Positions 1-64,000 of a stretch of DNA of 64,000 nt are shown one piece after another; within the stretch, counting starts at the first letter, position 1, and each line of letters starts with the position of its first letter. Origin of the DNA: Thermoplasmatota archaeon (lineage in GTDB: Archaea; Thermoplasmatota; Thermoplasmata; UBA10834); contig JAHIRF010000012.1 in NCBI GenBank assembly GCA_018818785.1, positions 1 to 64,000 of the forward strand, in the 5' to 3' direction. Made by a program: the position numbers and the translations under genes. A model generated the notes under the pieces. The model was not told where the DNA came from. It did no database searches and saw nothing but the letters and a program-made list of their open reading frames with translations.

Positions 1-86
1 GCCGTCTGCCGAGGTCTTGCACCTCTCGACTCGCATGCCTTAGTCGCATACCGATAGCAGTGCCCGCCGGCAGGATCAACCGGAAT
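1..86 (-). rRNA. rrs: 16S ribosomal RNA, 5' end (partial)
   Basis: Read on the minus strand, this begins with the archaeal 16S 5' end (ATTCCGGTTGATCCTGCC) at position 86 and runs out of the window at position 1. Only the first 86 nt are present. No tRNA or 23S gene is nearby; the only 23S gene in the window lies more than 57 kb away, upstream with respect to transcription, so the two are not one operon. Confidence 0.97.
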
Positions 87-549
87 TGATCTGTCGTCGA
101 TACACAGTACTCTCATTCACTATTATTGTTGGTCGCAATTTCGCTTGGTCTTCGTTTCTTGAATTGACAAGGATCACTCACTATAAGCACCAATTATACG
201 TGTTCCCTGCTGCGCGACGATCGTGTCGTCGCGGAGTTTCTTGCACGAAACCTATTCTGCCATCGAACGTCAGAATCGAGAGAACACGGCTAGTGCCGGA
301 GATCTCGATCCTCCATCATGTCTGCGACAAGTGGATGTTGGTTGATCATCAGAAAAGGCATAAGCGCCTCCCTCTCAACCATCGCCGTATGTCGCAGATT
401 GGGTAGTCCCGCTAAGTTCGATGCTGTATATATGCGTTTCGAACTCGGTCCACGAAGCAACATGTGTCGCTCCGCCGGTCCTCCCCCTACTATCTACAAC
501 TGCGTGGTATTTGAGGATTTCGTACTCGGGTCCGCATAATCGCTGAATA
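87..549 (-). other. 16S rRNA leader and promoter region, no gene
   Basis: This 463-bp stretch separates the 16S gene from the next minus-strand gene. It should hold the 16S promoter and the 5' half of the pre-16S processing stem, but the matching 3' flank is outside the window. A perfect hairpin with 8-bp arms (CGCGACGA/TCGTCGCG, 5-nt loop) lies at 213-233. Open frames here lack homology or start signals that I would trust. Confidence 0.6.
426..434 (-). promoter_or_regulatory. Candidate TATA box for 16S rRNA
   Basis: On the minus strand the sequence reads CGAAACGCATATATACAG: a purine-rich BRE-like stretch followed by a TATA box. Transcription would start near 400 and give a leader of about 315 nt. 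A weaker TATA-like site lies near 183-190. The choice between them is inference. Confidence 0.4.
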
Positions 550-2310
550 TCATCCAGTGAACGTCACCGCGCAGATGTCTGAGTCCGTGGGGATGTGATG
601 GACGCTGAGCGAATAATCCGTATCCGGACTGAACCCTTCTCCCAAGGTGACGAGGATCTGGACGGTGTCCCCTGTGTTCACCCGTCCGTTGCCCTGGAGG
701 TCCTCTATGATGCATAGCACGGACATATTTCCGAGCTGGATGCCATCTGAGATCCAGGATGTCTGCACACCCGTCATCATGATGGAGACATCGGGGTTCC
801 ACTCGACCATGTTCTCGTCGTATCCTATGTCGATAACCACCTCGTCCCAGAAGACATCCATCAATTCATAACTGTACCCGGTTCCGTTGTGGACTGGACC
901 GAATGTCACTGCGATCGAATATTCGTCGTTCATGACGGCACACTCGCTTGCGGGGATGGCATCATAGAGAAATGACTCATCGAACATCGCAGTCGACAAT
1001 TGCGTGCAGATGCAGATGACTGTCGAGTATCTTGTTCGATTGAGCTGGGTACCGTCCACGGCAACGATCTCGATCATATCGTCGACATCGAGGAGACCGT
1101 TACCTGCATGATCCGTGACAATACACTCTATTGACATTTCACTTATATCTTCCACGCCACAGCTGTATTGCGCTGGAGCATCGCTCATGAGCGCCGTCGC
1201 GTTCGGATGCCAGTTCCCGCTGTTCATTCCATCGGAGAATAGAAACGCAATATCATCCCAGCTCACAGGTTTCGAAGTATAATCTATCGTGACCGCCACC
1301 CCTTCCTGAACGGTCCTAAGTGATGCCGTAGCATGAGGCATTCCCGAATCCGTGACCCACAGAACCCCCTCTTGCGTCATGACGATATATGCATGGAACA
1401 CGTGCGGCTCTTGGTACACAGCATACGGTAGGGCCTCGTCCTCATAGAATATCCGTGACACTCTCAGAAAATATGTCTGTGCTCCGCATGCCGTATTCGG
1501 GCGGGCCAAATTGTGCAGGGTGAACGAATCGCCGTCATCCAGATATCCATCGTCGTTCGCATCAGAGAATGATATTGTGCCGTTCGGTCCTTCGGTGTTC
1601 TTCAAGTCCGATATACCGTCCAGATCTGGTGTGTCTGCATAATATCCCAGCAAATCCATGTACTCCATGGTGCCCACATTGGCACCCGCCCTGATGCTGC
1701 AATTGCAGATGGGCAGTGGAACTGGTTCGCCAACCTTGACGATTCTGATTATGACGTCCTCCTGCGTATCCTCCAATTCTAAGACCCATTCGGAGGAGAC
1801 CCAGTTCCCCTCCTGGAATATGATTTGTATCTGCTCGAGATGGCCGATCCCGAGCACTGCCTGGGGGGAGTAGACCCCCTCGACTCCATTTATAACGGCC
1901 CACTCGAAGGAGACTTTCATCTCGATTGAATCGCCGACCTCGAAATCGATAGGTCCCCATTGCATGAGTCCCACATATCTTCCACCCACCAGATATATCA
2001 GATTCAGTTGCCCCAGACTCGTCTGATGAGTTCGGATATCCTTGACCTCCGCGTCGACAGTCACAGTCCTTCCAGCGAGATCCGTGTCGAACCCTTCGAT
2101 GATCGGGCCCATCTCGTTTATGACATTGACCGCATCGTTGAGGTCACCGACGTCCCAGTGTCTGAAGTACTCATACCACACAAATATGCCTGATGCCCCA
2201 AGTAGAACAGTTACAATCATGACTGCGAGGAGTTTGCGAGAGATTGTCCCTGATCCTTTGATCGGCCTCTCCGGAGTTTCCGTCACTCCATCTCGGTCCA
2301 TCTCGCCCAT
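550..2310 (-). CDS. Exported or membrane-anchored protein with three EF-hand-like loops
   Basis: About 586 aa with one hydrophobic segment near residues 25-45 (an uncleaved signal or anchor), so most of the protein is probably outside the cell. A beta-rich OB-like region follows (about residues 75-145). Three Asp/Asn loops fit D-x-[ND]-x-[DN]-G-x-[LV]-x-x-x-D: DANDDGYLDDGD (about residue 250), DHAGNGLLDVDD (about 396) and DLQGNGRVNTGD (about 533). They resemble dockerin or EF-hand calcium loops and recur in repeats of roughly 140 residues. The ATG at 2310 has an AGGTGG Shine-Dalgarno 6 nt upstream and a TATA box at 2350-2358; an in-frame GTG at 2325 is less likely. I do not recognise a family. 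Calcium binding is inferred from the loops only. Confidence 0.75.
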   Translation of the reverse strand: MGEMDRDGVTETPERPIKGSGTISRKLLAVMIVTVLLGASGIFVWYEYFRHWDVGDLNDAVNVINEMGPIIEGFDTDLAGRTVTVDAEVKDIRTHQTSLGQLNLIYLVGGRYVGLMQWGPIDFEVGDSIEMKVSFEWAVINGVEGVYSPQAVLGIGHLEQIQIIFQEGNWVSSEWVLELEDTQEDVIIRIVKVGEPVPLPICNCSIRAGANVGTMEYMDLLGYYADTPDLDGISDLKNTEGPNGTISFSDANDDGYLDDGDSFTLHNLARPNTACGAQTYFLRVSRIFYEDEALPYAVYQEPHVFHAYIVMTQEGVLWVTDSGMPHATASLRTVQEGVAVTIDYTSKPVSWDDIAFLFSDGMNSGNWHPNATALMSDAPAQYSCGVEDISEMSIECIVTDHAGNGLLDVDDMIEIVAVDGTQLNRTRYSTVICICTQLSTAMFDESFLYDAIPASECAVMNDEYSIAVTFGPVHNGTGYSYELMDVFWDEVVIDIGYDENMVEWNPDVSIMMTGVQTSWISDGIQLGNMSVLCIIEDLQGNGRVNTGDTVQILVTLGEGFSPDTDYSLSVHHIPTDSDICAVTFTG

Positions 2311-2349
2311 CACGTCCCACCTCACATGTCCTATTTGGAAATGCGTCGT

Positions 2350-2358
2350 GAATATAAC
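2350..2358 (-). promoter_or_regulatory. TATA box for the 550-2310 gene
   Basis: Minus-strand AGTTATATT lies about 40 nt upstream of the ATG at 2310. Transcription starting near 2327 would give a leader of about 17 nt that still contains the AGGTGG ribosome-binding site. Confidence 0.5.
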
Positions 2359-2619
2359 TAATCCATGTCCGTCAGCTGTGATTGAGCTGTTCCTCGATGC
2401 AGCAAGACTCGCGAGCCATTTACTGAGTCATCACGAATCTTCTCTCGCGCAACTGATGCTGGAGCGCATGATTCGGATGTCGACTACATTGCCTATATCC
2501 TGAACGACTCTACTAGTTCCATGATCGAGCAGGTGTCATTGCAGAGCTAGACGCTCGGCCAAGGGCCTGCTCCATGATACAAACTATTAAAGAACGGCGT
2601 TCTATTATGCGCCATCGAT

Positions 2620-2729
2620 GCGGGGATGGCCCAGCCCGGCAAGGCGCTGGATTGCTATCTCGTCCCAGATGGGACAGGCAAACATCCAGTGCTCGAAAGA
2701 GTTCGGGGGTTCAAATCCCCCTCCCCGCG
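2620..2729 (+). tRNA. tRNA-Ser (GCU anticodon), intron-containing
   Basis: The acceptor GCGGGGA/TCCCCGC, the T arm GGGGG-TTCAAAT-CCCCC, a long variable arm (CTC-GAAA-GAG) and the anticodon stem CTGGA/TCCAG are all present. The anticodon is GCT at 2654-2656. The anticodon loop is interrupted by a 26-nt intron. The discriminator is G2729 and CCA is not encoded. A TATA-like CTATTAAAG lies about 35 nt upstream. Confidence 0.93.
2658..2683 (+). other. tRNA-Ser intron at position 37/38 (BHB type)
   Basis: The exon-intron junctions form a canonical bulge-helix-bulge. Outer helix CTGGA/TCCAG, central 4-bp helix TTGC/GCAA, 3-nt bulges TAT and ACA, and inner helix GTCCC/GGGAC with loop AGAT. Cleavage within each bulge gives a normal 7-nt anticodon loop (TTGCTAA). 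Confidence 0.9.
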
Positions 2730-2756
2730 CCTCCTTTCGTCTCATGGTCAACGACG

Positions 2757-2763
2757 GTATAAG
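2757..2763 (+). promoter_or_regulatory. TATA box for the K+ channel gene
   Basis: GGTATAAGG lies about 30 nt before the ATG at 2789, the spacing expected for a leaderless archaeal transcript. It lies downstream of the alternative ATG at 2744, which argues against that start. Confidence 0.45.
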
Positions 2764-2788
2764 GTTATCATGCGTAGATACACTGCTC

Positions 2789-3115
2789 ATGAAGCTGTTT
2801 GGTATATCGTTAGGGACCCTCAATGCTCAGCTCGCAGCGACCTTCATGGCCCTCGCCGGTATGATCTCTCTGGGAACGGTGACTTACCATACGATGGAAG
2901 GGTGGAGTTGGACCAGTTCGTTCTATTTCACGGTGTGCACGATAACGACGGTCGGCTACGGGGACCTAGTGCCGTCTACGGAGACTTCTCGACTCGTGAC
3001 GGCGTTGTTTGCTCTTGCTGGTGTGTCCATCGCGTTCGCCTCGTTCGGGATAATCGGTGCATCATACATCAGACGAGGAGAGGACGTTGTTCGCAAGGTT
3101 CGTCGGGAAGACTAA
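2789..3115 (+). CDS. Small two-TM potassium channel (Ion_trans_2)
   Basis: The protein has a first membrane helix, a pore helix, the K+ selectivity filter TTVGYGD and a second membrane helix, followed by a short basic tail. This is the minimal KcsA-like pore unit (about 108 aa); four copies would form a K+-selective channel in the cytoplasmic membrane. There is no RCK/TrkA regulatory domain, so the gating signal is not visible. The ATG at 2789 fits the TATA box at 2757-2763 as a leaderless start; an ATG at 2744 would add 15 residues but would need a promoter inside the tRNA gene. It follows tRNA-Ser directly, without sign of co-transcription. Confidence 0.85.
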   Translation: MKLFGISLGTLNAQLAATFMALAGMISLGTVTYHTMEGWSWTSSFYFTVCTITTVGYGDLVPSTETSRLVTALFALAGVSIAFASFGIIGASYIRRGEDVVRKVRRED

Positions 3116-3519
3116 AGGCGGACCTGAGGATATCCTTCCGCGATCGATGCGATGGGCGAAGTGTCTATCACAAGCATTCGTTCATTATTCGAACTATGGA
3201 CTTCTCTCTGGAAAATGAAGGCAAGTGGGTGATATCCAGATGTTCGATTCGGATGCGATGGACACATGATGTTTGTATTCAGAACCGAATTAATATGTGC
3301 TATGTATAATTATAATCATGTTGTTATCTTTTATATAGAGTTAGGACATTCGTGCGGTCGAGGCGCGCGTCGATTGCGTGGATGCGGTCACTCTTCATTA
3401 TCCACGGTACGGGCGCTTATTCGAGGGGGAAGAGAAGCTTGGACTCGGATCGTCGGGGGCTCAGAGGAATTCATTTTCTCGGAATTCCAGCTGATTTGTC
3501 GAAGAGAAAGAACAATCGC
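3116..3519 (+). other. Intergenic region with promoter and long leader
   Basis: This 404-bp gap contains an AT-rich stretch (about 3280-3340) with a strong TATA box at 3329-3338, followed by a GC-rich leader of about 160 nt before the PKD protein start. The leader begins with GTGCGGTCGA (3352-3361), which recurs at 7802-7811 in the leader of the substrate-binding protein gene. No convincing gene is seen; the frame that stays open upstream of 3520 has an untypical basic composition. Confidence 0.55.
3329..3338 (+). promoter_or_regulatory. TATA box for the PKD protein-permease operon
   Basis: TTTTATATAG in an AT-rich context is among the best TATA matches in the window. The predicted transcription start is near 3362, giving a leader of about 160 nt. 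Confidence 0.6.
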
Positions 3520-5604
3520 ATGACCCAAATCTCGGTGGCCGTCCTTTTCCTGTCGGTCTCACTGATCTCGCCCATCATGGGCATCATGCCAATTCCTTTC
3601 ACGAATGATATAGAGCCGTCTGAGATTCCTGCGCGCATCGAGGCAAGCACAATCATCAATTTCGTCGCCAGTCCATCTCGCGTATATGTTGGGGATGAGG
3701 TGACATTCTATGCAAACGCATCGAGCGATGTTTCTTCTTCTCTTACCTTCACAATATTCTACGATGCAAGACTCGCCAACAGCACGAACAACACTCAGAG
3801 TCCATATTCAGTCAACAATACTGTTAATCCTGGCTCGATAGTGACGAAATTCACCTACGACCACATCGGCAACCTGAGTTACACCCAAGGAACATGTTTC
3901 CAGGCTAAGCTGTACGTGGGTGACGGAACGAACACCGTTAGCGAGACGATTCTGGTCTATGTAGTGGAGAATGCACCTCCGAGTTTCACTCGCCGTCTAC
4001 CTACTGGAATGACAGCCGATCCGGGAGTCCCCGTGAACCTGAGCGTTGGTGTGGAAGACGTTGATGATGACGAGCTGACGGTAACCTGGGATTTCGGTGA
4101 CGGATCGCCTGTGGCCACGAACTCGACCGGACCCGCCGCATCAGGCGTCTATGCGAATCAGACACACACATGGGATCCAGATGTCGCTCCTGGCTGGAAT
4201 GAGGCGGACCCGATATACTATTGGTTGACTGTAACAGTCGAAGATTCCGAGGGGCACATGATATCATCCCTGACAAATGTGACGATCTACTTGCCCTATA
4301 ATTTCGTGCCAAACATCACCCTAGTCTCATCGAAGAACGAGTCGAGTCCGATGAGTGAAGTGACCTTCTATGCTTCTGCTCTGGATCTCGAGGGTGAGGC
4401 TCTGACATGGACATTCACATTCAACAACAGCGTAAGCATCTATCACACCGAGGTCTACCATACTGATGTTGCTCCTCCCGGCACGAATCTCTCGCTCAAT
4501 ATCACTCACACTTTCGAGGAAGTCGGCAATTACACGGTCACCCTCTACGTCAGTGATGCATTGATTCCTGACCAGATATTCCCTCATAATATATCCGTGA
4601 GAGCCAAGGTCACAGTGACGCTGAACTATGCGCCACTGGCCATGATGGTCATCAGCTACACCGCACCGACACTGATACTCGATGAGGTCAACACGACGGT
4701 GAACGTTACATTCACCGCTAAGGCCAACGATGTCGATGGAGACGTCATGACTGCAGTTTGGGATTTCGGTGATTCTTCTGACACTGTCACTCAGCAATCC
4801 AATGGAGGGACCAAACCCTTCGACTTCATCCAGAGCCATGGCTACAACAAGAGCGGAATCTACAATGTGACCGTAATCATCACCGACGGTCGAGACGGTC
4901 ATGAAGTGACGAGATATCTTCTGCTCGTGGTCAATTCGACGAACCAGGCTCCGAGCATCGTATCCTTTGCACTAGGGATGTCCGAGCGCACTTACGCGTT
5001 GCCTGGTTCAGTCGTCACCTTCACACTCAAAATACACGACAATGAGATGGACCCTATAGACCTATACTGGAATTTTGATGACAACGGTAGTATCCTGCAC
5101 GTTCAGACGACAGATTACGACTCAAGTGGGAACGTAACGATCACCGTCAATTACACATACAATCTGTCCGACGAATATCATCCAGTGGTCTGGATTACTG
5201 ATAATCAGATCGGTATCGGATTCCACAATATCTCTTACACGATGCGCGTTGTCGTCTCGAACTTCGCTCCCAGTGCCGATCGTGTCTGGGATGCGTGGGA
5301 TTATGTCGGCCTCATGCTCTTGTTGGGCTCCATCGGTGGGCTAATCCTTCGCGTATTAATACTTGGTCACTATAGAAAATGCCTGGATCAGCACGCAATG
5401 ACTCTCGATGAGTATCAACTCAGGATGAAGGATCTGAAAGCAGCCTACAGAAAGGCACGAGCATCGGCGAAGGATGATGCAGCCAAATCCGCACTGAATG
5501 AGAAGTACATCTCCGACAAGAATGACTTGAAGAGTATGCTGAGGAAGAGGACCGATATCCCGGTCGAATCAGGAAAGACCGGTATCCTTGGGGGTGACCT
5601 GTGA
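3520..5604 (+). CDS. PKD-domain surface protein with C-terminal membrane anchor
   Basis: 694 aa. It has a signal peptide (residues 1-25), then about five PKD/Ig-like beta-sandwich domains recognised by WDFGDGSP-type motifs (for example near 4090 and 4760), many N-x-S/T glycosylation sequons, and one membrane helix near residues 593-615. The last 75 residues are charged and probably form a cytosolic coiled coil. PKD domains usually act as extracellular spacers or binding modules. The ATG at 3520 was chosen because the signal peptide starts there. The gene overlaps the next permease gene by one base (TGATG), so they are probably translationally coupled; the protein may be an accessory of the peptide transporter. 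No catalytic domain is seen. Confidence 0.85.
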   Translation: MTQISVAVLFLSVSLISPIMGIMPIPFTNDIEPSEIPARIEASTIINFVASPSRVYVGDEVTFYANASSDVSSSLTFTIFYDARLANSTNNTQSPYSVNNTVNPGSIVTKFTYDHIGNLSYTQGTCFQAKLYVGDGTNTVSETILVYVVENAPPSFTRRLPTGMTADPGVPVNLSVGVEDVDDDELTVTWDFGDGSPVATNSTGPAASGVYANQTHTWDPDVAPGWNEADPIYYWLTVTVEDSEGHMISSLTNVTIYLPYNFVPNITLVSSKNESSPMSEVTFYASALDLEGEALTWTFTFNNSVSIYHTEVYHTDVAPPGTNLSLNITHTFEEVGNYTVTLYVSDALIPDQIFPHNISVRAKVTVTLNYAPLAMMVISYTAPTLILDEVNTTVNVTFTAKANDVDGDVMTAVWDFGDSSDTVTQQSNGGTKPFDFIQSHGYNKSGIYNVTVIITDGRDGHEVTRYLLLVVNSTNQAPSIVSFALGMSERTYALPGSVVTFTLKIHDNEMDPIDLYWNFDDNGSILHVQTTDYDSSGNVTITVNYTYNLSDEYHPVVWITDNQIGIGFHNISYTMRVVVSNFAPSADRVWDAWDYVGLMLLLGSIGGLILRVLILGHYRKCLDQHAMTLDEYQLRMKDLKAAYRKARASAKDDAAKSALNEKYISDKNDLKSMLRKRTDIPVESGKTGILGGDL

Positions 5605-6620
5605 TGGCTTCGCGTTCGTTCAGACAGATGATATTCAAGCGTTCGATCTTCGCGATCATAACGATCCTTGGGATCATGACTTTGAATTTCTTCCTGATCC
5701 ACTGGATGCCGGGCAATCCGATAGACACCATGGTTCCGAGGGACCCGAAGTTCAACGAGGCTCTCAAGTACGATCTCATGGAGCGGTTCCATCTGAATGC
5801 GTCTCTTCCTGAGAAATACCTGGTGTACATGAAGAACACGATGACGCTTGATTGGGGCATCTCCTACATGCAGAATTCTCGTCCTGTTGCAGATATCATC
5901 TTCAATGATATGCGATGGACTTTATTGTTAGTTGGTACATCGACCATCATCACGACGCTCATCGGCATGGCCATGGGTGCATTCTCCGCGTATCGTAGGG
6001 GTGGTGCCTTCGACATCTCTTCGACGGGCGTATCCCTATTCTTCTACGGCATGCCGATATTCTGGTTCGCGATCATGCTCCAGATCTTGTTCAATTCCTA
6101 CCCGCTCGGCATGGATTGGTGGCCGCAACTGCCCACGGGCAAGTACTTCGATACCATCGCATATGGTCCTACATTCAAATGGGAGTTGCCAATCGTGTTG
6201 AGCGTTCTGAAGCATTTGATCCTGCCCGCTCTCACATTATCGATAGGATCCCTGGCAGGAGTGTCTCTGGTCATGAGGAGCTCACTCGTGGATGTCATGA
6301 CCGAGGATTTCATCACTACTGCGAGGGCGAAGGGGCTGACGGATTACGGTGTCCTCAGGAGACACGCACTCCCGAACGGCATGGCTCCGATGGTCACCCT
6401 GATTGCGATGGGTATAGCGTTCGTCATCGGTGGTGCGTACCAGGTCGAAGTCATTTTCAATTATCCAGGTATCGGGTATAGGACTCTGAATGCCATCTAC
6501 AATAGGGACTTCCCTATCCTGCAGTTCATAATCGTCGTGGGTGGTGCGGCGGTCGTAATAGCGAATCTCTTGGCTGATGTGATTCTGCTCTACATCGATC
6601 CCAGGATCAAGATTGCGTGA
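5604..6620 (+). CDS. ABC transporter permease, DppB/OppB family
   Basis: About 338 aa with six predicted membrane helices, an N-terminal helix followed by an extracellular loop typical of OppB-type permeases, and the cytoplasmic EAA-like loop ARAKGLTDYGVLRRHALPN that contacts the ATPase. It would form half of the channel for di- or oligopeptides. The ATG at 5604 has GGGTGA upstream and overlaps the stop codon of the PKD gene; a GTG at 5601 is the alternative. The OppC-type partner starts 10 nt downstream. No ATPase gene is found in the cluster. Confidence 0.92.
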   Translation: MASRSFRQMIFKRSIFAIITILGIMTLNFFLIHWMPGNPIDTMVPRDPKFNEALKYDLMERFHLNASLPEKYLVYMKNTMTLDWGISYMQNSRPVADIIFNDMRWTLLLVGTSTIITTLIGMAMGAFSAYRRGGAFDISSTGVSLFFYGMPIFWFAIMLQILFNSYPLGMDWWPQLPTGKYFDTIAYGPTFKWELPIVLSVLKHLILPALTLSIGSLAGVSLVMRSSLVDVMTEDFITTARAKGLTDYGVLRRHALPNGMAPMVTLIAMGIAFVIGGAYQVEVIFNYPGIGYRTLNAIYNRDFPILQFIIVVGGAAVVIANLLADVILLYIDPRIKIA

Positions 6621-6630
6621 GGTGACCCAA

Positions 6631-7572
6631 ATGGAAAATGGAACGGTTGACACTGCCAAAGATTCCAAGAAGGGCCTACTCTCCAACGTTACGCACGAGA
6701 AAATACGATTGGCACTGAAGCAGGGCCGCAAGATGATCAAGCAGGTGCTGAAGAACCCGATGGGGCTGATCGGGGTCTGCATACTCGTGTTCTTCGCCTT
6801 CATAGCTGTATTCGGACCCTACCTCGCTCCTTACACAGTGAACCCTGAAGGTGTCGGTCAGTTCGACGACCTGATGCCCCAGTCCGAGGAGCACATCATG
6901 GGTACGGATTCGTTCGGATTTGACATATTCAGCCAGCTTCTATATGGCGCCAGAACCTCCATCATCGTCGGTATCTTCTCCGCGATGATCGCATCAATCC
7001 TCGGCGCCATGATCGGCCTCTACTCAGGATATGCTGGGGGCTGGAAGGATGAAGTGATCATGAGACTCAACGACATCGTCCTGTCAATCCCTTGGCTTGT
7101 TCTCATGATCATAATAGCCGCGTTCCTTGGAGAGATCAGCCTCATTAGTATCATCCTGATCATCGGTCTGACCGGATGGTCCGGGACTGCTCGTCTAGTT
7201 CGTTCTCAGGTGCTTTCCATCAAAGAGCGGCAGTATATCGAACGGGCCCGGGCTATCGGTTCGGGGGACATGCACATCATACGCCGACATATCCTTCCCA
7301 ACTCGTTCCCTCTGGTGTTCGCCAACACAATCCTGACTGTCGCGATATCCATATTGTCCGAGGCGACCCTGAGTTTCCTCGGCATGAGGCCCATAGGTGT
7401 GGTGACTTGGGGCACCATGCTGAGCCATGCGTTCAGCCAGGGCGCGTTCCACATCGGCCTTCACTATTGGATCATAATGCCAGGTCTCTGCATCGTGTTC
7501 GTGGTATTGGGCTTCACACTGCTCGGTTATGCATTGGACGAGGTAATGAACCCGAAGCTCCGGAAACGATGA
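6631..7572 (+). CDS. ABC transporter permease, DppC/OppC family
   Basis: 313 aa. The N-terminal tail and first helix match OppC_N. HIMGTDSFGFDIFSQLLYG is the typical OppC segment, followed by five helices and the EAA loop ERARAIGSGDMHIIRRHILPN. It pairs with the upstream OppB-like subunit. The ATG at 6631 has a GAGGTGA Shine-Dalgarno 7 nt upstream and is preferred over the GTG at 6613. Third gene of the PKD-permease operon. Substrate specificity cannot be read from the permease. Confidence 0.93.
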   Translation: MENGTVDTAKDSKKGLLSNVTHEKIRLALKQGRKMIKQVLKNPMGLIGVCILVFFAFIAVFGPYLAPYTVNPEGVGQFDDLMPQSEEHIMGTDSFGFDIFSQLLYGARTSIIVGIFSAMIASILGAMIGLYSGYAGGWKDEVIMRLNDIVLSIPWLVLMIIIAAFLGEISLISIILIIGLTGWSGTARLVRSQVLSIKERQYIERARAIGSGDMHIIRRHILPNSFPLVFANTILTVAISILSEATLSFLGMRPIGVVTWGTMLSHAFSQGAFHIGLHYWIIMPGLCIVFVVLGFTLLGYALDEVMNPKLRKR

Positions 7573-7964
7573 GGACGTATAGGAGCCAAAGCCCACTGTC
7601 CGAGGGGGGCTTCATGCAAGGTTCGGACCGCCGTTCGAACCCGCGAAGGACTCATGTTATCCGCCGAGATACATGGAGACATGCCAGTATTGCGCTATGA
7701 TGCCCTTGGATGGCTTCTGAATGTTATGCAATATTCAAAAGGGTTTTATAGCTCCCCGATCTTAACTCTCTAGTCCTCCTTTTAGGGGGCACGGGGGAGT
7801 AGTGCGGTCGAATGCGGTCAATCGTAGCGTGGGGCGTTAGATCTACTGATTACAGTTCGTGGTCGATTTCGATTAGCTCCGCTTCTCTGTAGAACTCAAG
7901 ATGAGTGCAAGAACCATAGAATTTCCAGAAGACCGGTTTGATGATTTGGAGCTAGACGGTGTGA
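7573..7964 (+). other. Intergenic region with promoter and leader of the binding-protein gene
   Basis: This 392-bp gap separates the permeases from the binding-protein gene, so the latter has its own promoter. GTTTTATAG at 7743-7751 is a good TATA box; the leader would be about 190 nt. GTGCGGTCGA at 7802-7811 repeats a motif in the leader upstream of 3520. A tRNA-like T-loop sequence near 7630 has no matching acceptor stem. No gene is seen. Confidence 0.55.
7743..7751 (+). promoter_or_regulatory. TATA box for the binding-protein gene
   Basis: GTTTTATAG, with predicted start near 7775. The spacing to the coding start implies a long 5' leader. Confidence 0.5.
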
Positions 7965-10900
7965 ATGGGGGAATTAAAGATGGATAGTATTGGCAAAGAG
8001 AGGAACGCATTCAGAGCAAGGGCGACCAAGACTTTCGGAGCCATTGTTCTGGCGATATTGATGATCGGTATCCCGTCCTTCTTGACTGGCGGAGATGCTT
8101 TGAATGTTGTGGATCAGGCTGGCGCGGTTGACCGTGAAAGAAGTCAATTCGTCGTGGGTCTGAGCGGTGAGCTCACCATATCCACATTGAATCCAAACAC
8201 ATATACCTGGATGGCCGAGGCCATGGTGATATGGAGTTTGTACAGTTCGCTTCTTCAGAGAGATGTTGATAATGAGATCATAGGGGATCTTGCATATGAG
8301 TGGAGCGCCACCCCAGATGGAATGACATGGACTTTCAATATCTGGGATAACATCTACTTCTGCGACCCAGCGGATCCAGATCCTGCGACACCTGTCGAGG
8401 AAAGGCACCTTACAGTAGATGATGTGATATGGTCATTGTGGATGTTCCAGAACAACTCCCTCAGCCGATTGAACGCCAATATGGGAGGTGCGATCGGTTC
8501 GATGGAGAAGATAAATGACTTTGAGATGAGCATCACACTCTGCAAGCCATACGCTCCTTTCATAGACATATTCACGATGCCGATTCTCCCGAAGTACATA
8601 TGGGAGAATGTGGACCCTCAGCGGTTTGACAACATGCCTCCGGTGGGCTCTGGTCCGTGGTATTACGCAACTGACGGTCTGCCGACCACCAACACCGTCG
8701 AACTCAGAAGGAACCCGCAATGGTACATGGAGGAGAACTGCGGATGGCAGATGCACATCGAGCAGCTGTTCATACAGGGTGAGCTCGAAGCGAGCACCGC
8801 CTGGCAGAATGTCAAGGCTGGCTCAATCGATGTTATGCTAGGTGTTTCACCGTCTGTGTACGTGTCCGAGATGGACTCTACACCATACGTGCTCGGTTTC
8901 GCACAGAGCCAGGGATTCGTTTATGAATTCAACCTGAACCAAATGACCGATGAACTGAGGGCACAACTTGGCGGCACTGTCAAGAGTGGAACCAACAACC
9001 AGCTTCTGTTGATAGATGAGATAAAGCTGGCGATTGCGATGAGTGTCAATAAGACTGCCTTCATACATGAGGTGCTTGAGGATCTCGGAAGCGTTGCTAC
9101 ATCGCTGGTCCCGGATGTGAATCCATGGTACTATGAATACGGCAGCATCGAGGGTGAGAAACAGATACCATTCGACACTGGCTATGCCCGTAGCATCTTA
9201 TATGAAGCTGGCTGGAAGTATGATGCACTGGGCAAAGCTGCGAACAATGAGACTTGTCCATTATACAGGCAGCTGCCGACCGGTGGATACGGCGATCCGC
9301 TCAAGTTTAGATTCTATTCCCTCAACACCGTAACAGAGTGGGAGGAGGGCGCTAGAATGATCGTCAACTGGACGAATGAAGCTGGTATAGAGCTCGACCT
9401 CGAGCTTGTGAGCGGAACCACATTGACCAACTATTGGTACGCAGCAGATTACGACATATGGCTGTGGGATTGGATATTCGGTCCGTTGAACGATCCATGC
9501 ACGGGCGTGCTGACAGTCCTGACGACTGATGCCATCGGTATCGATAGTGACGTATACTGGTCCAACGCGACTTTCGATGCGTTGTATGACCAGAGCATTG
9601 TCACCATGGACCCTGTCATCAGGCAAGAGATTGTCGACGAAATGCAGAGGATGGCATACGAGAACATGGGTTGCCAATGCATTGCCTTCAGGAAGGATCT
9701 GTACGCAGCGAGCACGAGATACTGGTCCAATTACGGTGACTGGAACAACACCTACATGCTGCTTCCGGACGTCACATTCCAGTACCTTGGCATGAGGGTG
9801 CAGCCAACTGACAACGAGGCTCCTCAGTTCACAGGTTTTACTGCGAGCCTCACTGGTGACATGGGCACGCCTATAACTGGGTTCAGTGCCACAGTCTCCG
9901 ATGATGATGAGACGACCCCTCTCAGAATGAAATGGTTCTGGGGTGACGGTAGCGCGTCTTCTGATGTACCCGTCGATGAGACTGGAACCGTATCGATGAC
10001 GCACACATACGCTGAGGACGGCATATACACGGCCTACATCGCGGTCTACGAAGATGGTCCATCCAACGGATTCGATGATGGCTTCATGACCTGGACCAAG
10101 GCGCAGGTCACTGTCAGAGACATGACCAACGGCGAGCCGGTGATTCAAGAAATAATCGTCGACCCCACAGATCCCGACACTGGTACCGAGATAACGTTCA
10201 CTTGTGTCGCGACTGACGATGAGGATGACACACTCTACTACGAGTGGAACTTCGGCGATGGCAGCATATTGGGCGGACAGACGGTGACCCATCAGTTCAC
10301 TACCGCGACATCTTACACAGTATCCGTTGCTGTCGATGACAAGCACATCGGTTCGGTCGACAGACCCACGATGGGGTACGCCTATGTACCGGTCACTTCG
10401 AACAGGGCTCCGACCGTAACGGTTCCTGACTACGCGAACAAGATTGCGAAGCAGACCTATACATACACCGCGACAGCGAGCGACCCAGATTCTAGGGATG
10501 AACTGCAGTATACGTGGTATTGGGGTGATGGTACATTCTCCGTCACGACCACTGCATCAGCGGACCATGCCTACAATTCTAGAGGCACGTACACGCTGAC
10601 GGTATGGGTAGATGATCAGACGGGCCTGGATAATCACAATATCTCGGATTCGGGACTTGTGAGCGTCATCACGATGTCGAACAAGGCCCCGGTCATCCAG
10701 GATTTCACCATAACGGACTCAACGCCTGCTGCTACATATTGTGGTGAAGACCTGGTGTTCGTGGGACTCGCGAGCGACAAGGACGAAGACCCGTTGACGA
10801 TAACCTTCGAATTCGGTGACGGTAGCTATTATGTGGAGCGCTTTGCGGGAACCGGTGCGGCGGTTGAATGCTCGACAACCCACTCGTACGAGAATGCGGG

Positions 10901-13313
10901 AACTCACACTGTGTATATGCATGCATCCGACGGCGCAGCGAATGTCTCAACAGAGCTTTCCGTAGTCGTTCTGGCAAATGATCCACCGGAATTCCAGGAA
11001 GAACCCGCAACGATATACGGAACAACAAATGAGGCGACTTCGTTCTCCGTCGATGTGATTGACCCCAACTCAGACTCTCTGAAGTACACCTGGTCTTGGG
11101 ACGATGGGACGGCATCAGTTACAGCGAGCGGGTCAACTACGCATACTTACACCCAATCCTCAGATGAGGATGGATATGTGTACAGGGTGTGGGCCGATGA
11201 CGGCAAGGGCTACAATGAATCTGCCGCAGGATATGCGTTCATCAACGCCAAACCTGTATTGAATTCATTGACCTGGATAAACGTGACGCAAGATGTCTCG
11301 CGTACGTACACTGCAGTTGCGACTGATTCGGATGGTGAATCGCTCATATACACCTGGAACTTCGGTGATGGCACAGGGTACTTCGTCGGCAACTCGATAA
11401 CCCATACATACACCGTCGTTGGCAACTACACTCGCCAGGTATGGGTGTATGACGGCTTCCCGCTGTCGAGTCACAATGTGACCAGCGATGCAAAGACAAC
11501 CGTCCGCCCAGCAGGCACCAACTATGAGCCGGAATTCACGACCTACCCAGCGGACAAGACTGTCGCCGTAGGTCAAACGACGGGATACCATGCAGATGCA
11601 AGCGACCCTGACGAAGACGATCTGACATACACATGGGACTTCTACGACGATGGTAGCATCCTTCTTGTGGGTCAGGATGTAGACTACGCGTACGACACAA
11701 TCGGAACGCACACATGCCGGGTATATGTCGATGATGGAATGGGCCACAACGTGAGCGCGTCCGCAACGATTGAGGTAGTGGCGGATGCTCCACCTGTCGC
11801 AGACGCAGGTGAGGACATAACCGCACCCGAGGATGAACCCGTCATGTTCGATGGCAGAGGTTCTTCCGATGATGTGGGCGTCATCAACTGGACATGGACG
11901 ATCGATGAGTTATCGGCCACATTGTATGGTTCGCAACCGGAGTACGAATTCCTTGATGTCGGCACATATACCGTGACCCTGGTAGTTCGTGACACCATTG
12001 ATCAGGAATCCGTTCCAGATGAGATCACAGTGACAATCACTGATGCAACGGACCCAACCGCTGTTGCAGAGGCAGACGACATGGATGTTGACATGGGTGA
12101 TACAGTCACATTCGATGGATCCGACTCAAGTGACAATGTCGAAGTGGTCAACTGGACTTGGACACTGGTGGATGAGGTCATCGTGACCCTTTATGGTGAA
12201 TCCGTGTCCTACCAGTTCGATACGCCTGGTACATACACTGTGACCCTTGTGGTCAAGGATGCGATGGGCAACGAGGGCTCCGTCGAGATAGACATAATCG
12301 TTCGTGACACAGAAGCTCCAGTCGCGGTCGCAGAAGCTTCCGAATCTGAAGTAGACATGGATGCGATGGTGACTCTGGATGGATCTGGATCCAGCGACAA
12401 CTACGACGATGAGATGGACTTCGTGTGGACCTTCACCGACGGCGTGGCAGTCGAATTGATCGGCGAGACGATCGAATACACCTTCGAGAACGCCGGAGTA
12501 TTCGAGATAACCTTGACAGTGACCGACGATGAAGGAAACAGCGACACCGCGACAGTGACGGTGACCGTCTTGGATACACAGTCTCCCGTTGCTGATGCTT
12601 CCGCTAGCGCGACAGAGGTCGATGCGGGAACGACAGTCACATTCGATGGAACGGCTTCGACGGACAATGTGGGTATCGATAGCTACACTTGGACGTTCAC
12701 CTACAATGGTGCTCCGGTATCGTTGGATGGTGCGACGGTCTCGTTCGAGTTCGATATCGCAGGCGCCTACATCGTGACCTTGAATGTGACAGATGCTGCT
12801 GGGAACTACGACATCGCGACTGTGACGATCACCGTGCAAGCCTCCGCTACGGATGCAGCACCGACAGCAGTTGCGACAGTGACACCTACATCAGCGACAG
12901 TCGGGACATCAGTTACCTTCAGCAGCACCGGGTCCTCTGATGATATCGGCATAGTGAACTACACCTGGACGTTCGTGTACGAGGACGCTACAGTGACAAG
13001 ATACACTGCATCGTTCTCGTTCACATTCGATGCAGCTGGCACATACGATGTCACCCTGACGGTCAGGGACGGTTCCGGTCAGACCGATGAGGCGACAGTA
13101 AGCGTCACGATTGAGACCGATGACGACGAGAAGACCTTCATCGAGCAGTATGGCCTGCCGATCGGAGTGTTGGCCGCGCTCGCGATAGTAGCGCTTCTCG
13201 CCATAATGCTCATGAAGAAGGGCAAGGGCGGCAAGTCGTCAGGTGCGAACGATTCTGATGTCGATGGTATCGCGTTAGAGGAACCCGCGCCTCCGGAAGA
13301 CCAGAACCTCTGA
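7965..13313 (+). CDS. Family 5 solute-binding protein fused to about 12 PKD domains, membrane-anchored
   Basis: 1782 aa. A signal or anchor segment lies near residues 24-42. Residues about 45-610 are a family 5 (SBP_bac_5) oligopeptide-binding domain; GWKYDALGKAA and VNKTAF-type segments are typical. From about residue 615 to 1715 I count 12 PKD-like domains: seven with NFGDG-type motifs, then five of a second type (GSSDN...TWT...GTYTVTLVV). A C-terminal helix (about 1729-1750) and a Lys-rich tail anchor it. Usual family 5 binding proteins are 500-600 aa. The PKD array probably holds the binding domain away from the membrane. The start at 7965 has GGTG upstream; ATG at 7980 is an alternative. 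It presumably feeds the OppB/OppC-like permeases upstream. Confidence 0.92.
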   Translation: MGELKMDSIGKERNAFRARATKTFGAIVLAILMIGIPSFLTGGDALNVVDQAGAVDRERSQFVVGLSGELTISTLNPNTYTWMAEAMVIWSLYSSLLQRDVDNEIIGDLAYEWSATPDGMTWTFNIWDNIYFCDPADPDPATPVEERHLTVDDVIWSLWMFQNNSLSRLNANMGGAIGSMEKINDFEMSITLCKPYAPFIDIFTMPILPKYIWENVDPQRFDNMPPVGSGPWYYATDGLPTTNTVELRRNPQWYMEENCGWQMHIEQLFIQGELEASTAWQNVKAGSIDVMLGVSPSVYVSEMDSTPYVLGFAQSQGFVYEFNLNQMTDELRAQLGGTVKSGTNNQLLLIDEIKLAIAMSVNKTAFIHEVLEDLGSVATSLVPDVNPWYYEYGSIEGEKQIPFDTGYARSILYEAGWKYDALGKAANNETCPLYRQLPTGGYGDPLKFRFYSLNTVTEWEEGARMIVNWTNEAGIELDLELVSGTTLTNYWYAADYDIWLWDWIFGPLNDPCTGVLTVLTTDAIGIDSDVYWSNATFDALYDQSIVTMDPVIRQEIVDEMQRMAYENMGCQCIAFRKDLYAASTRYWSNYGDWNNTYMLLPDVTFQYLGMRVQPTDNEAPQFTGFTASLTGDMGTPITGFSATVSDDDETTPLRMKWFWGDGSASSDVPVDETGTVSMTHTYAEDGIYTAYIAVYEDGPSNGFDDGFMTWTKAQVTVRDMTNGEPVIQEIIVDPTDPDTGTEITFTCVATDDEDDTLYYEWNFGDGSILGGQTVTHQFTTATSYTVSVAVDDKHIGSVDRPTMGYAYVPVTSNRAPTVTVPDYANKIAKQTYTYTATASDPDSRDELQYTWYWGDGTFSVTTTASADHAYNSRGTYTLTVWVDDQTGLDNHNISDSGLVSVITMSNKAPVIQDFTITDSTPAATYCGEDLVFVGLASDKDEDPLTITFEFGDGSYYVERFAGTGAAVECSTTHSYENAGTHTVYMHASDGAANVSTELSVVVLANDPPEFQEEPATIYGTTNEATSFSVDVIDPNSDSLKYTWSWDDGTASVTASGSTTHTYTQSSDEDGYVYRVWADDGKGYNESAAGYAFINAKPVLNSLTWINVTQDVSRTYTAVATDSDGESLIYTWNFGDGTGYFVGNSITHTYTVVGNYTRQVWVYDGFPLSSHNVTSDAKTTVRPAGTNYEPEFTTYPADKTVAVGQTTGYHADASDPDEDDLTYTWDFYDDGSILLVGQDVDYAYDTIGTHTCRVYVDDGMGHNVSASATIEVVADAPPVADAGEDITAPEDEPVMFDGRGSSDDVGVINWTWTIDELSATLYGSQPEYEFLDVGTYTVTLVVRDTIDQESVPDEITVTITDATDPTAVAEADDMDVDMGDTVTFDGSDSSDNVEVVNWTWTLVDEVIVTLYGESVSYQFDTPGTYTVTLVVKDAMGNEGSVEIDIIVRDTEAPVAVAEASESEVDMDAMVTLDGSGSSDNYDDEMDFVWTFTDGVAVELIGETIEYTFENAGVFEITLTVTDDEGNSDTATVTVTVLDTQSPVADASASATEVDAGTTVTFDGTASTDNVGIDSYTWTFTYNGAPVSLDGATVSFEFDIAGAYIVTLNVTDAAGNYDIATVTITVQASATDAAPTAVATVTPTSATVGTSVTFSSTGSSDDIGIVNYTWTFVYEDATVTRYTASFSFTFDAAGTYDVTLTVRDGSGQTDEATVSVTIETDDDEKTFIEQYGLPIGVLAALAIVALLAIMLMKKGKGGKSSGANDSDVDGIALEEPAPPEDQNL

Positions 13314-13354
13314 GCGACGAAGGTCGAAACCACTTACATGAAACCTTTTCCATG

Positions 13355-13374
13355 ATTTTCATTTTTCTTGTTTC
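13355..13374 (+). terminator. T-rich terminator after the binding-protein gene
   Basis: Runs of four and five T within a T-rich stretch about 40 nt after the stop codon, without a strong hairpin, fit archaeal oligo-T termination. Confidence 0.45.
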
Positions 13375-13441
13375 TAAGAAGAGCTCCAGCTCATCGAATG
13401 AGTGTTCAAGGCAAAATCATGAGGCTGGGGGAAAAGGGATC

Positions 13442-13813
13442 TCAGATTCCTTCTCTGTCGAGCAAGTCCTCATCATCGAGAGGCCTGAACTCGAGCGCCA
13501 CCATGGAGATCATGTCGAGCTGCAAGCTCGTGTGGAGGTAATCCAGGTTCTTGTCGACATGTGGGGAGAAGCTCTCATCCTGAGATGTCTCGATCATCCT
13601 GGATAGCATCGAGTCTATCCTGTTCGATGTCCTGTGTTCACGCCTGAGAATCCCTCCGCTGAGGGTGAAGAACGATGGTCCCAGAGTATTCTTGCGCTTC
13701 TTCGCTGGGTGCCCTAGAACTTCCGTGTGTCTGTCCACGATCGGCTCGTCAAGTTTCGATATAGTCTCCAAATCCCATCCCTTTCCGGAGCTGCTGATGT
13801 ATCGATGGGTCAA
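13442..13813 (-). CDS. Conserved small protein, paralogue of 15390-15764
   Basis: 123 aa, soluble, with no known domain that I recognise. It aligns along its length with the 124-aa protein at 15390-15764: both share GWD[LV]E near residue 12, KL..P just after, and a C-terminal LDYL segment (NLDYLHTSLQL versus ELDYLKANIEL). The only in-frame start that keeps the shared N-terminus is TTG at 13813. A TATA-like sequence lies immediately upstream (13815-13823), too close for a normal promoter of this start, so the start is uncertain. It is the last of five same-strand genes. Function unknown. Confidence 0.6.
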   Translation of the reverse strand: MTHRYISSSGKGWDLETISKLDEPIVDRHTEVLGHPAKKRKNTLGPSFFTLSGGILRREHRTSNRIDSMLSRMIETSQDESFSPHVDKNLDYLHTSLQLDMISMVALEFRPLDDEDLLDREGI

Positions 13814-13868
13814 TATTTATACGTTTTCTGAAATTCGTCTGGCACAGGTACATTGTTCGAAAGGTATG

Positions 13869-14282
13869 TCATCGTTCATTTCCGAGTATGTGGATTGCTA
13901 GTCGTGTCGCTCCGATGACGTATTTCGTGCATCTCTCTCTGTGACCTGGGGTTGTGAAGTCGCTCTTGTTGAGATCCCTGCATTTGGATGATTCGAACTC
14001 CTCGACGAATCTCGTATAGAACTCTCCAGCGGGCCCGTAGCTCCTCGACTTGTCATCTTTGGGATCGGATCTTCCACGCGCTGCGCCTATCGCTAGCAGC
14101 GCACCAGTCATCGCACCGCAAAGATCTTCTGAACGACCTATCCCTCCTCCGAATGGCGTGGCCATCCTGAGGCACTGCACGTTGAGCTCCGTATCGAGTG
14201 TGTGACAGACTCCTCTGAGGGTTGATTCCGCACAGTTGCATCCCCGGTTCCAACAGTCCACCGCGTGGTCGACCCCTTCCAC
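13869..14282 (-). CDS. C_GCAxxG_C_C family putative redox protein
   Basis: 137 aa. CWNRGCNCAESTL at the N-terminus and PFGGGIGRSEDLCGAMTGA in the middle are the signature of the C_GCAxxG_C_C family, whose conserved cysteines are thought to bind a metal or cluster or act in redox. Two further cysteines lie near the C-terminus (SSKCRDLN, HRERCTKYV). The length fits the family. It starts 16 nt after the S66 peptidase gene on the same strand, so the two are probably co-transcribed. The exact reaction is not known for this family. Confidence 0.85.
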   Translation of the reverse strand: MEGVDHAVDCWNRGCNCAESTLRGVCHTLDTELNVQCLRMATPFGGGIGRSEDLCGAMTGALLAIGAARGRSDPKDDKSRSYGPAGEFYTRFVEEFESSKCRDLNKSDFTTPGHRERCTKYVIGATRLAIHILGNER

Positions 14283-14298
14283 GGATGATCTCGTGCAA

Positions 14299-15264
14299 TC
14301 ACTCCTTGAGCGGGCTCTCTTCGATTACCAGCGATGGATTGGTCGCATTCATCGATGCATTCACGCCTTCGGGTATAACGAGTTTCATAGCTCCATGTCC
14401 ACAGCAAAGTCCAGAGTATGAGGGCACATTCTTCAAGCATCCGATCGTGTCCTGTATGACTTCTTCCAGGCTCGGTCTAGGTAGGTCCATCTTAGGGATT
14501 TTGGAGATCTGGCCGAAGATGATCCCTGCTGTCACTTGAAGCTTTCTTGCGAGGTGCAGGTGCATCAGCAGTCTATCTATGTCATATTCGGAGACGTAGA
14601 CATCTTCGAGGAAGAGTATCTTCCCCTGAGTATCGATCGAGTCTTCCGTTCCCAGCGTATGCACGACCATCGATAGATTGCCGCCCACTATCTTGCCGCG
14701 GGCCTTCCCGGGAACGACGGTCCTCAACAACATTCCGTTCGGCGGATTGTCTATCTTCCCCCAAGGTTCCGCGCGGGAGAGGAGTTCCAATGCCCGATCG
14801 ATGTTCTCCTTTCCTGTCGCTGGGTCCCTCTCCGGGTTGCTTCCAGCATATCCCTCGACCGAAGGGCCATGGAATGTGACGAGGCCCGTGCGCTGATGAA
14901 TCGCTATGTGCAACGTCGTGATGTCGCTGTATCCGATGAATATCTTGGGATTGCTCTTGATGATGTCGAAATCCAACAGATCGAGGATGCGCATCGCGCC
15001 GTAGCCGCCTCGCGAAGCGAATATCGCGTCCACATCTTCGTTCGCGAACATGTCGACAAGTGATTTCGCCCTATGCTCGTCCTTTCCGGAGCTGAAGCCT
15101 CTTCGCGTGACGTTCTTGGTGCACTCCCCGAGCACGACCTTGTAGTTGAGACTCCTCAGATAGTTGATGGCTTGTCCGAGACCGAACGGTTCAGAGAAAC
15201 CCGATGGAGATACTATGCCGATGGTCGCGCCCTCTGTCAATTTCGCAGGTTTGATTACTTTCAT
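14299..15264 (-). CDS. S66 family peptidase (LD-carboxypeptidase / MccF-like)
   Basis: 321 aa. The Ser-Glu-His triad of family S66 can be placed: nucleophile Ser in FIGYSDITTLH, Glu in ILFLEDVY and His in CCGHGAMK. ASRGGYGAMRILDLLD is also typical. Family members cleave LD-peptides of murein or degrade microcin C-like peptide nucleotides. Archaea of this group are not expected to make murein, so a detoxifying or peptide-recycling role is more likely (inference). The ATG at 15264 follows a purine-rich stretch (GGAGTCGAGAACGG); an upstream in-frame codon at 15303 lies too near the AT-rich promoter-like region. It is followed by the C_GCAxxG gene. Confidence 0.9.
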   Translation of the reverse strand: MKVIKPAKLTEGATIGIVSPSGFSEPFGLGQAINYLRSLNYKVVLGECTKNVTRRGFSSGKDEHRAKSLVDMFANEDVDAIFASRGGYGAMRILDLLDFDIIKSNPKIFIGYSDITTLHIAIHQRTGLVTFHGPSVEGYAGSNPERDPATGKENIDRALELLSRAEPWGKIDNPPNGMLLRTVVPGKARGKIVGGNLSMVVHTLGTEDSIDTQGKILFLEDVYVSEYDIDRLLMHLHLARKLQVTAGIIFGQISKIPKMDLPRPSLEEVIQDTIGCLKNVPSYSGLCCGHGAMKLVIPEGVNASMNATNPSLVIEESPLKE

Positions 15265-15389
15265 CCGTTCTCGACTCCTAAGGCCAGGAGAGTCGGAAGT
15301 CACACTTAAATTATGCGTTTGAAAATCATCAAGAATTGGCTTGGAATAATGTGAAAAGGGGTTTTACGGAGCGGTCTACCTCCGATGTC

Positions 15390-15764
15390 TCAGGCGAAGG
15401 CAGCTTCCTGGAACAGAATCTCTTCTGAACTCGGTGTCGCTTCAATGCCTGCCCCAATCTCCAAGAGGCTGAGCTCGATGTTCGCCTTGAGGTAGTCCAG
15501 CTCGTTTATCACATCCAGGCAATCGACCTTCTCTGGTTGGAGATCGATCTCCGTGTGCAGTTGGTTTATCCTCATACGGTTCTCAGCCAGCTTCGAGAGG
15601 ATATCGAAGCCTTCTGGATCATCTTGAGACATTCTCAGTGTCCTGGTTCTAGACATCGTGTTTCCGTTGTGGGCCTCGATCTTCTGGATCGCGAGGGGCA
15701 CAGCCAGCTTCCTCTTCAATTCAACATCCCATCCCGTGTATGACAATTGTCTGACAATATCCAT
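15390..15764 (-). CDS. Conserved small protein, paralogue of 13442-13813
   Basis: 124 aa, predicted soluble and partly helical. The N-terminal SYTGWDVEL motif, the KLAVP segment and the INELDYLKANIEL helix match the protein at 13442-13813. No other family is recognised. ATG at 15764 keeps the shared GWD motif. A strong TATA-like run (15771-15780) sits only a few bases upstream, as in the paralogue, which is odd for a promoter of this start. It lies between a small coiled-coil gene and the S66 peptidase gene on the same strand. Confidence 0.65.
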   Translation of the reverse strand: MDIVRQLSYTGWDVELKRKLAVPLAIQKIEAHNGNTMSRTRTLRMSQDDPEGFDILSKLAENRMRINQLHTEIDLQPEKVDCLDVINELDYLKANIELSLLEIGAGIEATPSSEEILFQEAAFA

Positions 15765-15799
15765 TTCATCGTATATATATGTTGCTGATGCGGGATGGA

Positions 15800-16015
15800 T
15801 CACTTTCCGGGTGGGCCAGCTTTCTGATTGGCCCTTCTCTCGAGCTCGGATATCTTCTTCTGCAGATTCCTTATCTTGGCGTCGTAGCGGGCCACCTGCT
15901 CCCTGAGCCTGGCTGCTTTCGCCCTGAGCTTGGCGGCCTTTGCCAACTTCCTCGTGGATGCTCGGTAATTGTTCATCTCCGATGAGTACTTCTTCGCATC
16001 CTTGGTGGACGACAT
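15800..16015 (-). CDS. Small basic coiled-coil protein
   Basis: 71 aa, rich in Lys, Arg and Ala, almost entirely predicted helix or coiled coil (residues about 20-62, for example RLREQVARYDAKIRNLQKK). No membrane segment or metal motif is seen. ATG at 16015 was chosen because the residues upstream in frame look non-coding. It is the first of five minus-strand genes here. Function unknown. Confidence 0.6.
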   Translation of the reverse strand: MSSTKDAKKYSSEMNNYRASTRKLAKAAKLRAKAARLREQVARYDAKIRNLQKKISELERRANQKAGPPGK

Positions 16016-16182
16016 GATTATCAGGATATAATGAGCGACTTTGCTGCATATGAAGCTATCTTCATTGGAATCACATCCAATCCCTGTGGAAAGTGAATAA
16101 TACTGGATAATGATGCAAGGGGCCAGATGAAAGCTTACCTCATGGCATTTGGCTGCTCCTTGGACACCAGGGAACCGAAGGA

Positions 16183-17070
16183 GTGACGACCTTGCAGCGG
16201 AAGACATTCCTATTCATCCTTCTGGCAGTGACGGCTATCATCTGGGGGAGCGCCTTCGTCTTCGTCGATGTCGCCATCAAGGACGGTTCTTCGCCTATCA
16301 TGCTCTCGATGGCCAGGTTCGTCGTGGCATCCCTGATATTCGGAGCATACCTTCTCGTGAGACGCCCGAGCGGTGTCGATCGGGAGGATCGTAAGAGCTT
16401 CCTGATGCTGGCTTTCATTGGTGTCGGGATATACTTCATACTGCAGTACATCGGCATCGGTCTGGCAGGCGCCTCGATATCATCCATCCTGGTGTTCCTG
16501 TTGTGTCCTGTGATGATATTCGTTCTATCTGCTAGACGTCTGGGCGAGAAGATTTCTGGCGAGGAGAAGGTCGGTCTTGCCATCGCCGCATGCGGCTCCG
16601 TGCTGGTCATCACCAACGGATCCATATCATTCATATCGGAATGGCCGTTGATCGTCGGTGGATTGCTGCAGGTCATATGTGCTTTCTTCTGGGCAGTGTA
16701 CACGGTGGAAGGCAAGAAGGTCGTTATGAAGTACGATCCCATCGCAAGCACCGCCTATATCACGATAATCGGCACGATCATGATGGTGCCGTTCGCCGTC
16801 ACGGATGCTGTGATCACGGTCCAGGCATTCCCGGTCAGCTTCTTCGTGGCCGCGCTGTATGTCGGTGTTCTCTGCACCGTCATAGGGTATGTGTTCTGGT
16901 TCAGGGCGCTGACGGGATTGGCCGCGTCCGTCACTGGCGCCACCATGTACTTCATGCCGATCGTGACGATCATCTTCGCGTGGATGATGCTTGGTGACAC
17001 GATCGGATGGGTATCTGGCATGGGAGGCGCGTTGACCGCCGTCGGCGTCATAATAATCTCGAGGAAGTGA
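16183..17070 (+). CDS. DMT superfamily transporter (EamA)
   Basis: 295 aa with ten predicted membrane helices in two EamA repeats (about residues 10-140 and 155-293). The first helix IIWGSAFVFVDVAIK and the end of the second repeat (GATMYFMPIVTIIFAWMMLGD) are characteristic. Members export amino acids, nucleobases or other metabolites; the substrate cannot be told. A GGAGTGA Shine-Dalgarno lies just before TTG at 16192, so translation may start there rather than at GTG 16183 (three residues shorter). Monocistronic, followed by tRNA-Gln. Confidence 0.88.
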   Translation: MTTLQRKTFLFILLAVTAIIWGSAFVFVDVAIKDGSSPIMLSMARFVVASLIFGAYLLVRRPSGVDREDRKSFLMLAFIGVGIYFILQYIGIGLAGASISSILVFLLCPVMIFVLSARRLGEKISGEEKVGLAIAACGSVLVITNGSISFISEWPLIVGGLLQVICAFFWAVYTVEGKKVVMKYDPIASTAYITIIGTIMMVPFAVTDAVITVQAFPVSFFVAALYVGVLCTVIGYVFWFRALTGLAASVTGATMYFMPIVTIIFAWMMLGDTIGWVSGMGGALTAVGVIIISRK

Positions 17071-17140
17071 GAGCCGACTTCCAAGTTCTTTGGAAACGGT
17101 TAATATGGAAAGGCTGCAATGTAGCCGCACGGAACGCAAC

Positions 17141-17213
17141 AGCCCCGTAGTGTAGTGGTCAATCATGCGGGCCTTTGGAGCCTGTGACGGAGGTTCGAAT
17201 CCTCCCGGGGCTA
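17141..17213 (+). tRNA. tRNA-Gln (UUG anticodon)
   Basis: Acceptor AGCCCCG/CGGGGCT, T arm GGAGG-TTCGAAT-CCTCC and anticodon loop CTTTGGA (anticodon TTG). The discriminator is A17213 and CCA is encoded at 17214-17216, unlike the other two tRNAs here. The 3' end overlaps the stop codon of the convergent gene at 17211-17456. Confidence 0.95.
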
Positions 17214-17456
17214 CCACTCCTCCTTCTTCCTCCTCAGGCCTTCCCCCTTAAACCATCGTCCGACCATCTGGAACAACTTCGCCACTCCGACCAGGATGAT
17301 GACCCATGAGACGACTATGAGGAAGAATCCCTCTGCGATGAAACCATCCTCCACCGCGCTCAACAGGAACGCTCCTGTCAGGATTGCGAGGATACCGAAT
17401 ACGATCCCCCATGCGGCCATTGTCCGATCCACCTTCCAACCCACAGTGTTCACCAT
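17211..17456 (-). CDS. Small two-TM membrane protein
   Basis: 81 aa with two hydrophobic helices (about residues 14-33 and 43-63) and a basic C-terminus. No family recognised. ATG at 17456 follows GGGAGAG and overlaps the end of the nitroreductase gene by 7 nt, so the two are probably co-transcribed and translationally coupled. Its stop codon lies inside the last bases of the convergent tRNA-Gln. Confidence 0.7.
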   Translation of the reverse strand: MVNTVGWKVDRTMAAWGIVFGILAILTGAFLLSAVEDGFIAEGFFLIVVSWVIILVGVAKLFQMVGRWFKGEGLRRKKEEW

Positions 17457-17968
17457 CTCTCCCTGTGCACGATCTCTTCGAGGGCGAATCGCTTCCTCCT
17501 GATGCCCTTGTCCACAGGGTATCCGATCGGCATCATGGCGACTGGCCTCGCATGAGCTGGCAACCCGAGTGCCGATGACACGGCATGTTCATCGAAGGCT
17601 CCAACCCAGACGCTTCCCAGTCCCTTGCTGTGAAGATACAATGACAAGTTCTCCACGGCTGCAGCGACATCTTGTAGACAGTACAGTTCGCGGCCCCTCT
17701 CGCCGTAATGCGCTATCCTTTCCAGATTGGCACAGAACACGACGACCACCGGCGCCTTCCAGACATAGTCCTGTCCGTGCGACGCCTCCATCAGCCTCTT
17801 CTTCGCCTTCGAGTCTCTTACGATGATGAAGTCCCGTGCCTGTAGATTGCCCGCGGAAGGAGCTTGGTTGGCGAGTCTCAATCCCTCGATGATGATGCTT
17901 TCATCGACCGGGTCCGGCCCGAACTCCCTTATGCTTCTCCGCCCTTCGATACACTCGACGACATCCAT
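17450..17968 (-). CDS. Nitroreductase family protein
   Basis: 172 aa. The N-terminal CIEGRRSIREF is the FMN-phosphate-binding start of the nitroreductase fold. QAPSAGNLQARDFIIV, the helix with VAAAVENLSLYLHSKGLGSVWVG and the C-terminal PVAMMPIGYP are also typical. Such flavoproteins reduce nitro compounds, quinones or flavins using NAD(P)H; the substrate is unknown. ATG at 17968 has GGGGTGA 5 nt upstream. Co-directional with and overlapping the small membrane protein gene downstream; divergent from pcc1. Confidence 0.9.
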   Translation of the reverse strand: MDVVECIEGRRSIREFGPDPVDESIIIEGLRLANQAPSAGNLQARDFIIVRDSKAKKRLMEASHGQDYVWKAPVVVVFCANLERIAHYGERGRELYCLQDVAAAVENLSLYLHSKGLGSVWVGAFDEHAVSSALGLPAHARPVAMMPIGYPVDKGIRRKRFALEEIVHRERW

Positions 17969-18038
17969 GTGGTCACCCCATCCATGTGCTATCATCGACA
18001 ACTTCTAAGTACTTTGTCGGCCGTGGACGATCGGACAC

Positions 18039-18287
18039 ATGGTCGACCAGAACGAAGGCCCCCAAGTCATATGCACGCTCGAACTGAGATTCAGGTCTGA
18101 GAGCGAAGCGATCAAGGTCCATAAGTCGGTCGAGCTGGACAACGAAGGCTACCTCGAATCCGAAGTCCGCGGTGATGTCATCCGGGCCAAGGTAACCGCC
18201 GAATCGTTGAAGAGCGCCCTGCATACGCTCGATGATTTCATGTCATGTGTAAGCGTCGCAGAGAAGGTCGTGTCGCGGAAGCATTAA
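18039..18287 (+). CDS. pcc1: KEOPS complex subunit Pcc1
   Basis: 82 aa, matching the CTAG/Pcc1 family in length and pattern: a beta strand (ICTLELRFRSESEAIKVHKS), a second strand pair (RGDVIRAKVTAESLKSALH) and a C-terminal helix ending in VAEKVV. Pcc1 is the dimerisation subunit of KEOPS, which makes t6A at position 37 of ANN-decoding tRNAs together with Kae1, Bud32 and Cgi121; those genes are not in this window. Its stop codon overlaps that of the convergent archaeosine TGT gene, another tRNA-modification gene. Confidence 0.85.
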   Translation: MVDQNEGPQVICTLELRFRSESEAIKVHKSVELDNEGYLESEVRGDVIRAKVTAESLKSALHTLDDFMSCVSVAEKVVSRKH

Positions 18288-20233
18288 TCGACAGATTCCT
18301 TCACACGGACCGCGATGCCTCTCTTGAATGCCAACATCTCGTCCCTCACCATGAGCGCTCTGCCGACCGCGGCCAATTCATCCTTCGTGTTCACGACGAA
18401 GACTGAATCCTTGATCCTGATGCCCGGGTCACAGTCGACGACGAATTTTGCGAAGACGTTGTTCCCTTTCTCTGCGAACGTAGCAGGTTCGTCCTCCACG
18501 ACCACTCTCATGGCAGGAGGCGGGAGCAAGTCCATCAGCATCTTCGCTCCCTCCATCTTAGGCGTGAGCCTTCCGTCATGGGCCCTCATGGAGAATGCAT
18601 GGATGCCGTCTATGATGACGTTCCGGATCTTGCCTGTGTTCTTGGATTTGACGAATTCGACCTTCTTGTCGCACAGGATATCTGAGGCGCCTCTGCCGAA
18701 TTGCATGTCCAACACCGCTCTGACACGGAGCAGGTCCAAGTCGAAATCTCCCTTTCCAGGCGCGATCTCCTCTAGGAAGTCCAGGGTCTCCTGCCCATCC
18801 CACATGACTGCCAGGGGGTAGCCGTGTTGGTGAGCGTGCCTCTCCATCGTGTTCCTCATCTTCTCCCTGACCTCCTGATCGAGGTCGTCTGGGACCACGG
18901 ATTGTGCGAGGGGGTAGAACTCGTCCAGCTCTATGGGCGCAGGACCGAAGAACGACGCGACAAGGAAATTCGCATCCGCCTTCGCTGAGATGCTCGCGAT
19001 CTCGTTCGCGTAGTTCCTGCCATATGGCTTCCCTGACTCTTCGAACCCGACGAGCACCTTCGCATCAGGCTTCCTGTAACGAGTGAAGAACCTCTCTCTG
19101 TATCGCTCTACCACAGGTCTATCGTAGCTCTCAGGCCCGCAATAGAAGAACGCCCCTCTCCTGCTGGTCGGCTCGAATACTTCGAGGTACTTCGAGTGAT
19201 TCTTGAGTATCTTGAGGGCTGACAGTAGGGAGGGATGGGCTCTCGCACGCATCTCGACCATCTCCCATATGGCCCCATCATGGATCGCGTTCCTGACCTT
19301 CTTGACCTCACTCAGGCAGATGAATAGGTTGTGCTCCGCGAGCCTCTTCGTCCTCTCTTCCATCGGCATCTGGGTCAGCTCCTTTATAGAGGTTTTGGAG
19401 CAGGCAGGGCAATCGCATGCGAGGTCGTGCATCTCCCTCAGGAACCGCGTGCCTGTAGGGTACATCATCCTCTCTTCCCTCGCGTACTTCGCATAAGACG
19501 CCGAGTCGAACATGTCGCAGCCGAGGAGCGCGGCGAGCGGAAAGATCATCGGATGTCCAGCACCGAACAGATGGACCGGTCTCGACGGGTTGAGCCCCTT
19601 CTTAGATGCGATTATGATCTCAGCGAGGTCGGTGTATCTGTAGTTCTCCAGGAGCGGGACCACGCCTCCGATCGGGTGCACATCGAAGTCCATCGTGGAC
19701 AGCTTCTTCGCGCACTCCTCTCTCAGGTCCTGGTATGTCCCTCCCTGCACCGGACCAGCCAATAGCATGTCCCCCTTCAGGGAGACCGAGTCCTCTGCCC
19801 GGCTGAGTGTCACATTGACAGCATCTTCCGTCTGCTCCCTCGAGAATGTCGGCTCTGAGAAGACATCCAGTATCGTCCCGATGTCAGAACCTATCGCCGA
19901 TTGGAACTCCACGATCTCCCGATGGCCGACATCGACATCGCCATAGACGTAGCTCTGGAAGGTCCCACTGTCGGTCATGATGGATCCATCGAATCCAAGG
20001 AGCTTGTGCAGACCGTCCTTCAACGCGCGCTCCCTGAGATTGGGATCCTTCTTGATGATGTATGAATTGGTTATCAGTATCTCGGCCCCGAACCTCTCCC
20101 TCATGTCCACGGGCCTGATGGTCAACTGGTTCGGGTTCACCACCGGCAGCAGAGCGGGGGTGGTGACTTTGCCGTGTTTCGTGGTGAGCTCGCATATCCG
20201 AGCGAGCCCGTCCCTGTACTTCAATTCGAACAT
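18284..20233 (-). CDS. tgtA: Archaeosine tRNA-guanine transglycosylase (arcTGT)
   Basis: 649 aa, full length for the two-part archaeal enzyme. It exchanges guanine-15 of tRNA for preQ0 on the way to archaeosine. The catalytic core carries IMTDSGTFQ (Asp near residue 86) and DVFSEP. The zinc site includes CDCPAC near residue 273. The C-terminal half has the archaeal C2 region and a PUA RNA-binding domain (about residues 575-649). ATG at 20233 was chosen: an in-frame TTG at 20305 lies against a TATA-like sequence (20306-20316) and would be upstream of the transcript start. Convergent with pcc1, 4-nt overlap. Confidence 0.95.
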   Translation of the reverse strand: MFELKYRDGLARICELTTKHGKVTTPALLPVVNPNQLTIRPVDMRERFGAEILITNSYIIKKDPNLRERALKDGLHKLLGFDGSIMTDSGTFQSYVYGDVDVGHREIVEFQSAIGSDIGTILDVFSEPTFSREQTEDAVNVTLSRAEDSVSLKGDMLLAGPVQGGTYQDLREECAKKLSTMDFDVHPIGGVVPLLENYRYTDLAEIIIASKKGLNPSRPVHLFGAGHPMIFPLAALLGCDMFDSASYAKYAREERMMYPTGTRFLREMHDLACDCPACSKTSIKELTQMPMEERTKRLAEHNLFICLSEVKKVRNAIHDGAIWEMVEMRARAHPSLLSALKILKNHSKYLEVFEPTSRRGAFFYCGPESYDRPVVERYRERFFTRYRKPDAKVLVGFEESGKPYGRNYANEIASISAKADANFLVASFFGPAPIELDEFYPLAQSVVPDDLDQEVREKMRNTMERHAHQHGYPLAVMWDGQETLDFLEEIAPGKGDFDLDLLRVRAVLDMQFGRGASDILCDKKVEFVKSKNTGKIRNVIIDGIHAFSMRAHDGRLTPKMEGAKMLMDLLPPPAMRVVVEDEPATFAEKGNNVFAKFVVDCDPGIRIKDSVFVVNTKDELAAVGRALMVRDEMLAFKRGIAVRVKESVD

Positions 20234-20343
20234 TTCATCTGGATGTAACGTGAGGGTGGATATTATGGTTTCACAGCCGTCGACGCATTCTCTCCCAGAA
20301 AACAATTAAATATGCTCCTTCTTCTGCACTCGCCTGGAGCAAG

Positions 20344-20913
20344 ATGAGCGGTCTGTTACAGGCTTTTGCGGGGATATTGATAGTATTCTTTCTTCCGGGC
20401 TATACGCTCGTATGCTTGCTCTTTCCCAGAAGAGGCGAGCTCGACCCCGAGTACGATGTCGTGTACAGGGTAGCATTGGGCATGGGGTTGAGCATCGTGA
20501 TCTCGATCTTCGTAGGGTTCGTGCTCAACGCCATGAGCACCGAAGAGGAAGGATATGTCACTGCTGTACCGCTCTGGATCAGCCTTCTATCGCTGACGGG
20601 CATTTTCATCGCGGGTGGGTGGCTAAGAGGAGCATATCCTTCCCTGGGACTGATGCACCCCAGCCTCTACCGTCCTCCTCCTCCTCAGAAGGCCTTCGGC
20701 ATGAGGTCCGCATTTCCTGGAAAGAAGAGGGAGGCCGAGAAGCTGCTGACAGAGCGGGACGATCTGGTGCGTGCGGTCGAGAAGTACGCTGCCCGGTCGT
20801 CGACTTCAAATCCTAACAAGAGCCTCTACTATCAGAGGAGGATAGACGAGCTGAGGGTTCGGATAGAGCAGATCAACGAGTCGCTCGACCGGATGGACCG
20901 GGAGGCGAAGTGA
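20344..20913 (+). CDS. DUF1616-like membrane protein
   Basis: 189 aa. Three predicted membrane helices (about residues 3-25, 40-62 and 75-95). The segment FFLPGYTLVCLLFPRRGELD is typical of the DUF1616 N-terminus found in many archaea. The C-terminal half is soluble, Pro-rich at first (RPPPPQKAF) and then a charged coiled coil. Function unknown. Its stop is directly followed by the pth2 start, so the three genes 20344-21866 look like an operon. Confidence 0.75.
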   Translation: MSGLLQAFAGILIVFFLPGYTLVCLLFPRRGELDPEYDVVYRVALGMGLSIVISIFVGFVLNAMSTEEEGYVTAVPLWISLLSLTGIFIAGGWLRGAYPSLGLMHPSLYRPPPPQKAFGMRSAFPGKKREAEKLLTERDDLVRAVEKYAARSSTSNPNKSLYYQRRIDELRVRIEQINESLDRMDREAK

Positions 20914-21288
20914 TTGGCCGTGCGAAAGGGAGATTTGGAGTACAAGCTGGTCATCGTGGTCAGGGACGACCTGAAGATGTCCGTTGGAAAGCTGGCAGCC
21001 CAGGTGGCCCATGCTGCGGTCTCGTGCTCCTTACAGGCGAAGGCCAAGAATTCCGGATGGTTCCATTCGTGGTACAAAGAGGGGCAGAAGAAAGTGGTCG
21101 TGCGGGTCAAGACCTTGGAGGAGCTCTTCGAATTGAACGAGAAGGCCGCGAAGGCCGGGCTTCCGCGCAGTCTTGTCACGGACGCTGGCCTGACCGAGCT
21201 GCCTTACAACACGACCACCTGCCTGGGGATCGGGCCGGGGCCGGATGGACTTGTTGATTCGATCACGGGTTCCCTTCCGCTCGCGTGA
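20914..21288 (+). CDS. pth2: Peptidyl-tRNA hydrolase, archaeal/eukaryotic type (Pth2)
   Basis: 124 aa, normal Pth2 length. Signature stretches are YKLVIVVRDDLKMSVGKLAAQ, VAHAAVSCSLQA and the C-terminal TTTCLGIGPGPDGLVDSITG. The enzyme cleaves peptidyl-tRNA released from stalled ribosomes and recycles tRNA. It starts with TTG at 20914 directly after the preceding stop, with GGGAGG in the end of the upstream gene; GTG at 20920 is possible. Its end overlaps the DUF99 start (GTGA). Confidence 0.95.
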   Translation: MAVRKGDLEYKLVIVVRDDLKMSVGKLAAQVAHAAVSCSLQAKAKNSGWFHSWYKEGQKKVVVRVKTLEELFELNEKAAKAGLPRSLVTDAGLTELPYNTTTCLGIGPGPDGLVDSITGSLPLA

Positions 21289-21866
21289 GTGAGATGAAGA
21301 ACCAGACCAGGATACTGGGTATAGACGACTCTCCTTTCAAGTTCGAGGATGAGGACTCGCTGGTTGTCGGAGCCCTCGTTAGGGCGCCGAACTATCTCGA
21401 AGCTGTCATGAGGACCCGTGCCAAGGTCGACGGCATGGATTCCACTGATCGATTGATCGAGTTGGTCCATGGATCGAGGTACAAGGCCCAGATCAAAGCG
21501 GTCATGATCGACGGCATCGCGCTCGCTGGGTTCAATGTGATCGATGTGGAGCGGTTGTACGAGAGCACATCGGTCCCCGTGCTCACTGTCACACGGGACC
21601 AGCCTGATTTCAAGGAGATCGAATCTGCCCTGAAGAAGCATTTCACCGATTGGAAGGACCGGCTCGGGCTGATGACCCGACTCGACATGAAGCAGATACG
21701 AACGGAACACAAGCCCCTGTTCGCATGCGGAGTCGGCCTGGACTGGTTAGATTTCGAGGAGTTGGCACGACAGACCACCGTGAGGGGATCCCTCCCGGAA
21801 CCGCTCAGGATCGCCCACCTGATATCCTCCGCCTTGGTACTTGGGGAATCGAGGGGAAGGGCTTGA
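21285..21866 (+). CDS. DUF99 family protein
   Basis: 193 aa, matching the archaeal DUF99 family: N-terminal RILGIDDSPFKF, central KAVMIDGIALAGFNVIDVERL and C-terminal PEPLRIAHLISSALVLGES. The family has an endonuclease V/RNase H-like fold by published comparison; its activity is not established. GTG at 21285 overlaps the pth2 stop by 4 nt; ATG at 21294 is an alternative. Last gene of the DUF1616-pth2-DUF99 operon. Confidence 0.88.
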   Translation: MSEMKNQTRILGIDDSPFKFEDEDSLVVGALVRAPNYLEAVMRTRAKVDGMDSTDRLIELVHGSRYKAQIKAVMIDGIALAGFNVIDVERLYESTSVPVLTVTRDQPDFKEIESALKKHFTDWKDRLGLMTRLDMKQIRTEHKPLFACGVGLDWLDFEELARQTTVRGSLPEPLRIAHLISSALVLGESRGRA

Positions 21867-21997
21867 CCGTTGCAGCCCCAGACAGAAACGGCTTATACCC
21901 TCTGCGGCTTCCCATCGTCGGGAAGAAAAAGGTCCTCTGAACGATTGTCCCGGAGAGGCAACCTGGAATGCTGGCAGTGCGGACAGTATAACCGTAA

Positions 21998-22006
21998 GTT
22001 TTAATA
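21998..22006 (+). promoter_or_regulatory. TATA box of the str ribosomal operon
   Basis: GTTTTAATA, about 50 nt before the rpsL start. Predicted transcription start near 22026 leaves a leader of about 28 nt with an AGGTGA ribosome-binding site. Confidence 0.6.
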
Positions 22007-22053
22007 GGCTGACGGATTTGTAGGGCTTACTTCCGTAGCGAAAGGTGAACCTA

Positions 22054-22482
22054 TTGCCTAGAGGTCTAATCACAGCCAGAAAGCTCAAGCAGAGCAGACA
22101 GATGATGAGATGGAGCGATCGATATTACAAGCGCAGGAAGCTGCACTTGAAAGAGAAGTCCGACCCTCTTGAAGGCTCAGCCCAGGCAAAAGGCGTCGTG
22201 CTCGAGAAAGTGGGTATCGAGGCGAAACAACCCAACTCGGGGATACGGAAGTGTGTCAAGATCCAACTGATCAAGAACGGGCGGCAGATCACCGCATTCG
22301 CCGTCGGCGACGGTGCCATCAACTTCATAGACGAGCACGATGAGGTGCTGGTCGAGGGCATCGGCGGCAGGATGGGTAGGTCCTACGGTGACATCCCCGG
22401 TGTCAGATTCAAGGTAATCAAAGTGAACAACGTCTCTCTGAACGAGCTGGTGAGGGGCAGAAAGGAGAAACCTGTGAGGTGA
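22054..22482 (+). CDS. rpsL: 30S ribosomal protein S12 (uS12)
   Basis: 142 aa. The family stretches [18 protein letters not shown] and [14 protein letters not shown] are clear. S12 lies at the decoding centre. The start is TTG at 22054: AGGTGA lies 5 nt upstream, and the resulting N-terminus ([11 protein letters not shown]) matches other archaeal S12 proteins; an in-frame GTG at 22045 overlaps the Shine-Dalgarno itself. First gene of the rpsL-rpsG-EF2-EF1A-rpsJ cluster. Confidence 0.96.
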
Positions 22483-22486
22483 TCAT

Positions 22487-23215
22487 ATGGCAGATGAAAA
22501 GAAACCAGAACAGGTGACCAAAACCCCGGAGCCTACTGCATCCCCTGAGGCAGCTGCTGCACCGCTTACTCAACCGCAGACAGGCGAACAGAAACCACCA
22601 GCGAACAAGGTCGTGGAGGCCAAGGAGGCAGCGGAGCCGGCGAAACCGATTGCCCATGTACTCCTCTTCGGCAAGTACGACGCTTCGGTCGTCACCATAA
22701 GTGACCCGGGTATAGCGAGATACATCAATATCACCCCCATATCCGTGCCACACACCGGTGGAAGACACACCGCCAAGGCCTTCGGGAAGACCAAGATGAG
22801 CATAGTCGAACGCCTCATCAACAACATGATGAGGACCGAGGATTTCACGGGCAAGAAGATGGGATCCTACATGGCGGTCGAGAACGCCTTCGCGACGATC
22901 CATGCCAAGACGGGCCAGAACCCGCTCCAGGTACTGGTCGACGCGTTGATCAACACCGCTCCCAGGGAAGAGGTCACGAGGCTGCGATACGGAGGTATAT
23001 CCGTGCCGAAGGCCGTCGATGTCGCTCCCGCAAGGAGGGTCGACCTCGCTCTGAGATATCTGTGCCGGGCCACACTGGAATCCTCGCACGGAAGCAAGAC
23101 CCCGATTGGCGAGTGTCTCGCCAACCAACTGCTGCTCGCGGCCAAGAACGACATGAACAGCAGCGCGGTAGCCAAGAAGGAAGAGATCGAAAGGGTGTCT
23201 TCGTCCGCTCGCTGA
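22487..23215 (+). CDS. rpsG: 30S ribosomal protein S7 (uS7) with N-terminal extension
   Basis: 242 aa. Residues about 55-242 are archaeal S7 (VPHTGGRHTAKAFGK, NPLQVLVDALINTAPREE, RYGGISVPKAVDVAPARRVD). The first 50 residues are a low-complexity Pro/Ala/Glu/Lys tail absent from most homologues. S7 organises the 3' domain of 16S rRNA. ATG at 22487 follows the S12 stop closely with GGTGATCAT upstream. Tight spacing indicates co-transcription with rpsL. Confidence 0.96.
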   Translation: MADEKKPEQVTKTPEPTASPEAAAAPLTQPQTGEQKPPANKVVEAKEAAEPAKPIAHVLLFGKYDASVVTISDPGIARYINITPISVPHTGGRHTAKAFGKTKMSIVERLINNMMRTEDFTGKKMGSYMAVENAFATIHAKTGQNPLQVLVDALINTAPREEVTRLRYGGISVPKAVDVAPARRVDLALRYLCRATLESSHGSKTPIGECLANQLLLAAKNDMNSSAVAKKEEIERVSSSAR

Positions 23216-23299
23216 GTTCGTTTGACAAACCTCTTATCATGCTTTCATGTTCGACGCTTTACTGTCGTATGTGAATTGAGCTAGACCCATGGTGATCAT

Positions 23300-25498
23300 A
23301 TGGGAAGGAAAGAAGACAACATCCACAAGGCGCAAGCTCTGATGAGGCAGACCAAATTCATCCGTAACATCGGAACCGCTGCGCACATTGACCACGGAAA
23401 GACAACGCTCTCCGACAACCTGATCGCGGGATCGGGCATGATGTCAGGGGATCTCGCGGGCAAGCAGCTGCTCCTCGACTTCGATGAGCAGGAGCAGGCC
23501 AGGGGTATCACGATCAATGCCGCGAGCGCGTCGATGGTTTATGATTACAAGGGTCAGGAATACCTGATCAATCTCATCGACACGCCTGGTCACGTCGACT
23601 TCGGCGGCGACGTCACTAGGGCTATGAGGGCCATCGACGGTGTCGTCATCCTCGCATGCGCCGTTGAAGGTGTGATGCCTCAGACGGAGACCGTCATAAG
23701 ACAGGCGATCAAGGAGAGGGTGCACCCGATCCTGTTCATCAACAAGGTCGACAGACTGATAAACGAACTCCAGGTGACACCAGAGCAGATGCAGGCGCGT
23801 CTTGCCAGCATAGTCAACGAGGTCAACGAGAAGATCAAGAAACTGTTGCCGCCTGAGCTGAAGGACAAGTGGGCGTTGAAGGTCGAGACCGGCAACGTCA
23901 TATTCGGCTCTGCGTACAACAACTGGGCGATATCCGTCCCCTACATGAAGAATACTGGTATCAATTTCAAGCAGGTGTACGAGTTCTGCAAGAACGGCGA
24001 CCAGAAGACCCTTGCGAAGAAGGCTCCTCTCCACGAGGTCCTCCTCGAGATGGTCATCATACATCTGCCGAACCCAGACGAGGCCCAGAAACTCAGGATT
24101 CCAGTCATATGGCACGGGGACCCTGAATCCAATTTCGGCAAGGCGATGTTGAACTGCGACCCCGAAGGTCCAGTCGCTTTCATGGTCACCAAGATCATAG
24201 TGGATGCGCACGCTGGCGAGGTCGCGGTCGGTCGTCTGTTCAGTGGGAAGATAAGGAAGGGCCAGGAGCTGCATATCATAGGCATGCCTGACCCCAACCG
24301 GGCCCAGATGGTCTCTCTCACAGTCGGTGCCGACAGGATACCTGTCGACGAGTTGGATGCGGGCAATGTCGTCGCGGTATCTGGACTCAAGGACGCGATC
24401 GCGGGTTCCACGGTGTCCAGCGACCCAGAGATGGCGTCTTTCGAGAAGATCGTTCACTACAGCGACCCTGTGGTCACTATGGCCATAGAGGCCAAGCACA
24501 CGAAGGACCTGCCGAAGCTGGTGGATGTCCTACGCACGGTCGCGAAGGCAGACCCGTCGATCCAGGTCGAGATCAACCAGGAGACAGGCGAGCACCTGAT
24601 GTCCGGCATGGGCGAACTGCACCTCGAGATCACCCAGTATAGGATAGTCAACGAGCACAAGGTCGAGATCAATACCTCTCAACCCATCGTAGTGTTCAGG
24701 GAATGCGTGCTTGGGGTGGGTGGCCCGTTCGAGGGCAAGTCCCCGAACAAGCACAACAAGTTCTACATCGAGGTCGGACCACTTTCAGCAGATATCGTCC
24801 AGGCCATGCGTTCCGGCGTCATCGACGTCGAGGGCAAGGTCAAGGATTCGAAGGCGGTCGCGAGGCAGCTCCAGGACCTGGGCATGGACAGGGACGAGGC
24901 AAGAGGCATCGTGGCCTTCCATGGCACCAACATGCTGCTCGACATGACCAAAGGTATCCAGTACCTGCACGAGACGATGGAACTGATAAAAGAAGCCTAC
25001 ATCGAGGCCATGAACCGGGGCCCGCTGGCCAACGAGAAGTGCATGGCCGTCAAGGTGAAGCTGGTCGATGCCAAGATGCACGAGGACAGCATCCACAGGG
25101 GTCCGGCCCAGGTCATCCCGGCCGCGAGATCGGCAATCTACGGTGCGATGTGCTTGGCTGGCCGTACGCTTTACGAGCCCATGCAGAAGGTCTTCATCAA
25201 TGTGCCCCAGGACGTCATGGGCGACGCGATCCGAGAGGTCCAGCAGAGGCGCGGAGTGATAGAGGACATGAAGCAGGAGGGCGAGATGACTATCGTAGCT
25301 TCCAAGTGCCCGGTCTCCGAGATGTTCGGTTTCGCGGCGTCCATCAGGGGTGCCACGAGTGGCAGGGCGCTCTGGTCGTCTGAGAACGCTGGCTTCGAGC
25401 CTATGCCCAAGGATCCCTTGGACAAGGCCGTGCTGCAGATAAGGCAGAGGAAGGGACTGAAGCCCGAGCCGTACGACGCCGCGTATTACTCGAGCTGA
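23300..25498 (+). CDS. fusA: Translation elongation factor EF-2
   Basis: 732 aa, full length for archaeal EF-2. GTP-binding motifs [17 protein letters not shown] and NKVD are in the N-terminal domain. The diphthamide loop near residue 597 ([14 protein letters not shown]) keeps the modifiable His. The C-terminus ends in the usual RKGLKPE...Y pattern. It drives translocation on the ribosome. ATG at 23300 has GGTGATCAT upstream. Follows rpsG after 84 bp, so it may also have its own promoter. Confidence 0.98.
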
Positions 25499-25586
25499 TG
25501 AAAGAGCCACAGTCCAGATTCCCTTTGCGAAAAGACTAATATACCAAGAGCATCATGCTCGAAAAGAAGACAATGGAGGCCATGAT

Positions 25587-26858
25587 ATGGCAGAGAAACC
25601 ACATATGAACTTGGTGTTCATCGGACATGTTGACCACGGTAAGTCGACCAGCGTCGGCCGCTTGCTCCTCGACACGGGTCACGTTGAGGCCCACATCATC
25701 GAGAAGTACAGGAAGGAGGCCGAGACTAAGGGCAAGGCGACTTTCGAGTTCGCATGGGTCATGGATGGACTGAAGGAAGAGCGAGAGAGAGGTCTCACCA
25801 TCGATGTTGCACACAAGAGGTTCAACACCCAGAAGTACTACTTCACCATAATCGACGCACCTGGACACAGGGACTTCGTGAAGAACATGATCACGGGTAC
25901 CAGCCAGGCAGATGCGGCGGTCATCGTCGTGTCGTCGATCGAGGGTCCCCAGGCCCAGACGAAGGAGCACATCTTCCTGGCAAGGACGCTCGGTGTGAAC
26001 CAGATCATCATCGATATCAACAAGATGGACGCGGTCAAGTATGACCAGGCGAAGTATGAGGAGACCAAGAAAGCGGTGACCGAGCTTTTGAAGACGGTCG
26101 GATACAAGACGGACGAGATACCGTTCATCCCGTGCTCCGGATTCAAGGGTGACAACATCGCCTCGGTCTCAGCGAACACCCCATGGTACAAGGGCCCGAC
26201 ACTCGTTCAGGCACTCGATGGGCTGAAGCCCCCGTCCCAGATGACCGACAAGGCGCTCAGGCTCCCCGTGCAGGATGTATACAGCATCACTGGCGTGGGA
26301 ACCGTTCCAGTCGGCAGGGTCGAGACCGGTGTGCTCAAGCCCGACATGAAGATCGTCTTCATGCCATCGAACAAGGTCGGAGAAGTCAAGTCGATCGAGA
26401 TGCACCATGAGATGCTCACGCAGGCTTTGCCTGGTGACAATGTCGGATTCAACTGCAGGGGCATAGCGAAGACCGATATCAAGAGGGGAGATGTCGCTGG
26501 TCCAGTAGACAACCCACCGACGGTCGCGAAGACCTTCACCGCGCAGATAATGGTCCTGAACCACCCGAGCGTGATCACGGTCGGATACACACCAGTGTTC
26601 CACATGCACACAGCTCAGGTAGCGTGCACATTCCTTGAGCTCCAGAAGAAGCTCGACCCGAGGACGGGTGCTGTCAAGGAAGAGAACCCGCAGTTCCTCA
26701 AGACCGGTGACGCGGCGATCGTGAAGATCCAGCCGTCCAAGCCACTGGCGATTGAGAAGGCTAAGGACTTCCCGCAGCTCGGCAGGTTCGCGGTCAGAGA
26801 CATGGGCCAGACCGTCGCGGCGGGCATGGTCGTGGACATCGAAAAGAAGGAGATGTAA
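25587..26858 (+). CDS. tuf: Translation elongation factor EF-1 alpha
   Basis: 423 aa, full length. G1 [10 protein letters not shown]3 DAPGHRDF, G4 NKMD, and beta-barrel domains 2 and 3 with [20 protein letters not shown]. It delivers aminoacyl-tRNA to the ribosome. ATG at 25587 follows GGAGGCC. A TATA-like CTAATATACC at about 25536-25545 suggests an additional promoter in the 88-bp gap after EF-2. Confidence 0.98.
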
Positions 26859-26909
26859 AACCCTTAAAACCCCCTTTCTCTTATGTTTTTCATGTGAGGT
26901 TTTGTTGAT

Positions 26910-27221
26910 ATGTCTCAAAGAGCCCGGATTTCTCTTAGCGGAACAGACCCAAAGAAGGTCGACAGCGTCTGCAAACAGATCAAGATGATAAGCGAGAAGA
27001 CAGGCGTGGACATATCCGGACCTATACCTCTCCCGACCAAGAGGCTCCTCGTGCCCGTGCGCAAGAGCCCGGATGGCGAGGGTTCCGAGACCTGGGACCG
27101 ATGGGAGATGCGCGTGCATAAGCGCCTCATCGATCTGGACGCGGACGAGCGTGCCCTCAGACAGCTCATGAGGATACAGGTTCCCGACGGCGTCAACATC
27201 GAGATCGTCCTCAGGTCCTGA
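26910..27221 (+). CDS. rpsJ: 30S ribosomal protein S10 (uS10)
   Basis: 103 aa, standard archaeal S10 length. [40 protein letters not shown] and [16 protein letters not shown] are diagnostic. It is a head protein of the small subunit. The ATG at 26910 is preceded by AGGT about 10 nt upstream. Directly behind EF-1 alpha, the classical archaeal order. Confidence 0.97.
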
Positions 27222-27366
27222 GACCGGGGCGCTCATCTGAATCAATAATGTTCATTCCCTAGTAGACGCCTTCTACGGTTTGGCGTAGATATGGACTGCG
27301 CGGGCAGAGCGTTTTGGACGAATACTTATAGGCTCCTCCCCATACAGTCCTCCGGTGGGTGGGGCG

Positions 27367-27918
27367 ATGAAGTTCAGATGGACCAAGGCGACGCTTCTGT
27401 TGACAGTGCTGGCGGTCATACTCGCGGTTCTGTCGCTGTCGTTGAAATGGTACTGGGTCGACATTACATATGAAGGCGAATCGACGGATCGTGTCAGTAC
27501 CTACGAACTCTACCTCTCGTATTGGGAGGACTCCGGGCTAAGAAGCTACCCGTACGGGTTCGAGGAAGCGGGAGCCGTGATAGATATTGTTGCGATGCTC
27601 ATACTCGTCTGGGCCTTCTTCTCGCTGCTGTACCTGTTGGCTCTCGTTCAGGGGGGATCTGGTTTTGTGAGAGGTTGGCTCATGATACTGCTCGCAATCC
27701 TGCCAATCATGGTGTATGTATTGTTCATGAAGAGCGCGGTCGAGGCCGAACTCAATTCTGGGTTGTTAGGTTACGGTGGAGAAGTTGTGTCGCATCCTAC
27801 GAGTGGATTCATTCTGCTTGTCCTGGCAGCGATTCTGCAGGTGGTGGCTGTCCTCCTGAGGAACATCCAAGTTCTGAATTCATGGTTGTCCGCTGATACG
27901 CAGAACGAGACGGCATAG
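27367..27918 (+). CDS. Four-TM membrane protein of unknown function
   Basis: 183 aa with four predicted membrane helices (about residues 8-28, 70-92, 98-118 and 145-165) and an extracytoplasmic loop of about 40 residues after the first. No family recognised. ATG at 27367 follows a GGTGGGTGGGG stretch; an in-frame GTG at 27355 is less likely. A TATA-like ACTTATAGG lies about 40 nt upstream. The topology resembles small claudin-like archaeal membrane proteins, but no motif supports a call. Confidence 0.7.
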   Translation: MKFRWTKATLLLTVLAVILAVLSLSLKWYWVDITYEGESTDRVSTYELYLSYWEDSGLRSYPYGFEEAGAVIDIVAMLILVWAFFSLLYLLALVQGGSGFVRGWLMILLAILPIMVYVLFMKSAVEAELNSGLLGYGGEVVSHPTSGFILLVLAAILQVVAVLLRNIQVLNSWLSADTQNETA

Positions 27919-27999
27919 AATGCACTGCACGCCGGTCCTGTTGGCTGAGCCAGCAAAGCTTTTTAACCAACCTACCTGATTGACCGGCCTACCAGTGAA

Positions 28000-28071
28000 G
28001 GGCCGATAGATCAGCGGAAGATCGCCTGCTTTGCAAGCAGGAGGTCAGGGGTTCAAATCCCCTTCGGTCCA
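28000..28071 (+). tRNA. tRNA-Ala (UGC anticodon)
   Basis: Acceptor GGGCCGA/TCGGTCC with one G-T pair, anticodon stem CCTGC/GCAGG with loop TTTGCAA (anticodon TGC), and T arm AGGGG-TTCAAAT-CCCCT. Discriminator A28071; CCA not encoded. A TTTTTAACC TATA-like stretch lies about 40 nt upstream. Confidence 0.95.
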
Positions 28072-28184
28072 CTTCTCGAAATTCTCAGTTTCCAATGCCT
28101 CCGAACCGATGATCATTAGTTATGCCTATCACCGAATCGATGGCATGCGGAAATGAATTAGGCGATGGATGATGATAAGGTTAC

Positions 28185-28448
28185 ATGGATTCGGAGACGA
28201 CAACGGATCAGAGCGAACCGAGAGGAAGCCTCCGAGTGATTCTTATCGTCTTGGTGATACTTGCAGCAATTGATTTCTGCATCTTTGTGTGGGTAGTTCC
28301 TTGGGCGGATAAGACTTATCAGTCCCTATTTGGGTCATTAGGCTATGTGATTGTGTTCCTGACGATATTCGTGGACTTCTTGATCGGTCTAGCTTTGGTC
28401 GCTTACTATTTCAATAGCCAATCATATCCTTCGGATAGATGGCAATGA
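28185..28448 (+). CDS. Small two-TM membrane protein
   Basis: 87 aa: a polar N-terminus of about 16 residues, then two membrane helices (about 17-40 and 50-73) and a short tail. No family recognised. ATG at 28185 has AAGGTT upstream. Isolated between tRNA-Ala and a gene-poor gap; base composition is lower in GC than its neighbours. Probably real on length and hydrophobic pattern, but unproven. Confidence 0.55.
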   Translation: MDSETTTDQSEPRGSLRVILIVLVILAAIDFCIFVWVVPWADKTYQSLFGSLGYVIVFLTIFVDFLIGLALVAYYFNSQSYPSDRWQ

Positions 28449-28736
28449 GGATTGGATTTCTGCATGGCGTTTGCACCGGCCACCTTCGGCGGTGCGGACA
28501 ATGCCACCGCTGCCATACTCGCAGTAGTCGCGAAGACCATCAGGATGCGCACTTGTTTGGACTCCACCTCAACCGATCTTTCACAAGAATCGGCTGATAT
28601 TCCGGGAGACACTTGCATCCATGTCTGTTAAACTAGATGCGAGGCCCACCCAAGCGCAGGACTCCGATGACGCTCTTCGTGCGTCCAATATGCGATATTG
28701 AGCCGCAGCAACTCTCCCCTTGGAGGACAAATTTGC
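28449..28736. other. Gap without a supported gene
   Basis: This 288-bp gap has an open frame on the minus strand (28406-28618) with one hydrophobic stretch, but it overlaps the neighbouring gene and has no ribosome-binding site. No RNA gene or repeat is seen. Confidence 0.4.
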
Positions 28737-29990
28737 CTAGATCTCGCAGGTCTCTCCCACCTGTGAGCCGTTGGCTCCTGGGAGCCTCTTCATGATGCGT
28801 CTAAGCAAGGTGGGTGCGATGAGCACGCTTAGGACTCCCATGACTACGATGATCGAGTAGATCGTATTGTCTATGATGCCCTCGTTCAAGCCGTAGAGAG
28901 CTATGATCATCGCAACCTCAAGTCTGGCAGCCATGCCAAGGCCTATTGCAACGGATTCGGTCTTTGTCATGCCGAATATCCTTGCGGGAATCGCACTTCC
29001 GGCGACTTTGGTGAGGATCGCCACTCCCGCTAGGGCGATCGCAAACATCCAGATATCCAGTGGTAATCTGATGTCAACGAGCACCCCGAGCGATATGAAG
29101 AAGATCGGTGCGAATGCCCACTCCAGGAAGATGATCCCTTCCCTGAATTGTTTCCTGTACTCGCATCTCGAAAAACTCGTTCCCGCGACAAATGCTCCAA
29201 CGATAGCCGAGATGCCTATCTGATTGGAGACGAAGGAGTAGAGGAACGCGAATGAGAGCGCTAGAATGAACCCGCTCTCGGGTATGCCGTGCTTGAGCCC
29301 CTGCCGCTCGGTCATGGCGATTATCTTCACTATTATCCTAGAACCAACGAACGTGCCACCGACAACGAACAATATCGCGGCTATGGATATCAATGCAACA
29401 TTCGAAACATCGATACCGCTACTGGTCCCGACCCCGATGGAGATTGCGAGTACAATCATCCCCAGTACGTCGTCAACGACCGCCGCGCCGAGTATGGTCT
29501 TAGCCATGCTCGTGGATATGATCCCCATCTCCCTCAGGACGCCTCCAGTGATTGCCACGCTCGTCGCGACGAGGGCGGTTCCGACGAAGATTGACTGCGC
29601 GAAGTTCGCTCCTGGGAGGAGTGTGGATGCGAGCACGAACCCTCCGATCCAGGGGAGGGTTATGCCGCCGATCGCGATGGATATGTTCTTCTTCGTGTAT
29701 ATCTCACCAAAGTCGCATTCCAATCCTATGACGAACAGCATGACGGTCGCGCCGAAGGTAGCCAATAGGGTGATTATGTCTGTAGTACCTGCTTGGTCCG
29801 TCCCGTTCAACGAGATGGTGATGAGGTTGAGAACGCTAGGGCCGATCATGATACCGATTGCTATCTGTCCCACGGTTTTCGGAAGACCCACTCGGACGAA
29901 TATCATGCTGGACGCGATTGCAATCGCTAGCAGCATGGCAACCTGGAACCACAGGTCATTGGATATCTCGGCCCAGAGTTCAGATAGCAT
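28737..29990 (-). CDS. CPA2-type cation/proton antiporter
   Basis: 417 aa with about 12-13 membrane helices across the Na_H_Exchanger fold. GLPKTVGQIAIGIMIGPSVL and GLECDFGEI are typical of the KefB/GerN/NapA branch. The ion-binding pair of aspartates is present in AAVVDDVLGM. There is no C-terminal TrkA-N domain. It should exchange Na+ or K+ for protons at the cytoplasmic membrane. Start ATG at 29990. No tight operon partner. Confidence 0.9.
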   Translation of the reverse strand: MLSELWAEISNDLWFQVAMLLAIAIASSMIFVRVGLPKTVGQIAIGIMIGPSVLNLITISLNGTDQAGTTDIITLLATFGATVMLFVIGLECDFGEIYTKKNISIAIGGITLPWIGGFVLASTLLPGANFAQSIFVGTALVATSVAITGGVLREMGIISTSMAKTILGAAVVDDVLGMIVLAISIGVGTSSGIDVSNVALISIAAILFVVGGTFVGSRIIVKIIAMTERQGLKHGIPESGFILALSFAFLYSFVSNQIGISAIVGAFVAGTSFSRCEYRKQFREGIIFLEWAFAPIFFISLGVLVDIRLPLDIWMFAIALAGVAILTKVAGSAIPARIFGMTKTESVAIGLGMAARLEVAMIIALYGLNEGIIDNTIYSIIVVMGVLSVLIAPTLLRRIMKRLPGANGSQVGETCEI

Positions 29991-30045
29991 GACTCCGTCT
30001 TGATGACGTAGTCATCTGATAAAGCTTTTCAATCTGGTGATGGGA

Positions 30046-31323
30046 TTATCTCTTCAGTAGTCGCATGATTGGAGACTTGCTAATATCCCTCTTCCTGCTG
30101 CCAGTGAGCAGTCTATCTGTCCTGAATATCCAGACCGCGATCGCTATCATCACCACTGCGAATATCGTCACGTAGACGATGCCGGATATCACGAGGATAT
30201 AATCGTCAAACATCAAGCTCCTCATAGCCATCATCGGATGGGTGAATGGTATCGCGAACAGGAGGACCTGAGCGGCCAATGGCAATGTGTTGTAGTCCTT
30301 GAACATCGTGATGAACATCGGGATCATTGCAAGTATGGCCACTGGGCCGGTCAACGTCTGCGCTGATTTGTAGTCTCTCGTGAACGTGCCCAACACCATA
30401 CACAATGACAGTGCCGCCAATAGGCTCACGAATAGGGACACGCCTATCAGGACATAGTCGAGGGTGTTCAGGGCGAGCCCGTATTCCGCGAGATCGATGT
30501 CCACACCTGCAGAGAACGAGGTCATGTAGTAGTTGAATCCCAGCATGTATATTCCTGCCATCAGGAGCCCGATGATCGCGCTGGCCACCAATTTCCCTGT
30601 GACGATAGAACTGCGCTTGACCGGCAGGGTCAGGAGCGTCTCAAGCGTCTTGCTCTCCTTCTCCATACCCATGGAGCTGATGACTGTTCCTCCGGCCATC
30701 ATGATGATCATCATGATGATCAGCGGGACGGTCAATGACTGAGACGAGATGATTGCATCGAGAGTGCTGGGTGAGATGCCGTCCATCTCCTTATCCTTGA
30801 ATAATGTGGTGTCCGTCGTGGTGGTTGGATCGAGGACCAATGAGGGATCGCTGGACGACCCCGTCTCGATCATATATGCGGATATGCCCAATTCGACACT
30901 GGATATCAGATTCTGTACCGAGATCGAAGATATGGAATCCAGAAGTCCCGCACCTTTCATTATCCAGAATATCTGGATCGTTCCCGCGGTCTCGTTGGAT
31001 ATATTCTCCGTGAAATTCGATGGTATGACCAAGAGTGCGGTGGCGCCTTCTTGTTTGGCCACCGCCAAACCTTCATCGATATCCGTCCCGTTGTAGACGA
31101 TTTTCGCTCCTCGGGACAACACGTCCATAGTGATGTCTGAAAGCACGCCATCGTCCAGGTCCACCACGCCGATGATCGACTCTGAGGTCGCTTCCTCTTG
31201 GACACCGCTCATCATGTTCCCGAGATAGCCGAAGAGGATCGCGAGCACGATGATTGGAAGTATTGTGGATTTGGTGAGCATCTCCTTGATCTCTTTCCTG
31301 ATTATGTTTGTCAGAGCCTTCAT
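30046..31323 (-). CDS. ABC-2 type exporter permease (NatB-like)
   Basis: 425 aa. One N-terminal helix, a large extracytoplasmic domain (about residues 40-210), then five or six helices, the NatB/YhaP-like ABC-2 layout. MEKESKTLETLLTLPVKRSSI is the conserved cytoplasmic segment of this family. ATG at 31323 overlaps the ATPase stop (ATGA) and has GGTGATCAC upstream. With the upstream ATPase it forms a two-gene exporter; Na+ or drug efflux is possible, substrate unknown. Confidence 0.9.
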   Translation of the reverse strand: MKALTNIIRKEIKEMLTKSTILPIIVLAILFGYLGNMMSGVQEEATSESIIGVVDLDDGVLSDITMDVLSRGAKIVYNGTDIDEGLAVAKQEGATALLVIPSNFTENISNETAGTIQIFWIMKGAGLLDSISSISVQNLISSVELGISAYMIETGSSSDPSLVLDPTTTTDTTLFKDKEMDGISPSTLDAIISSQSLTVPLIIMMIIMMAGGTVISSMGMEKESKTLETLLTLPVKRSSIVTGKLVASAIIGLLMAGIYMLGFNYYMTSFSAGVDIDLAEYGLALNTLDYVLIGVSLFVSLLAALSLCMVLGTFTRDYKSAQTLTGPVAILAMIPMFITMFKDYNTLPLAAQVLLFAIPFTHPMMAMRSLMFDDYILVISGIVYVTIFAVVMIAIAVWIFRTDRLLTGSRKRDISKSPIMRLLKR

Positions 31324-32042
31324 GTGATCACCCTCATGAAGACATCCTCGATGTTGCAAGCATCATACTTCTTCTTCAGGCCAGCAGGAGTGCCCATCTC
31401 GACGATGACGCCGTCGTTGATCAAGGCGATCCTATCGCACATGTATTCGACCTCGAGCATATTATGGGACGACAGCAGCACGGTGGTGCCATTCCTTGCG
31501 ATGTCCTTGACAATCTTCCTTATCTCCTGAGCATTCACGACATCCAGGCCGGATGTGAGCTCGTCCAGTATCGCAAGTCGCGGGTTCGTCATGAGTGCCC
31601 TTCCCACGAGCAATCTCCTAGTCATGCCCTTGCTGTATGTGTTCACCTTGTCATCGATGCGATTCCCGAGGGCGGCTATCTCGATTCCTCTGGCGACGAT
31701 ATCCTTGGCCGCCTGACCGCTCGCGAAGAAGTTGGCGATGAACCTGAGGTAGTCCCTACCCGTGAGGTTCTTGTAGGCGCCTGCATCCTCAGGTAGATAA
31801 CTCAGTATCTTGCGCACCTCGTGAGGCTCCTTTGCCAGGTCGTGCCCGAATACGTTCACGGAGCCTCCGGATATCTCCAGGAGCGTAGCGATCACTCTCA
31901 GCGTGGTCGTCTTCCCAGCCCCGTTGGGACCAATGAGTCCGAAGACCTCCCTGTCTTCTACTTCGAACGAGATACCTTTGACTCCCTTGAATGAACCGTA
32001 GTTCTTGTCCAGGTCCTTCACCTCAACCGCGGGCATAGTCAT
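31320..32042 (-). CDS. ABC transporter ATP-binding protein (NatA-like)
   Basis: 240 aa. Walker A GPNGAGKTT, signature YSKGMTRRLLVGRAL and Walker B LAILDELTSGLD. The usual Pro after the catalytic Glu (DEPTSGLD) is Leu here, an uncommon change. The D-loop and switch His (SSHNMLE) are present. It powers the ABC-2 permease whose gene overlaps it by 4 nt. ATG at 32042 has GAAGGTGA upstream. Confidence 0.94.
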   Translation of the reverse strand: MTMPAVEVKDLDKNYGSFKGVKGISFEVEDREVFGLIGPNGAGKTTTLRVIATLLEISGGSVNVFGHDLAKEPHEVRKILSYLPEDAGAYKNLTGRDYLRFIANFFASGQAAKDIVARGIEIAALGNRIDDKVNTYSKGMTRRLLVGRALMTNPRLAILDELTSGLDVVNAQEIRKIVKDIARNGTTVLLSSHNMLEVEYMCDRIALINDGVIVEMGTPAGLKKKYDACNIEDVFMRVIT

Positions 32043-32154
32043 TCACCTTCTTTCGGGTCGATTATAGGCTACCCATACTTACAGTTGACGGAGGACCCCC
32101 ACCAGGATATTCCATGAAAAATAGGAATTACTTCTTCTGCCCTTCACTGACATC

Positions 32155-32430
32155 ATGGAAGATTGGACGGTTCTCGGTATTCTCGCTGGTGCTATGACCT
32201 CATCAGGTTATGTTCCACAGATCGTCAAGGGCTGGCGTTCCAGAAAGATGGATGATGTCTCCTTTCTGATGCCCGCGATACTCGGTATGGGCATGTTCCT
32301 GTGGTTGCTCTATGGCATACACATGCAGGACTTCGCGATCATCGTTGCTAACATAACTGGCTGCGCGCTCACTGCAATCATCATTGCGATGAAACTCCAT
32401 TTCGATGCAAGGTCAAGATCCGTATCGTGA
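32155..32430 (+). CDS. SemiSWEET-type transporter (PQ-loop)
   Basis: 91 aa with three membrane helices, the half-size MtN3/SWEET unit that works as a dimer. SSGYVPQIVKGWRSRKMDDVS carries the PQ motif of helix 1 and the following loop. Such proteins move small sugars by facilitated diffusion; the substrate here is not known. Convergent with the DUF362 gene; no operon partner. Confidence 0.85.
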   Translation: MEDWTVLGILAGAMTSSGYVPQIVKGWRSRKMDDVSFLMPAILGMGMFLWLLYGIHMQDFAIIVANITGCALTAIIIAMKLHFDARSRSVS

Positions 32431-32447
32431 GCGCTTGTCGCGTCGAA

Positions 32448-33335
32448 TCATTTGAAAAGGAATGGCTGTATCTTCTCGACGATCTCTTCCGAGGACTCGT
32501 CGGCTGGCACGAGTTCTATATCGTCCGGATTCGTCACTCCCAGGCCGAGTTCGACCGCCCTCTTGATCTGGTCCTGCTCGAAGACCGCCCTGCTCTCTAT
32601 CTTCCTCGTGGTGCCGTGCATCTTCAGGGCCGCTACCCCCACCGCGTCCATCGCTATCCTGTCCGTCGATGCGAATGTGAGATTGGCCGACCATCTCTTG
32701 CCCGTGATCGGTCCGCCCTCATAGAATGCCTCGATGCCATCCATGACAAGCAGTGCAGGCTTGTACGCCACGTTCATCTCGGCGATCATATTCCTCTGGT
32801 TGATCAGAGCGGTGTGAAGTTCGGTCATGTTGCTTCCGTGCACCATACCCGTGGTGAGCTTGAGGGACATCGTGAAGTGGCCACCATACTGATGCGTCTT
32901 CAGACAACACAGACCTATCACTGCATCAGATTCTAAGACCGGCCTGGCAAAGAGGAATCCGTTCCTCCAATGACTACCAGGAGGCTTCATCTTCATCCAC
33001 CTGTCCTTTGACATCTTATCGAAGATGACACAATCGAACCCCATCTTCTCCGCGAGGTCGAAGACGCCCTTCTCCCGGAACACCTTCGTGGTATCTGCAG
33101 GTCCGCTCCTGTCTCCTACGCTCAATCCTGCGGGGTTGCGTTCCTTCACCAGCTCTACCATCGATCTGAGCGTATCGTTGTGGGTCGACCCAGGCGTTGG
33201 ATCGGCCGTGTTGAAATTGGGCTTTATGAGAACCCGTTTACCCTCGATATCGGGCATGCCTATGGCCTCCACGGCCATCTTGAGAGCCACACTCCTGTCG
33301 GAATTATGGACCACGGATACGATTGACGTCGGCAT
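32448..33335 (-). CDS. DUF362 family protein
   Basis: 295 aa. GKRVLIKPNFN near the N-terminus, GDRSGPADT, LCCLKTHQYGGHFTMSLKLTTGM and MDGIEAFYEGGP are the hallmarks of DUF362. There is no ferredoxin domain, which some relatives carry at the C-terminus. The activity of the family is not settled. ATG at 33335. Possibly co-transcribed with the SLOG-type gene 47 nt upstream on the same strand. Confidence 0.88.
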   Translation of the reverse strand: MPTSIVSVVHNSDRSVALKMAVEAIGMPDIEGKRVLIKPNFNTADPTPGSTHNDTLRSMVELVKERNPAGLSVGDRSGPADTTKVFREKGVFDLAEKMGFDCVIFDKMSKDRWMKMKPPGSHWRNGFLFARPVLESDAVIGLCCLKTHQYGGHFTMSLKLTTGMVHGSNMTELHTALINQRNMIAEMNVAYKPALLVMDGIEAFYEGGPITGKRWSANLTFASTDRIAMDAVGVAALKMHGTTRKIESRAVFEQDQIKRAVELGLGVTNPDDIELVPADESSEEIVEKIQPFLFK

Positions 33336-33382
33336 GTAGGATGGACCTCCTCGGTGCAGATAATGAGTCTGCGTGATTTACA

Positions 33383-33868
33383 TCATTCTTTCGGAGAGAT
33401 CGCGGCCATTGCGAGCGCGACCGCGTCCTCGGGCGTTTCGGCTTCGACCAGATGGAGTATCGTCTTGTGATATGCCCGTTCAAGCTTCCATGTCCCGAGA
33501 CCTATCACAGTCTTGCCGAGATTCAGTGCATGACCGATTTCCGAGAGCGTGCCGAACTCCCCTCCGACAGCAATCACCACATCCGCCGTCTTCACGAGCA
33601 TGACGTTCCTGCCGACCCCCATCCCTGTGACGATCGGTATCTGGACATATGGATTCGCATCGTTCCGGTCATCAGAGGGTATTATGCCGATCGTGAGTCC
33701 TCCTTCAGCCCTCGCGCCTTTGCACACGGCCTCCATCACGCCTCCCAATCCTCCGCAGACCACAGCTGCGCCGTGCTTCGCGATTTCGGACCCTAGCTTC
33801 TCAGCCTGACGGTATGTCTCCTTGTCTGGCTTGTTCGCCCCTATGACCCCTATGATCTTGAACGCCAT
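33383..33868 (-). CDS. SLOG/LOG-like Rossmann protein (TIGR00725 type)
   Basis: 161 aa. KIIGVIGANKPD at the start, AAVVCGGLGGVMEAVCKGARAE and VVIAVGGEFGTLSEIGHAL (the GGxGT-E nucleotide-binding motif) define the TIGR00725 group of the LOG/lysine-decarboxylase-like fold. Related LOG proteins release nucleotides from phosphoribosyl conjugates; the substrate here is unknown. ATG at 33868. Confidence 0.88.
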   Translation of the reverse strand: MAFKIIGVIGANKPDKETYRQAEKLGSEIAKHGAAVVCGGLGGVMEAVCKGARAEGGLTIGIIPSDDRNDANPYVQIPIVTGMGVGRNVMLVKTADVVIAVGGEFGTLSEIGHALNLGKTVIGLGTWKLERAYHKTILHLVEAETPEDAVALAMAAISPKE

Positions 33869-33982
33869 GTCATGACCTCATGGCGCTCTTCTGACTTAAA
33901 TTCAATCTCGGACACTGGCCATCCATCGACATGTTTATTAGGTAACCGACCCGATATTGACGCAAGTATTGGAGGCTCCCCC

Positions 33983-34513
33983 ATGCCAGATATTAGAGAT
34001 AGGATTGAGGAAGACAGGGGTATTCTGAAGAAGATCCAGACATATGTTCCAGGATTCAGAGGATACAGGCGCCGAGAGGATCTTCGGGACGCAGACCGCA
34101 TGCTCAGAGCTCAATTGACTCAGAAGCTCAGCATCGAGAGGAGAGGTCTTGAGGAGTGCAGGGGTCTGCTCGTGCAGAGCTACGGCTCGAAGGAGATGGA
34201 GCTGATCGGCGGCCTCATTAATCAGTTCAAGAAGATCGAAGGCCTGGTCCTTCATGCTGAGACGGGCTATTCCGGATTCGTGGCAGATATCCAGATCAAG
34301 GAGGAGCAGCTAGACAAGCTGTACGAGTACGATGCGGGCATGCTCGACCATCTCACATCGATCACTGTGAGCATAGAGTCACTCAAGAACTCCCTGATGG
34401 CAGCTGATGAAGCCACGAGCCACCGGGATATCATGAACATCAGGGCCAGGATAACAGATTTCGAGGACAAGTTCAATCGCAGGATGCGCGTGATAGAGGG
34501 CACGGAGGTGTGA
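33983..34513 (+). CDS. Coiled-coil protein of the SPFH/zinc-ribbon island
   Basis: 176 aa, mainly alpha-helical with heptad-like patterns from residue 40 on. The N-terminal segment IQTYVPGFRGYRRREDLRDA is distinctive and resembles a conserved motif in small bacterial proteins encoded near SPFH genes (recollection, unverified). No membrane helix. ATG at 33983 fits a TATA-like TTTATTAGG at 33931-33939. It lies 4 nt before the SPFH gene, so an operon is likely. Perhaps a PspA-like scaffold or regulator of the SPFH protein (inference). Confidence 0.7.
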   Translation: MPDIRDRIEEDRGILKKIQTYVPGFRGYRRREDLRDADRMLRAQLTQKLSIERRGLEECRGLLVQSYGSKEMELIGGLINQFKKIEGLVLHAETGYSGFVADIQIKEEQLDKLYEYDAGMLDHLTSITVSIESLKNSLMAADEATSHRDIMNIRARITDFEDKFNRRMRVIEGTEV

Positions 34514-34517
34514 GATC

Positions 34518-35639
34518 ATGAGTATCATAGGAGCGGCAACGTTCAAGTGGGAAGATGTGGACAAGCGTACGAACATAATGTACCGCATGCCACGAAACAT
34601 AAAATTCAACGACAACATAGTCGTCCGCGAAGATGAGGTCGCTGTGTTCTACAGGGACGGAAAGGCGCTGGCGTACATAGATAGACCAGACAGATACGCC
34701 CTTTCCTCGCTCAACGCGCCTATCGTCGGGGCCATCGTGAAATTCATTTCGGGCGTCCAGCAACAGGCTGAAGTCATATACCTCCAGAAGCGGGCGATCG
34801 ATGGCAAGTTCGGCAGCAAGCAGCCATACCAGTTCAGAGACAAGGAGTTCGGCATGGTCAACCTGCGCGTGTTCGGGGAGTTCCGGTACAAGGTCGGATC
34901 ACCAGCCAACTTCGTTAATGAGTTCGTCGGTACGCTCAACTATTCCGCGAGCGCGGAGATAGAGGAACGAATCAAAGAACAGATGGTCATACTGATCTAC
35001 GATTCCATAGGCGACATGAAGAACGAGGGTATGGGGGTCGCGGACATGGCGAGCAACCTGACCAGCATCGAGCAGGTCGTGTTGTCAAGGACGAAGGATC
35101 ATTTCGACCTCTATGGTATCTCGATCGACAAGATATCCGGACTGTACATCTCTTTGCCAGAAGAAGTTCAGAAAGCGGTTGATACGCGTGCTTCGATGCA
35201 GATACTGGGCACGAACTATGTCCAATACCAATCTGGACAGGCCATGCGTGAGGCCGCCTCGAATCCTGCAGGCGGTGCGGCTGCAGCAGGCGTTGGAGTC
35301 GGGGCTGGGATCGGCATGGGATGGACCATGATGGATTCGATGCGACAGCCATCAGCTGTGCCCGGGCAGCCGGCTCAGCCACAGTCGGTGCCTGCGACGA
35401 TCGCATGTCCGAAATGTGGCACTCAGAACCCGTCTACGGGCAAATTCTGCTCATCGTGTGGCGCGAAGCTTGGGGCTGCCACGGTCGCATGCCCGAAATG
35501 CAAGGCTGAGGTTCAAGAGACCTCCAAGTTCTGTCCGGAGTGCGGGGGCCAGATCGGAGGGAGCAAGAAATGTGCGTCCTGCGGTGCAGAAGTGCCTTTG
35601 AATGTGAAGTTCTGTCCAGAATGCGGAAAAGCCCCCTGA
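34518..35639 (+). CDS. SPFH-domain protein with C-terminal zinc ribbons (YdjI-like)
   Basis: 373 aa. Residues about 25-230 form an SPFH/band-7-like domain of the virion-core-protein type (EVAVFYRDGKALAYI at the start, YGISIDKISGLYISLPEEV near the end). A Gly/Ala-rich linker follows. The last 75 residues hold three zinc ribbons (CPKCGTQNPSTGKFCSSCG, CPKCKAEVQETSKFCPECG, CASCGAEVPLNVKFCPECG). Bacillus YdjI has the same architecture and is recruited to the membrane by zinc-ribbon partners. It is followed here by three zinc-ribbon genes, two of them with membrane helices, which fits that model. Confidence 0.9.
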   Translation: MSIIGAATFKWEDVDKRTNIMYRMPRNIKFNDNIVVREDEVAVFYRDGKALAYIDRPDRYALSSLNAPIVGAIVKFISGVQQQAEVIYLQKRAIDGKFGSKQPYQFRDKEFGMVNLRVFGEFRYKVGSPANFVNEFVGTLNYSASAEIEERIKEQMVILIYDSIGDMKNEGMGVADMASNLTSIEQVVLSRTKDHFDLYGISIDKISGLYISLPEEVQKAVDTRASMQILGTNYVQYQSGQAMREAASNPAGGAAAAGVGVGAGIGMGWTMMDSMRQPSAVPGQPAQPQSVPATIACPKCGTQNPSTGKFCSSCGAKLGAATVACPKCKAEVQETSKFCPECGGQIGGSKKCASCGAEVPLNVKFCPECGKAP

Positions 35640-35683
35640 ATCGAACAGCATGATTGAGGTCTAGATGAGTCTGGGGTGGGAAA

Positions 35684-36427
35684 TTGGCATCAATTAAGTG
35701 TCCGAAGTGCGCAGCGCCCGTGACGTTCGACGCTGAATCCAAGTTCGTGAAATGTTCGTACTGTACCTCGCAGATATACATCGACAGAAGCGGAGCGGGG
35801 TTCTACTACGCCCTTCCATATGCAGTCAACGAAACGAGCGCTGTCGGCGTGTTCAGACGCTGGGCGGCCGGGTCGACGAGGGCCAAGGACCTCGATAAGA
35901 ATGCTCAGATCGCAGGTGTGAAGAAGCAGTATTTCCCGGTCTACATGTTCAAGCGAGATATCAATGGCAAGGAGCAGGTCCTGGTCGAACCCGCTGGCTC
36001 GACCACACTGCCCGGCCTGCACAGCCTGAAGGTGCCGGCGGGGGATCTCAAGATATATGACGATTCTTTCGATGTCGGCGGCGCCGAGTTGATCAAACCC
36101 GATATCGAGATGCTATCCTACATGGACACTCTCCCCGGAAAGCCCAAGGAACAGGCTCTGGTGTTCTTTCCGATCTGGAAGCTCGATTACGTGTTCAATC
36201 AGAAGCGGTACGAAGTCATCATCGATGGCTCTGCTGGCGAAGTCTTCTCGGCAGAGTTCCCGACACGGAGCTCGAACGCATACGTCGCTGTCGCTGGGAT
36301 CGGATTCGTCGCATTCGTTGTCGAAGGTCTCCTCGCAGCGGTCTCTCTTCCCCTTGCACTGGGATTGATGGGGTTGACGATTGTAGGCGTCTTCGCGAGC
36401 GCTTTGTTCGTGGCAAGGAGGATGTGA
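35684..36427 (+). CDS. Zinc-ribbon membrane protein
   Basis: 247 aa. An N-terminal rubredoxin-like ribbon (CPKCA and CSYCT, about residues 6-30), a soluble beta-rich middle and two closely spaced C-terminal membrane helices (about 198-245). Start TTG at 35684 with GGTGGGAAA upstream. The conserved FPIWKLDYVF segment resembles the YLPFWRA and YYPVWVVRY segments in the next two genes, so the three share a domain. Likely a membrane partner of the SPFH protein. Confidence 0.8.
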   Translation: MASIKCPKCAAPVTFDAESKFVKCSYCTSQIYIDRSGAGFYYALPYAVNETSAVGVFRRWAAGSTRAKDLDKNAQIAGVKKQYFPVYMFKRDINGKEQVLVEPAGSTTLPGLHSLKVPAGDLKIYDDSFDVGGAELIKPDIEMLSYMDTLPGKPKEQALVFFPIWKLDYVFNQKRYEVIIDGSAGEVFSAEFPTRSSNAYVAVAGIGFVAFVVEGLLAAVSLPLALGLMGLTIVGVFASALFVARRM

Positions 36428-36431
36428 TGAT

Positions 36432-37433
36432 ATGGCTGGCATATCAGTAGGATTGAACTGCCCCGCATGTGGTGGAGCCATATCCGTCGAAGAGGGAGAG
36501 AGCACCGTCATATGCCAATACTGCGATTCCACGCTCTATATCGAGGGGGACAAGGGCGTCTCAACGATCGCCTTCAGCAACAGGGTTGCGAAGGAGACCG
36601 CCATGAAGGCGACTCAGACCTGGTGGACCCGAGGCTTCAAGGCGAGGGATCTCAAGCACACTGGGAAAGTCACTGAAATATATCCGATATATCTGCCGTT
36701 CTGGAGGGCATTGACCCGGGTGGCTGGCTGGGTCTGTGGATATGAGGAGCGGAGACACACCGATCAGAAGGGGAATGTCCGAGTGGAGAAGATCCCTAAG
36801 GAAGTCATGGTGCTCCAGGATTACACCTTCTCTGAGATCGCATGCGACCCTGGCGATCTAGGCATCCGGACCCTGAAGAATTTCTCGGGTGAAACAGGGT
36901 TCGCGGATTTCGATATGATCCCTACATTCGAAGCAACTACTAGCAGGGACGACGCCGTCGTTCGCGCGAAGAACGACGCCCTGGCAAGAGCGAAGGCGGG
37001 TGTGCGAGTACCTCATGTGACCTTCCAGAAGCTGCATGTCCTTCCGAAGCGCCTGTCGATGGTCTACTATCCCGTGTGGGTCGTCAGATACAACTACAGG
37101 AATAGGATGTACATGTCCACGGTCGACGGCGTCACGGGCCAGATGATGTCCGGCCGCGCCCCTGGCGATCCCCTGTTCCAGAGCCTCGCGGTCACAGCAG
37201 GGACATCCTTGGGCGGCATAATCGCCGCGCTCGGGATCATCTTCTCGGGCGAGAGCGTCGAGATAGCTGCAGGCGGGCTCGCCGTCGGCATCGGTCTGCT
37301 CTATGTCACATACAGATTCTTCCGGCACGGATCAGAGATAGTAGAAGGTGAGTTCAAAGAGAAGAAGGCCTCATCGAAGCAGACCCTTCGGGATATCCAG
37401 AACATCGCCAAACAGCTACAGGGGAGGTACTGA
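36432..37433 (+). CDS. Zinc-ribbon membrane protein
   Basis: 333 aa. N-terminal zinc ribbon (CPACG, CQYCD), a soluble region with two copies of a Y-hydrophobic-P-x-W segment (YLPFWRALTRV, YYPVWVVRYNY), two membrane helices (about residues 255-300) and a charged C-terminal tail. It begins 4 nt after the preceding stop and is followed at once by another member. No catalytic residues are seen. Probably part of one membrane complex with the SPFH protein. Confidence 0.8.
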   Translation: MAGISVGLNCPACGGAISVEEGESTVICQYCDSTLYIEGDKGVSTIAFSNRVAKETAMKATQTWWTRGFKARDLKHTGKVTEIYPIYLPFWRALTRVAGWVCGYEERRHTDQKGNVRVEKIPKEVMVLQDYTFSEIACDPGDLGIRTLKNFSGETGFADFDMIPTFEATTSRDDAVVRAKNDALARAKAGVRVPHVTFQKLHVLPKRLSMVYYPVWVVRYNYRNRMYMSTVDGVTGQMMSGRAPGDPLFQSLAVTAGTSLGGIIAALGIIFSGESVEIAAGGLAVGIGLLYVTYRFFRHGSEIVEGEFKEKKASSKQTLRDIQNIAKQLQGRY

Positions 37434-37434
37434 G

Positions 37435-38022
37435 ATGAATGTGATCCAAGTGACATGTCCGTCCTGCAACACACCGATATACTCCAAGGTACGGGACCGA
37501 CTGTTCTACTGCAACCGATGCAACACTATTCATGTCCGGGACGGAGGGATCGAGAAACTGGATTTCGAGGTCGCCGAGTTCAATCCATCCGCTCAGGGAG
37601 AGAAGGTGTACCTGCCGTTCTGGAGGATGTATTGCTCGTTCACCATACATTCGAAGAGCGTCGAGGGTGGACACATATCCAGACTCGCATCCTGGCTTCG
37701 CGGAGGAGGGGATAGCGGCAGCCTCTTCATATATGTGCCCGCGACGGAGATGGACACCGCCACGTTCAAGTATTATTCGACTTTGCTCACCGCGAACCCG
37801 CCGAGATACAACACGAGGTTGAACTTCGGGGATGTTCGACGCATGCCTGCGGTAATGAAAAGAAATGAGGCAGTTGAGTTGGCCGATTTCGTGATCGTCA
37901 CAATGGAAGCTGAGAAGCCCGGCATACTCCAGAGGCTGGATTACACGTTGACCGTGAACGATTCCAAGGTCGTCTACCTGCCGTTCGTACTCTCACAATC
38001 AGGCATGGCGCCCGCATTCTGA
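37435..38022 (+). CDS. Soluble zinc-ribbon protein of the SPFH island
   Basis: 195 aa. N-terminal ribbon (CPSCN, CNRCN), then a domain with YLPFWRMYCSF like its neighbours, but no membrane helix. ATG at 37435 comes one base after the TGA of the previous gene, so the two are coupled. A soluble paralogue of the two membrane proteins upstream. Convergent with the Nudix gene. Confidence 0.75.
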   Translation: MNVIQVTCPSCNTPIYSKVRDRLFYCNRCNTIHVRDGGIEKLDFEVAEFNPSAQGEKVYLPFWRMYCSFTIHSKSVEGGHISRLASWLRGGGDSGSLFIYVPATEMDTATFKYYSTLLTANPPRYNTRLNFGDVRRMPAVMKRNEAVELADFVIVTMEAEKPGILQRLDYTLTVNDSKVVYLPFVLSQSGMAPAF

Positions 38023-38027
38023 GCGGT

Positions 38028-38756
38028 TCAATCACGGAGTCTCCGCGGACTTCCTGCGAGGAATCCCTTGATGATATCAACGTGATCGAAGGCCATCTCG
38101 GGTAGATGGTCGACATCGATCCACTCAGCCGCGCTAGCGTCGTCCCCGGCCCTGACGGTCCCCTTCTTCGCACGAAGATGGTATACCGCTGTCACGAAAT
38201 GCCCACGAGGATCCCTGTCCGGTGAGGAATAGATGCCGACAAGGTCCACGATCTCCGTCACGAGGCCGGTCTCCTCCCGCACTTCACGGACAACGCAATC
38301 TTCAAGTCGCTCCCCGTGATTCAAGAAACCGCCAGGGAGCGCGTGGTATCCCATGAATGGGTCGTTCTTTCGCTTGATCAGCAGGATCTTGCCATTCCGG
38401 ATCACAATCCCGTCTGCGGTCACGGACGGTTTCTTCCAATTGTTCTCGAACAGGCTTCTCAAGTGGGCGGACCTGTTCTCGTATTCTCTGAGTACCGCCT
38501 CCCCGAGTTTGCTGAGTTCCGTCTCGCCCCCATGAACGCCTCCACGGGTCGAAGTCACGACATCCCCTCCGGCGTTCTCGGATATCCTGTGTATTATGCC
38601 CCATGCATGACGATACGACATCCCCATCTCCTTGGCGGCTTTCGAGAGTGATTTAGTATCCTTGATGATTCTCAGGAGCCTGGCCCGTCCGTCGCTGATT
38701 ATGAACCTGTCATCACGAACCAGCCAGAACTTCAATCTAAGGTCGTACACGATCAT
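38028..38756 (-). CDS. ModE-type HTH fused to a Nudix hydrolase
   Basis: 242 aa. Residues about 1-105 form a ModE-like winged helix-turn-helix (SLSKAAKEMGMSYRHAWGII, the usual LysR/ModE recognition helix pattern). Residues about 110-240 form a Nudix domain with the complete box GFLNHGERLEDCVVREVREETG. Nudix domains hydrolyse nucleoside diphosphates such as ADP-ribose or act as sensors for them. The fusion suggests a regulator that senses a nucleotide-sugar-like metabolite, as in NrtR but with the domain order reversed (inference). It starts 14 nt after the urocanase stop on the same strand. Start at 38756. Confidence 0.88.
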   Translation of the reverse strand: MIVYDLRLKFWLVRDDRFIISDGRARLLRIIKDTKSLSKAAKEMGMSYRHAWGIIHRISENAGGDVVTSTRGGVHGGETELSKLGEAVLREYENRSAHLRSLFENNWKKPSVTADGIVIRNGKILLIKRKNDPFMGYHALPGGFLNHGERLEDCVVREVREETGLVTEIVDLVGIYSSPDRDPRGHFVTAVYHLRAKKGTVRAGDDASAAEWIDVDHLPEMAFDHVDIIKGFLAGSPRRLRD

Positions 38757-38769
38757 ACCTCCCCGGACA

Positions 38770-40410
38770 TCACTTCATCATCGGTATCTTGACTTTGCAC
38801 TTCTTTGCGACCCTGATGGCCTCCGAGTACCCGGCATCCGCGTGCCTGATGACACCCATACCAGGGTCTGCAGTCAACACCCGCTCGATCTTGGCCTCAG
38901 CCTCTTTGGACCCATCAGCTATCACTAGCAATCCTGCGTGTGTGGAGTAGCCGATCCCCACACCACCTCCGTTGTGTATGGCGATCAGGTCCGCACCGGC
39001 GGAGGCGTTCAGAAGGGCGTTCAGGAACGGCCAATCGGCAATAGCATCGCTGCCGTCCTTCATGCCTTCGGTCTCCCTGTTCGGGGATGCGACCGAACCG
39101 CAATCGAGGTGGTCCCTGGTTATGACGATCGGTCCTGACAGTTCCCCAGAGCCTACCATCCTGTTTATTATCTTGCCGAAGCGCGCCCTCTCCCCGTATC
39201 CGAGCCAGCAGACTCTTGCAGGCAATCCTTCGAAGGGCACCTTGTCCTCAGCGAGCTTGATCCAGTTGACGAGCTGCTTGTTCTCCTTGAACTCCCTCAT
39301 GACGACCTTGTCCGTCTTGAGTATGTCCTCGGGGTCTCCGCTCACCGCGATCCATCTGAACGGCCCCCTGCCCTCGCAGAACATGGGTCGTATGTAAAGG
39401 GGGACGAATCCTTTGAAATCAAAGGCGTTGTCCACGCCGACTCTCTTGGCCTGAGCCCGGATGTTGTTACCGTAATCGAACACAATCGCCCCTTTCTCCA
39501 TGAATCCGAGCATCGCTCGAACATGGACACCCATGCTGTCCAGTGCCCGCTTGATATACTCCTCGGGGTCGCTCTTCCTCAGCTTCGTAGCCTGTTGTAC
39601 GTCCAGCCCGCTCGGTATGTAACCCCCCAGTTCGTCATGGGCGGAGGTCTGGTCCGTCACGACATCCGGGATGATTCCCGACTCCAGCAAGGCCGGGTGC
39701 GTCTCAGCGCAGTTTCCGAGCAGCCCGATCGATAGTGGTTTCTTTCGCTTCTTCGCATCGAGAGCCATTTCGACCGCATCGTCCATGTCCTCGACCAGTG
39801 TATCGCAATATCCTGTCTTCACCCTCCGCACTATCCGTTTTCGGTCGCACTCGACCGCGATACATACGCCGCCGTTCATGGTGACGGCGAGAGGTTGTGC
39901 CCCTCCCATCCCGCCAAGGCCACCTGTCAGGACGAGCCGCCCCCTGAGACCATCTCTGAAATTCTTCTTGGCACATTCGGCGAATGTCTCGTAGGTGCCT
40001 TGGAGGATGCCCTGCGTACCGATGTACGCCCATCCACCTGCAGTCATCTGGCCATACATGATGAGCCCTTTTGCCTCCAGCTTGTGGAACTCCTCCCAAG
40101 TGGACCATCGGGGTACGAGATGGGCGTTTGCGATGAGCACCCTGGGAGCCAGCTCATGCGTTCTGAAGACTCCGACAGGTTTCCCTGACTGGACGAGCAT
40201 GGTCTCGTCGCCTTCCAGTTCCTTCAAGGTGCGGACTATGGCGTCGTAGCAGTCCCAGTTCCGGGCGGCCTTCCCAGTGCCTCCGTATATGATGAGGTCC
40301 TCTGGCTTCTCGGCGTTCTCCAGATTGTTCTGGAGCATCCGAAGTATGGCCTCCTGCCTCCACCCCTTGCAGACCCTGCTATTCCCACGTCTAGCCTTCG
40401 CCTTGGTCAT
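38770..40410 (-). CDS. hutU: Urocanate hydratase
   Basis: 546 aa, full length. [20 protein letters not shown] is the NAD-binding Gly-rich stretch, and [34 protein letters not shown] and [19 protein letters not shown] are also highly conserved. It converts urocanate to imidazolone propionate in histidine breakdown. hutH, hutI and the last enzyme are not in this window. The downstream HTH-Nudix gene may be co-transcribed. Start at 40410. Confidence 0.97.
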
Positions 40411-40505
40411 CTCACTCGTCTACTACAGACCTTTTCACTGATAATAGGCTTTCCAGCTTCGATGGCAGGCTTTATCATAGAGGCCGTGTATGCGAGCCGT
40501 CGAAG

Positions 40506-41513
40506 ATGTTCAAAATACCAACGGTCCTCACGGCGGACGAGATACTGGACAAGGCCTTCAAGAAGGCTGCCAAGGTCGATCTCAGCAGCGTGACCAAGCT
40601 GGAGACCGTGAGGGAGATCAACATAGCCAAGCTCAAGAGTTCCAGCGATACTATCGTGAGCACTATGGGGAGATATGTCAAGGCGTTCCCCAGCATCGAG
40701 CGGTTGAGCCCGTTCTATAACCAGTTGATCGATGTGACGATTGGCAAAGACCAGCTGAGGAAATCCCTGGGCGCTATCGACTGGAGCAGAGGCCAGGTGG
40801 CTAGGATATCCAAGGATGCGGTCCGAAGAGTGGCAGTTGCGAGAAAGATGGGAGAGATCGACGAGATCCGAAGGGGGGCATATGGCAGGATATCATCGGT
40901 CGTCAAGCAGGTCGGCAAGGATCTCAAGTTCCTCGCCAATGCCAGGAACATCATTCGGAAGTTCCCGACGATAGAGCCCGCGGTGCCCACCATCGTGATC
41001 GCAGGCGCTCCGAACGTGGGGAAGAGCCAGCTCATAGGCCGGATATCGACCGCCAAGCCGAGAGTGGCCGTATATCCGTTCACAACCCAGGAGGTGTCCG
41101 TCGGTACCTTCGAGAGGCGGTATATCAGATATCAGGTCATAGACACCCCGGGTCTGCTCGACCGTCCTCTCAACGAGAGGAATCCGATCGAGCTCAGGGC
41201 TGTGCTCGCGCTGAAGTATCTTGCAGACGTGATAGTCTTCATATTGGACCCCTCCGAGACTTGTGGATATCGTGTCGACGAGCAGGAGCGCATACTCGAG
41301 AGCATCAGGTCCGAGTTCGGGGACATACCTATCATCCTCGCAGAGAACAAATCAGATGTCCTCGTCACCGAGACCGATCGTCCAAAGATATCCGCTGAGA
41401 CAGGCGAGGGTGTGCCAGAACTGGTTGATTCGATCCTGGATGAATTAAAGAAAAGAAGTGGTTTAGAAGAGGGCCCTGACGGACACCTCGACCTTAGAGG
41501 ACTTTCGCCCTAG
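40506..41513 (+). CDS. Nog1-type GTPase (OBG family)
   Basis: 335 aa. An N-terminal helical domain (about residues 1-155) typical of NOG1 precedes the G domain: G1 GAPNVGKS (about residue 167), G3 DTPGLLD and G4 ENKSD. NOG1 acts in large-subunit ribosome assembly in eukaryotes; archaeal homologues are thought to do the same. ATG at 40506 is close to the predicted transcript start from a TATA-like CTTTATCAT at 40468-40476. Confidence 0.92.
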   Translation: MFKIPTVLTADEILDKAFKKAAKVDLSSVTKLETVREINIAKLKSSSDTIVSTMGRYVKAFPSIERLSPFYNQLIDVTIGKDQLRKSLGAIDWSRGQVARISKDAVRRVAVARKMGEIDEIRRGAYGRISSVVKQVGKDLKFLANARNIIRKFPTIEPAVPTIVIAGAPNVGKSQLIGRISTAKPRVAVYPFTTQEVSVGTFERRYIRYQVIDTPGLLDRPLNERNPIELRAVLALKYLADVIVFILDPSETCGYRVDEQERILESIRSEFGDIPIILAENKSDVLVTETDRPKISAETGEGVPELVDSILDELKKRSGLEEGPDGHLDLRGLSP

Positions 41514-41516
41514 CGT

Positions 41517-41987
41517 TCATCTGGCGGAGAATCTCACATTGACTCGAGATCCTTCAGAGACACCGAGCTTCTCCAGATCCGCATGTGACATGTGAATCTC
41601 CTCACGGTCTGCGGATTTCGCGGGTTCGACACGGACTTCAGCCTTCATGTCTTTGTTCATCAGATGTGCGTGTTGTCCTGATTGGAGACCGTGCATCTTC
41701 AGGAGTTCCTCGTGCAATCTCACGACTCCCGATGAGAGATCCTTCGCCTCTTTCGCGCGCAGTCTCCTCGTGGCCACGTAAGCTCCGGATAGCGATTCGT
41801 TCTCCCTCTTCAGCTCTTGGGAGACCAATCTTCGGAGTTCCTCTGTAGAGAGCCCTTCCGAGGGTGTTATCTTCTCAGCTACCCGTCGGGCGACCTCCTC
41901 GCTCGCGCCCGCTCTCTTTACGGATTTCTCTAGCTTTCGCTTGTCAAATTCCTGCATCTCGCCAGATCGCTTCTTTATCTTTGCCAA
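41517..41987 (-). CDS. ATP-cone domain protein
   Basis: 156 aa. Residues about 1-90 look like an ATP-cone (KKRSGEMQEFDKRKLEKSVKRAG..., with the usual VATRRLRAKE end). The C-terminal 45 residues (MSHADLEKLGVSEGSRVNV) resemble a small beta-barrel like those in molybdopterin-dinucleotide-binding domains. ATP-cones sense ATP/dATP in ribonucleotide reductases and NrdR; as a stand-alone protein its partner is unknown. ATG at 41987 with GGTGAG upstream. Confidence 0.75.
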   Translation of the reverse strand: MAKIKKRSGEMQEFDKRKLEKSVKRAGASEEVARRVAEKITPSEGLSTEELRRLVSQELKRENESLSGAYVATRRLRAKEAKDLSSGVVRLHEELLKMHGLQSGQHAHLMNKDMKAEVRVEPAKSADREEIHMSHADLEKLGVSEGSRVNVRFSAR

Positions 41988-42203
41988 TTTCTCACCTCCC
42001 CGCTATTCTATGCGACCTCATCGGTATTAATCATTATGACGTTCGGAGGCGCCCCTCATCAGCAAGACTTATAGTGGGATGCAATGATTATCGTCCGGGA
42101 TCGCACTTAGCCATCCATTCCGCGGAGACGGTTCTTCCAAGCTCCGCACCAGTCAATCAGTAAGGGGGAGCAGCACACGGCTGGAGTCATATGCAGCGAA
42201 TCA

Positions 42204-45200
42204 ATGCAGGAGTACTTTTCATCGCTTCAGAAGGCGGTAGATCAGTGCTATGAGGTCGCTAAGCGTGCAAGGATGAAGGGTTTCGACCCCGAACTCGATG
42301 TCGAGATACCGCAGGCATCGGACCTTGCCGCCCGTGTCGAGAAGCTCCTGTTCGATTGGGATGTCGAAGGAGTCGCCAACCGCATCAGGGAGTTGGCGAG
42401 AGACCATGACAGGGAGGAGACATCCCTCATAATCGCGAAGGAATACGCGAAGATGCCTGCGAAGACTGTCGAGTTCGCGATTGAGCGCGCGATCAGAGTG
42501 GGCCTGGCAGTCCTCACAGAAGGTATACTTGTCGCCCCTCTCGAAGGCATAGCCGAGGTCTCCATCAACAAGAACTCCGACGGGTCGGATTATCTGACCG
42601 TATTCTTCGCTGGCCCGATCAGATCCGCAGGCGGGACTGGTCAGGCCATGAGCGTTCTCATTGCGGATGTCGTCCGCCGCGAGCTGGGGATCGACAGATA
42701 TCGGCCGACCAACGGCGAGGTCCAGAGGCTGAAAGAGGAGATCCCACTCTACAAATCATGCCAGCACCTCCAATATACGCCCTCCAACGAGGAGATCGAC
42801 ATCATAACCAAGAACATACCGATTTGCGTCGACGGTGAAGGGACGGAGGACGAGGAGATACAGGGATTCAGGGACCAGCCCAGGATAGCCACCAACCGGG
42901 TTCGAGGCGGAGCGTGTCTCGTGATCGCCGAGGGGATGTGTCTCAAGGCGCCAAAGATCCAGAAACACGTCAAGCGTCTGGCCATCGACGGATGGGAGTT
43001 CATAGATGAATTCGTGAACTTGAGAAAGAAGGGCCAAGAGACCAACGGATCCGGGATCTCGCCAAGCGTGAAGTTCTTGAAGGACATCATAGCCGGGAGG
43101 CCGGTCCTGTCATATCCATCCCGGGTCGGCGGCTTCAGACTTCGCTACGGTCGTACTAGGGCGACGGGGTTGGCCGCTCTTGCCATGAATCCAGCAACCA
43201 TGATAATGCTGGATGAATTCGTCGCCATAGGCACTCAGATCAAGATCGAACGGCCAGGAAAAGCGGGCGCGATCACTCCCTGCGCGACAATCGATGGACC
43301 AATAGTCCTGTTGGATAATGGCGACGTCGTCTATGTCCCGACCGTCCCTGAAGCCCGCGCCCTCATGGGTCGGGTGAAGGAGATAATCGATGTGGGCGAG
43401 ATACTGATACCCTTCGGGGAGTTCGTCGAGAACAACCACCTTCTGATGCCTTCGGGGTACACGATCGAATGGCACGAGAAGGAGGTGCTGGAGAAATGCG
43501 GCAGACTCCCCGATGCATGGGACGATCTTTCGCTGGATGATGCCCTGAGCATGTGCAGGAAATACAAGGTCCCTCTTCATCCGAAGTACAACCTGTTTTG
43601 GTTCGATCTCCCTCCAAAGGACTTGCTCTTGCTTCGCGATCATCTGATGCAGAATTCGGAGTTCGCCGATGGAGCGCTGTTCGTGAAGGATGGGGAGCGA
43701 GTGAAGATCATCCTCGAGAGTCTGGGCGTGCTCCACAGGGTAGTCCCCGGTGGATACCGGATAGAGGAATCCACAGGGTCGTTGATGCTCGGCCTTGGCC
43801 TGGAAGACAAGGGAGGACGACCGGCAGGAAATGGTGTTCAGGTGCCATCGAGCGAGAAAACGATGGAGATCGTGTCAGCTCTGGCAGGCGTGGAGATACG
43901 TCCGAAGGCCGTGACGAGGATAGGCGCTCGAGTGGCGAGACCTGAGAAGGCTAGGGAGAGACGGATGAAACCGCCACCCCATTGCCTGTTCCCAGTGGGT
44001 ATAGCCGGGGGGCAGCAGCGAATCATAAACGATGCCGCGCAGGCGGGCGAACTGAGGGTGGAGCTGGGCGAGAGGATATGTGCCACATGCGGAGCGAAAG
44101 GGTTCATGTCCAAGTGCAGATGCGGGTCTCATACGACCTCGATGGGCGAATCCTCGTTGCAGCCAGTGCCTCTCGCGGATATGCTTCAGAGAGCGTTCGA
44201 TTCGGTGCAGATGAAGCGTCCGGTGGATGTGAAAGGCGTCCAAGGCATGATATCTAAGTGCAAGACGCCTGAGTGCCTGGAGAAAGGGGTCCTCAGGGCG
44301 AAGCACGATCTCTTCGTGTTCAAGGACGGAACCATCAGGGTGGATGCCACGGATGTACCGATCACTCACTTCAGGCTGTCGGAGATCGGTCTCAGCGTAG
44401 AAGCGGCACACATGTTGGGATATCTCAAAGACATCGACGGGAAGGAGATCAGGAGCCTGGACCAGCTGGTCGAGATCAAGGTCCAGGATGTGATCATACC
44501 CAACTCGTGCGTGGACTACCTGATGGCGACAGTCCGATTCATCGACGACCTCCTGGACAGATTCTATGGCATTGAGCCGTTCTACAGGATATTCAGGAAG
44601 CAGGATATGATCGGTCATCTCGTGGTCGGACTCGCTCCGCACACCTCCGGAGGAGTCCTATCCAGGATCATAGGTTTCACAGATGCGCACGTCGGGTACG
44701 CGCATCCGTTCTTCCATGCCGCCAAGAGACGCAACTGTGACGGTGACGAAGATTCCATAATCATGCTGATGGATTGCCTGCTCAACTTCTCCCGCGCATT
44801 CCTTCCGGAGCGACGCGGCGGGCTGATGGATGCCCCACTGGTCCTTACGACGAAGCTGGACCCGAACGAGATTGACAAGGAGGCACACAACATCGACGTG
44901 TCATCCGTATACCCTCTGGAATTCTACAGGGCCACCCAGAGATATGCCCACCCGAAGGAGGTGGAGTCCATCATGGACCTGGTGGGCGGCAGGATCGGCA
45001 CGGTCCTTCAGTATGAGGGTTTAGGGTTCACGCACGATGTGGATGACATCTCGGAAGGACCAGTCACATCTGCCTATACCTCTCTGGAGACCATGGACGA
45101 GAAACTCGATGCCCAGATGGCCCTTGGCGTGAGGATACGCGCAGTCGACGTGAACGATGTTGCTCATAGGGTGATCACGAGGCATCTCCTGCCAGACATA

Positions 45201-45485
45201 CAGGGCAGCCTGAAGAGGTTCACAGGACAGACACTACGATGCCCCAAGTGCCATGCCAAGTATCGAAGGATACCTTTGAAGGGCGCATGTTATTGCGGTC
45301 ACAAATTGACCCTCACGGTCTACGAGGCCGGCGTGAGCAAGTATCTCGAAAAGGCCAAATCGATGGGGGCGACCTTCAATATCCCGCCCTACACGCTCCA
45401 GAGGATAACCCTGCTGGAGAACGCGATCAACTCATTGTTCCAATCAGATAAGGTGAAAAACGCGAAGCTGGACGAGTTCCTGTAG
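42204..45485 (+). CDS. polC: DNA polymerase D large subunit (DP2)
   Basis: 1093 aa, the catalytic subunit of archaeal replicative polymerase D. FFAGPIRSAGGTGQAMSVLI near the N-terminus, zinc-binding pairs near residues 626-640 (CATCG, CRCG) and 1013-1035 (CPKCH, CYCGH), and the catalytic NCDGDEDSIIML at about 844 are all intact. No intein is present although this motif is a common intein site. It works with the DP1 exonuclease subunit, which is not in this window. The ATG at 42204 lacks a clear Shine-Dalgarno; a TATA-like ACTTATAGTG lies at about 42067-42076. Confidence 0.98.
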   Translation: MQEYFSSLQKAVDQCYEVAKRARMKGFDPELDVEIPQASDLAARVEKLLFDWDVEGVANRIRELARDHDREETSLIIAKEYAKMPAKTVEFAIERAIRVGLAVLTEGILVAPLEGIAEVSINKNSDGSDYLTVFFAGPIRSAGGTGQAMSVLIADVVRRELGIDRYRPTNGEVQRLKEEIPLYKSCQHLQYTPSNEEIDIITKNIPICVDGEGTEDEEIQGFRDQPRIATNRVRGGACLVIAEGMCLKAPKIQKHVKRLAIDGWEFIDEFVNLRKKGQETNGSGISPSVKFLKDIIAGRPVLSYPSRVGGFRLRYGRTRATGLAALAMNPATMIMLDEFVAIGTQIKIERPGKAGAITPCATIDGPIVLLDNGDVVYVPTVPEARALMGRVKEIIDVGEILIPFGEFVENNHLLMPSGYTIEWHEKEVLEKCGRLPDAWDDLSLDDALSMCRKYKVPLHPKYNLFWFDLPPKDLLLLRDHLMQNSEFADGALFVKDGERVKIILESLGVLHRVVPGGYRIEESTGSLMLGLGLEDKGGRPAGNGVQVPSSEKTMEIVSALAGVEIRPKAVTRIGARVARPEKARERRMKPPPHCLFPVGIAGGQQRIINDAAQAGELRVELGERICATCGAKGFMSKCRCGSHTTSMGESSLQPVPLADMLQRAFDSVQMKRPVDVKGVQGMISKCKTPECLEKGVLRAKHDLFVFKDGTIRVDATDVPITHFRLSEIGLSVEAAHMLGYLKDIDGKEIRSLDQLVEIKVQDVIIPNSCVDYLMATVRFIDDLLDRFYGIEPFYRIFRKQDMIGHLVVGLAPHTSGGVLSRIIGFTDAHVGYAHPFFHAAKRRNCDGDEDSIIMLMDCLLNFSRAFLPERRGGLMDAPLVLTTKLDPNEIDKEAHNIDVSSVYPLEFYRATQRYAHPKEVESIMDLVGGRIGTVLQYEGLGFTHDVDDISEGPVTSAYTSLETMDEKLDAQMALGVRIRAVDVNDVAHRVITRHLLPDIQGSLKRFTGQTLRCPKCHAKYRRIPLKGACYCGHKLTLTVYEAGVSKYLEKAKSMGATFNIPPYTLQRITLLENAINSLFQSDKVKNAKLDEFL

Positions 45486-45491
45486 ACAGGA

Positions 45492-46328
45492 TCATTCTTC
45501 CAGCTTGCCTATCTGCTCCCGGAGGGTCTCGAAACGCTCCTCGAGGATCTTCAGACCCTTAATGAGCACTTCCTTCGCGGTGAGCGAACCGTCCGTCTCG
45601 AACCTGAATATGATCTTGCTGGGATCGCCGGAGACCTTGATCACGCCAGTGTCGCAGACCTCTGTGCACGCGTTGCACAGGGTGCAGTTTTCCGGGTGCC
45701 TGACGACGATCTTCTTGTCCTCCTTCGCGAGCACGCCTCTGGGGCACACATTCACGCAGGACAGACCGACGTCGCATTTCGAATGGTCTATCTCGATCTT
45801 GCCGTAGTACCTGTAGCCGGCACCGAGGGCGGCCTGCCACCTGGAGTGCTGTCTCCCGGTACCAAGCTCGGCTGTAGCGTATATCAGCAAGGCCTGGTCA
45901 TCTGCGAGTTTGACGATCGGTATAAGGTCGTCCTTCACTCGGAACTTCTCGCTGCCTATTGGTTCCAGGTCGCCGCTGTACACGGTGCATGGGCCCTTCT
46001 TGTTCAGGGAGTACATCACCGTGCAGCTCGGGCAACCCTCTCCGTTGCAGCTGCACTTGGATCTGTATATGAACGAATCCAGGTCGGTCGGTACCGGGAC
46101 GAGGGATAGTCTGTGTGCCAATATCTCGTCGAAAAGCGGGGATATGCTCTCGTAAGCCGTCCCGCCCTCATCCATGATCGGTCCAAGATGGAACTCGACA
46201 TTGTCTATTGCCATCTTGGGGACATCGGATACGATCGTCCTTCTGAGCGCGTTTACGAACATCGGGTTCGTATCACTTATCACGAGTTCCGCCTTTGTTG
46301 GCGTCATCTCAAGTATATCGATCTTCAT
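45492..46328 (-). CDS. rpoD: RNA polymerase subunit D (Rpo3) with Fe-S domain
   Basis: 278 aa. It has the alpha-like dimerisation domain (VNALRRTIVSDVPKMAIDNVEF) and an inserted ferredoxin-like domain at about residues 185-235. The first cluster motif is CDVGLSCVNVCP, with Gly where the second Cys of CxxCxxCxxxCP is expected; the second, CTLCNACTEVC, is complete. This predicts one 3Fe-4S and one 4Fe-4S cluster (inference). ATG at 46328 is preferred over TTG at 46334. Last gene of the rps13-rps4-rps11-rpoD operon, the standard archaeal order. Confidence 0.96.
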   Translation of the reverse strand: MKIDILEMTPTKAELVISDTNPMFVNALRRTIVSDVPKMAIDNVEFHLGPIMDEGGTAYESISPLFDEILAHRLSLVPVPTDLDSFIYRSKCSCNGEGCPSCTVMYSLNKKGPCTVYSGDLEPIGSEKFRVKDDLIPIVKLADDQALLIYATAELGTGRQHSRWQAALGAGYRYYGKIEIDHSKCDVGLSCVNVCPRGVLAKEDKKIVVRHPENCTLCNACTEVCDTGVIKVSGDPSKIIFRFETDGSLTAKEVLIKGLKILEERFETLREQIGKLEE

Positions 46329-46337
46329 CTGCAACCA

Positions 46338-46721
46338 CTATACCCTTCGGCCCCTTCTTCCGCCCTTCTTCTTGGTTCCATCGTGCGGAACGGGTGTGAC
46401 ATCCTCGATCCTGCCTATGCGCAGGCCGGCCCTCGCGAGTCCTCTTATCGCCGCCTGTGCGCCAGGTCCAGGGGAGGACGATCTGTTCCCTCCGGGTGCC
46501 CTGACTTTGACATGGATGCTGTCGATACCCTTCTCCTTGGCTATATCGGCCACCTTCTCGGCCGCCTTCATGGCGGCGTAAGGCGACGCCTCATCCTTCG
46601 CGGCTTTGACGACCATTCCTCCGGTCGCCTTGGTTATGGTCTCGGCACCAGTGATGTCCGTGACCGTGATTATGATGTTATTGTAGCTTGCATAGACATG
46701 AGCTATTCCCCATTTGCCCAT
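46338..46721 (-). CDS. rpsK: 30S ribosomal protein S11 (uS11)
   Basis: 127 aa. [34 protein letters not shown] and the C-terminal [20 protein letters not shown] are diagnostic. ATG at 46721 lies 4 nt after the rps4 stop, with AAGTGA upstream; a start 39 nt earlier would run into rps4. Platform protein of the small subunit. Confidence 0.97.
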
Positions 46722-46725
46722 CGAT

Positions 46726-47424
46726 TCACTTCTCCTCTGCGGGTTCGACTTCAGCGGCATCGATGTCCGCGCCTTCCGTCTCCTTCTCCTCCTTCAGCTC
46801 GGCCTTGAGGAGTTTCTTGAGCTTAGGCTTGGCCACTTTGATATCGTCCTTCGGCGCTTCTGTCTTGGCCATGGCAGCTTCTCTGATCTTCGGGAGGTCT
46901 TCCTCCTTCGGTCTCACTGGGTGAAGGTCGTTGGCGATCGGGGAGGTCTCGTGGTATGTCATCTGGTCCTCCTCGTTCCTCTTCACCATGTATCCAGGTA
47001 TGGTGACCTTCCTGCCAGCGATGGACGCGTGTCCGTGGACGATGAACTGCCTCGCCTGCTTGGGTGTGTAAGCGAGTCCCTTCCTGTATATCAGGGTCTG
47101 GAAGCGCCTCGAAAGCACTTCTTCGGTGCTGAGCGCAAGAACGTCGTTGAGCGTGGCCTCGGACGGAAGCAATGCCAGCTTCGCGCAGCGCGCCAGCAGC
47201 TGCTTCGTCTCTATCTCGGCCTGCTTGTCCCCGGTCCTTAGCCTCGCCTGGAGGTCCCTGCTCTGAGTCCTGAGCCTCCTTACGAGCGACTGGGCACGCC
47301 AGAGCTCTCTCTTGTTCTTCAGGCCGTACTTCATGATCAAGTCGTTTTCCGCCTTGATTCGCTCCCCTTCCCACGGATGGGATGGGGTTTCATACTTCTT
47401 TCTTGAGAATTTAGGATCGCCCAT
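46726..47424 (-). CDS. rpsD: 30S ribosomal protein S4 (uS4) with C-terminal extension
   Basis: 232 aa. The N-terminal [19 protein letters not shown] and the S4 RNA-binding domain ([19 protein letters not shown]) are archaeal S4. About 60 C-terminal residues rich in Lys, Glu and Ala extend beyond the usual end. Binds the 5' domain of 16S rRNA early in assembly. Its stop lies 4 nt before the rps11 start. Confidence 0.97.
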
Positions 47425-47432
47425 CAGTCACA

Positions 47433-48011
47433 CTACTCCTTTGCCGGAGCCGCGGCGGGGCTCTCTTTCTTTCTCATGACACCCATGGTCATTCCGGTCC
47501 TGCCGTTAGCTCTCGACCTCTGGCCGCGGACTTTCTGACCCTGTTCGTGCCTTATGCCCTTGTAGCATCTGATCATCCTCATGACATTGACGTCGTCTCT
47601 TCTGTAGAGATCTACGTCGATTCCAACCAGATGCAGGTCCGCGCCCGAGGACCAATCGTTCTGTCTGTTGGTCATCCAGTGCGGAACCTTCTCAGAATAT
47701 TCAGTTATGAGTTTCTCAAGTTCGTTCGTCTTCTCCTCAGGGAGATCGCCGATCTTGACGTTCTTCGGGATACCTGCCATCCTGGCGATGATCTCAGCCG
47801 TTCTGAGACCAATGCCCTTGACGGCTGTGAGTGCGATGACTATGTCCTTCCTGCCATCCGCGTCAGTGTTCACCAGTCGGACTATATACCTGAAATTCTC
47901 GTCCCTCTTCTCCTTGTCAACTGAGGGCTTCTTTGCTTCGGCCTTAGGCTCGGCCTGCTTACTCTTCTCCTTCTTTTCACCCTTCTGCTTGGGTTCTTTC
48001 TGTTCTGGCAA
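47433..48011 (-). CDS. rpsM: 30S ribosomal protein S13 (uS13) with N-terminal extension
   Basis: 192 aa. VRLVNTDADGRKDIVIALTAVKG, GIRHEQGQKVRGQRSRANGR are diagnostic. The first 40 residues are a Lys/Glu/Ala-rich tail not found in typical S13. The start is TTG at 48011 with GGAGGT 5 nt upstream; the in-frame sequence before it (to 48101) has no ribosome-binding site and overlaps the promoter leader. First gene of the operon; TATA box at 48113-48120. Confidence 0.95.
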   Translation of the reverse strand: MPEQKEPKQKGEKKEKSKQAEPKAEAKKPSVDKEKRDENFRYIVRLVNTDADGRKDIVIALTAVKGIGLRTAEIIARMAGIPKNVKIGDLPEEKTNELEKLITEYSEKVPHWMTNRQNDWSSGADLHLVGIDVDLYRRDDVNVMRMIRCYKGIRHEQGQKVRGQRSRANGRTGMTMGVMRKKESPAAAPAKE

Positions 48012-48112
48012 ACAGCGACCTCCACGGTAGCATGGCTCTAAACCGGCTGTTCCGGTCCCCAGACCAATCAATACACATAGTCTGGAGAGCAAATCCCCCA
48101 CACACTAAGGTG

Positions 48113-48120
48113 TATAAAAC
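48113..48120 (-). promoter_or_regulatory. TATA box of the rps13-rpoD operon
   Basis: Minus-strand GTTTTATA; the predicted start near 48087 gives a leader of about 75 nt with GGAGGT before the TTG start of rps13. Confidence 0.6.
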
Positions 48121-48185
48121 ACTTATGCTCTTGCACTCTGGCCGGTTAGGTATTTGCACGGACATGCCAGCATGCCCTTGACATG

Positions 48186-49019
48186 TCATCGTCCCTGCCT
48201 TTTTCTTCCCATCTCGTCGATGACTCTAGCCGTCTCCGACGTTGCATTGTCCAAGCTGACTGGTATGTGCCTGAAATCATAGCCCATGTCCTTGAGCCTG
48301 GAGAACAGCTTCGAGAGTGATGGTAGCTCTATCCCTGCCTGCTCCAGCATGTCCTTCCTATGAGCCAGGTCCGCCAAGGTTCCATCGAACATTATCGATC
48401 TATTTATGACTATCACACGGTCCGCTAGGTCCGCCACCGCTTCCAAATCGTGTGTTGCCATCAGCATGGTCCTCTTCATGCCATTCAGGAGGCCTATGAG
48501 GTCCGATCTGGCTCTTGGGTCCAATCCCGAGGTGGGCTCATCCAGGAGGAGTATGGCTGGCTCCATCGCCAATACTCCGGCGATCGCCACCCTCTTCTTC
48601 ATACCATGGCTGAGCCTGTGTGGCACCCGTTTCGCCAAGGCCTCGGTGCCAGTGCTCCTCAGGGCGTTCATCACTCTTCCCTGGATGTCATCGAGGGCCA
48701 GGTTCTGGGGCCCGAAAGCGACATCTTCCTCGACCGTGGGCATGAATATCTGGTCGTCGGGGTCCTGGAATAGCATGCCCAAATGCCTTCTCACCTTGTC
48801 CTCACTCCCATCATCCAGAGCATCGCCGTTCACGATGACCTTGCCCGTGAACGGGGTTCTGAAGCCCGCGATCAGGCTGAACAGGGTCGATTTTCCAGCG
48901 CCGTTGGGACCTATTATCGCCACCTTCTCGCCTGACTCGACCTTGAATGATATCCCTTCGATCGCGGGTGTTCCGTCCTCGTACGAGAACGACAGTCCGT
49001 CTATCTCCAGTATGCTCAT
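48186..49019 (-). CDS. nikO: Nickel ECF transporter ATPase (NikO/CbiO family)
   Basis: 277 aa. Walker A IGPNGAGKST, Q-loop MLFQDPDDQIFMPTVEEDVAFG (typical of ECF ATPases), signature LSHGMKKRVAIAG, Walker B LLLDEPTSGLD and switch His ATHDLE. It drives metal uptake with the NikQ and NikMN subunits. ATG at 49019 overlaps the nikQ stop by 4 nt; an upstream in-frame start would lie inside nikQ. Nickel rather than cobalt is inferred from the adjacent nikR. Confidence 0.92.
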   Translation of the reverse strand: MSILEIDGLSFSYEDGTPAIEGISFKVESGEKVAIIGPNGAGKSTLFSLIAGFRTPFTGKVIVNGDALDDGSEDKVRRHLGMLFQDPDDQIFMPTVEEDVAFGPQNLALDDIQGRVMNALRSTGTEALAKRVPHRLSHGMKKRVAIAGVLAMEPAILLLDEPTSGLDPRARSDLIGLLNGMKRTMLMATHDLEAVADLADRVIVINRSIMFDGTLADLAHRKDMLEQAGIELPSLSKLFSRLKDMGYDFRHIPVSLDNATSETARVIDEMGRKRQGR

Positions 49020-49771
49020 GCGAATGCCCCCAGTTGGAATGTAATGAGGGCGCCGGAAACGACCGCGAACCATGCGATGAATGCGAGGTCCGCCGCTGCG
49101 AGCCTGGTTTGTCTCCAGGTCTTCAGATCGAAGTTGAAACCCCTCATCTTCAGCCCTTCATATCCCTTCTCGGCTCTATCGGATGCCCTGACGAACACCA
49201 TTCCAGCGGTGTAGCCGATTATCTTCAGGCCCCTGAGGTCGAATAGGCTCCTCCCACCTGAGAACCCCCTCGCCTTCCTGGCCGTCTTCATCCTGACGAG
49301 CTCATCGGCCATCAGCACTATGTACTTGTATGTCAACATCAGCAGTGTCGAGATGATCTTCGGGACACCCAACCGCCTCAGCCCCGCGAACAGTTGGAGG
49401 CTCTCCGTGGCGCTGGCAAGCACCAGGAGCGCGATGACGCACGCGCTCGTCCTCGCCCACATGCCTATTCCACGATCGATCCCAGCGAATAGGAATACGG
49501 ACACCGAAGCTATCAGGATGAACGGCAAGGCTCCTGCGTATGCCTTGAGCAGGTGTCTGGCAGGGACCTGACTGAAGGCTGCGAAGATGACCGAGAGCGC
49601 AAGAGCTGCGAATATGAGTTCCGTGACGGTCAGCATCGCCGCGACCGTCACGAACACGACGACGCCGATTATCTTCGCGCGCGCGTCGAGCCTGCCCATC
49701 CAGCTGGCTCTCGCATGCTCGTCGAGCTCATCGGTCCGTGTATGGTGTCCTCGAACATGCCCTACGATCAT
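49016..49771 (-). CDS. nikQ: Nickel ECF transporter T component (NikQ/CbiQ family)
   Basis: 251 aa with five or six membrane helices. DARAKIIGVVVFVTVAAML near the N-terminus and the cytoplasmic motif segment (MKTARKARGF, then YEGLKMRGFN) that couples to the ATPase are typical of EcfT/CbiQ. Start ATG at 49771, 6 nt after the nikMN stop. Middle gene of nikMN-nikQ-nikO. Confidence 0.92.
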   Translation of the reverse strand: MIVGHVRGHHTRTDELDEHARASWMGRLDARAKIIGVVVFVTVAAMLTVTELIFAALALSVIFAAFSQVPARHLLKAYAGALPFILIASVSVFLFAGIDRGIGMWARTSACVIALLVLASATESLQLFAGLRRLGVPKIISTLLMLTYKYIVLMADELVRMKTARKARGFSGGRSLFDLRGLKIIGYTAGMVFVRASDRAEKGYEGLKMRGFNFDLKTWRQTRLAAADLAFIAWFAVVSGALITFQLGAFA

Positions 49772-49777
49772 CGGTGC

Positions 49778-50773
49778 TCATTCCGCCGCTCTTCCGATCT
49801 TGAATATGTTCATCAATCCCAAACCCACTAATGCAGTCGCCACGAAGCCGAGGATGCCTGCGAACAGGGCAGCGAAATAAGTCTCGCCGTATTCGAAGGG
49901 AGAGGTCAGCACGGCATCGCCTTCATCCACGCCTGCGTCCTCCATCGTCTTCTCCAGCCCGTCCGCGCCCTCGCTCGAGTACATGAAGTAAAGTGGGAGC
50001 GCCAAGGCGAATACTATCAAGACCGCGACCGTCGCATGGGCTATCTTGGAGGACATGATACCCTTCAACCCTGGCACGGCCACATTCTTCTCAGAGATCG
50101 ATCGGAACGCATTCGGGGACACGCTGAGCACATAAGCCGCGACAGCGACGGTTATCATTGCCTCGCCGATCGCTATTATCACATGGTAGCCCAGCATCGC
50201 AGGGATCGAAACGGTCGCAGCTATCCCATACGCTCCGCCGGATATTGCGTAGCTGACTGCCATCTCCGCAGCGCAGGCAGAAGCTGACACGAACACGGAC
50301 GCCCATGCTCCCACGCCTATCGCGATGGCTGTGCCGAGGTTCATCTTCCCATGTTTAGTCTCGGTCTTGAGACCTGCGAGGAATGGCTTGACAAGTGTGT
50401 AGACTCCCCACCCAGTCAATGGTGCTATGATGGCCATATTGGTGGCGTTGAGCCCGAAAGCGGTGATGCCACCGTCCCCGAACATCAGGGCCTGTATCAC
50501 CAGGATGACCGTCATGCCGACCATCGCGATGACCGGCCCTGCCATGATTGCGAACAGCGCCGCGCCTACCAGGTGGCCGGTGGTGCCGCCACCTATCGGG
50601 AAGTTGAGCATCTGAGCCACGAATATCCCTGCTGAGAGGACGGCTATCCTCGGGAGGTCCTTTTCCTTGAATTTCTTCCCAGATATCAGCAGTGCGACCG
50701 CGATGACGACCATGAATTCAATCCAGCCGATGGCCGAGACCATCGGATCCATCAAACCGTCTGGTATGTGCAC
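49778..50773 (-). CDS. nikMN: Nickel ECF substrate-binding component, NikMN fusion
   Basis: 331 aa. The mature N-terminus MHIPDGLMD supplies the metal ligands (N-terminal amine and His2) of NikM/CbiM, so GTG at 50773 must be the true start. Residues about 1-215 are the CbiM/NikM S component (NFPIGGGTTGHLVGAAL). Residues about 230-331 with two membrane helices and an extracytoplasmic loop match NikN/CbiN fused to its C-terminus. First gene of the operon, divergent from nikR across a 128-bp region. Confidence 0.93.
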   Translation of the reverse strand: MHIPDGLMDPMVSAIGWIEFMVVIAVALLISGKKFKEKDLPRIAVLSAGIFVAQMLNFPIGGGTTGHLVGAALFAIMAGPVIAMVGMTVILVIQALMFGDGGITAFGLNATNMAIIAPLTGWGVYTLVKPFLAGLKTETKHGKMNLGTAIAIGVGAWASVFVSASACAAEMAVSYAISGGAYGIAATVSIPAMLGYHVIIAIGEAMITVAVAAYVLSVSPNAFRSISEKNVAVPGLKGIMSSKIAHATVAVLIVFALALPLYFMYSSEGADGLEKTMEDAGVDEGDAVLTSPFEYGETYFAALFAGILGFVATALVGLGLMNIFKIGRAAE

Positions 50774-50785
50774 CTCATCATCTCC

Positions 50786-50815
50786 CGTAATACCTTTTGT
50801 TAATTTCGTAATACC
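50786..50815. promoter_or_regulatory. Candidate NikR operator (direct repeat)
   Basis: CGTAATACC occurs at 50786-50794 and again at 50807-50815, a 21-bp period (two helix turns). It lies between nikMN and nikR and close to the nikMN start. NikR commonly binds repeats in this position; binding here is inference. Confidence 0.4.
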
Positions 50816-50901
50816 GAATTGCAGGGAAGTATTTAGCTCTTCGCGAGCGCGCGCCGTCGCGCAGGCGAATCATTATGTCGCACCTTCTCAATCCGAAGGT
50901 G

Positions 50902-51315
50902 ATGGCCAGGAAGGAACGGATATCTCTAAGCATCGAGAGCGACCTGATCAAGGAGTTCGACGCGATAGCCGACGACCTGGGTCATCCGACGCGTTCCAAG
51001 GCGGTGGGCGAAGCCATGAGGGAATTCGTCGCAAAGAAGAAGTGGGACATGGCGGGGAAAGGCGTCGTGCCAGGGGTGATACTGGTGACATATGATCATC
51101 ACTCGCGAGGAGTCAACAACGCCCTGACAGAGCTCCAGCATGACTATCCTGATGTCGTCAACGCGACGATGCACGTCCACCTGTCGAAGCACACGTGCCT
51201 CGAGGTGATAGCCTTCAAGGGAGAGGCCGACCGTGTCCGGTCATTGGCGAGGACGCTGCAGTCTCAGAAGGGTGTCCTCGATCTCAAGCTGATATCCGCA
51301 CCCTCTTCTAGATGA
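50902..51315 (+). CDS. nikR: Nickel-responsive regulator NikR
   Basis: 137 aa: an N-terminal ribbon-helix-helix (RISLSIESDLIKEFDAIAD) and a C-terminal ACT-like nickel-sensing domain. The four square-planar nickel ligands of E. coli NikR (His76, His87, His89, Cys95) correspond exactly to His80, His91, His93 and Cys99 here (MHVHLSKHTC). It should repress nikMN-nikQ-nikO when nickel is plentiful. ATG at 50902 gives the usual short N-terminus, but AGGTG directly abuts it; ATG at 50875 is a possible longer start. Confidence 0.95.
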   Translation: MARKERISLSIESDLIKEFDAIADDLGHPTRSKAVGEAMREFVAKKKWDMAGKGVVPGVILVTYDHHSRGVNNALTELQHDYPDVVNATMHVHLSKHTCLEVIAFKGEADRVRSLARTLQSQKGVLDLKLISAPSSR

Positions 51316-51409
51316 GCTCCATGGATTGAACTAGAAATGTGCAATGGTTGCGTACTGACCGTGTTATGTTCGACCATCGTTGAATCAAATAGAGAATGGA
51401 TTTCGGTAC

Positions 51410-52003
51410 TCAATGACCGCCTACGAGTATGAGTATGATGGCGGTTCCGAGTCCTGCGATAACGAACCTCAAGCCCGTATAGACGATCATCTCTTTGATC
51501 AGGCTGCCGAGGTATGCGCCGAGGAAGAACAGGAAGCAGAGCGTGACGATCGTCCCGGTCACGACCGCTTCATCAAGGGGCATGAAGAAGAACGGGACCA
51601 GAGGGACGAAGGCGGCCAGGAGCGGGGCGAGTCCATGCACCAACGCACTCACGGTTATGCTCACATTCATGGCATCCACTCTGGTGCCCTCGACATTGCT
51701 GAGCATGGCCTTCTCCAGGTTCTTGTGACAGAGCAGATGCTCGACCCTCTCGGCCTCATAGGCCCCCACCGCGCTAGATACGCCAAGTGCGACACCTGCC
51801 GCCAGACCAGTGGCCAGTATCAGTCGCTGCGCGATCTCCGGATGCACGCCGGTCTCCGCAACATAAGCCCCCAAGATGACACCTAGAATAGTCAGTGCGC
51901 CATCGAACGCACCGATGACGAAGTACCTCCTGGCGATAGAGCCAGACTTCGTCAGCTCGAAATGGAACTTCATCTTTTTCAGCGATTCAGAGAGTCTCGA
52001 CAT
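51410..52003 (-). CDS. VIT1/CCC1 family membrane transporter
   Basis: 197 aa with five membrane helices. FVIGAFDGALTILGVILGA in helix 1 and ALGVSSAVGAYEAERVEH in the second half match the VIT1/CCC1 family (vacuolar iron or manganese exchangers). The cytoplasmic loop between helices 2 and 3 is short, so the metal-binding domain of plant VIT1 is reduced. Iron or manganese export is the likely role. Starts 8 nt after the alaS stop on the same strand. Confidence 0.85.
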   Translation of the reverse strand: MSRLSESLKKMKFHFELTKSGSIARRYFVIGAFDGALTILGVILGAYVAETGVHPEIAQRLILATGLAAGVALGVSSAVGAYEAERVEHLLCHKNLEKAMLSNVEGTRVDAMNVSITVSALVHGLAPLLAAFVPLVPFFFMPLDEAVVTGTIVTLCFLFFLGAYLGSLIKEMIVYTGLRFVIAGLGTAIILILVGGH

Positions 52004-52010
52004 CTGTCAC

Positions 52011-54707
52011 TCACTCTTTCTCCAGGGCTGCCTTGGCCGAAGCGACCGCGGAATCGAGCGCTTCCTCGATCCGAGCCGTCTCAGGTCCACCTCCCTGGGC
52101 GAAATCTGGTTTGCCCCCACCGGAGCCGCCGACCATCTCCATGGTCTTCTTGATCAAAGGTCTGCAGTCCATGACGACGTCCTCGCTCCTCGCTATCACG
52201 ATCTTCGCGCCACCCTGATCAGACCCCAACACGGCCACAGTCTTGGGTTGTGCAATCAGCTGTTTCGCGAGGCTGACCAGGTGCTTCATGTCCTCAGACT
52301 GCAGGTGTCTAACGATCCTGATCCCATTGACTTGTGACGCCTTCTTGACCAGGTCGTCGACGGTCTCGCCGACTAGCCCCTTCTTCACGGAATCCAACTC
52401 CTTCCTCAGTCCATTCCAATCGGCTACGAGCTTGTCGACCGCATCGGACATGTTCTCCGGGCTGGAGTTGAGTTTGACACTGACATCTTTGACCTCGTTC
52501 CAGACGGACATCATCTTCTCGACCGACGCCATGCCCGCAGTGAACTCCATCCTCACGACGCCGTCCTGGATGCGTCTGGTGCCCATGATCTTTATCGCCC
52601 CCACTTCGAGGGTGTTCTTGCAGTGTATGCCGCCGCACGCCTCGACGTCGAAGTCTCCGATCCTCACCACTCGGAGCTCCTTGCCAGGGACTGCACCTCC
52701 CTGGTACAGCCTGAATCCGTGCCTCTTCTCCGCAAGGGTCCTCTCCATGAACGTGCTCTGAACTTTGGCGCCAGATAGGACGGTCTCGTTGGCTATCGTC
52801 TCGATCTTCTCGAGCTCGTCCTTCGTGAGGTCAGCGTAATGAGTGATATCCAACCTGGCCACGTCAGGAGCTTTGTGGGCGCCCGTCTGCCATATATGGT
52901 TGCCCAGCACATTTCTGGCTGCGCCATTTATTATGTGCGTGGCTGTGTGATGGCGCTGGAGACGTCTTCTCCTCGTCTCGTCTATCGTGCATGTGATCAG
53001 CTTGCCCACCTTGGCCTGCATCTCACCTTCGACTTTGTGGACGACGATGTTGCCGATCTTGTCGACATGGACGACCTTCATGTCTTTCATGGTGCCAGTG
53101 TCGCTCTCCTGGCCTCCGCTCTCCGCGTAGAAGCAGGTCTTGTCGAGCACGACGAGATCGTTCACTATCGCCAGGACCTTCGCTCTGAACCTGTATTTGT
53201 ACGGGTCTTTGAAGAACAGCTGCTTGGTCGCGGGGAGGTCCTTGGGAAGCTGCACTCCGACAATTACATCCTCAGCGTCCTTCGTCTTCGCGTGCCTCGC
53301 GGCCACGCGCTTGTAGAAATCGTCGGGGACATTCACCTTGGAGTCGGCGAACTCTGCCACCACCTCTGGATTGAGCCCGTGTGAATCGTATAGTTCTATC
53401 AGTTCCGCATCTGCAATCCCTTTGCCTTCCCTATGGAGCGATTCCTCGAGCCGCTTGACGATGCTCTTGCCCTTGACGAGCGTCTCATGGTACTTGTCCT
53501 GCTCGACATCCACCAGCTTCAGTATCTCGTCCTTGTTCTCCTTGAGGTCGGGGAAATCTTTGGAGAAATAGTCCACCTGTAGCGCCACTATCTCGGACAG
53601 CTTCTTCTCGATGCCCAGCTGGGACATCTCTCGGAGGGCGCGTCTCACAAGCAACCGTCCGAAGTATCCTTGTCTCACATTCGAGGGCACCACACCGTCG
53701 CTGAGCATGAACATGAGCGCCCGGGTATGGTCGCATATCACATACATGCTCTCGAATGGTTTGATGTAACTCATGAAATCGTCAACTTTCATGCCCAGTC
53801 TGGCTGCGGTGTCCGCCCTGAGCTCCCTCACATCGGCTGCAGTCTCGATCTTCAGGGATCCTGCGACCTTCGAGTATTCTGCCAATGCATTCTCATCCAC
53901 TTTGGTGCCTGAGAGTTCCTTGAGCTTGCCGAGCACGGATCCGAACACGGCCTCGTACGCGGATGGTGTACCCTGGGACATCCAGGTAAGCCTCTCGAGG
54001 CCATATCCGGTGTCTACCACCTGCATGTCGAGCGGCTTCAGATTACCGTTCTCAGTGGCATAGGCCATGAACACGAGCGTCGCGACCTCCACTCCTCCGA
54101 GGAGGACTTCCAGGCAGGGTCCGGCGTTGCCGCCCCCTTCCCACCAGGCCTCTGAATAATTCACAGCCTTCGGGTCGAGCCCCTGGACCTTGGTGAGGAA
54201 TTCGTGACAGAGCTCCGTCGTACGGTCCTTCCAGTAGACCTCCTTCCCCTTCTTGTTGAAGACATGGTGAGCCATCATCTCGAACATGGTGAGATGAGAA
54301 CCTGTCTTGCCCACATTGTCGATATCGTTGAATCTGACGCAGGTCTGTGATATGCCCAAGGGGTTCGCGGGTGGCTCGACGACTCCCTGTATAACCCATG
54401 GCTGGAAGCCGTAGATGCTGGCCTGTGTGAAGAATACGTCATCTCTCCACCTGGCAGTGATCGGATACCTGCCGATCCTGGTGTGACCTTCCTTCTCCAG
54501 GAAAGACAGGAAGCTCTCCCGCATCTCATGGACGCTTAGCTTCTCCTTGAATAGCGGTTTTCCGATGAATGTATATTCTACACAAGGCGCCTCACCGCAT
54601 GTCTCGCTGTCCCCAAGGGTCCAGTAGAACTTGCCACACGTCTTGCACTGCTTCCGCTGGAAGCCGTTGCTCTTGAAGAACTCGAGCTCGTAATCCTTGG
54701 GTTCCAT
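52011..54707 (-). CDS. alaS: Alanyl-tRNA synthetase, archaeal type
   Basis: 898 aa, full length. The N-terminal zinc-like CKTCGKFYWT...CGEAPC region is specific to archaeal AlaRS. The class II core has RIGRYPITARWRDDVFFTQA and FNDIDNVGKTGSHLTMFEM. The editing site has HHTATH (about residue 587) and CGGIHCKNT (about 687). The C-Ala domain contains GGSGGGKPDFAQGGG. It charges tRNA-Ala, one of which is at 28000-28071. Start ATG at 54707. Confidence 0.98.
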   Translation of the reverse strand: MEPKDYELEFFKSNGFQRKQCKTCGKFYWTLGDSETCGEAPCVEYTFIGKPLFKEKLSVHEMRESFLSFLEKEGHTRIGRYPITARWRDDVFFTQASIYGFQPWVIQGVVEPPANPLGISQTCVRFNDIDNVGKTGSHLTMFEMMAHHVFNKKGKEVYWKDRTTELCHEFLTKVQGLDPKAVNYSEAWWEGGGNAGPCLEVLLGGVEVATLVFMAYATENGNLKPLDMQVVDTGYGLERLTWMSQGTPSAYEAVFGSVLGKLKELSGTKVDENALAEYSKVAGSLKIETAADVRELRADTAARLGMKVDDFMSYIKPFESMYVICDHTRALMFMLSDGVVPSNVRQGYFGRLLVRRALREMSQLGIEKKLSEIVALQVDYFSKDFPDLKENKDEILKLVDVEQDKYHETLVKGKSIVKRLEESLHREGKGIADAELIELYDSHGLNPEVVAEFADSKVNVPDDFYKRVAARHAKTKDAEDVIVGVQLPKDLPATKQLFFKDPYKYRFRAKVLAIVNDLVVLDKTCFYAESGGQESDTGTMKDMKVVHVDKIGNIVVHKVEGEMQAKVGKLITCTIDETRRRRLQRHHTATHIINGAARNVLGNHIWQTGAHKAPDVARLDITHYADLTKDELEKIETIANETVLSGAKVQSTFMERTLAEKRHGFRLYQGGAVPGKELRVVRIGDFDVEACGGIHCKNTLEVGAIKIMGTRRIQDGVVRMEFTAGMASVEKMMSVWNEVKDVSVKLNSSPENMSDAVDKLVADWNGLRKELDSVKKGLVGETVDDLVKKASQVNGIRIVRHLQSEDMKHLVSLAKQLIAQPKTVAVLGSDQGGAKIVIARSEDVVMDCRPLIKKTMEMVGGSGGGKPDFAQGGGPETARIEEALDSAVASAKAALEKE

Positions 54708-54810
54708 CCAGGTTCTGGATGAGTCTTCAGAATATAACGGTTTTCGTCTGCAGAGTGGTGTTCCTGCGCCTCAGTCGACCCATATGCTTGTTCTCGATCA
54801 TCTTGTGCAA

Positions 54811-56022
54811 TCAAGGAGCGAATCCTGGATCCGACAACTTGTCCCTCAATTCCCCAATCGGTGCTCCGTCCTTGATGAGCTTCGATATCTTGGGCACTCC
54901 TTGCTTCGTGCCGAGGATTATCGCACCGATCATTTTGCCGTCGCGTATGACGAACTTCTTGTATATGCCTCCATCCTCGGTCTTGGCCCTGATCTCCTCG
55001 AATCCGGCATCAGGCGTCTCATGCTCGCTCCTCACTTTTCCTATCGAGGTGAGGTCCAGTCCCATGACCTTGAGCGTGTTGGAAGGAACAGTACCCGCAT
55101 AATCAGGTGTGTCCAGACCACCTACCTTCTTCGCGGCTATCCGCGCCTCTTCAAGAGCGGGCGGTATCATGCCCCATACAATTCCATCGAACTCAGCGAC
55201 ATCGCCGATCGCGTAGATGTCTGGATCAGAGGTCTTGAGCGAAGGGTCTACGACGATTCCTCTGTTGACATTGAGTCCAGCATCTTTCGCGAGCCCGAGG
55301 TTCGGCCTCGCACCTGCGGAGACAACGACCATGTCGCATTCGATGGCCCGACCGTCCTTCAGCTTCACACCGGCCACTTCATCATCGCCTAGTATCTCTT
55401 CCGTCTCGGCCTTCGTCATCACAGTCGTCCCAAGCTTCTCGATCCATTTCTGCAGTATCTGCGCGCCTTCGTGATCCAACTGTCTCATCAACAGATGCTC
55501 TGCGTATTCCAGCACAGTGATCTTCAATCCGGGGAATCCTGTCGCGAGAGCCCTCGCTCCCTCCAAACCGAGCAGGCCCCCTCCGATCATCACTACACTC
55601 TTGGCATTCGCTGCAGCTTCTCTTATCAGTATTGCATCATCAAGAGTCCTCAGAGAGAACACTCGCTTCTTTGGAAGTCCCTTAAGTGGTGGGACGAAGG
55701 CGCTGGAACCATTTGCAAGTACGAGCTTGTCGTAGTCGATCCATTCATCGTTCACCTGGACCTTCTTGGCGCCTCGGTCGATCTTGTCCACCTTCGAATC
55801 CAGGACGAGTGTGATGAGGTTCTTGTCATACCATTCGGTCGGGTAGAACTGCATCGCGCTCTCATCGATCTCTCCCGCAACGAAGTCTATCAGTTTCGGA
55901 CGAGGATAGTACGGTCTCGTCTCTTCGGTGAATATTCTGATATCGGCCTCTTGATCTGCATCACGTAAGGCTTTTGCGAAATTGGTCCCCGCGACATTGT
56001 TCCCTACAACCAGTATCCTCAT
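54811..56022 (-). CDS. FAD-dependent NAD(P)H oxidoreductase (rubredoxin/nitrite-reductase type)
   Basis: 403 aa. FAD-binding Rossmann motif at the start (ILVVGNNVAGTNFAKAL, with GNN in place of GGG), NAD-binding VVMIGGGLLGLEGARAL in the middle and FAD-binding YAIGDVAEFDG. The C-terminal domain resembles NADH-rubredoxin reductase and the large subunit of NirB. It probably passes electrons from NAD(P)H to rubredoxin or a similar carrier; the partner is not nearby. ATG at 56022 was chosen because the Rossmann strand begins there, preceded by GAGGTCGTGG. Confidence 0.9.
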   Translation of the reverse strand: MRILVVGNNVAGTNFAKALRDADQEADIRIFTEETRPYYPRPKLIDFVAGEIDESAMQFYPTEWYDKNLITLVLDSKVDKIDRGAKKVQVNDEWIDYDKLVLANGSSAFVPPLKGLPKKRVFSLRTLDDAILIREAAANAKSVVMIGGGLLGLEGARALATGFPGLKITVLEYAEHLLMRQLDHEGAQILQKWIEKLGTTVMTKAETEEILGDDEVAGVKLKDGRAIECDMVVVSAGARPNLGLAKDAGLNVNRGIVVDPSLKTSDPDIYAIGDVAEFDGIVWGMIPPALEEARIAAKKVGGLDTPDYAGTVPSNTLKVMGLDLTSIGKVRSEHETPDAGFEEIRAKTEDGGIYKKFVIRDGKMIGAIILGTKQGVPKISKLIKDGAPIGELRDKLSDPGFAP

Positions 56023-56186
56023 ACAACCACGACCTCTGGCATCTTGACTCGCGCTTATGGCATACTTATCCATTAACCTTACGCCGGCCTGTAAAAAAAA
56101 ATAATCGTCGAGATTTGCATGCAACATGGTGACCCTAGATAAGATTATTATTCATGCGATTCTATCTCTGTTCCGAGGAATTGGGC

Positions 56187-56849
56187 ATGAAGTGTGGAAA
56201 GTGCGGAGCTGACAATCCGAACTATGCGATCTATTGTGGGAAATGCGGGAATGATCTGCCGAAGGCGTCGCCGAGTGCACTACGCACACAAGAGTCTGAT
56301 TCAACACCTGCAGCGGCACCTCAACCATCTGCTCAGTGGGCAAAGACCGAGACAAAGTTCTGCAGCAAGTGCGGGAAGGAGATAAGCGCAAGCTCGTACA
56401 CATGTGAATTCTGCGGACAGCGTCCGTGGAGTGATGATGCGTCCAAGTGGGAACACTTGTACGACACGCCGCATTCATATTCTCCATCAGATGCGTATTC
56501 GACCTATGACGCTCCTTCATCTGTATCGCACTCCAATGGTCCTGTGATTGGCGGGATATTGGCGATACTCGCTGGGGTCCTTGCACTCGGGCAGGGATTG
56601 ATTTACATGGCTGGCTCAGCGATGATCGATCTTCCTGGAACCGGGTCACTCTGCTTCTGTGGTGGCATCGATTTTGTGTTCGGAATGGCATCCGTTTTTG
56701 GCGGAGTCTCTGCTCTCAGACGCAAGCACTTCGGAATTGCCGTCCTCGGAGCCGTCCTTGGAATGCTGGGCGTGGGTTTGTTAATCGGGTTCTTGTTCGG
56801 CCTGATAGCTTTGATCTTCATAGCGATATCGCGCGAGGAGTTCGAATGA
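56187..56849 (+). CDS. Zinc-ribbon membrane protein (tandem pair, first)
   Basis: 220 aa. Two N-terminal zinc ribbons (CGKCGADNPNYAIYCGKCG at residue 3 and CSKCGKEI...CEFCG near 65), a Ser/Pro-rich linker and about three membrane helices in the C-terminal half. The ending FGMASVF...GMLGVGLLIGFLFGLIALIF and a charged tail match the next gene, so the two are tandem duplicates. Function unknown; this layout is common in archaeal membrane proteins of the DUF4190/zinc-ribbon kind. ATG at 56187. Confidence 0.75.
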   Translation: MKCGKCGADNPNYAIYCGKCGNDLPKASPSALRTQESDSTPAAAPQPSAQWAKTETKFCSKCGKEISASSYTCEFCGQRPWSDDASKWEHLYDTPHSYSPSDAYSTYDAPSSVSHSNGPVIGGILAILAGVLALGQGLIYMAGSAMIDLPGTGSLCFCGGIDFVFGMASVFGGVSALRRKHFGIAVLGAVLGMLGVGLLIGFLFGLIALIFIAISREEFE

Positions 56850-56880
56850 CGGGTTGATTGTGCGAGTGGTGTGTGGATGC

Positions 56881-57543
56881 ATGACAATCTGTGGCAAATG
56901 TGGCAACAGTAACCCTGAGGGTTCGAGGTTCTGCAACTCGTGCGGCTCGCAGTTTGAGCCCAAGGAGCAGGGTCCACCTGCGGGGATGATCCCAGAGGAG
57001 CATCCGTGCCCGCGATGCGGAAGCGGTGTACCTCCGTACATGGATTTCTGTCCCAAATGCGCAGTCTCATTGAAACGACCTGGTCAGTTCCACGAACCGG
57101 AACGCAAGTGTCCGAAATGCGGTAGAATCCTCGAGCATGGAGCGACGGTATGCCCCGTATGCATATGGGATTCTCCGAGTTGGATAGACGAGGCTTCACG
57201 ACCGAAGAGCGACAAGCCAATAATCGTCGGGATATTGCTTTCGGCAGCGTTCATTCTAGCGGTTGTCTCCAGCGTCATGATGCTTGGATCATCGGAGAGC
57301 CTAGAGGATACATCTCCTATCGATATCTCGGGATTCGTCTCATGTTGCGTCATGATCATCTGGTTCGCAGCGATATCATCCCTGCTAGGTGCCATTCTCT
57401 CATTCAAACGGTCAAAGTACACCCTCGTGATCCTAGCAGCTGCCTTCGGCATGTTGGGGTTAGGTCCGTTCTATCTCGCGTCCGTGTTTAGTCTGATAGC
57501 CATGATCATCGCAGCCGTCTCGAAGGATGATTACAGGTCCTGA
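56881..57543 (+). CDS. Zinc-ribbon membrane protein (tandem pair, second)
   Basis: 220 aa. Three zinc ribbons (CGKCGNSNPEGSRFCNSCG, CPRCGSGVPPYMDFCPKC, CPKCGRILEHGATVCPVC), then three or four membrane helices with GMLGLGPFYLASVFSLIAMI similar to the first copy. It has one more ribbon and a shorter linker. ATG at 56881; the upstream in-frame TTG at 56854 would add nine residues. Convergent with the 23S gene. Confidence 0.75.
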   Translation: MTICGKCGNSNPEGSRFCNSCGSQFEPKEQGPPAGMIPEEHPCPRCGSGVPPYMDFCPKCAVSLKRPGQFHEPERKCPKCGRILEHGATVCPVCIWDSPSWIDEASRPKSDKPIIVGILLSAAFILAVVSSVMMLGSSESLEDTSPIDISGFVSCCVMIIWFAAISSLLGAILSFKRSKYTLVILAAAFGMLGLGPFYLASVFSLIAMIIAAVSKDDYRS

Positions 57544-57624
57544 ATGACGCGGCAATCATCTCTGACCGATAGGGCTCACGCTGACTGAATGAAAAATGAG
57601 AGACTTGGAAGGAAACAGAGATCT

Positions 57625-57653
57625 CATGTGCAATCCGTATAACGGCTGAGCCG
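57625..57653 (-). other. 23S rRNA 3' processing stem (BHB half)
   Basis: 3' strand of the precursor stem. It pairs with 60864-60892: 13 bp (CGGAUUGCACAUG), a central 4-bp helix (CGUU with GACG), a 3-nt bulge AUA, and 9 bp (CGGCUCAGC). Same geometry as the tRNA-Ser intron in this window. Confidence 0.9.
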
Positions 57654-57677
57654 AAATTGCTAAACCAACATGCGTAT

Positions 57678-60855
<3,178 letters not shown>

Positions 60856-61063
60856 ATGCTTGTCGGCTCAGCACACGTCCGGATTGCACATGATCGGTAT
60901 TCACCGGGGCCCGCGAGTCCTTCCGTCCCGTTGCCCCTCAACCATCTTCCCCGGTCCATAAATGGCCGAGTGCACGTTTCCCAACCCATACGCAAGACGA
61001 CGATTCCATACTATGAAATTATGCCTCGCCATGGCCTGGGGTATCCCGCTATGTTTGGTCCTG
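60856..61063 (-). other. 23S rRNA leader
   Basis: Transcribed spacer between the 23S promoter and the mature 5' end. It contains the 5' half of the processing stem (60864-60892). No gene is seen. Confidence 0.7.
60864..60892 (-). other. 23S rRNA 5' processing stem (BHB half)
   Basis: 5' strand: CAUGUGCAAUCCG, then GACG, a 3-nt bulge UGU, then GCUGAGCCG. All 26 paired bases match the strand at 57625-57653, one of them as a G-U pair. A substrate for the archaeal tRNA splicing endonuclease by known BHB rules. Confidence 0.9.
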
Positions 61064-61071
61064 TATAAAAG
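61064..61071 (-). promoter_or_regulatory. TATA box of the 23S rRNA gene
   Basis: Minus-strand ACGCTTTTATACAGG: BRE-like ACGC followed by CTTTTATA. The start is predicted near 61040, giving a leader of about 185 nt. Confidence 0.6.
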
Positions 61072-61250
61072 CGTTGCCGTGCCTGTTTGAAACCCCATAA
61101 ATTGGTGATGGAAGACAGGGTGATGTCGACGTCGCAACTGGGTCGCAGTCCGAACACCGAAATGTTGATTTGTCCAGTTGCTTATGGCGTGTTAGGATGG
61201 GGTGAGATTTATTGACTTCTGAACAACCAGAAACCCGCGGAGGAGATGTG
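61072..61250. other. Gap upstream of the anchored surface protein
   Basis: The 179 bp between the divergent 23S promoter and the next plus-strand gene hold no supported gene. A GCTTATGGC TATA-like site near 61180 could serve the downstream gene. Confidence 0.35.
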
Positions 61251-61961
61251 ATGGACGCTCCTGAAGAGTCCATCGGTTCTGAGCCCAAGACTGCGCCTCC
61301 CACTGATGCTGGCGCCGTTCAAGCAGACACCACATCGGTCCAGGGCGAGGAATGGATGGAAGAATATGAGGCAGAGAAGAATACGAAGAAGCCGAGGGGG
61401 AAGATACCTCATCTCCTTGGCATAAGCATCGCTGTCGCAATCGTGATCATGCTAGTCATCTGGACGTTGCTCAGTCCACAGGTCCTCCCTACGTCGGGAG
61501 AGACTTACTTGCGCTCGCCGACGTACGCAAATCTTGGGAACTACAGCGGGGATCTGGACATCAGATGGCTGTTGAACTCAGTCCATGTCGCAGACACCAC
61601 CTGGGGCGTTTCGATAGCCGGCAGTCCACAGGTATCATCCGGGGATGTCGTGACATTCGATGTGCTGATCACCAAAGTGAACGAGGAGATGAAGAACCCG
61701 TGGTTCGTCGGGACCTCCATAAAGGTGAAGGATGCCGCGATGTTCACCGAGGACGGCACGCAGGTCGGAACGATGGTCGGCCGGTCGAGCGAAAGGTTCG
61801 GAACCATCGCGGAGATAGAGGCAACATTCGATTCGCCCGGGAATTACACATGTTACGTATACACGGAGATCACAATATACGGCAAGATGCTGGTCGGCTA
61901 TGTCCCGGTGAAGGTTCTGCGCATGACCGCGTACCTGGACGCGGATATGATCGTCACGTAG
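61251..61961 (+). CDS. Single-TM-anchored extracytoplasmic protein
   Basis: 236 aa. A polar, acidic, Pro-rich cytoplasmic segment (about residues 1-52), one membrane helix (about 53-77) and an extracytoplasmic beta-rich domain of about 150 residues with two N-x-S/T sequons (NYSG, NYTC). The pattern SSGDVVTFDVLITKV...GNYTCYVYTEI suggests an Ig-like or DUF4352-like fold, unproven. ATG at 61251 has GGAGGAGATGTG upstream and is preferred over the in-frame TTG at 61212. Function unknown. Confidence 0.75.
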   Translation: MDAPEESIGSEPKTAPPTDAGAVQADTTSVQGEEWMEEYEAEKNTKKPRGKIPHLLGISIAVAIVIMLVIWTLLSPQVLPTSGETYLRSPTYANLGNYSGDLDIRWLLNSVHVADTTWGVSIAGSPQVSSGDVVTFDVLITKVNEEMKNPWFVGTSIKVKDAAMFTEDGTQVGTMVGRSSERFGTIAEIEATFDSPGNYTCYVYTEITIYGKMLVGYVPVKVLRMTAYLDADMIVT

Positions 61962-62019
61962 GGGCGCGTCACGCTCATCATACGTTGATAGTTGATATAT
62001 AGGGTAGCGGGCATCGGAC

Positions 62020-62670
62020 ATGATGGTCATGACGCTGGAACTCATACTCATCCGGCACGGCGAGACCGAATGGAACAAGGACAGGGTCTTCCGAGGTCAG
62101 ATGGACATGCGATTGAACGCCACGGGCATAGTCCAGGCGGATGTGGTCGCGGACCTGTTGAAGGACAAGGTCTTCGATGCGATTTACACGAGCCCGTTGA
62201 AACGCGCGGTCGTTACAGCTCGCAGGATCGCAAAACCCCATGGCATCGAGATACGGGAGACACCAGGTCTATCCGACATGCACTTCGGTCTATGGCAGGG
62301 CCTGACCGAGGTCCAGGTGAAGGAGAGATTCTCCTCTGCCTACAGGAAATGGAATACCAACCCCGCCTGGATGAAGGTTCCTGGAGGGGAGACCACCAGG
62401 AAGGCCTGGAAGAGGATAAACAGTCAGCTGAGGGAGATCCTGTTCATGCACGGCACAGGGACCGTGGTCATCGTATCTCACAGGGTACCTCTGAAGATGA
62501 TGACCGCATACCTGCTCAAGATGAAGAGGGGTGAGATAACGAAGATAAAGCACGACCCTTGCGCGATATCGATCTTCGATGTGCCGGACAGATACAATAT
62601 CAAGGCGATAACTCTGAATGATTCCAGCCACCTGAAGAGGCTGGACCTGCCACCAGCCGAGGACTTCTGA
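62020..62670 (+). CDS. Histidine phosphatase family protein (phosphoglycerate mutase-like)
   Basis: 216 aa. The RHG motif LILIRHGETEWNKD holds the phospho-accepting His, with the second catalytic His in VIVSHRVP and the acid in LSDMHFGLWQG. Relatives include cofactor-dependent phosphoglycerate mutase, alpha-ribazole phosphatase (CobC) and broad phosphatases; which one applies cannot be read here. A TATA box (GATATATAG, about 61992-62000) lies about 25 nt upstream of the ATG at 62020, so the transcript may be leaderless. Confidence 0.9.
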   Translation: MMVMTLELILIRHGETEWNKDRVFRGQMDMRLNATGIVQADVVADLLKDKVFDAIYTSPLKRAVVTARRIAKPHGIEIRETPGLSDMHFGLWQGLTEVQVKERFSSAYRKWNTNPAWMKVPGGETTRKAWKRINSQLREILFMHGTGTVVIVSHRVPLKMMTAYLLKMKRGEITKIKHDPCAISIFDVPDRYNIKAITLNDSSHLKRLDLPPAEDF

Positions 62671-62678
62671 AGGCCGCC

Positions 62679-63377
62679 TCAGAGATATCTCGCCAGTGAA
62701 TCCAGGCTACTTATGCGCAGGTATTGTGAATCCGGGAACGCCTCGTTTCTATCGACCAGGATGGCATTCATGCCCGCACCGATCGCACCCACCATGTCGA
62801 TGGACGGTCTGTCGCCCAGGAAGAGAGACCTGTTCGCCTTCGTCCCCGCCATATCGAGCGCGATCTCGAATATCCTCTTGTCCGGTTTCCTCACACCGAC
62901 CTCGTCGGATATCACTATGAAATCGAAATATTTCTCCATGTCCAGGTTGGCAAGCACCCTTCTTGCGAGTTCGGTCGCATTGGATACGAGGCCTACCACG
63001 AAACCCCTCGACTTGGTTGCGATGAGCGTCGGTATCGCGTCCGGGTAAGGCACCCAGCTCTCGACCTTCATCGCATGGGTCTCGAACTCCTTGGACATGT
63101 CCCTCGAGTAAGTCTCCAGGTCAATTACCGACCCGATCTCTTCCAGCACAATCCTGTCGTAATCGTTCCAGAACGGTGTCTCGTCCTTTCCGTGCAGCTT
63201 CGAGAACGCGAGATCGGTGACTCGTTCGGCCTTTCGCATGGCGGAGATCAGCCTGGCATCATCGACATCCTCGCCATTGGACGAGAGCACCCTCGAGATC
63301 AGCTCCCTGTGGGTGGGGTTGAGGTCCCATAGGACCCCTCCCGCATCGAACATGACTGCGTCGAACTCTTCAGTCAT
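62679..63377 (-). CDS. HAD superfamily hydrolase
   Basis: 232 aa. HAD motif I VMFDAGGVLWD (Gly in place of the second Asp, as in many GGVL-type members), motif II LVSNAT, motif III Lys in GVRKPDKRIFEIAL and motif IV FLGDRPSIDMVGA. A helical cap lies at about residues 20-95. It is probably a phosphatase for a small metabolite; haloacid dehalogenase activity cannot be excluded. Convergent with the histidine phosphatase gene, 8 nt apart. Confidence 0.92.
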   Translation of the reverse strand: MTEEFDAVMFDAGGVLWDLNPTHRELISRVLSSNGEDVDDARLISAMRKAERVTDLAFSKLHGKDETPFWNDYDRIVLEEIGSVIDLETYSRDMSKEFETHAMKVESWVPYPDAIPTLIATKSRGFVVGLVSNATELARRVLANLDMEKYFDFIVISDEVGVRKPDKRIFEIALDMAGTKANRSLFLGDRPSIDMVGAIGAGMNAILVDRNEAFPDSQYLRISSLDSLARYL

Positions 63378-63432
63378 GGCGCTCTCAAGGGCGTCCCATC
63401 GTATGTAATGGTGTTGCCCGCGGAATCTGAGT

Positions 63433-64000
63433 TCATCTGATCAGTTCCGGCACATCCGTCGGGATCCTGGCGACTTTCACACCGGCGGCTTCGAGTGCGG
63501 TTATCTTGCTCTCCGCGGTACCTCTGCCTCTCGCGATAATCGCGCCTGCATGTCCCATCCTCTTGCCTGGAGGCGCAGTCCTTCCAGCGATGTATGCGAC
63601 TACGGGCTTGGTCACGTTCGTCTTGATGAACTCCGCGGCCTCCTCCTCGGCCGTACCTCCGATCTCTCCGACCATCACGATCTTCCTGGTCAATGGGTCG
63701 TCCTGGAACTTTGCCAGCACATCCACGAAGTTCGTTCCCGGGACCCTGTCCCCTCCGATGCCGACACAGGTCGATTGCCCGATGCCTTGCTCGGTCATCG
63801 CGTTGACGATCTCGTATGTCAATGTGCCGGATCGGGAGACCACGCCCACGTCTCCCTTCATGAATATCTTGCTGGGCAGGATGCCCACTTTCCCAAGTCC
63901 GGGCGATGCCAGGCCTGGGCAGTTGGGCCCTATCAGTACGACGCCCCTGCTCTGGGCCACCGCGACGAAATGTATTGCGTCGTGGACAGGCACATGTTCC
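63433..64000 (-). CDS. sucD: Succinyl-CoA synthetase alpha subunit (partial, C-terminal part)
   Basis: 189 codons remain; the N-terminus lies beyond the window edge. [35 protein letters not shown] and [16 protein letters not shown] are diagnostic of the alpha subunit, and the phosphorylated His is in [11 protein letters not shown]. It makes succinyl-CoA, or the reverse with ATP synthesis, together with a beta subunit expected just upstream, outside the window. Confidence 0.96.

Follow-up and report, generated by a model that had tools for sequence, protein, structure and literature searches.

The window, i.e., the entire 64,000-nucleotide stretch of DNA analyzed here, comes from a methanogen-related archaeon and contains five tightly packed genes, termed A to E, all on the plus strand. 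Gene A (33983..34513) encodes a 176-aa protein predicted to be all-helical (AF2), recognized by a match to NCBIfam NF047596 and by its adjacency to B; gene B (34518..35639) encodes an SPFH (Band_7_1) protein with three zinc ribbons (Pfam). Gene C (35684..36427) has an N-terminal zinc ribbon, a YdjG-type beta domain, and a C-terminal transmembrane (TM) hairpin (hhalign to D, hydropathy), while gene D (36432..37433) combines a zinc ribbon, a YdjG-type alpha-beta domain, a TM hairpin, and a C-terminal helix (AF2, HMM). Gene E (37435..38022) codes for a soluble zinc-ribbon paralogue of C and D with no TM segment (hhalign, HMM). The gaps between consecutive genes are 4, 44, 4, and 1 nt, and the coordinates agree with a preliminary description of this DNA as a five-gene operon with gaps of ~1–45 nt. 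Relatives of C begin with ATG at the residue that aligns with its TTG start, which backs this start; the conserved start of E is 37435, and a longer listed open reading frame begins within D.

A putative promoter and ribosome-binding site (33934..33975, plus strand) is found upstream of A, consisting of a TATA-like box (TTTATTA, 33934-33940), an initiator-like region (CGATATTG, 33952-33959), and a Shine-Dalgarno sequence (GGAGG, 33971-33975). Twelve genomes of the family have the three elements 5′ of A with similar spacing, consistent with a single promoter for all five genes. The operon is flanked on both sides by minus-strand genes: a divergent gene (33383-33868) for a SLOG cluster4 protein (LDcluster4, 156.7 bits) and a convergent gene (38028-38756) encoding an N-terminal helix-turn-helix (HTH_1, below cut-off) followed by a NUDIX domain.

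The product of gene B matches PF13421 (SPFH Band_7_1) with 119.9 bits against a gathering cut-off of 24. Its SPFH domain spans residues 23-228, and three zinc ribbons follow towards the C-terminus (residues about 297-371, nt 35406-35630; Pfam DZR and Zn_Ribbon_1 x3), as the preliminary description had it. Hydropathy at a threshold of 1.6 finds no TM segment in B, and YdjI of Bacillus likewise has none (PMC8581546). With its PF13421 domain, a zinc ribbon at the C-terminus, and no TM segment, B is a member of the YdjI-type SPFH family. PF13421 also finds matches in B. subtilis, L. lactis, S. acidocaldarius, and M. acetivorans. In a tree of B, the Methanoperedens sequences form their own clade, whose position is unsure owing to long bacterial and f6 branches.

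Profile comparisons group C, D, and E as homologues within one superfamily, bearing out the notion of triplicated zinc-ribbon partners. All three have an N-terminal zinc ribbon and Y-P-W motifs. Hydropathy places TM hairpins in C (nt about 36275-36418, C-terminal) and D (nt about 37170-37328) and, unlike in C and D, no TM segment in E, so that two zinc-ribbon membrane proteins and a soluble one are present, as first described. In hhalign, C and D match at 99.5% over 191 columns and D and E at 95.8% (E=7e-9), with similarity between C and E detected over the ribbon only; the D HMM also matches E orthologues at about 1e-9 to 1e-28. The AF2 model of D (pLDDT 81) consists of the ribbon, two alpha-beta units with one Y-P-W strand each, the TM hairpin, and a terminal helix. 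Comparing this model with the PDB gave no useful fold match and did not confirm the NTF2-like/YpeB relation stated in PMC11237479. The Y-x-P-[FVI]-W segment, originally said to be common to all three proteins, is carried twice by D (YLPFW, YYPVW) and once in strict form by E (YLPFW; the second copy reads YLPFV), but C of the window has only relaxed forms (YFPVY, FFPIW); the strict motif is present in 28/40 C orthologues.

A bacterial locus ties this superfamily to a known operon type. On an Enterococcus gallinarum plasmid (L076), genes for SPFH, ZnR/TM, and TPM proteins lie in a row (Band_7_1, Zn_Ribbon_TF, and TPM in Pfam), corresponding to what has been described in Bacillus as ydjI-G-H (PMC11237479; PMC9239133). 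The ZnR/TM protein is matched by the D HMM at 1e-38 and by the C HMM at 1e-31, and its alignment with the family covers the ribbon and beta domain, including the Y-P-W and NGQTG regions. C, D, and E are thus homologues of the ZnR/TM protein that accompanies SPFH in a bacterial YdjI-type operon and therefore of YdjG type, with bacterial YdjG represented in this comparison by the Enterococcus plasmid homologue rather than by B. subtilis YdjG itself.

Gene A is of a different kind. The AF2 model has five helices (pLDDT 86), hydropathy finds no hydrophobic hairpin of the kind seen in C and D, and Pfam gives no match. NF047596 (LIMLP_15305, Leptospira) matches A remotely over nearly its full length (E=1e-11), as it does 41/42 members of the A family; its score of 45 bits falls far short of the cut-off of 210, which makes A a remote relative and no equivalog. 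No bacterial relatives of A were found on the plasmids searched or in 14 control genomes searched with NF047596, and in the literature searched LIMLP_15305 turned up in a single paper, where it stands in a table. Conserved residues in A are P23, G24, G27, Y28, R35, R42, G95, Y96, Y114, D117, and R167. No PDB entry matches the model at E<=0.001, and PspA, Vipp1, and ESCRT-III are absent from its 50 best PDB matches. By sequence, A, B, and D match solved structures at the level of ribbons or coiled coils only. The idea that A is a short PspA was ruled out by sequence, profile (hhalign probability 0.4%), and predicted fold, the hhalign set comprising six PspA (from Methanoperedens and a Methanosarcinales genome) and two PspA-like proteins from Thermoplasmatota; the first gene thus differs from that of Bacillus, as had been proposed. 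Solo A paralogues without an SPFH neighbor occur at L040 4679-6376, L064 5940-7680, and L072 1563-2072, and those of L040 and L064 come after the same pair of uncharacterized genes.

The A–B pair is widely co-inherited. Of 284 Thermoplasmatota genomes with a completeness of 90% or more, 161 have A and 218 have PF13421 (178 above cut-off). B lies directly downstream of A on the same strand in 139/150 of the A matches listed for Thermoplasmatota; the other 11 lie close to contig ends, are second copies or fragments, or belong to genomes with SPFH outside the matches listed. Similarly, B follows A in 79/80 named contigs (the exception ends inside A), and the two are adjacent in 38/41 gene copies of the first set. 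The complete A-B-C-D-E order is kept in 32/80 named contigs, including those of Ca. Methanoperedens (L132, L138, L139), which belongs to another phylum. C, D, and E of Methanoperedens each score best with their own orthologues, so the triplication either predates that split or moved as a unit. Operon order and reading frames are thus kept in dozens of genomes, far beyond chance. Gene order in relatives had been named beforehand, next to predicted interaction, as a point on which the preliminary description could fail; because both the A–B adjacency and the five-gene order are conserved, the objection that there is no conserved neighborhood falls away. The near-constant adjacency of A to B speaks for a direct functional link between the two, and A is best read, from sequence and gene order, as a core component not described before and a near-obligate partner of B.

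Outside the full five-gene arrangement, the membrane component varies. In some lineages, A–B is followed by just one D-type gene or has a D-type gene upstream of A; in others, a small multi-TM protein is encoded directly upstream of A–B (e.g., L053 6461-6826, L055 6549-6920, L050 6503-6862, and L059 751-1080, with no D recognized). Since this protein stands 5′ of A in several lineages without a C/D-type gene, a membrane component is usually kept, and some A–B loci have neither a recognized D nor a recognized small TM gene (e.g., L062). The L059 protein weakly matches the membrane domain of NfeD (E=0.008), a known stomatin partner. Family f6 has a divergent layout of the same system, in the order 512-517 aa zinc-ribbon protein, small multi-TM protein, A, and B (minus strand: L069 5319-8917, L071 6040-9681, L073 6098-9651; plus strand: L070 5078-8672); its ribbon protein has no Pfam match, and a YLIPFW motif is seen in L073. 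Our literature search found no paper joining SPFH with Methanomassiliicoccales.

PspA is a membrane-repair protein. The window's genome has no PF04012 (PspA) match, and PspA scores above cut-off in just 2/284 Thermoplasmatota genomes, both of which also have A and B. In Methanoperedens genomes, PspA is present and located elsewhere than the five-gene operon, which means that A does not everywhere act as a plain substitute; strict replacement of PspA by A is not supported as a rule by these genomes and the two from Thermoplasmatota, all of which hold PspA together with A/B. In Pfam searches, neither PspA nor TPM (YdjH) is encoded in the five-gene island. Elsewhere in the window's genome, a TPM-domain protein is encoded at G000:C11:82377-82742.

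Taken together, we consider it probable that the operon specifies an SPFH scaffold of the YdjI/YdjG type that is anchored in the membrane, with A as near-obligate partner and a likely role in maintaining or surveying the cell membrane. YdjI of B. subtilis depends on YdjG and YdjH to get to the membrane and interacts with PspA; when YdjG or YdjH is missing, the membrane foci of both YdjI and PspA disappear, and two-hybrid data connect the proteins (PMC8581546). C and D, as homologues of YdjG-type proteins, should anchor B. B, having no TM segment, would oligomerize on the cytoplasmic face of the membrane, recruited by the cytosolic zinc-ribbon and Y-P-W domains of C and D, themselves held in the membrane by their TM hairpins. 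E, as a soluble paralogue, may modulate the contact between C/D and B, and A would be a small helical partner of B in the place that PspA takes in the Bacillus operon. We infer these physical contacts, together with a role in membrane stress. Its operon position and the absence of PspA only hint at a PspA-like task for A. The bolder version, in which A founds an undescribed family doing the job of PspA in PspA-less archaea, acting from the cytosol as a helical effector that the SPFH/YdjG-type scaffold delivers to damaged membrane, seems to us improbable.

Other readings of the operon deserve weighing. The scaffold could serve as a chaperone or quality-control platform for membrane proteins being assembled or turned over, and not for repair of the lipid membrane, with A as substrate adaptor. 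Band-7, TPM, and similar PspA partners have been proposed as chaperones for membrane-linked complexes (PMC11237479), and with PspA in only 2/284 Thermoplasmatota genomes, a PspA-type repair step may be absent; however, the operon contains no protease or AAA+ ATPase gene, and A has no PDB fold match to a known adaptor. We regard this reading as rather unlikely. Far less plausible is a set of zinc-ribbon proteins acting as membrane-tethered regulators of transcription or translation, docked on the SPFH protein: the weak matches to the ribbons of TFIIB, RNA polymerase subunit P, and S27e that would speak for it are all below cut-offs and confined to the ribbon, whereas the beta domain with Y-P-W motifs defines the family equally, and in a bacterium the linkage is to SPFH and TPM. 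An anti-viral defense island has nothing in its favor beyond the unannotated multi-gene operon; with no meaningful PADLOC match and a presence that is broad within families rather than patchy, we give it hardly any credence.

Returning to the YdjI/YdjG-type scaffold, what is new is a variant form of this SPFH system with an undescribed core partner, A. With PspA almost missing from Thermoplasmatota, a conserved operon that joins the parts of a bacterial scaffold to a different, uncharacterized partner offers a concrete candidate for the upkeep of their membranes. The SPFH–YdjG pairing is common to bacteria and archaea, and the partner differs.

Several known systems resemble the island in part. 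The Meth_adaptin ESCRT loci of Methanobacteriales (PMC11188069) likewise belong to an archaeal membrane system and have an SPFH protein that bears a coiled coil and a zinc ribbon, but they contain Vps4/ESCRT-III and adaptin-like proteins, of which the island has none. The LIMLP_15305 family of Leptospira resembles A alone, as a near-full-length relative from which A is separated by its score far below the curated cut-off. The E. gallinarum operon shares an SPFH gene adjoining a YdjG-type gene, with a ZnR/TM protein homologous to C/D, and differs in having TPM and lacking both A and the paralogues. The preliminary description had seen here an archaeal counterpart of Bacillus ydjFGHI; this stands for the homology of B (YdjI-type) and of C, D, and E (YdjG-type, at best E = 1e-38), and not for PspA and TPM, which the island lacks. 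It had also credited Bacillus with zinc-ribbon membrane proteins in the plural, which needs correcting, as only YdjG is described with zinc ribbons and YdjH is a TPM-domain protein (PMC11237479). Compared with pspA-ydjGHI of B. subtilis, the archaeal operon begins with a gene unrelated to PspA, has no TPM/YdjH gene, encodes three YdjG-type paralogues instead of one, and has an SPFH protein with three zinc ribbons; the two share a YdjI-type SPFH protein with no TM segment and a C-terminal zinc ribbon, a YdjG-type zinc-ribbon membrane protein, and a compact operon of four to five genes.
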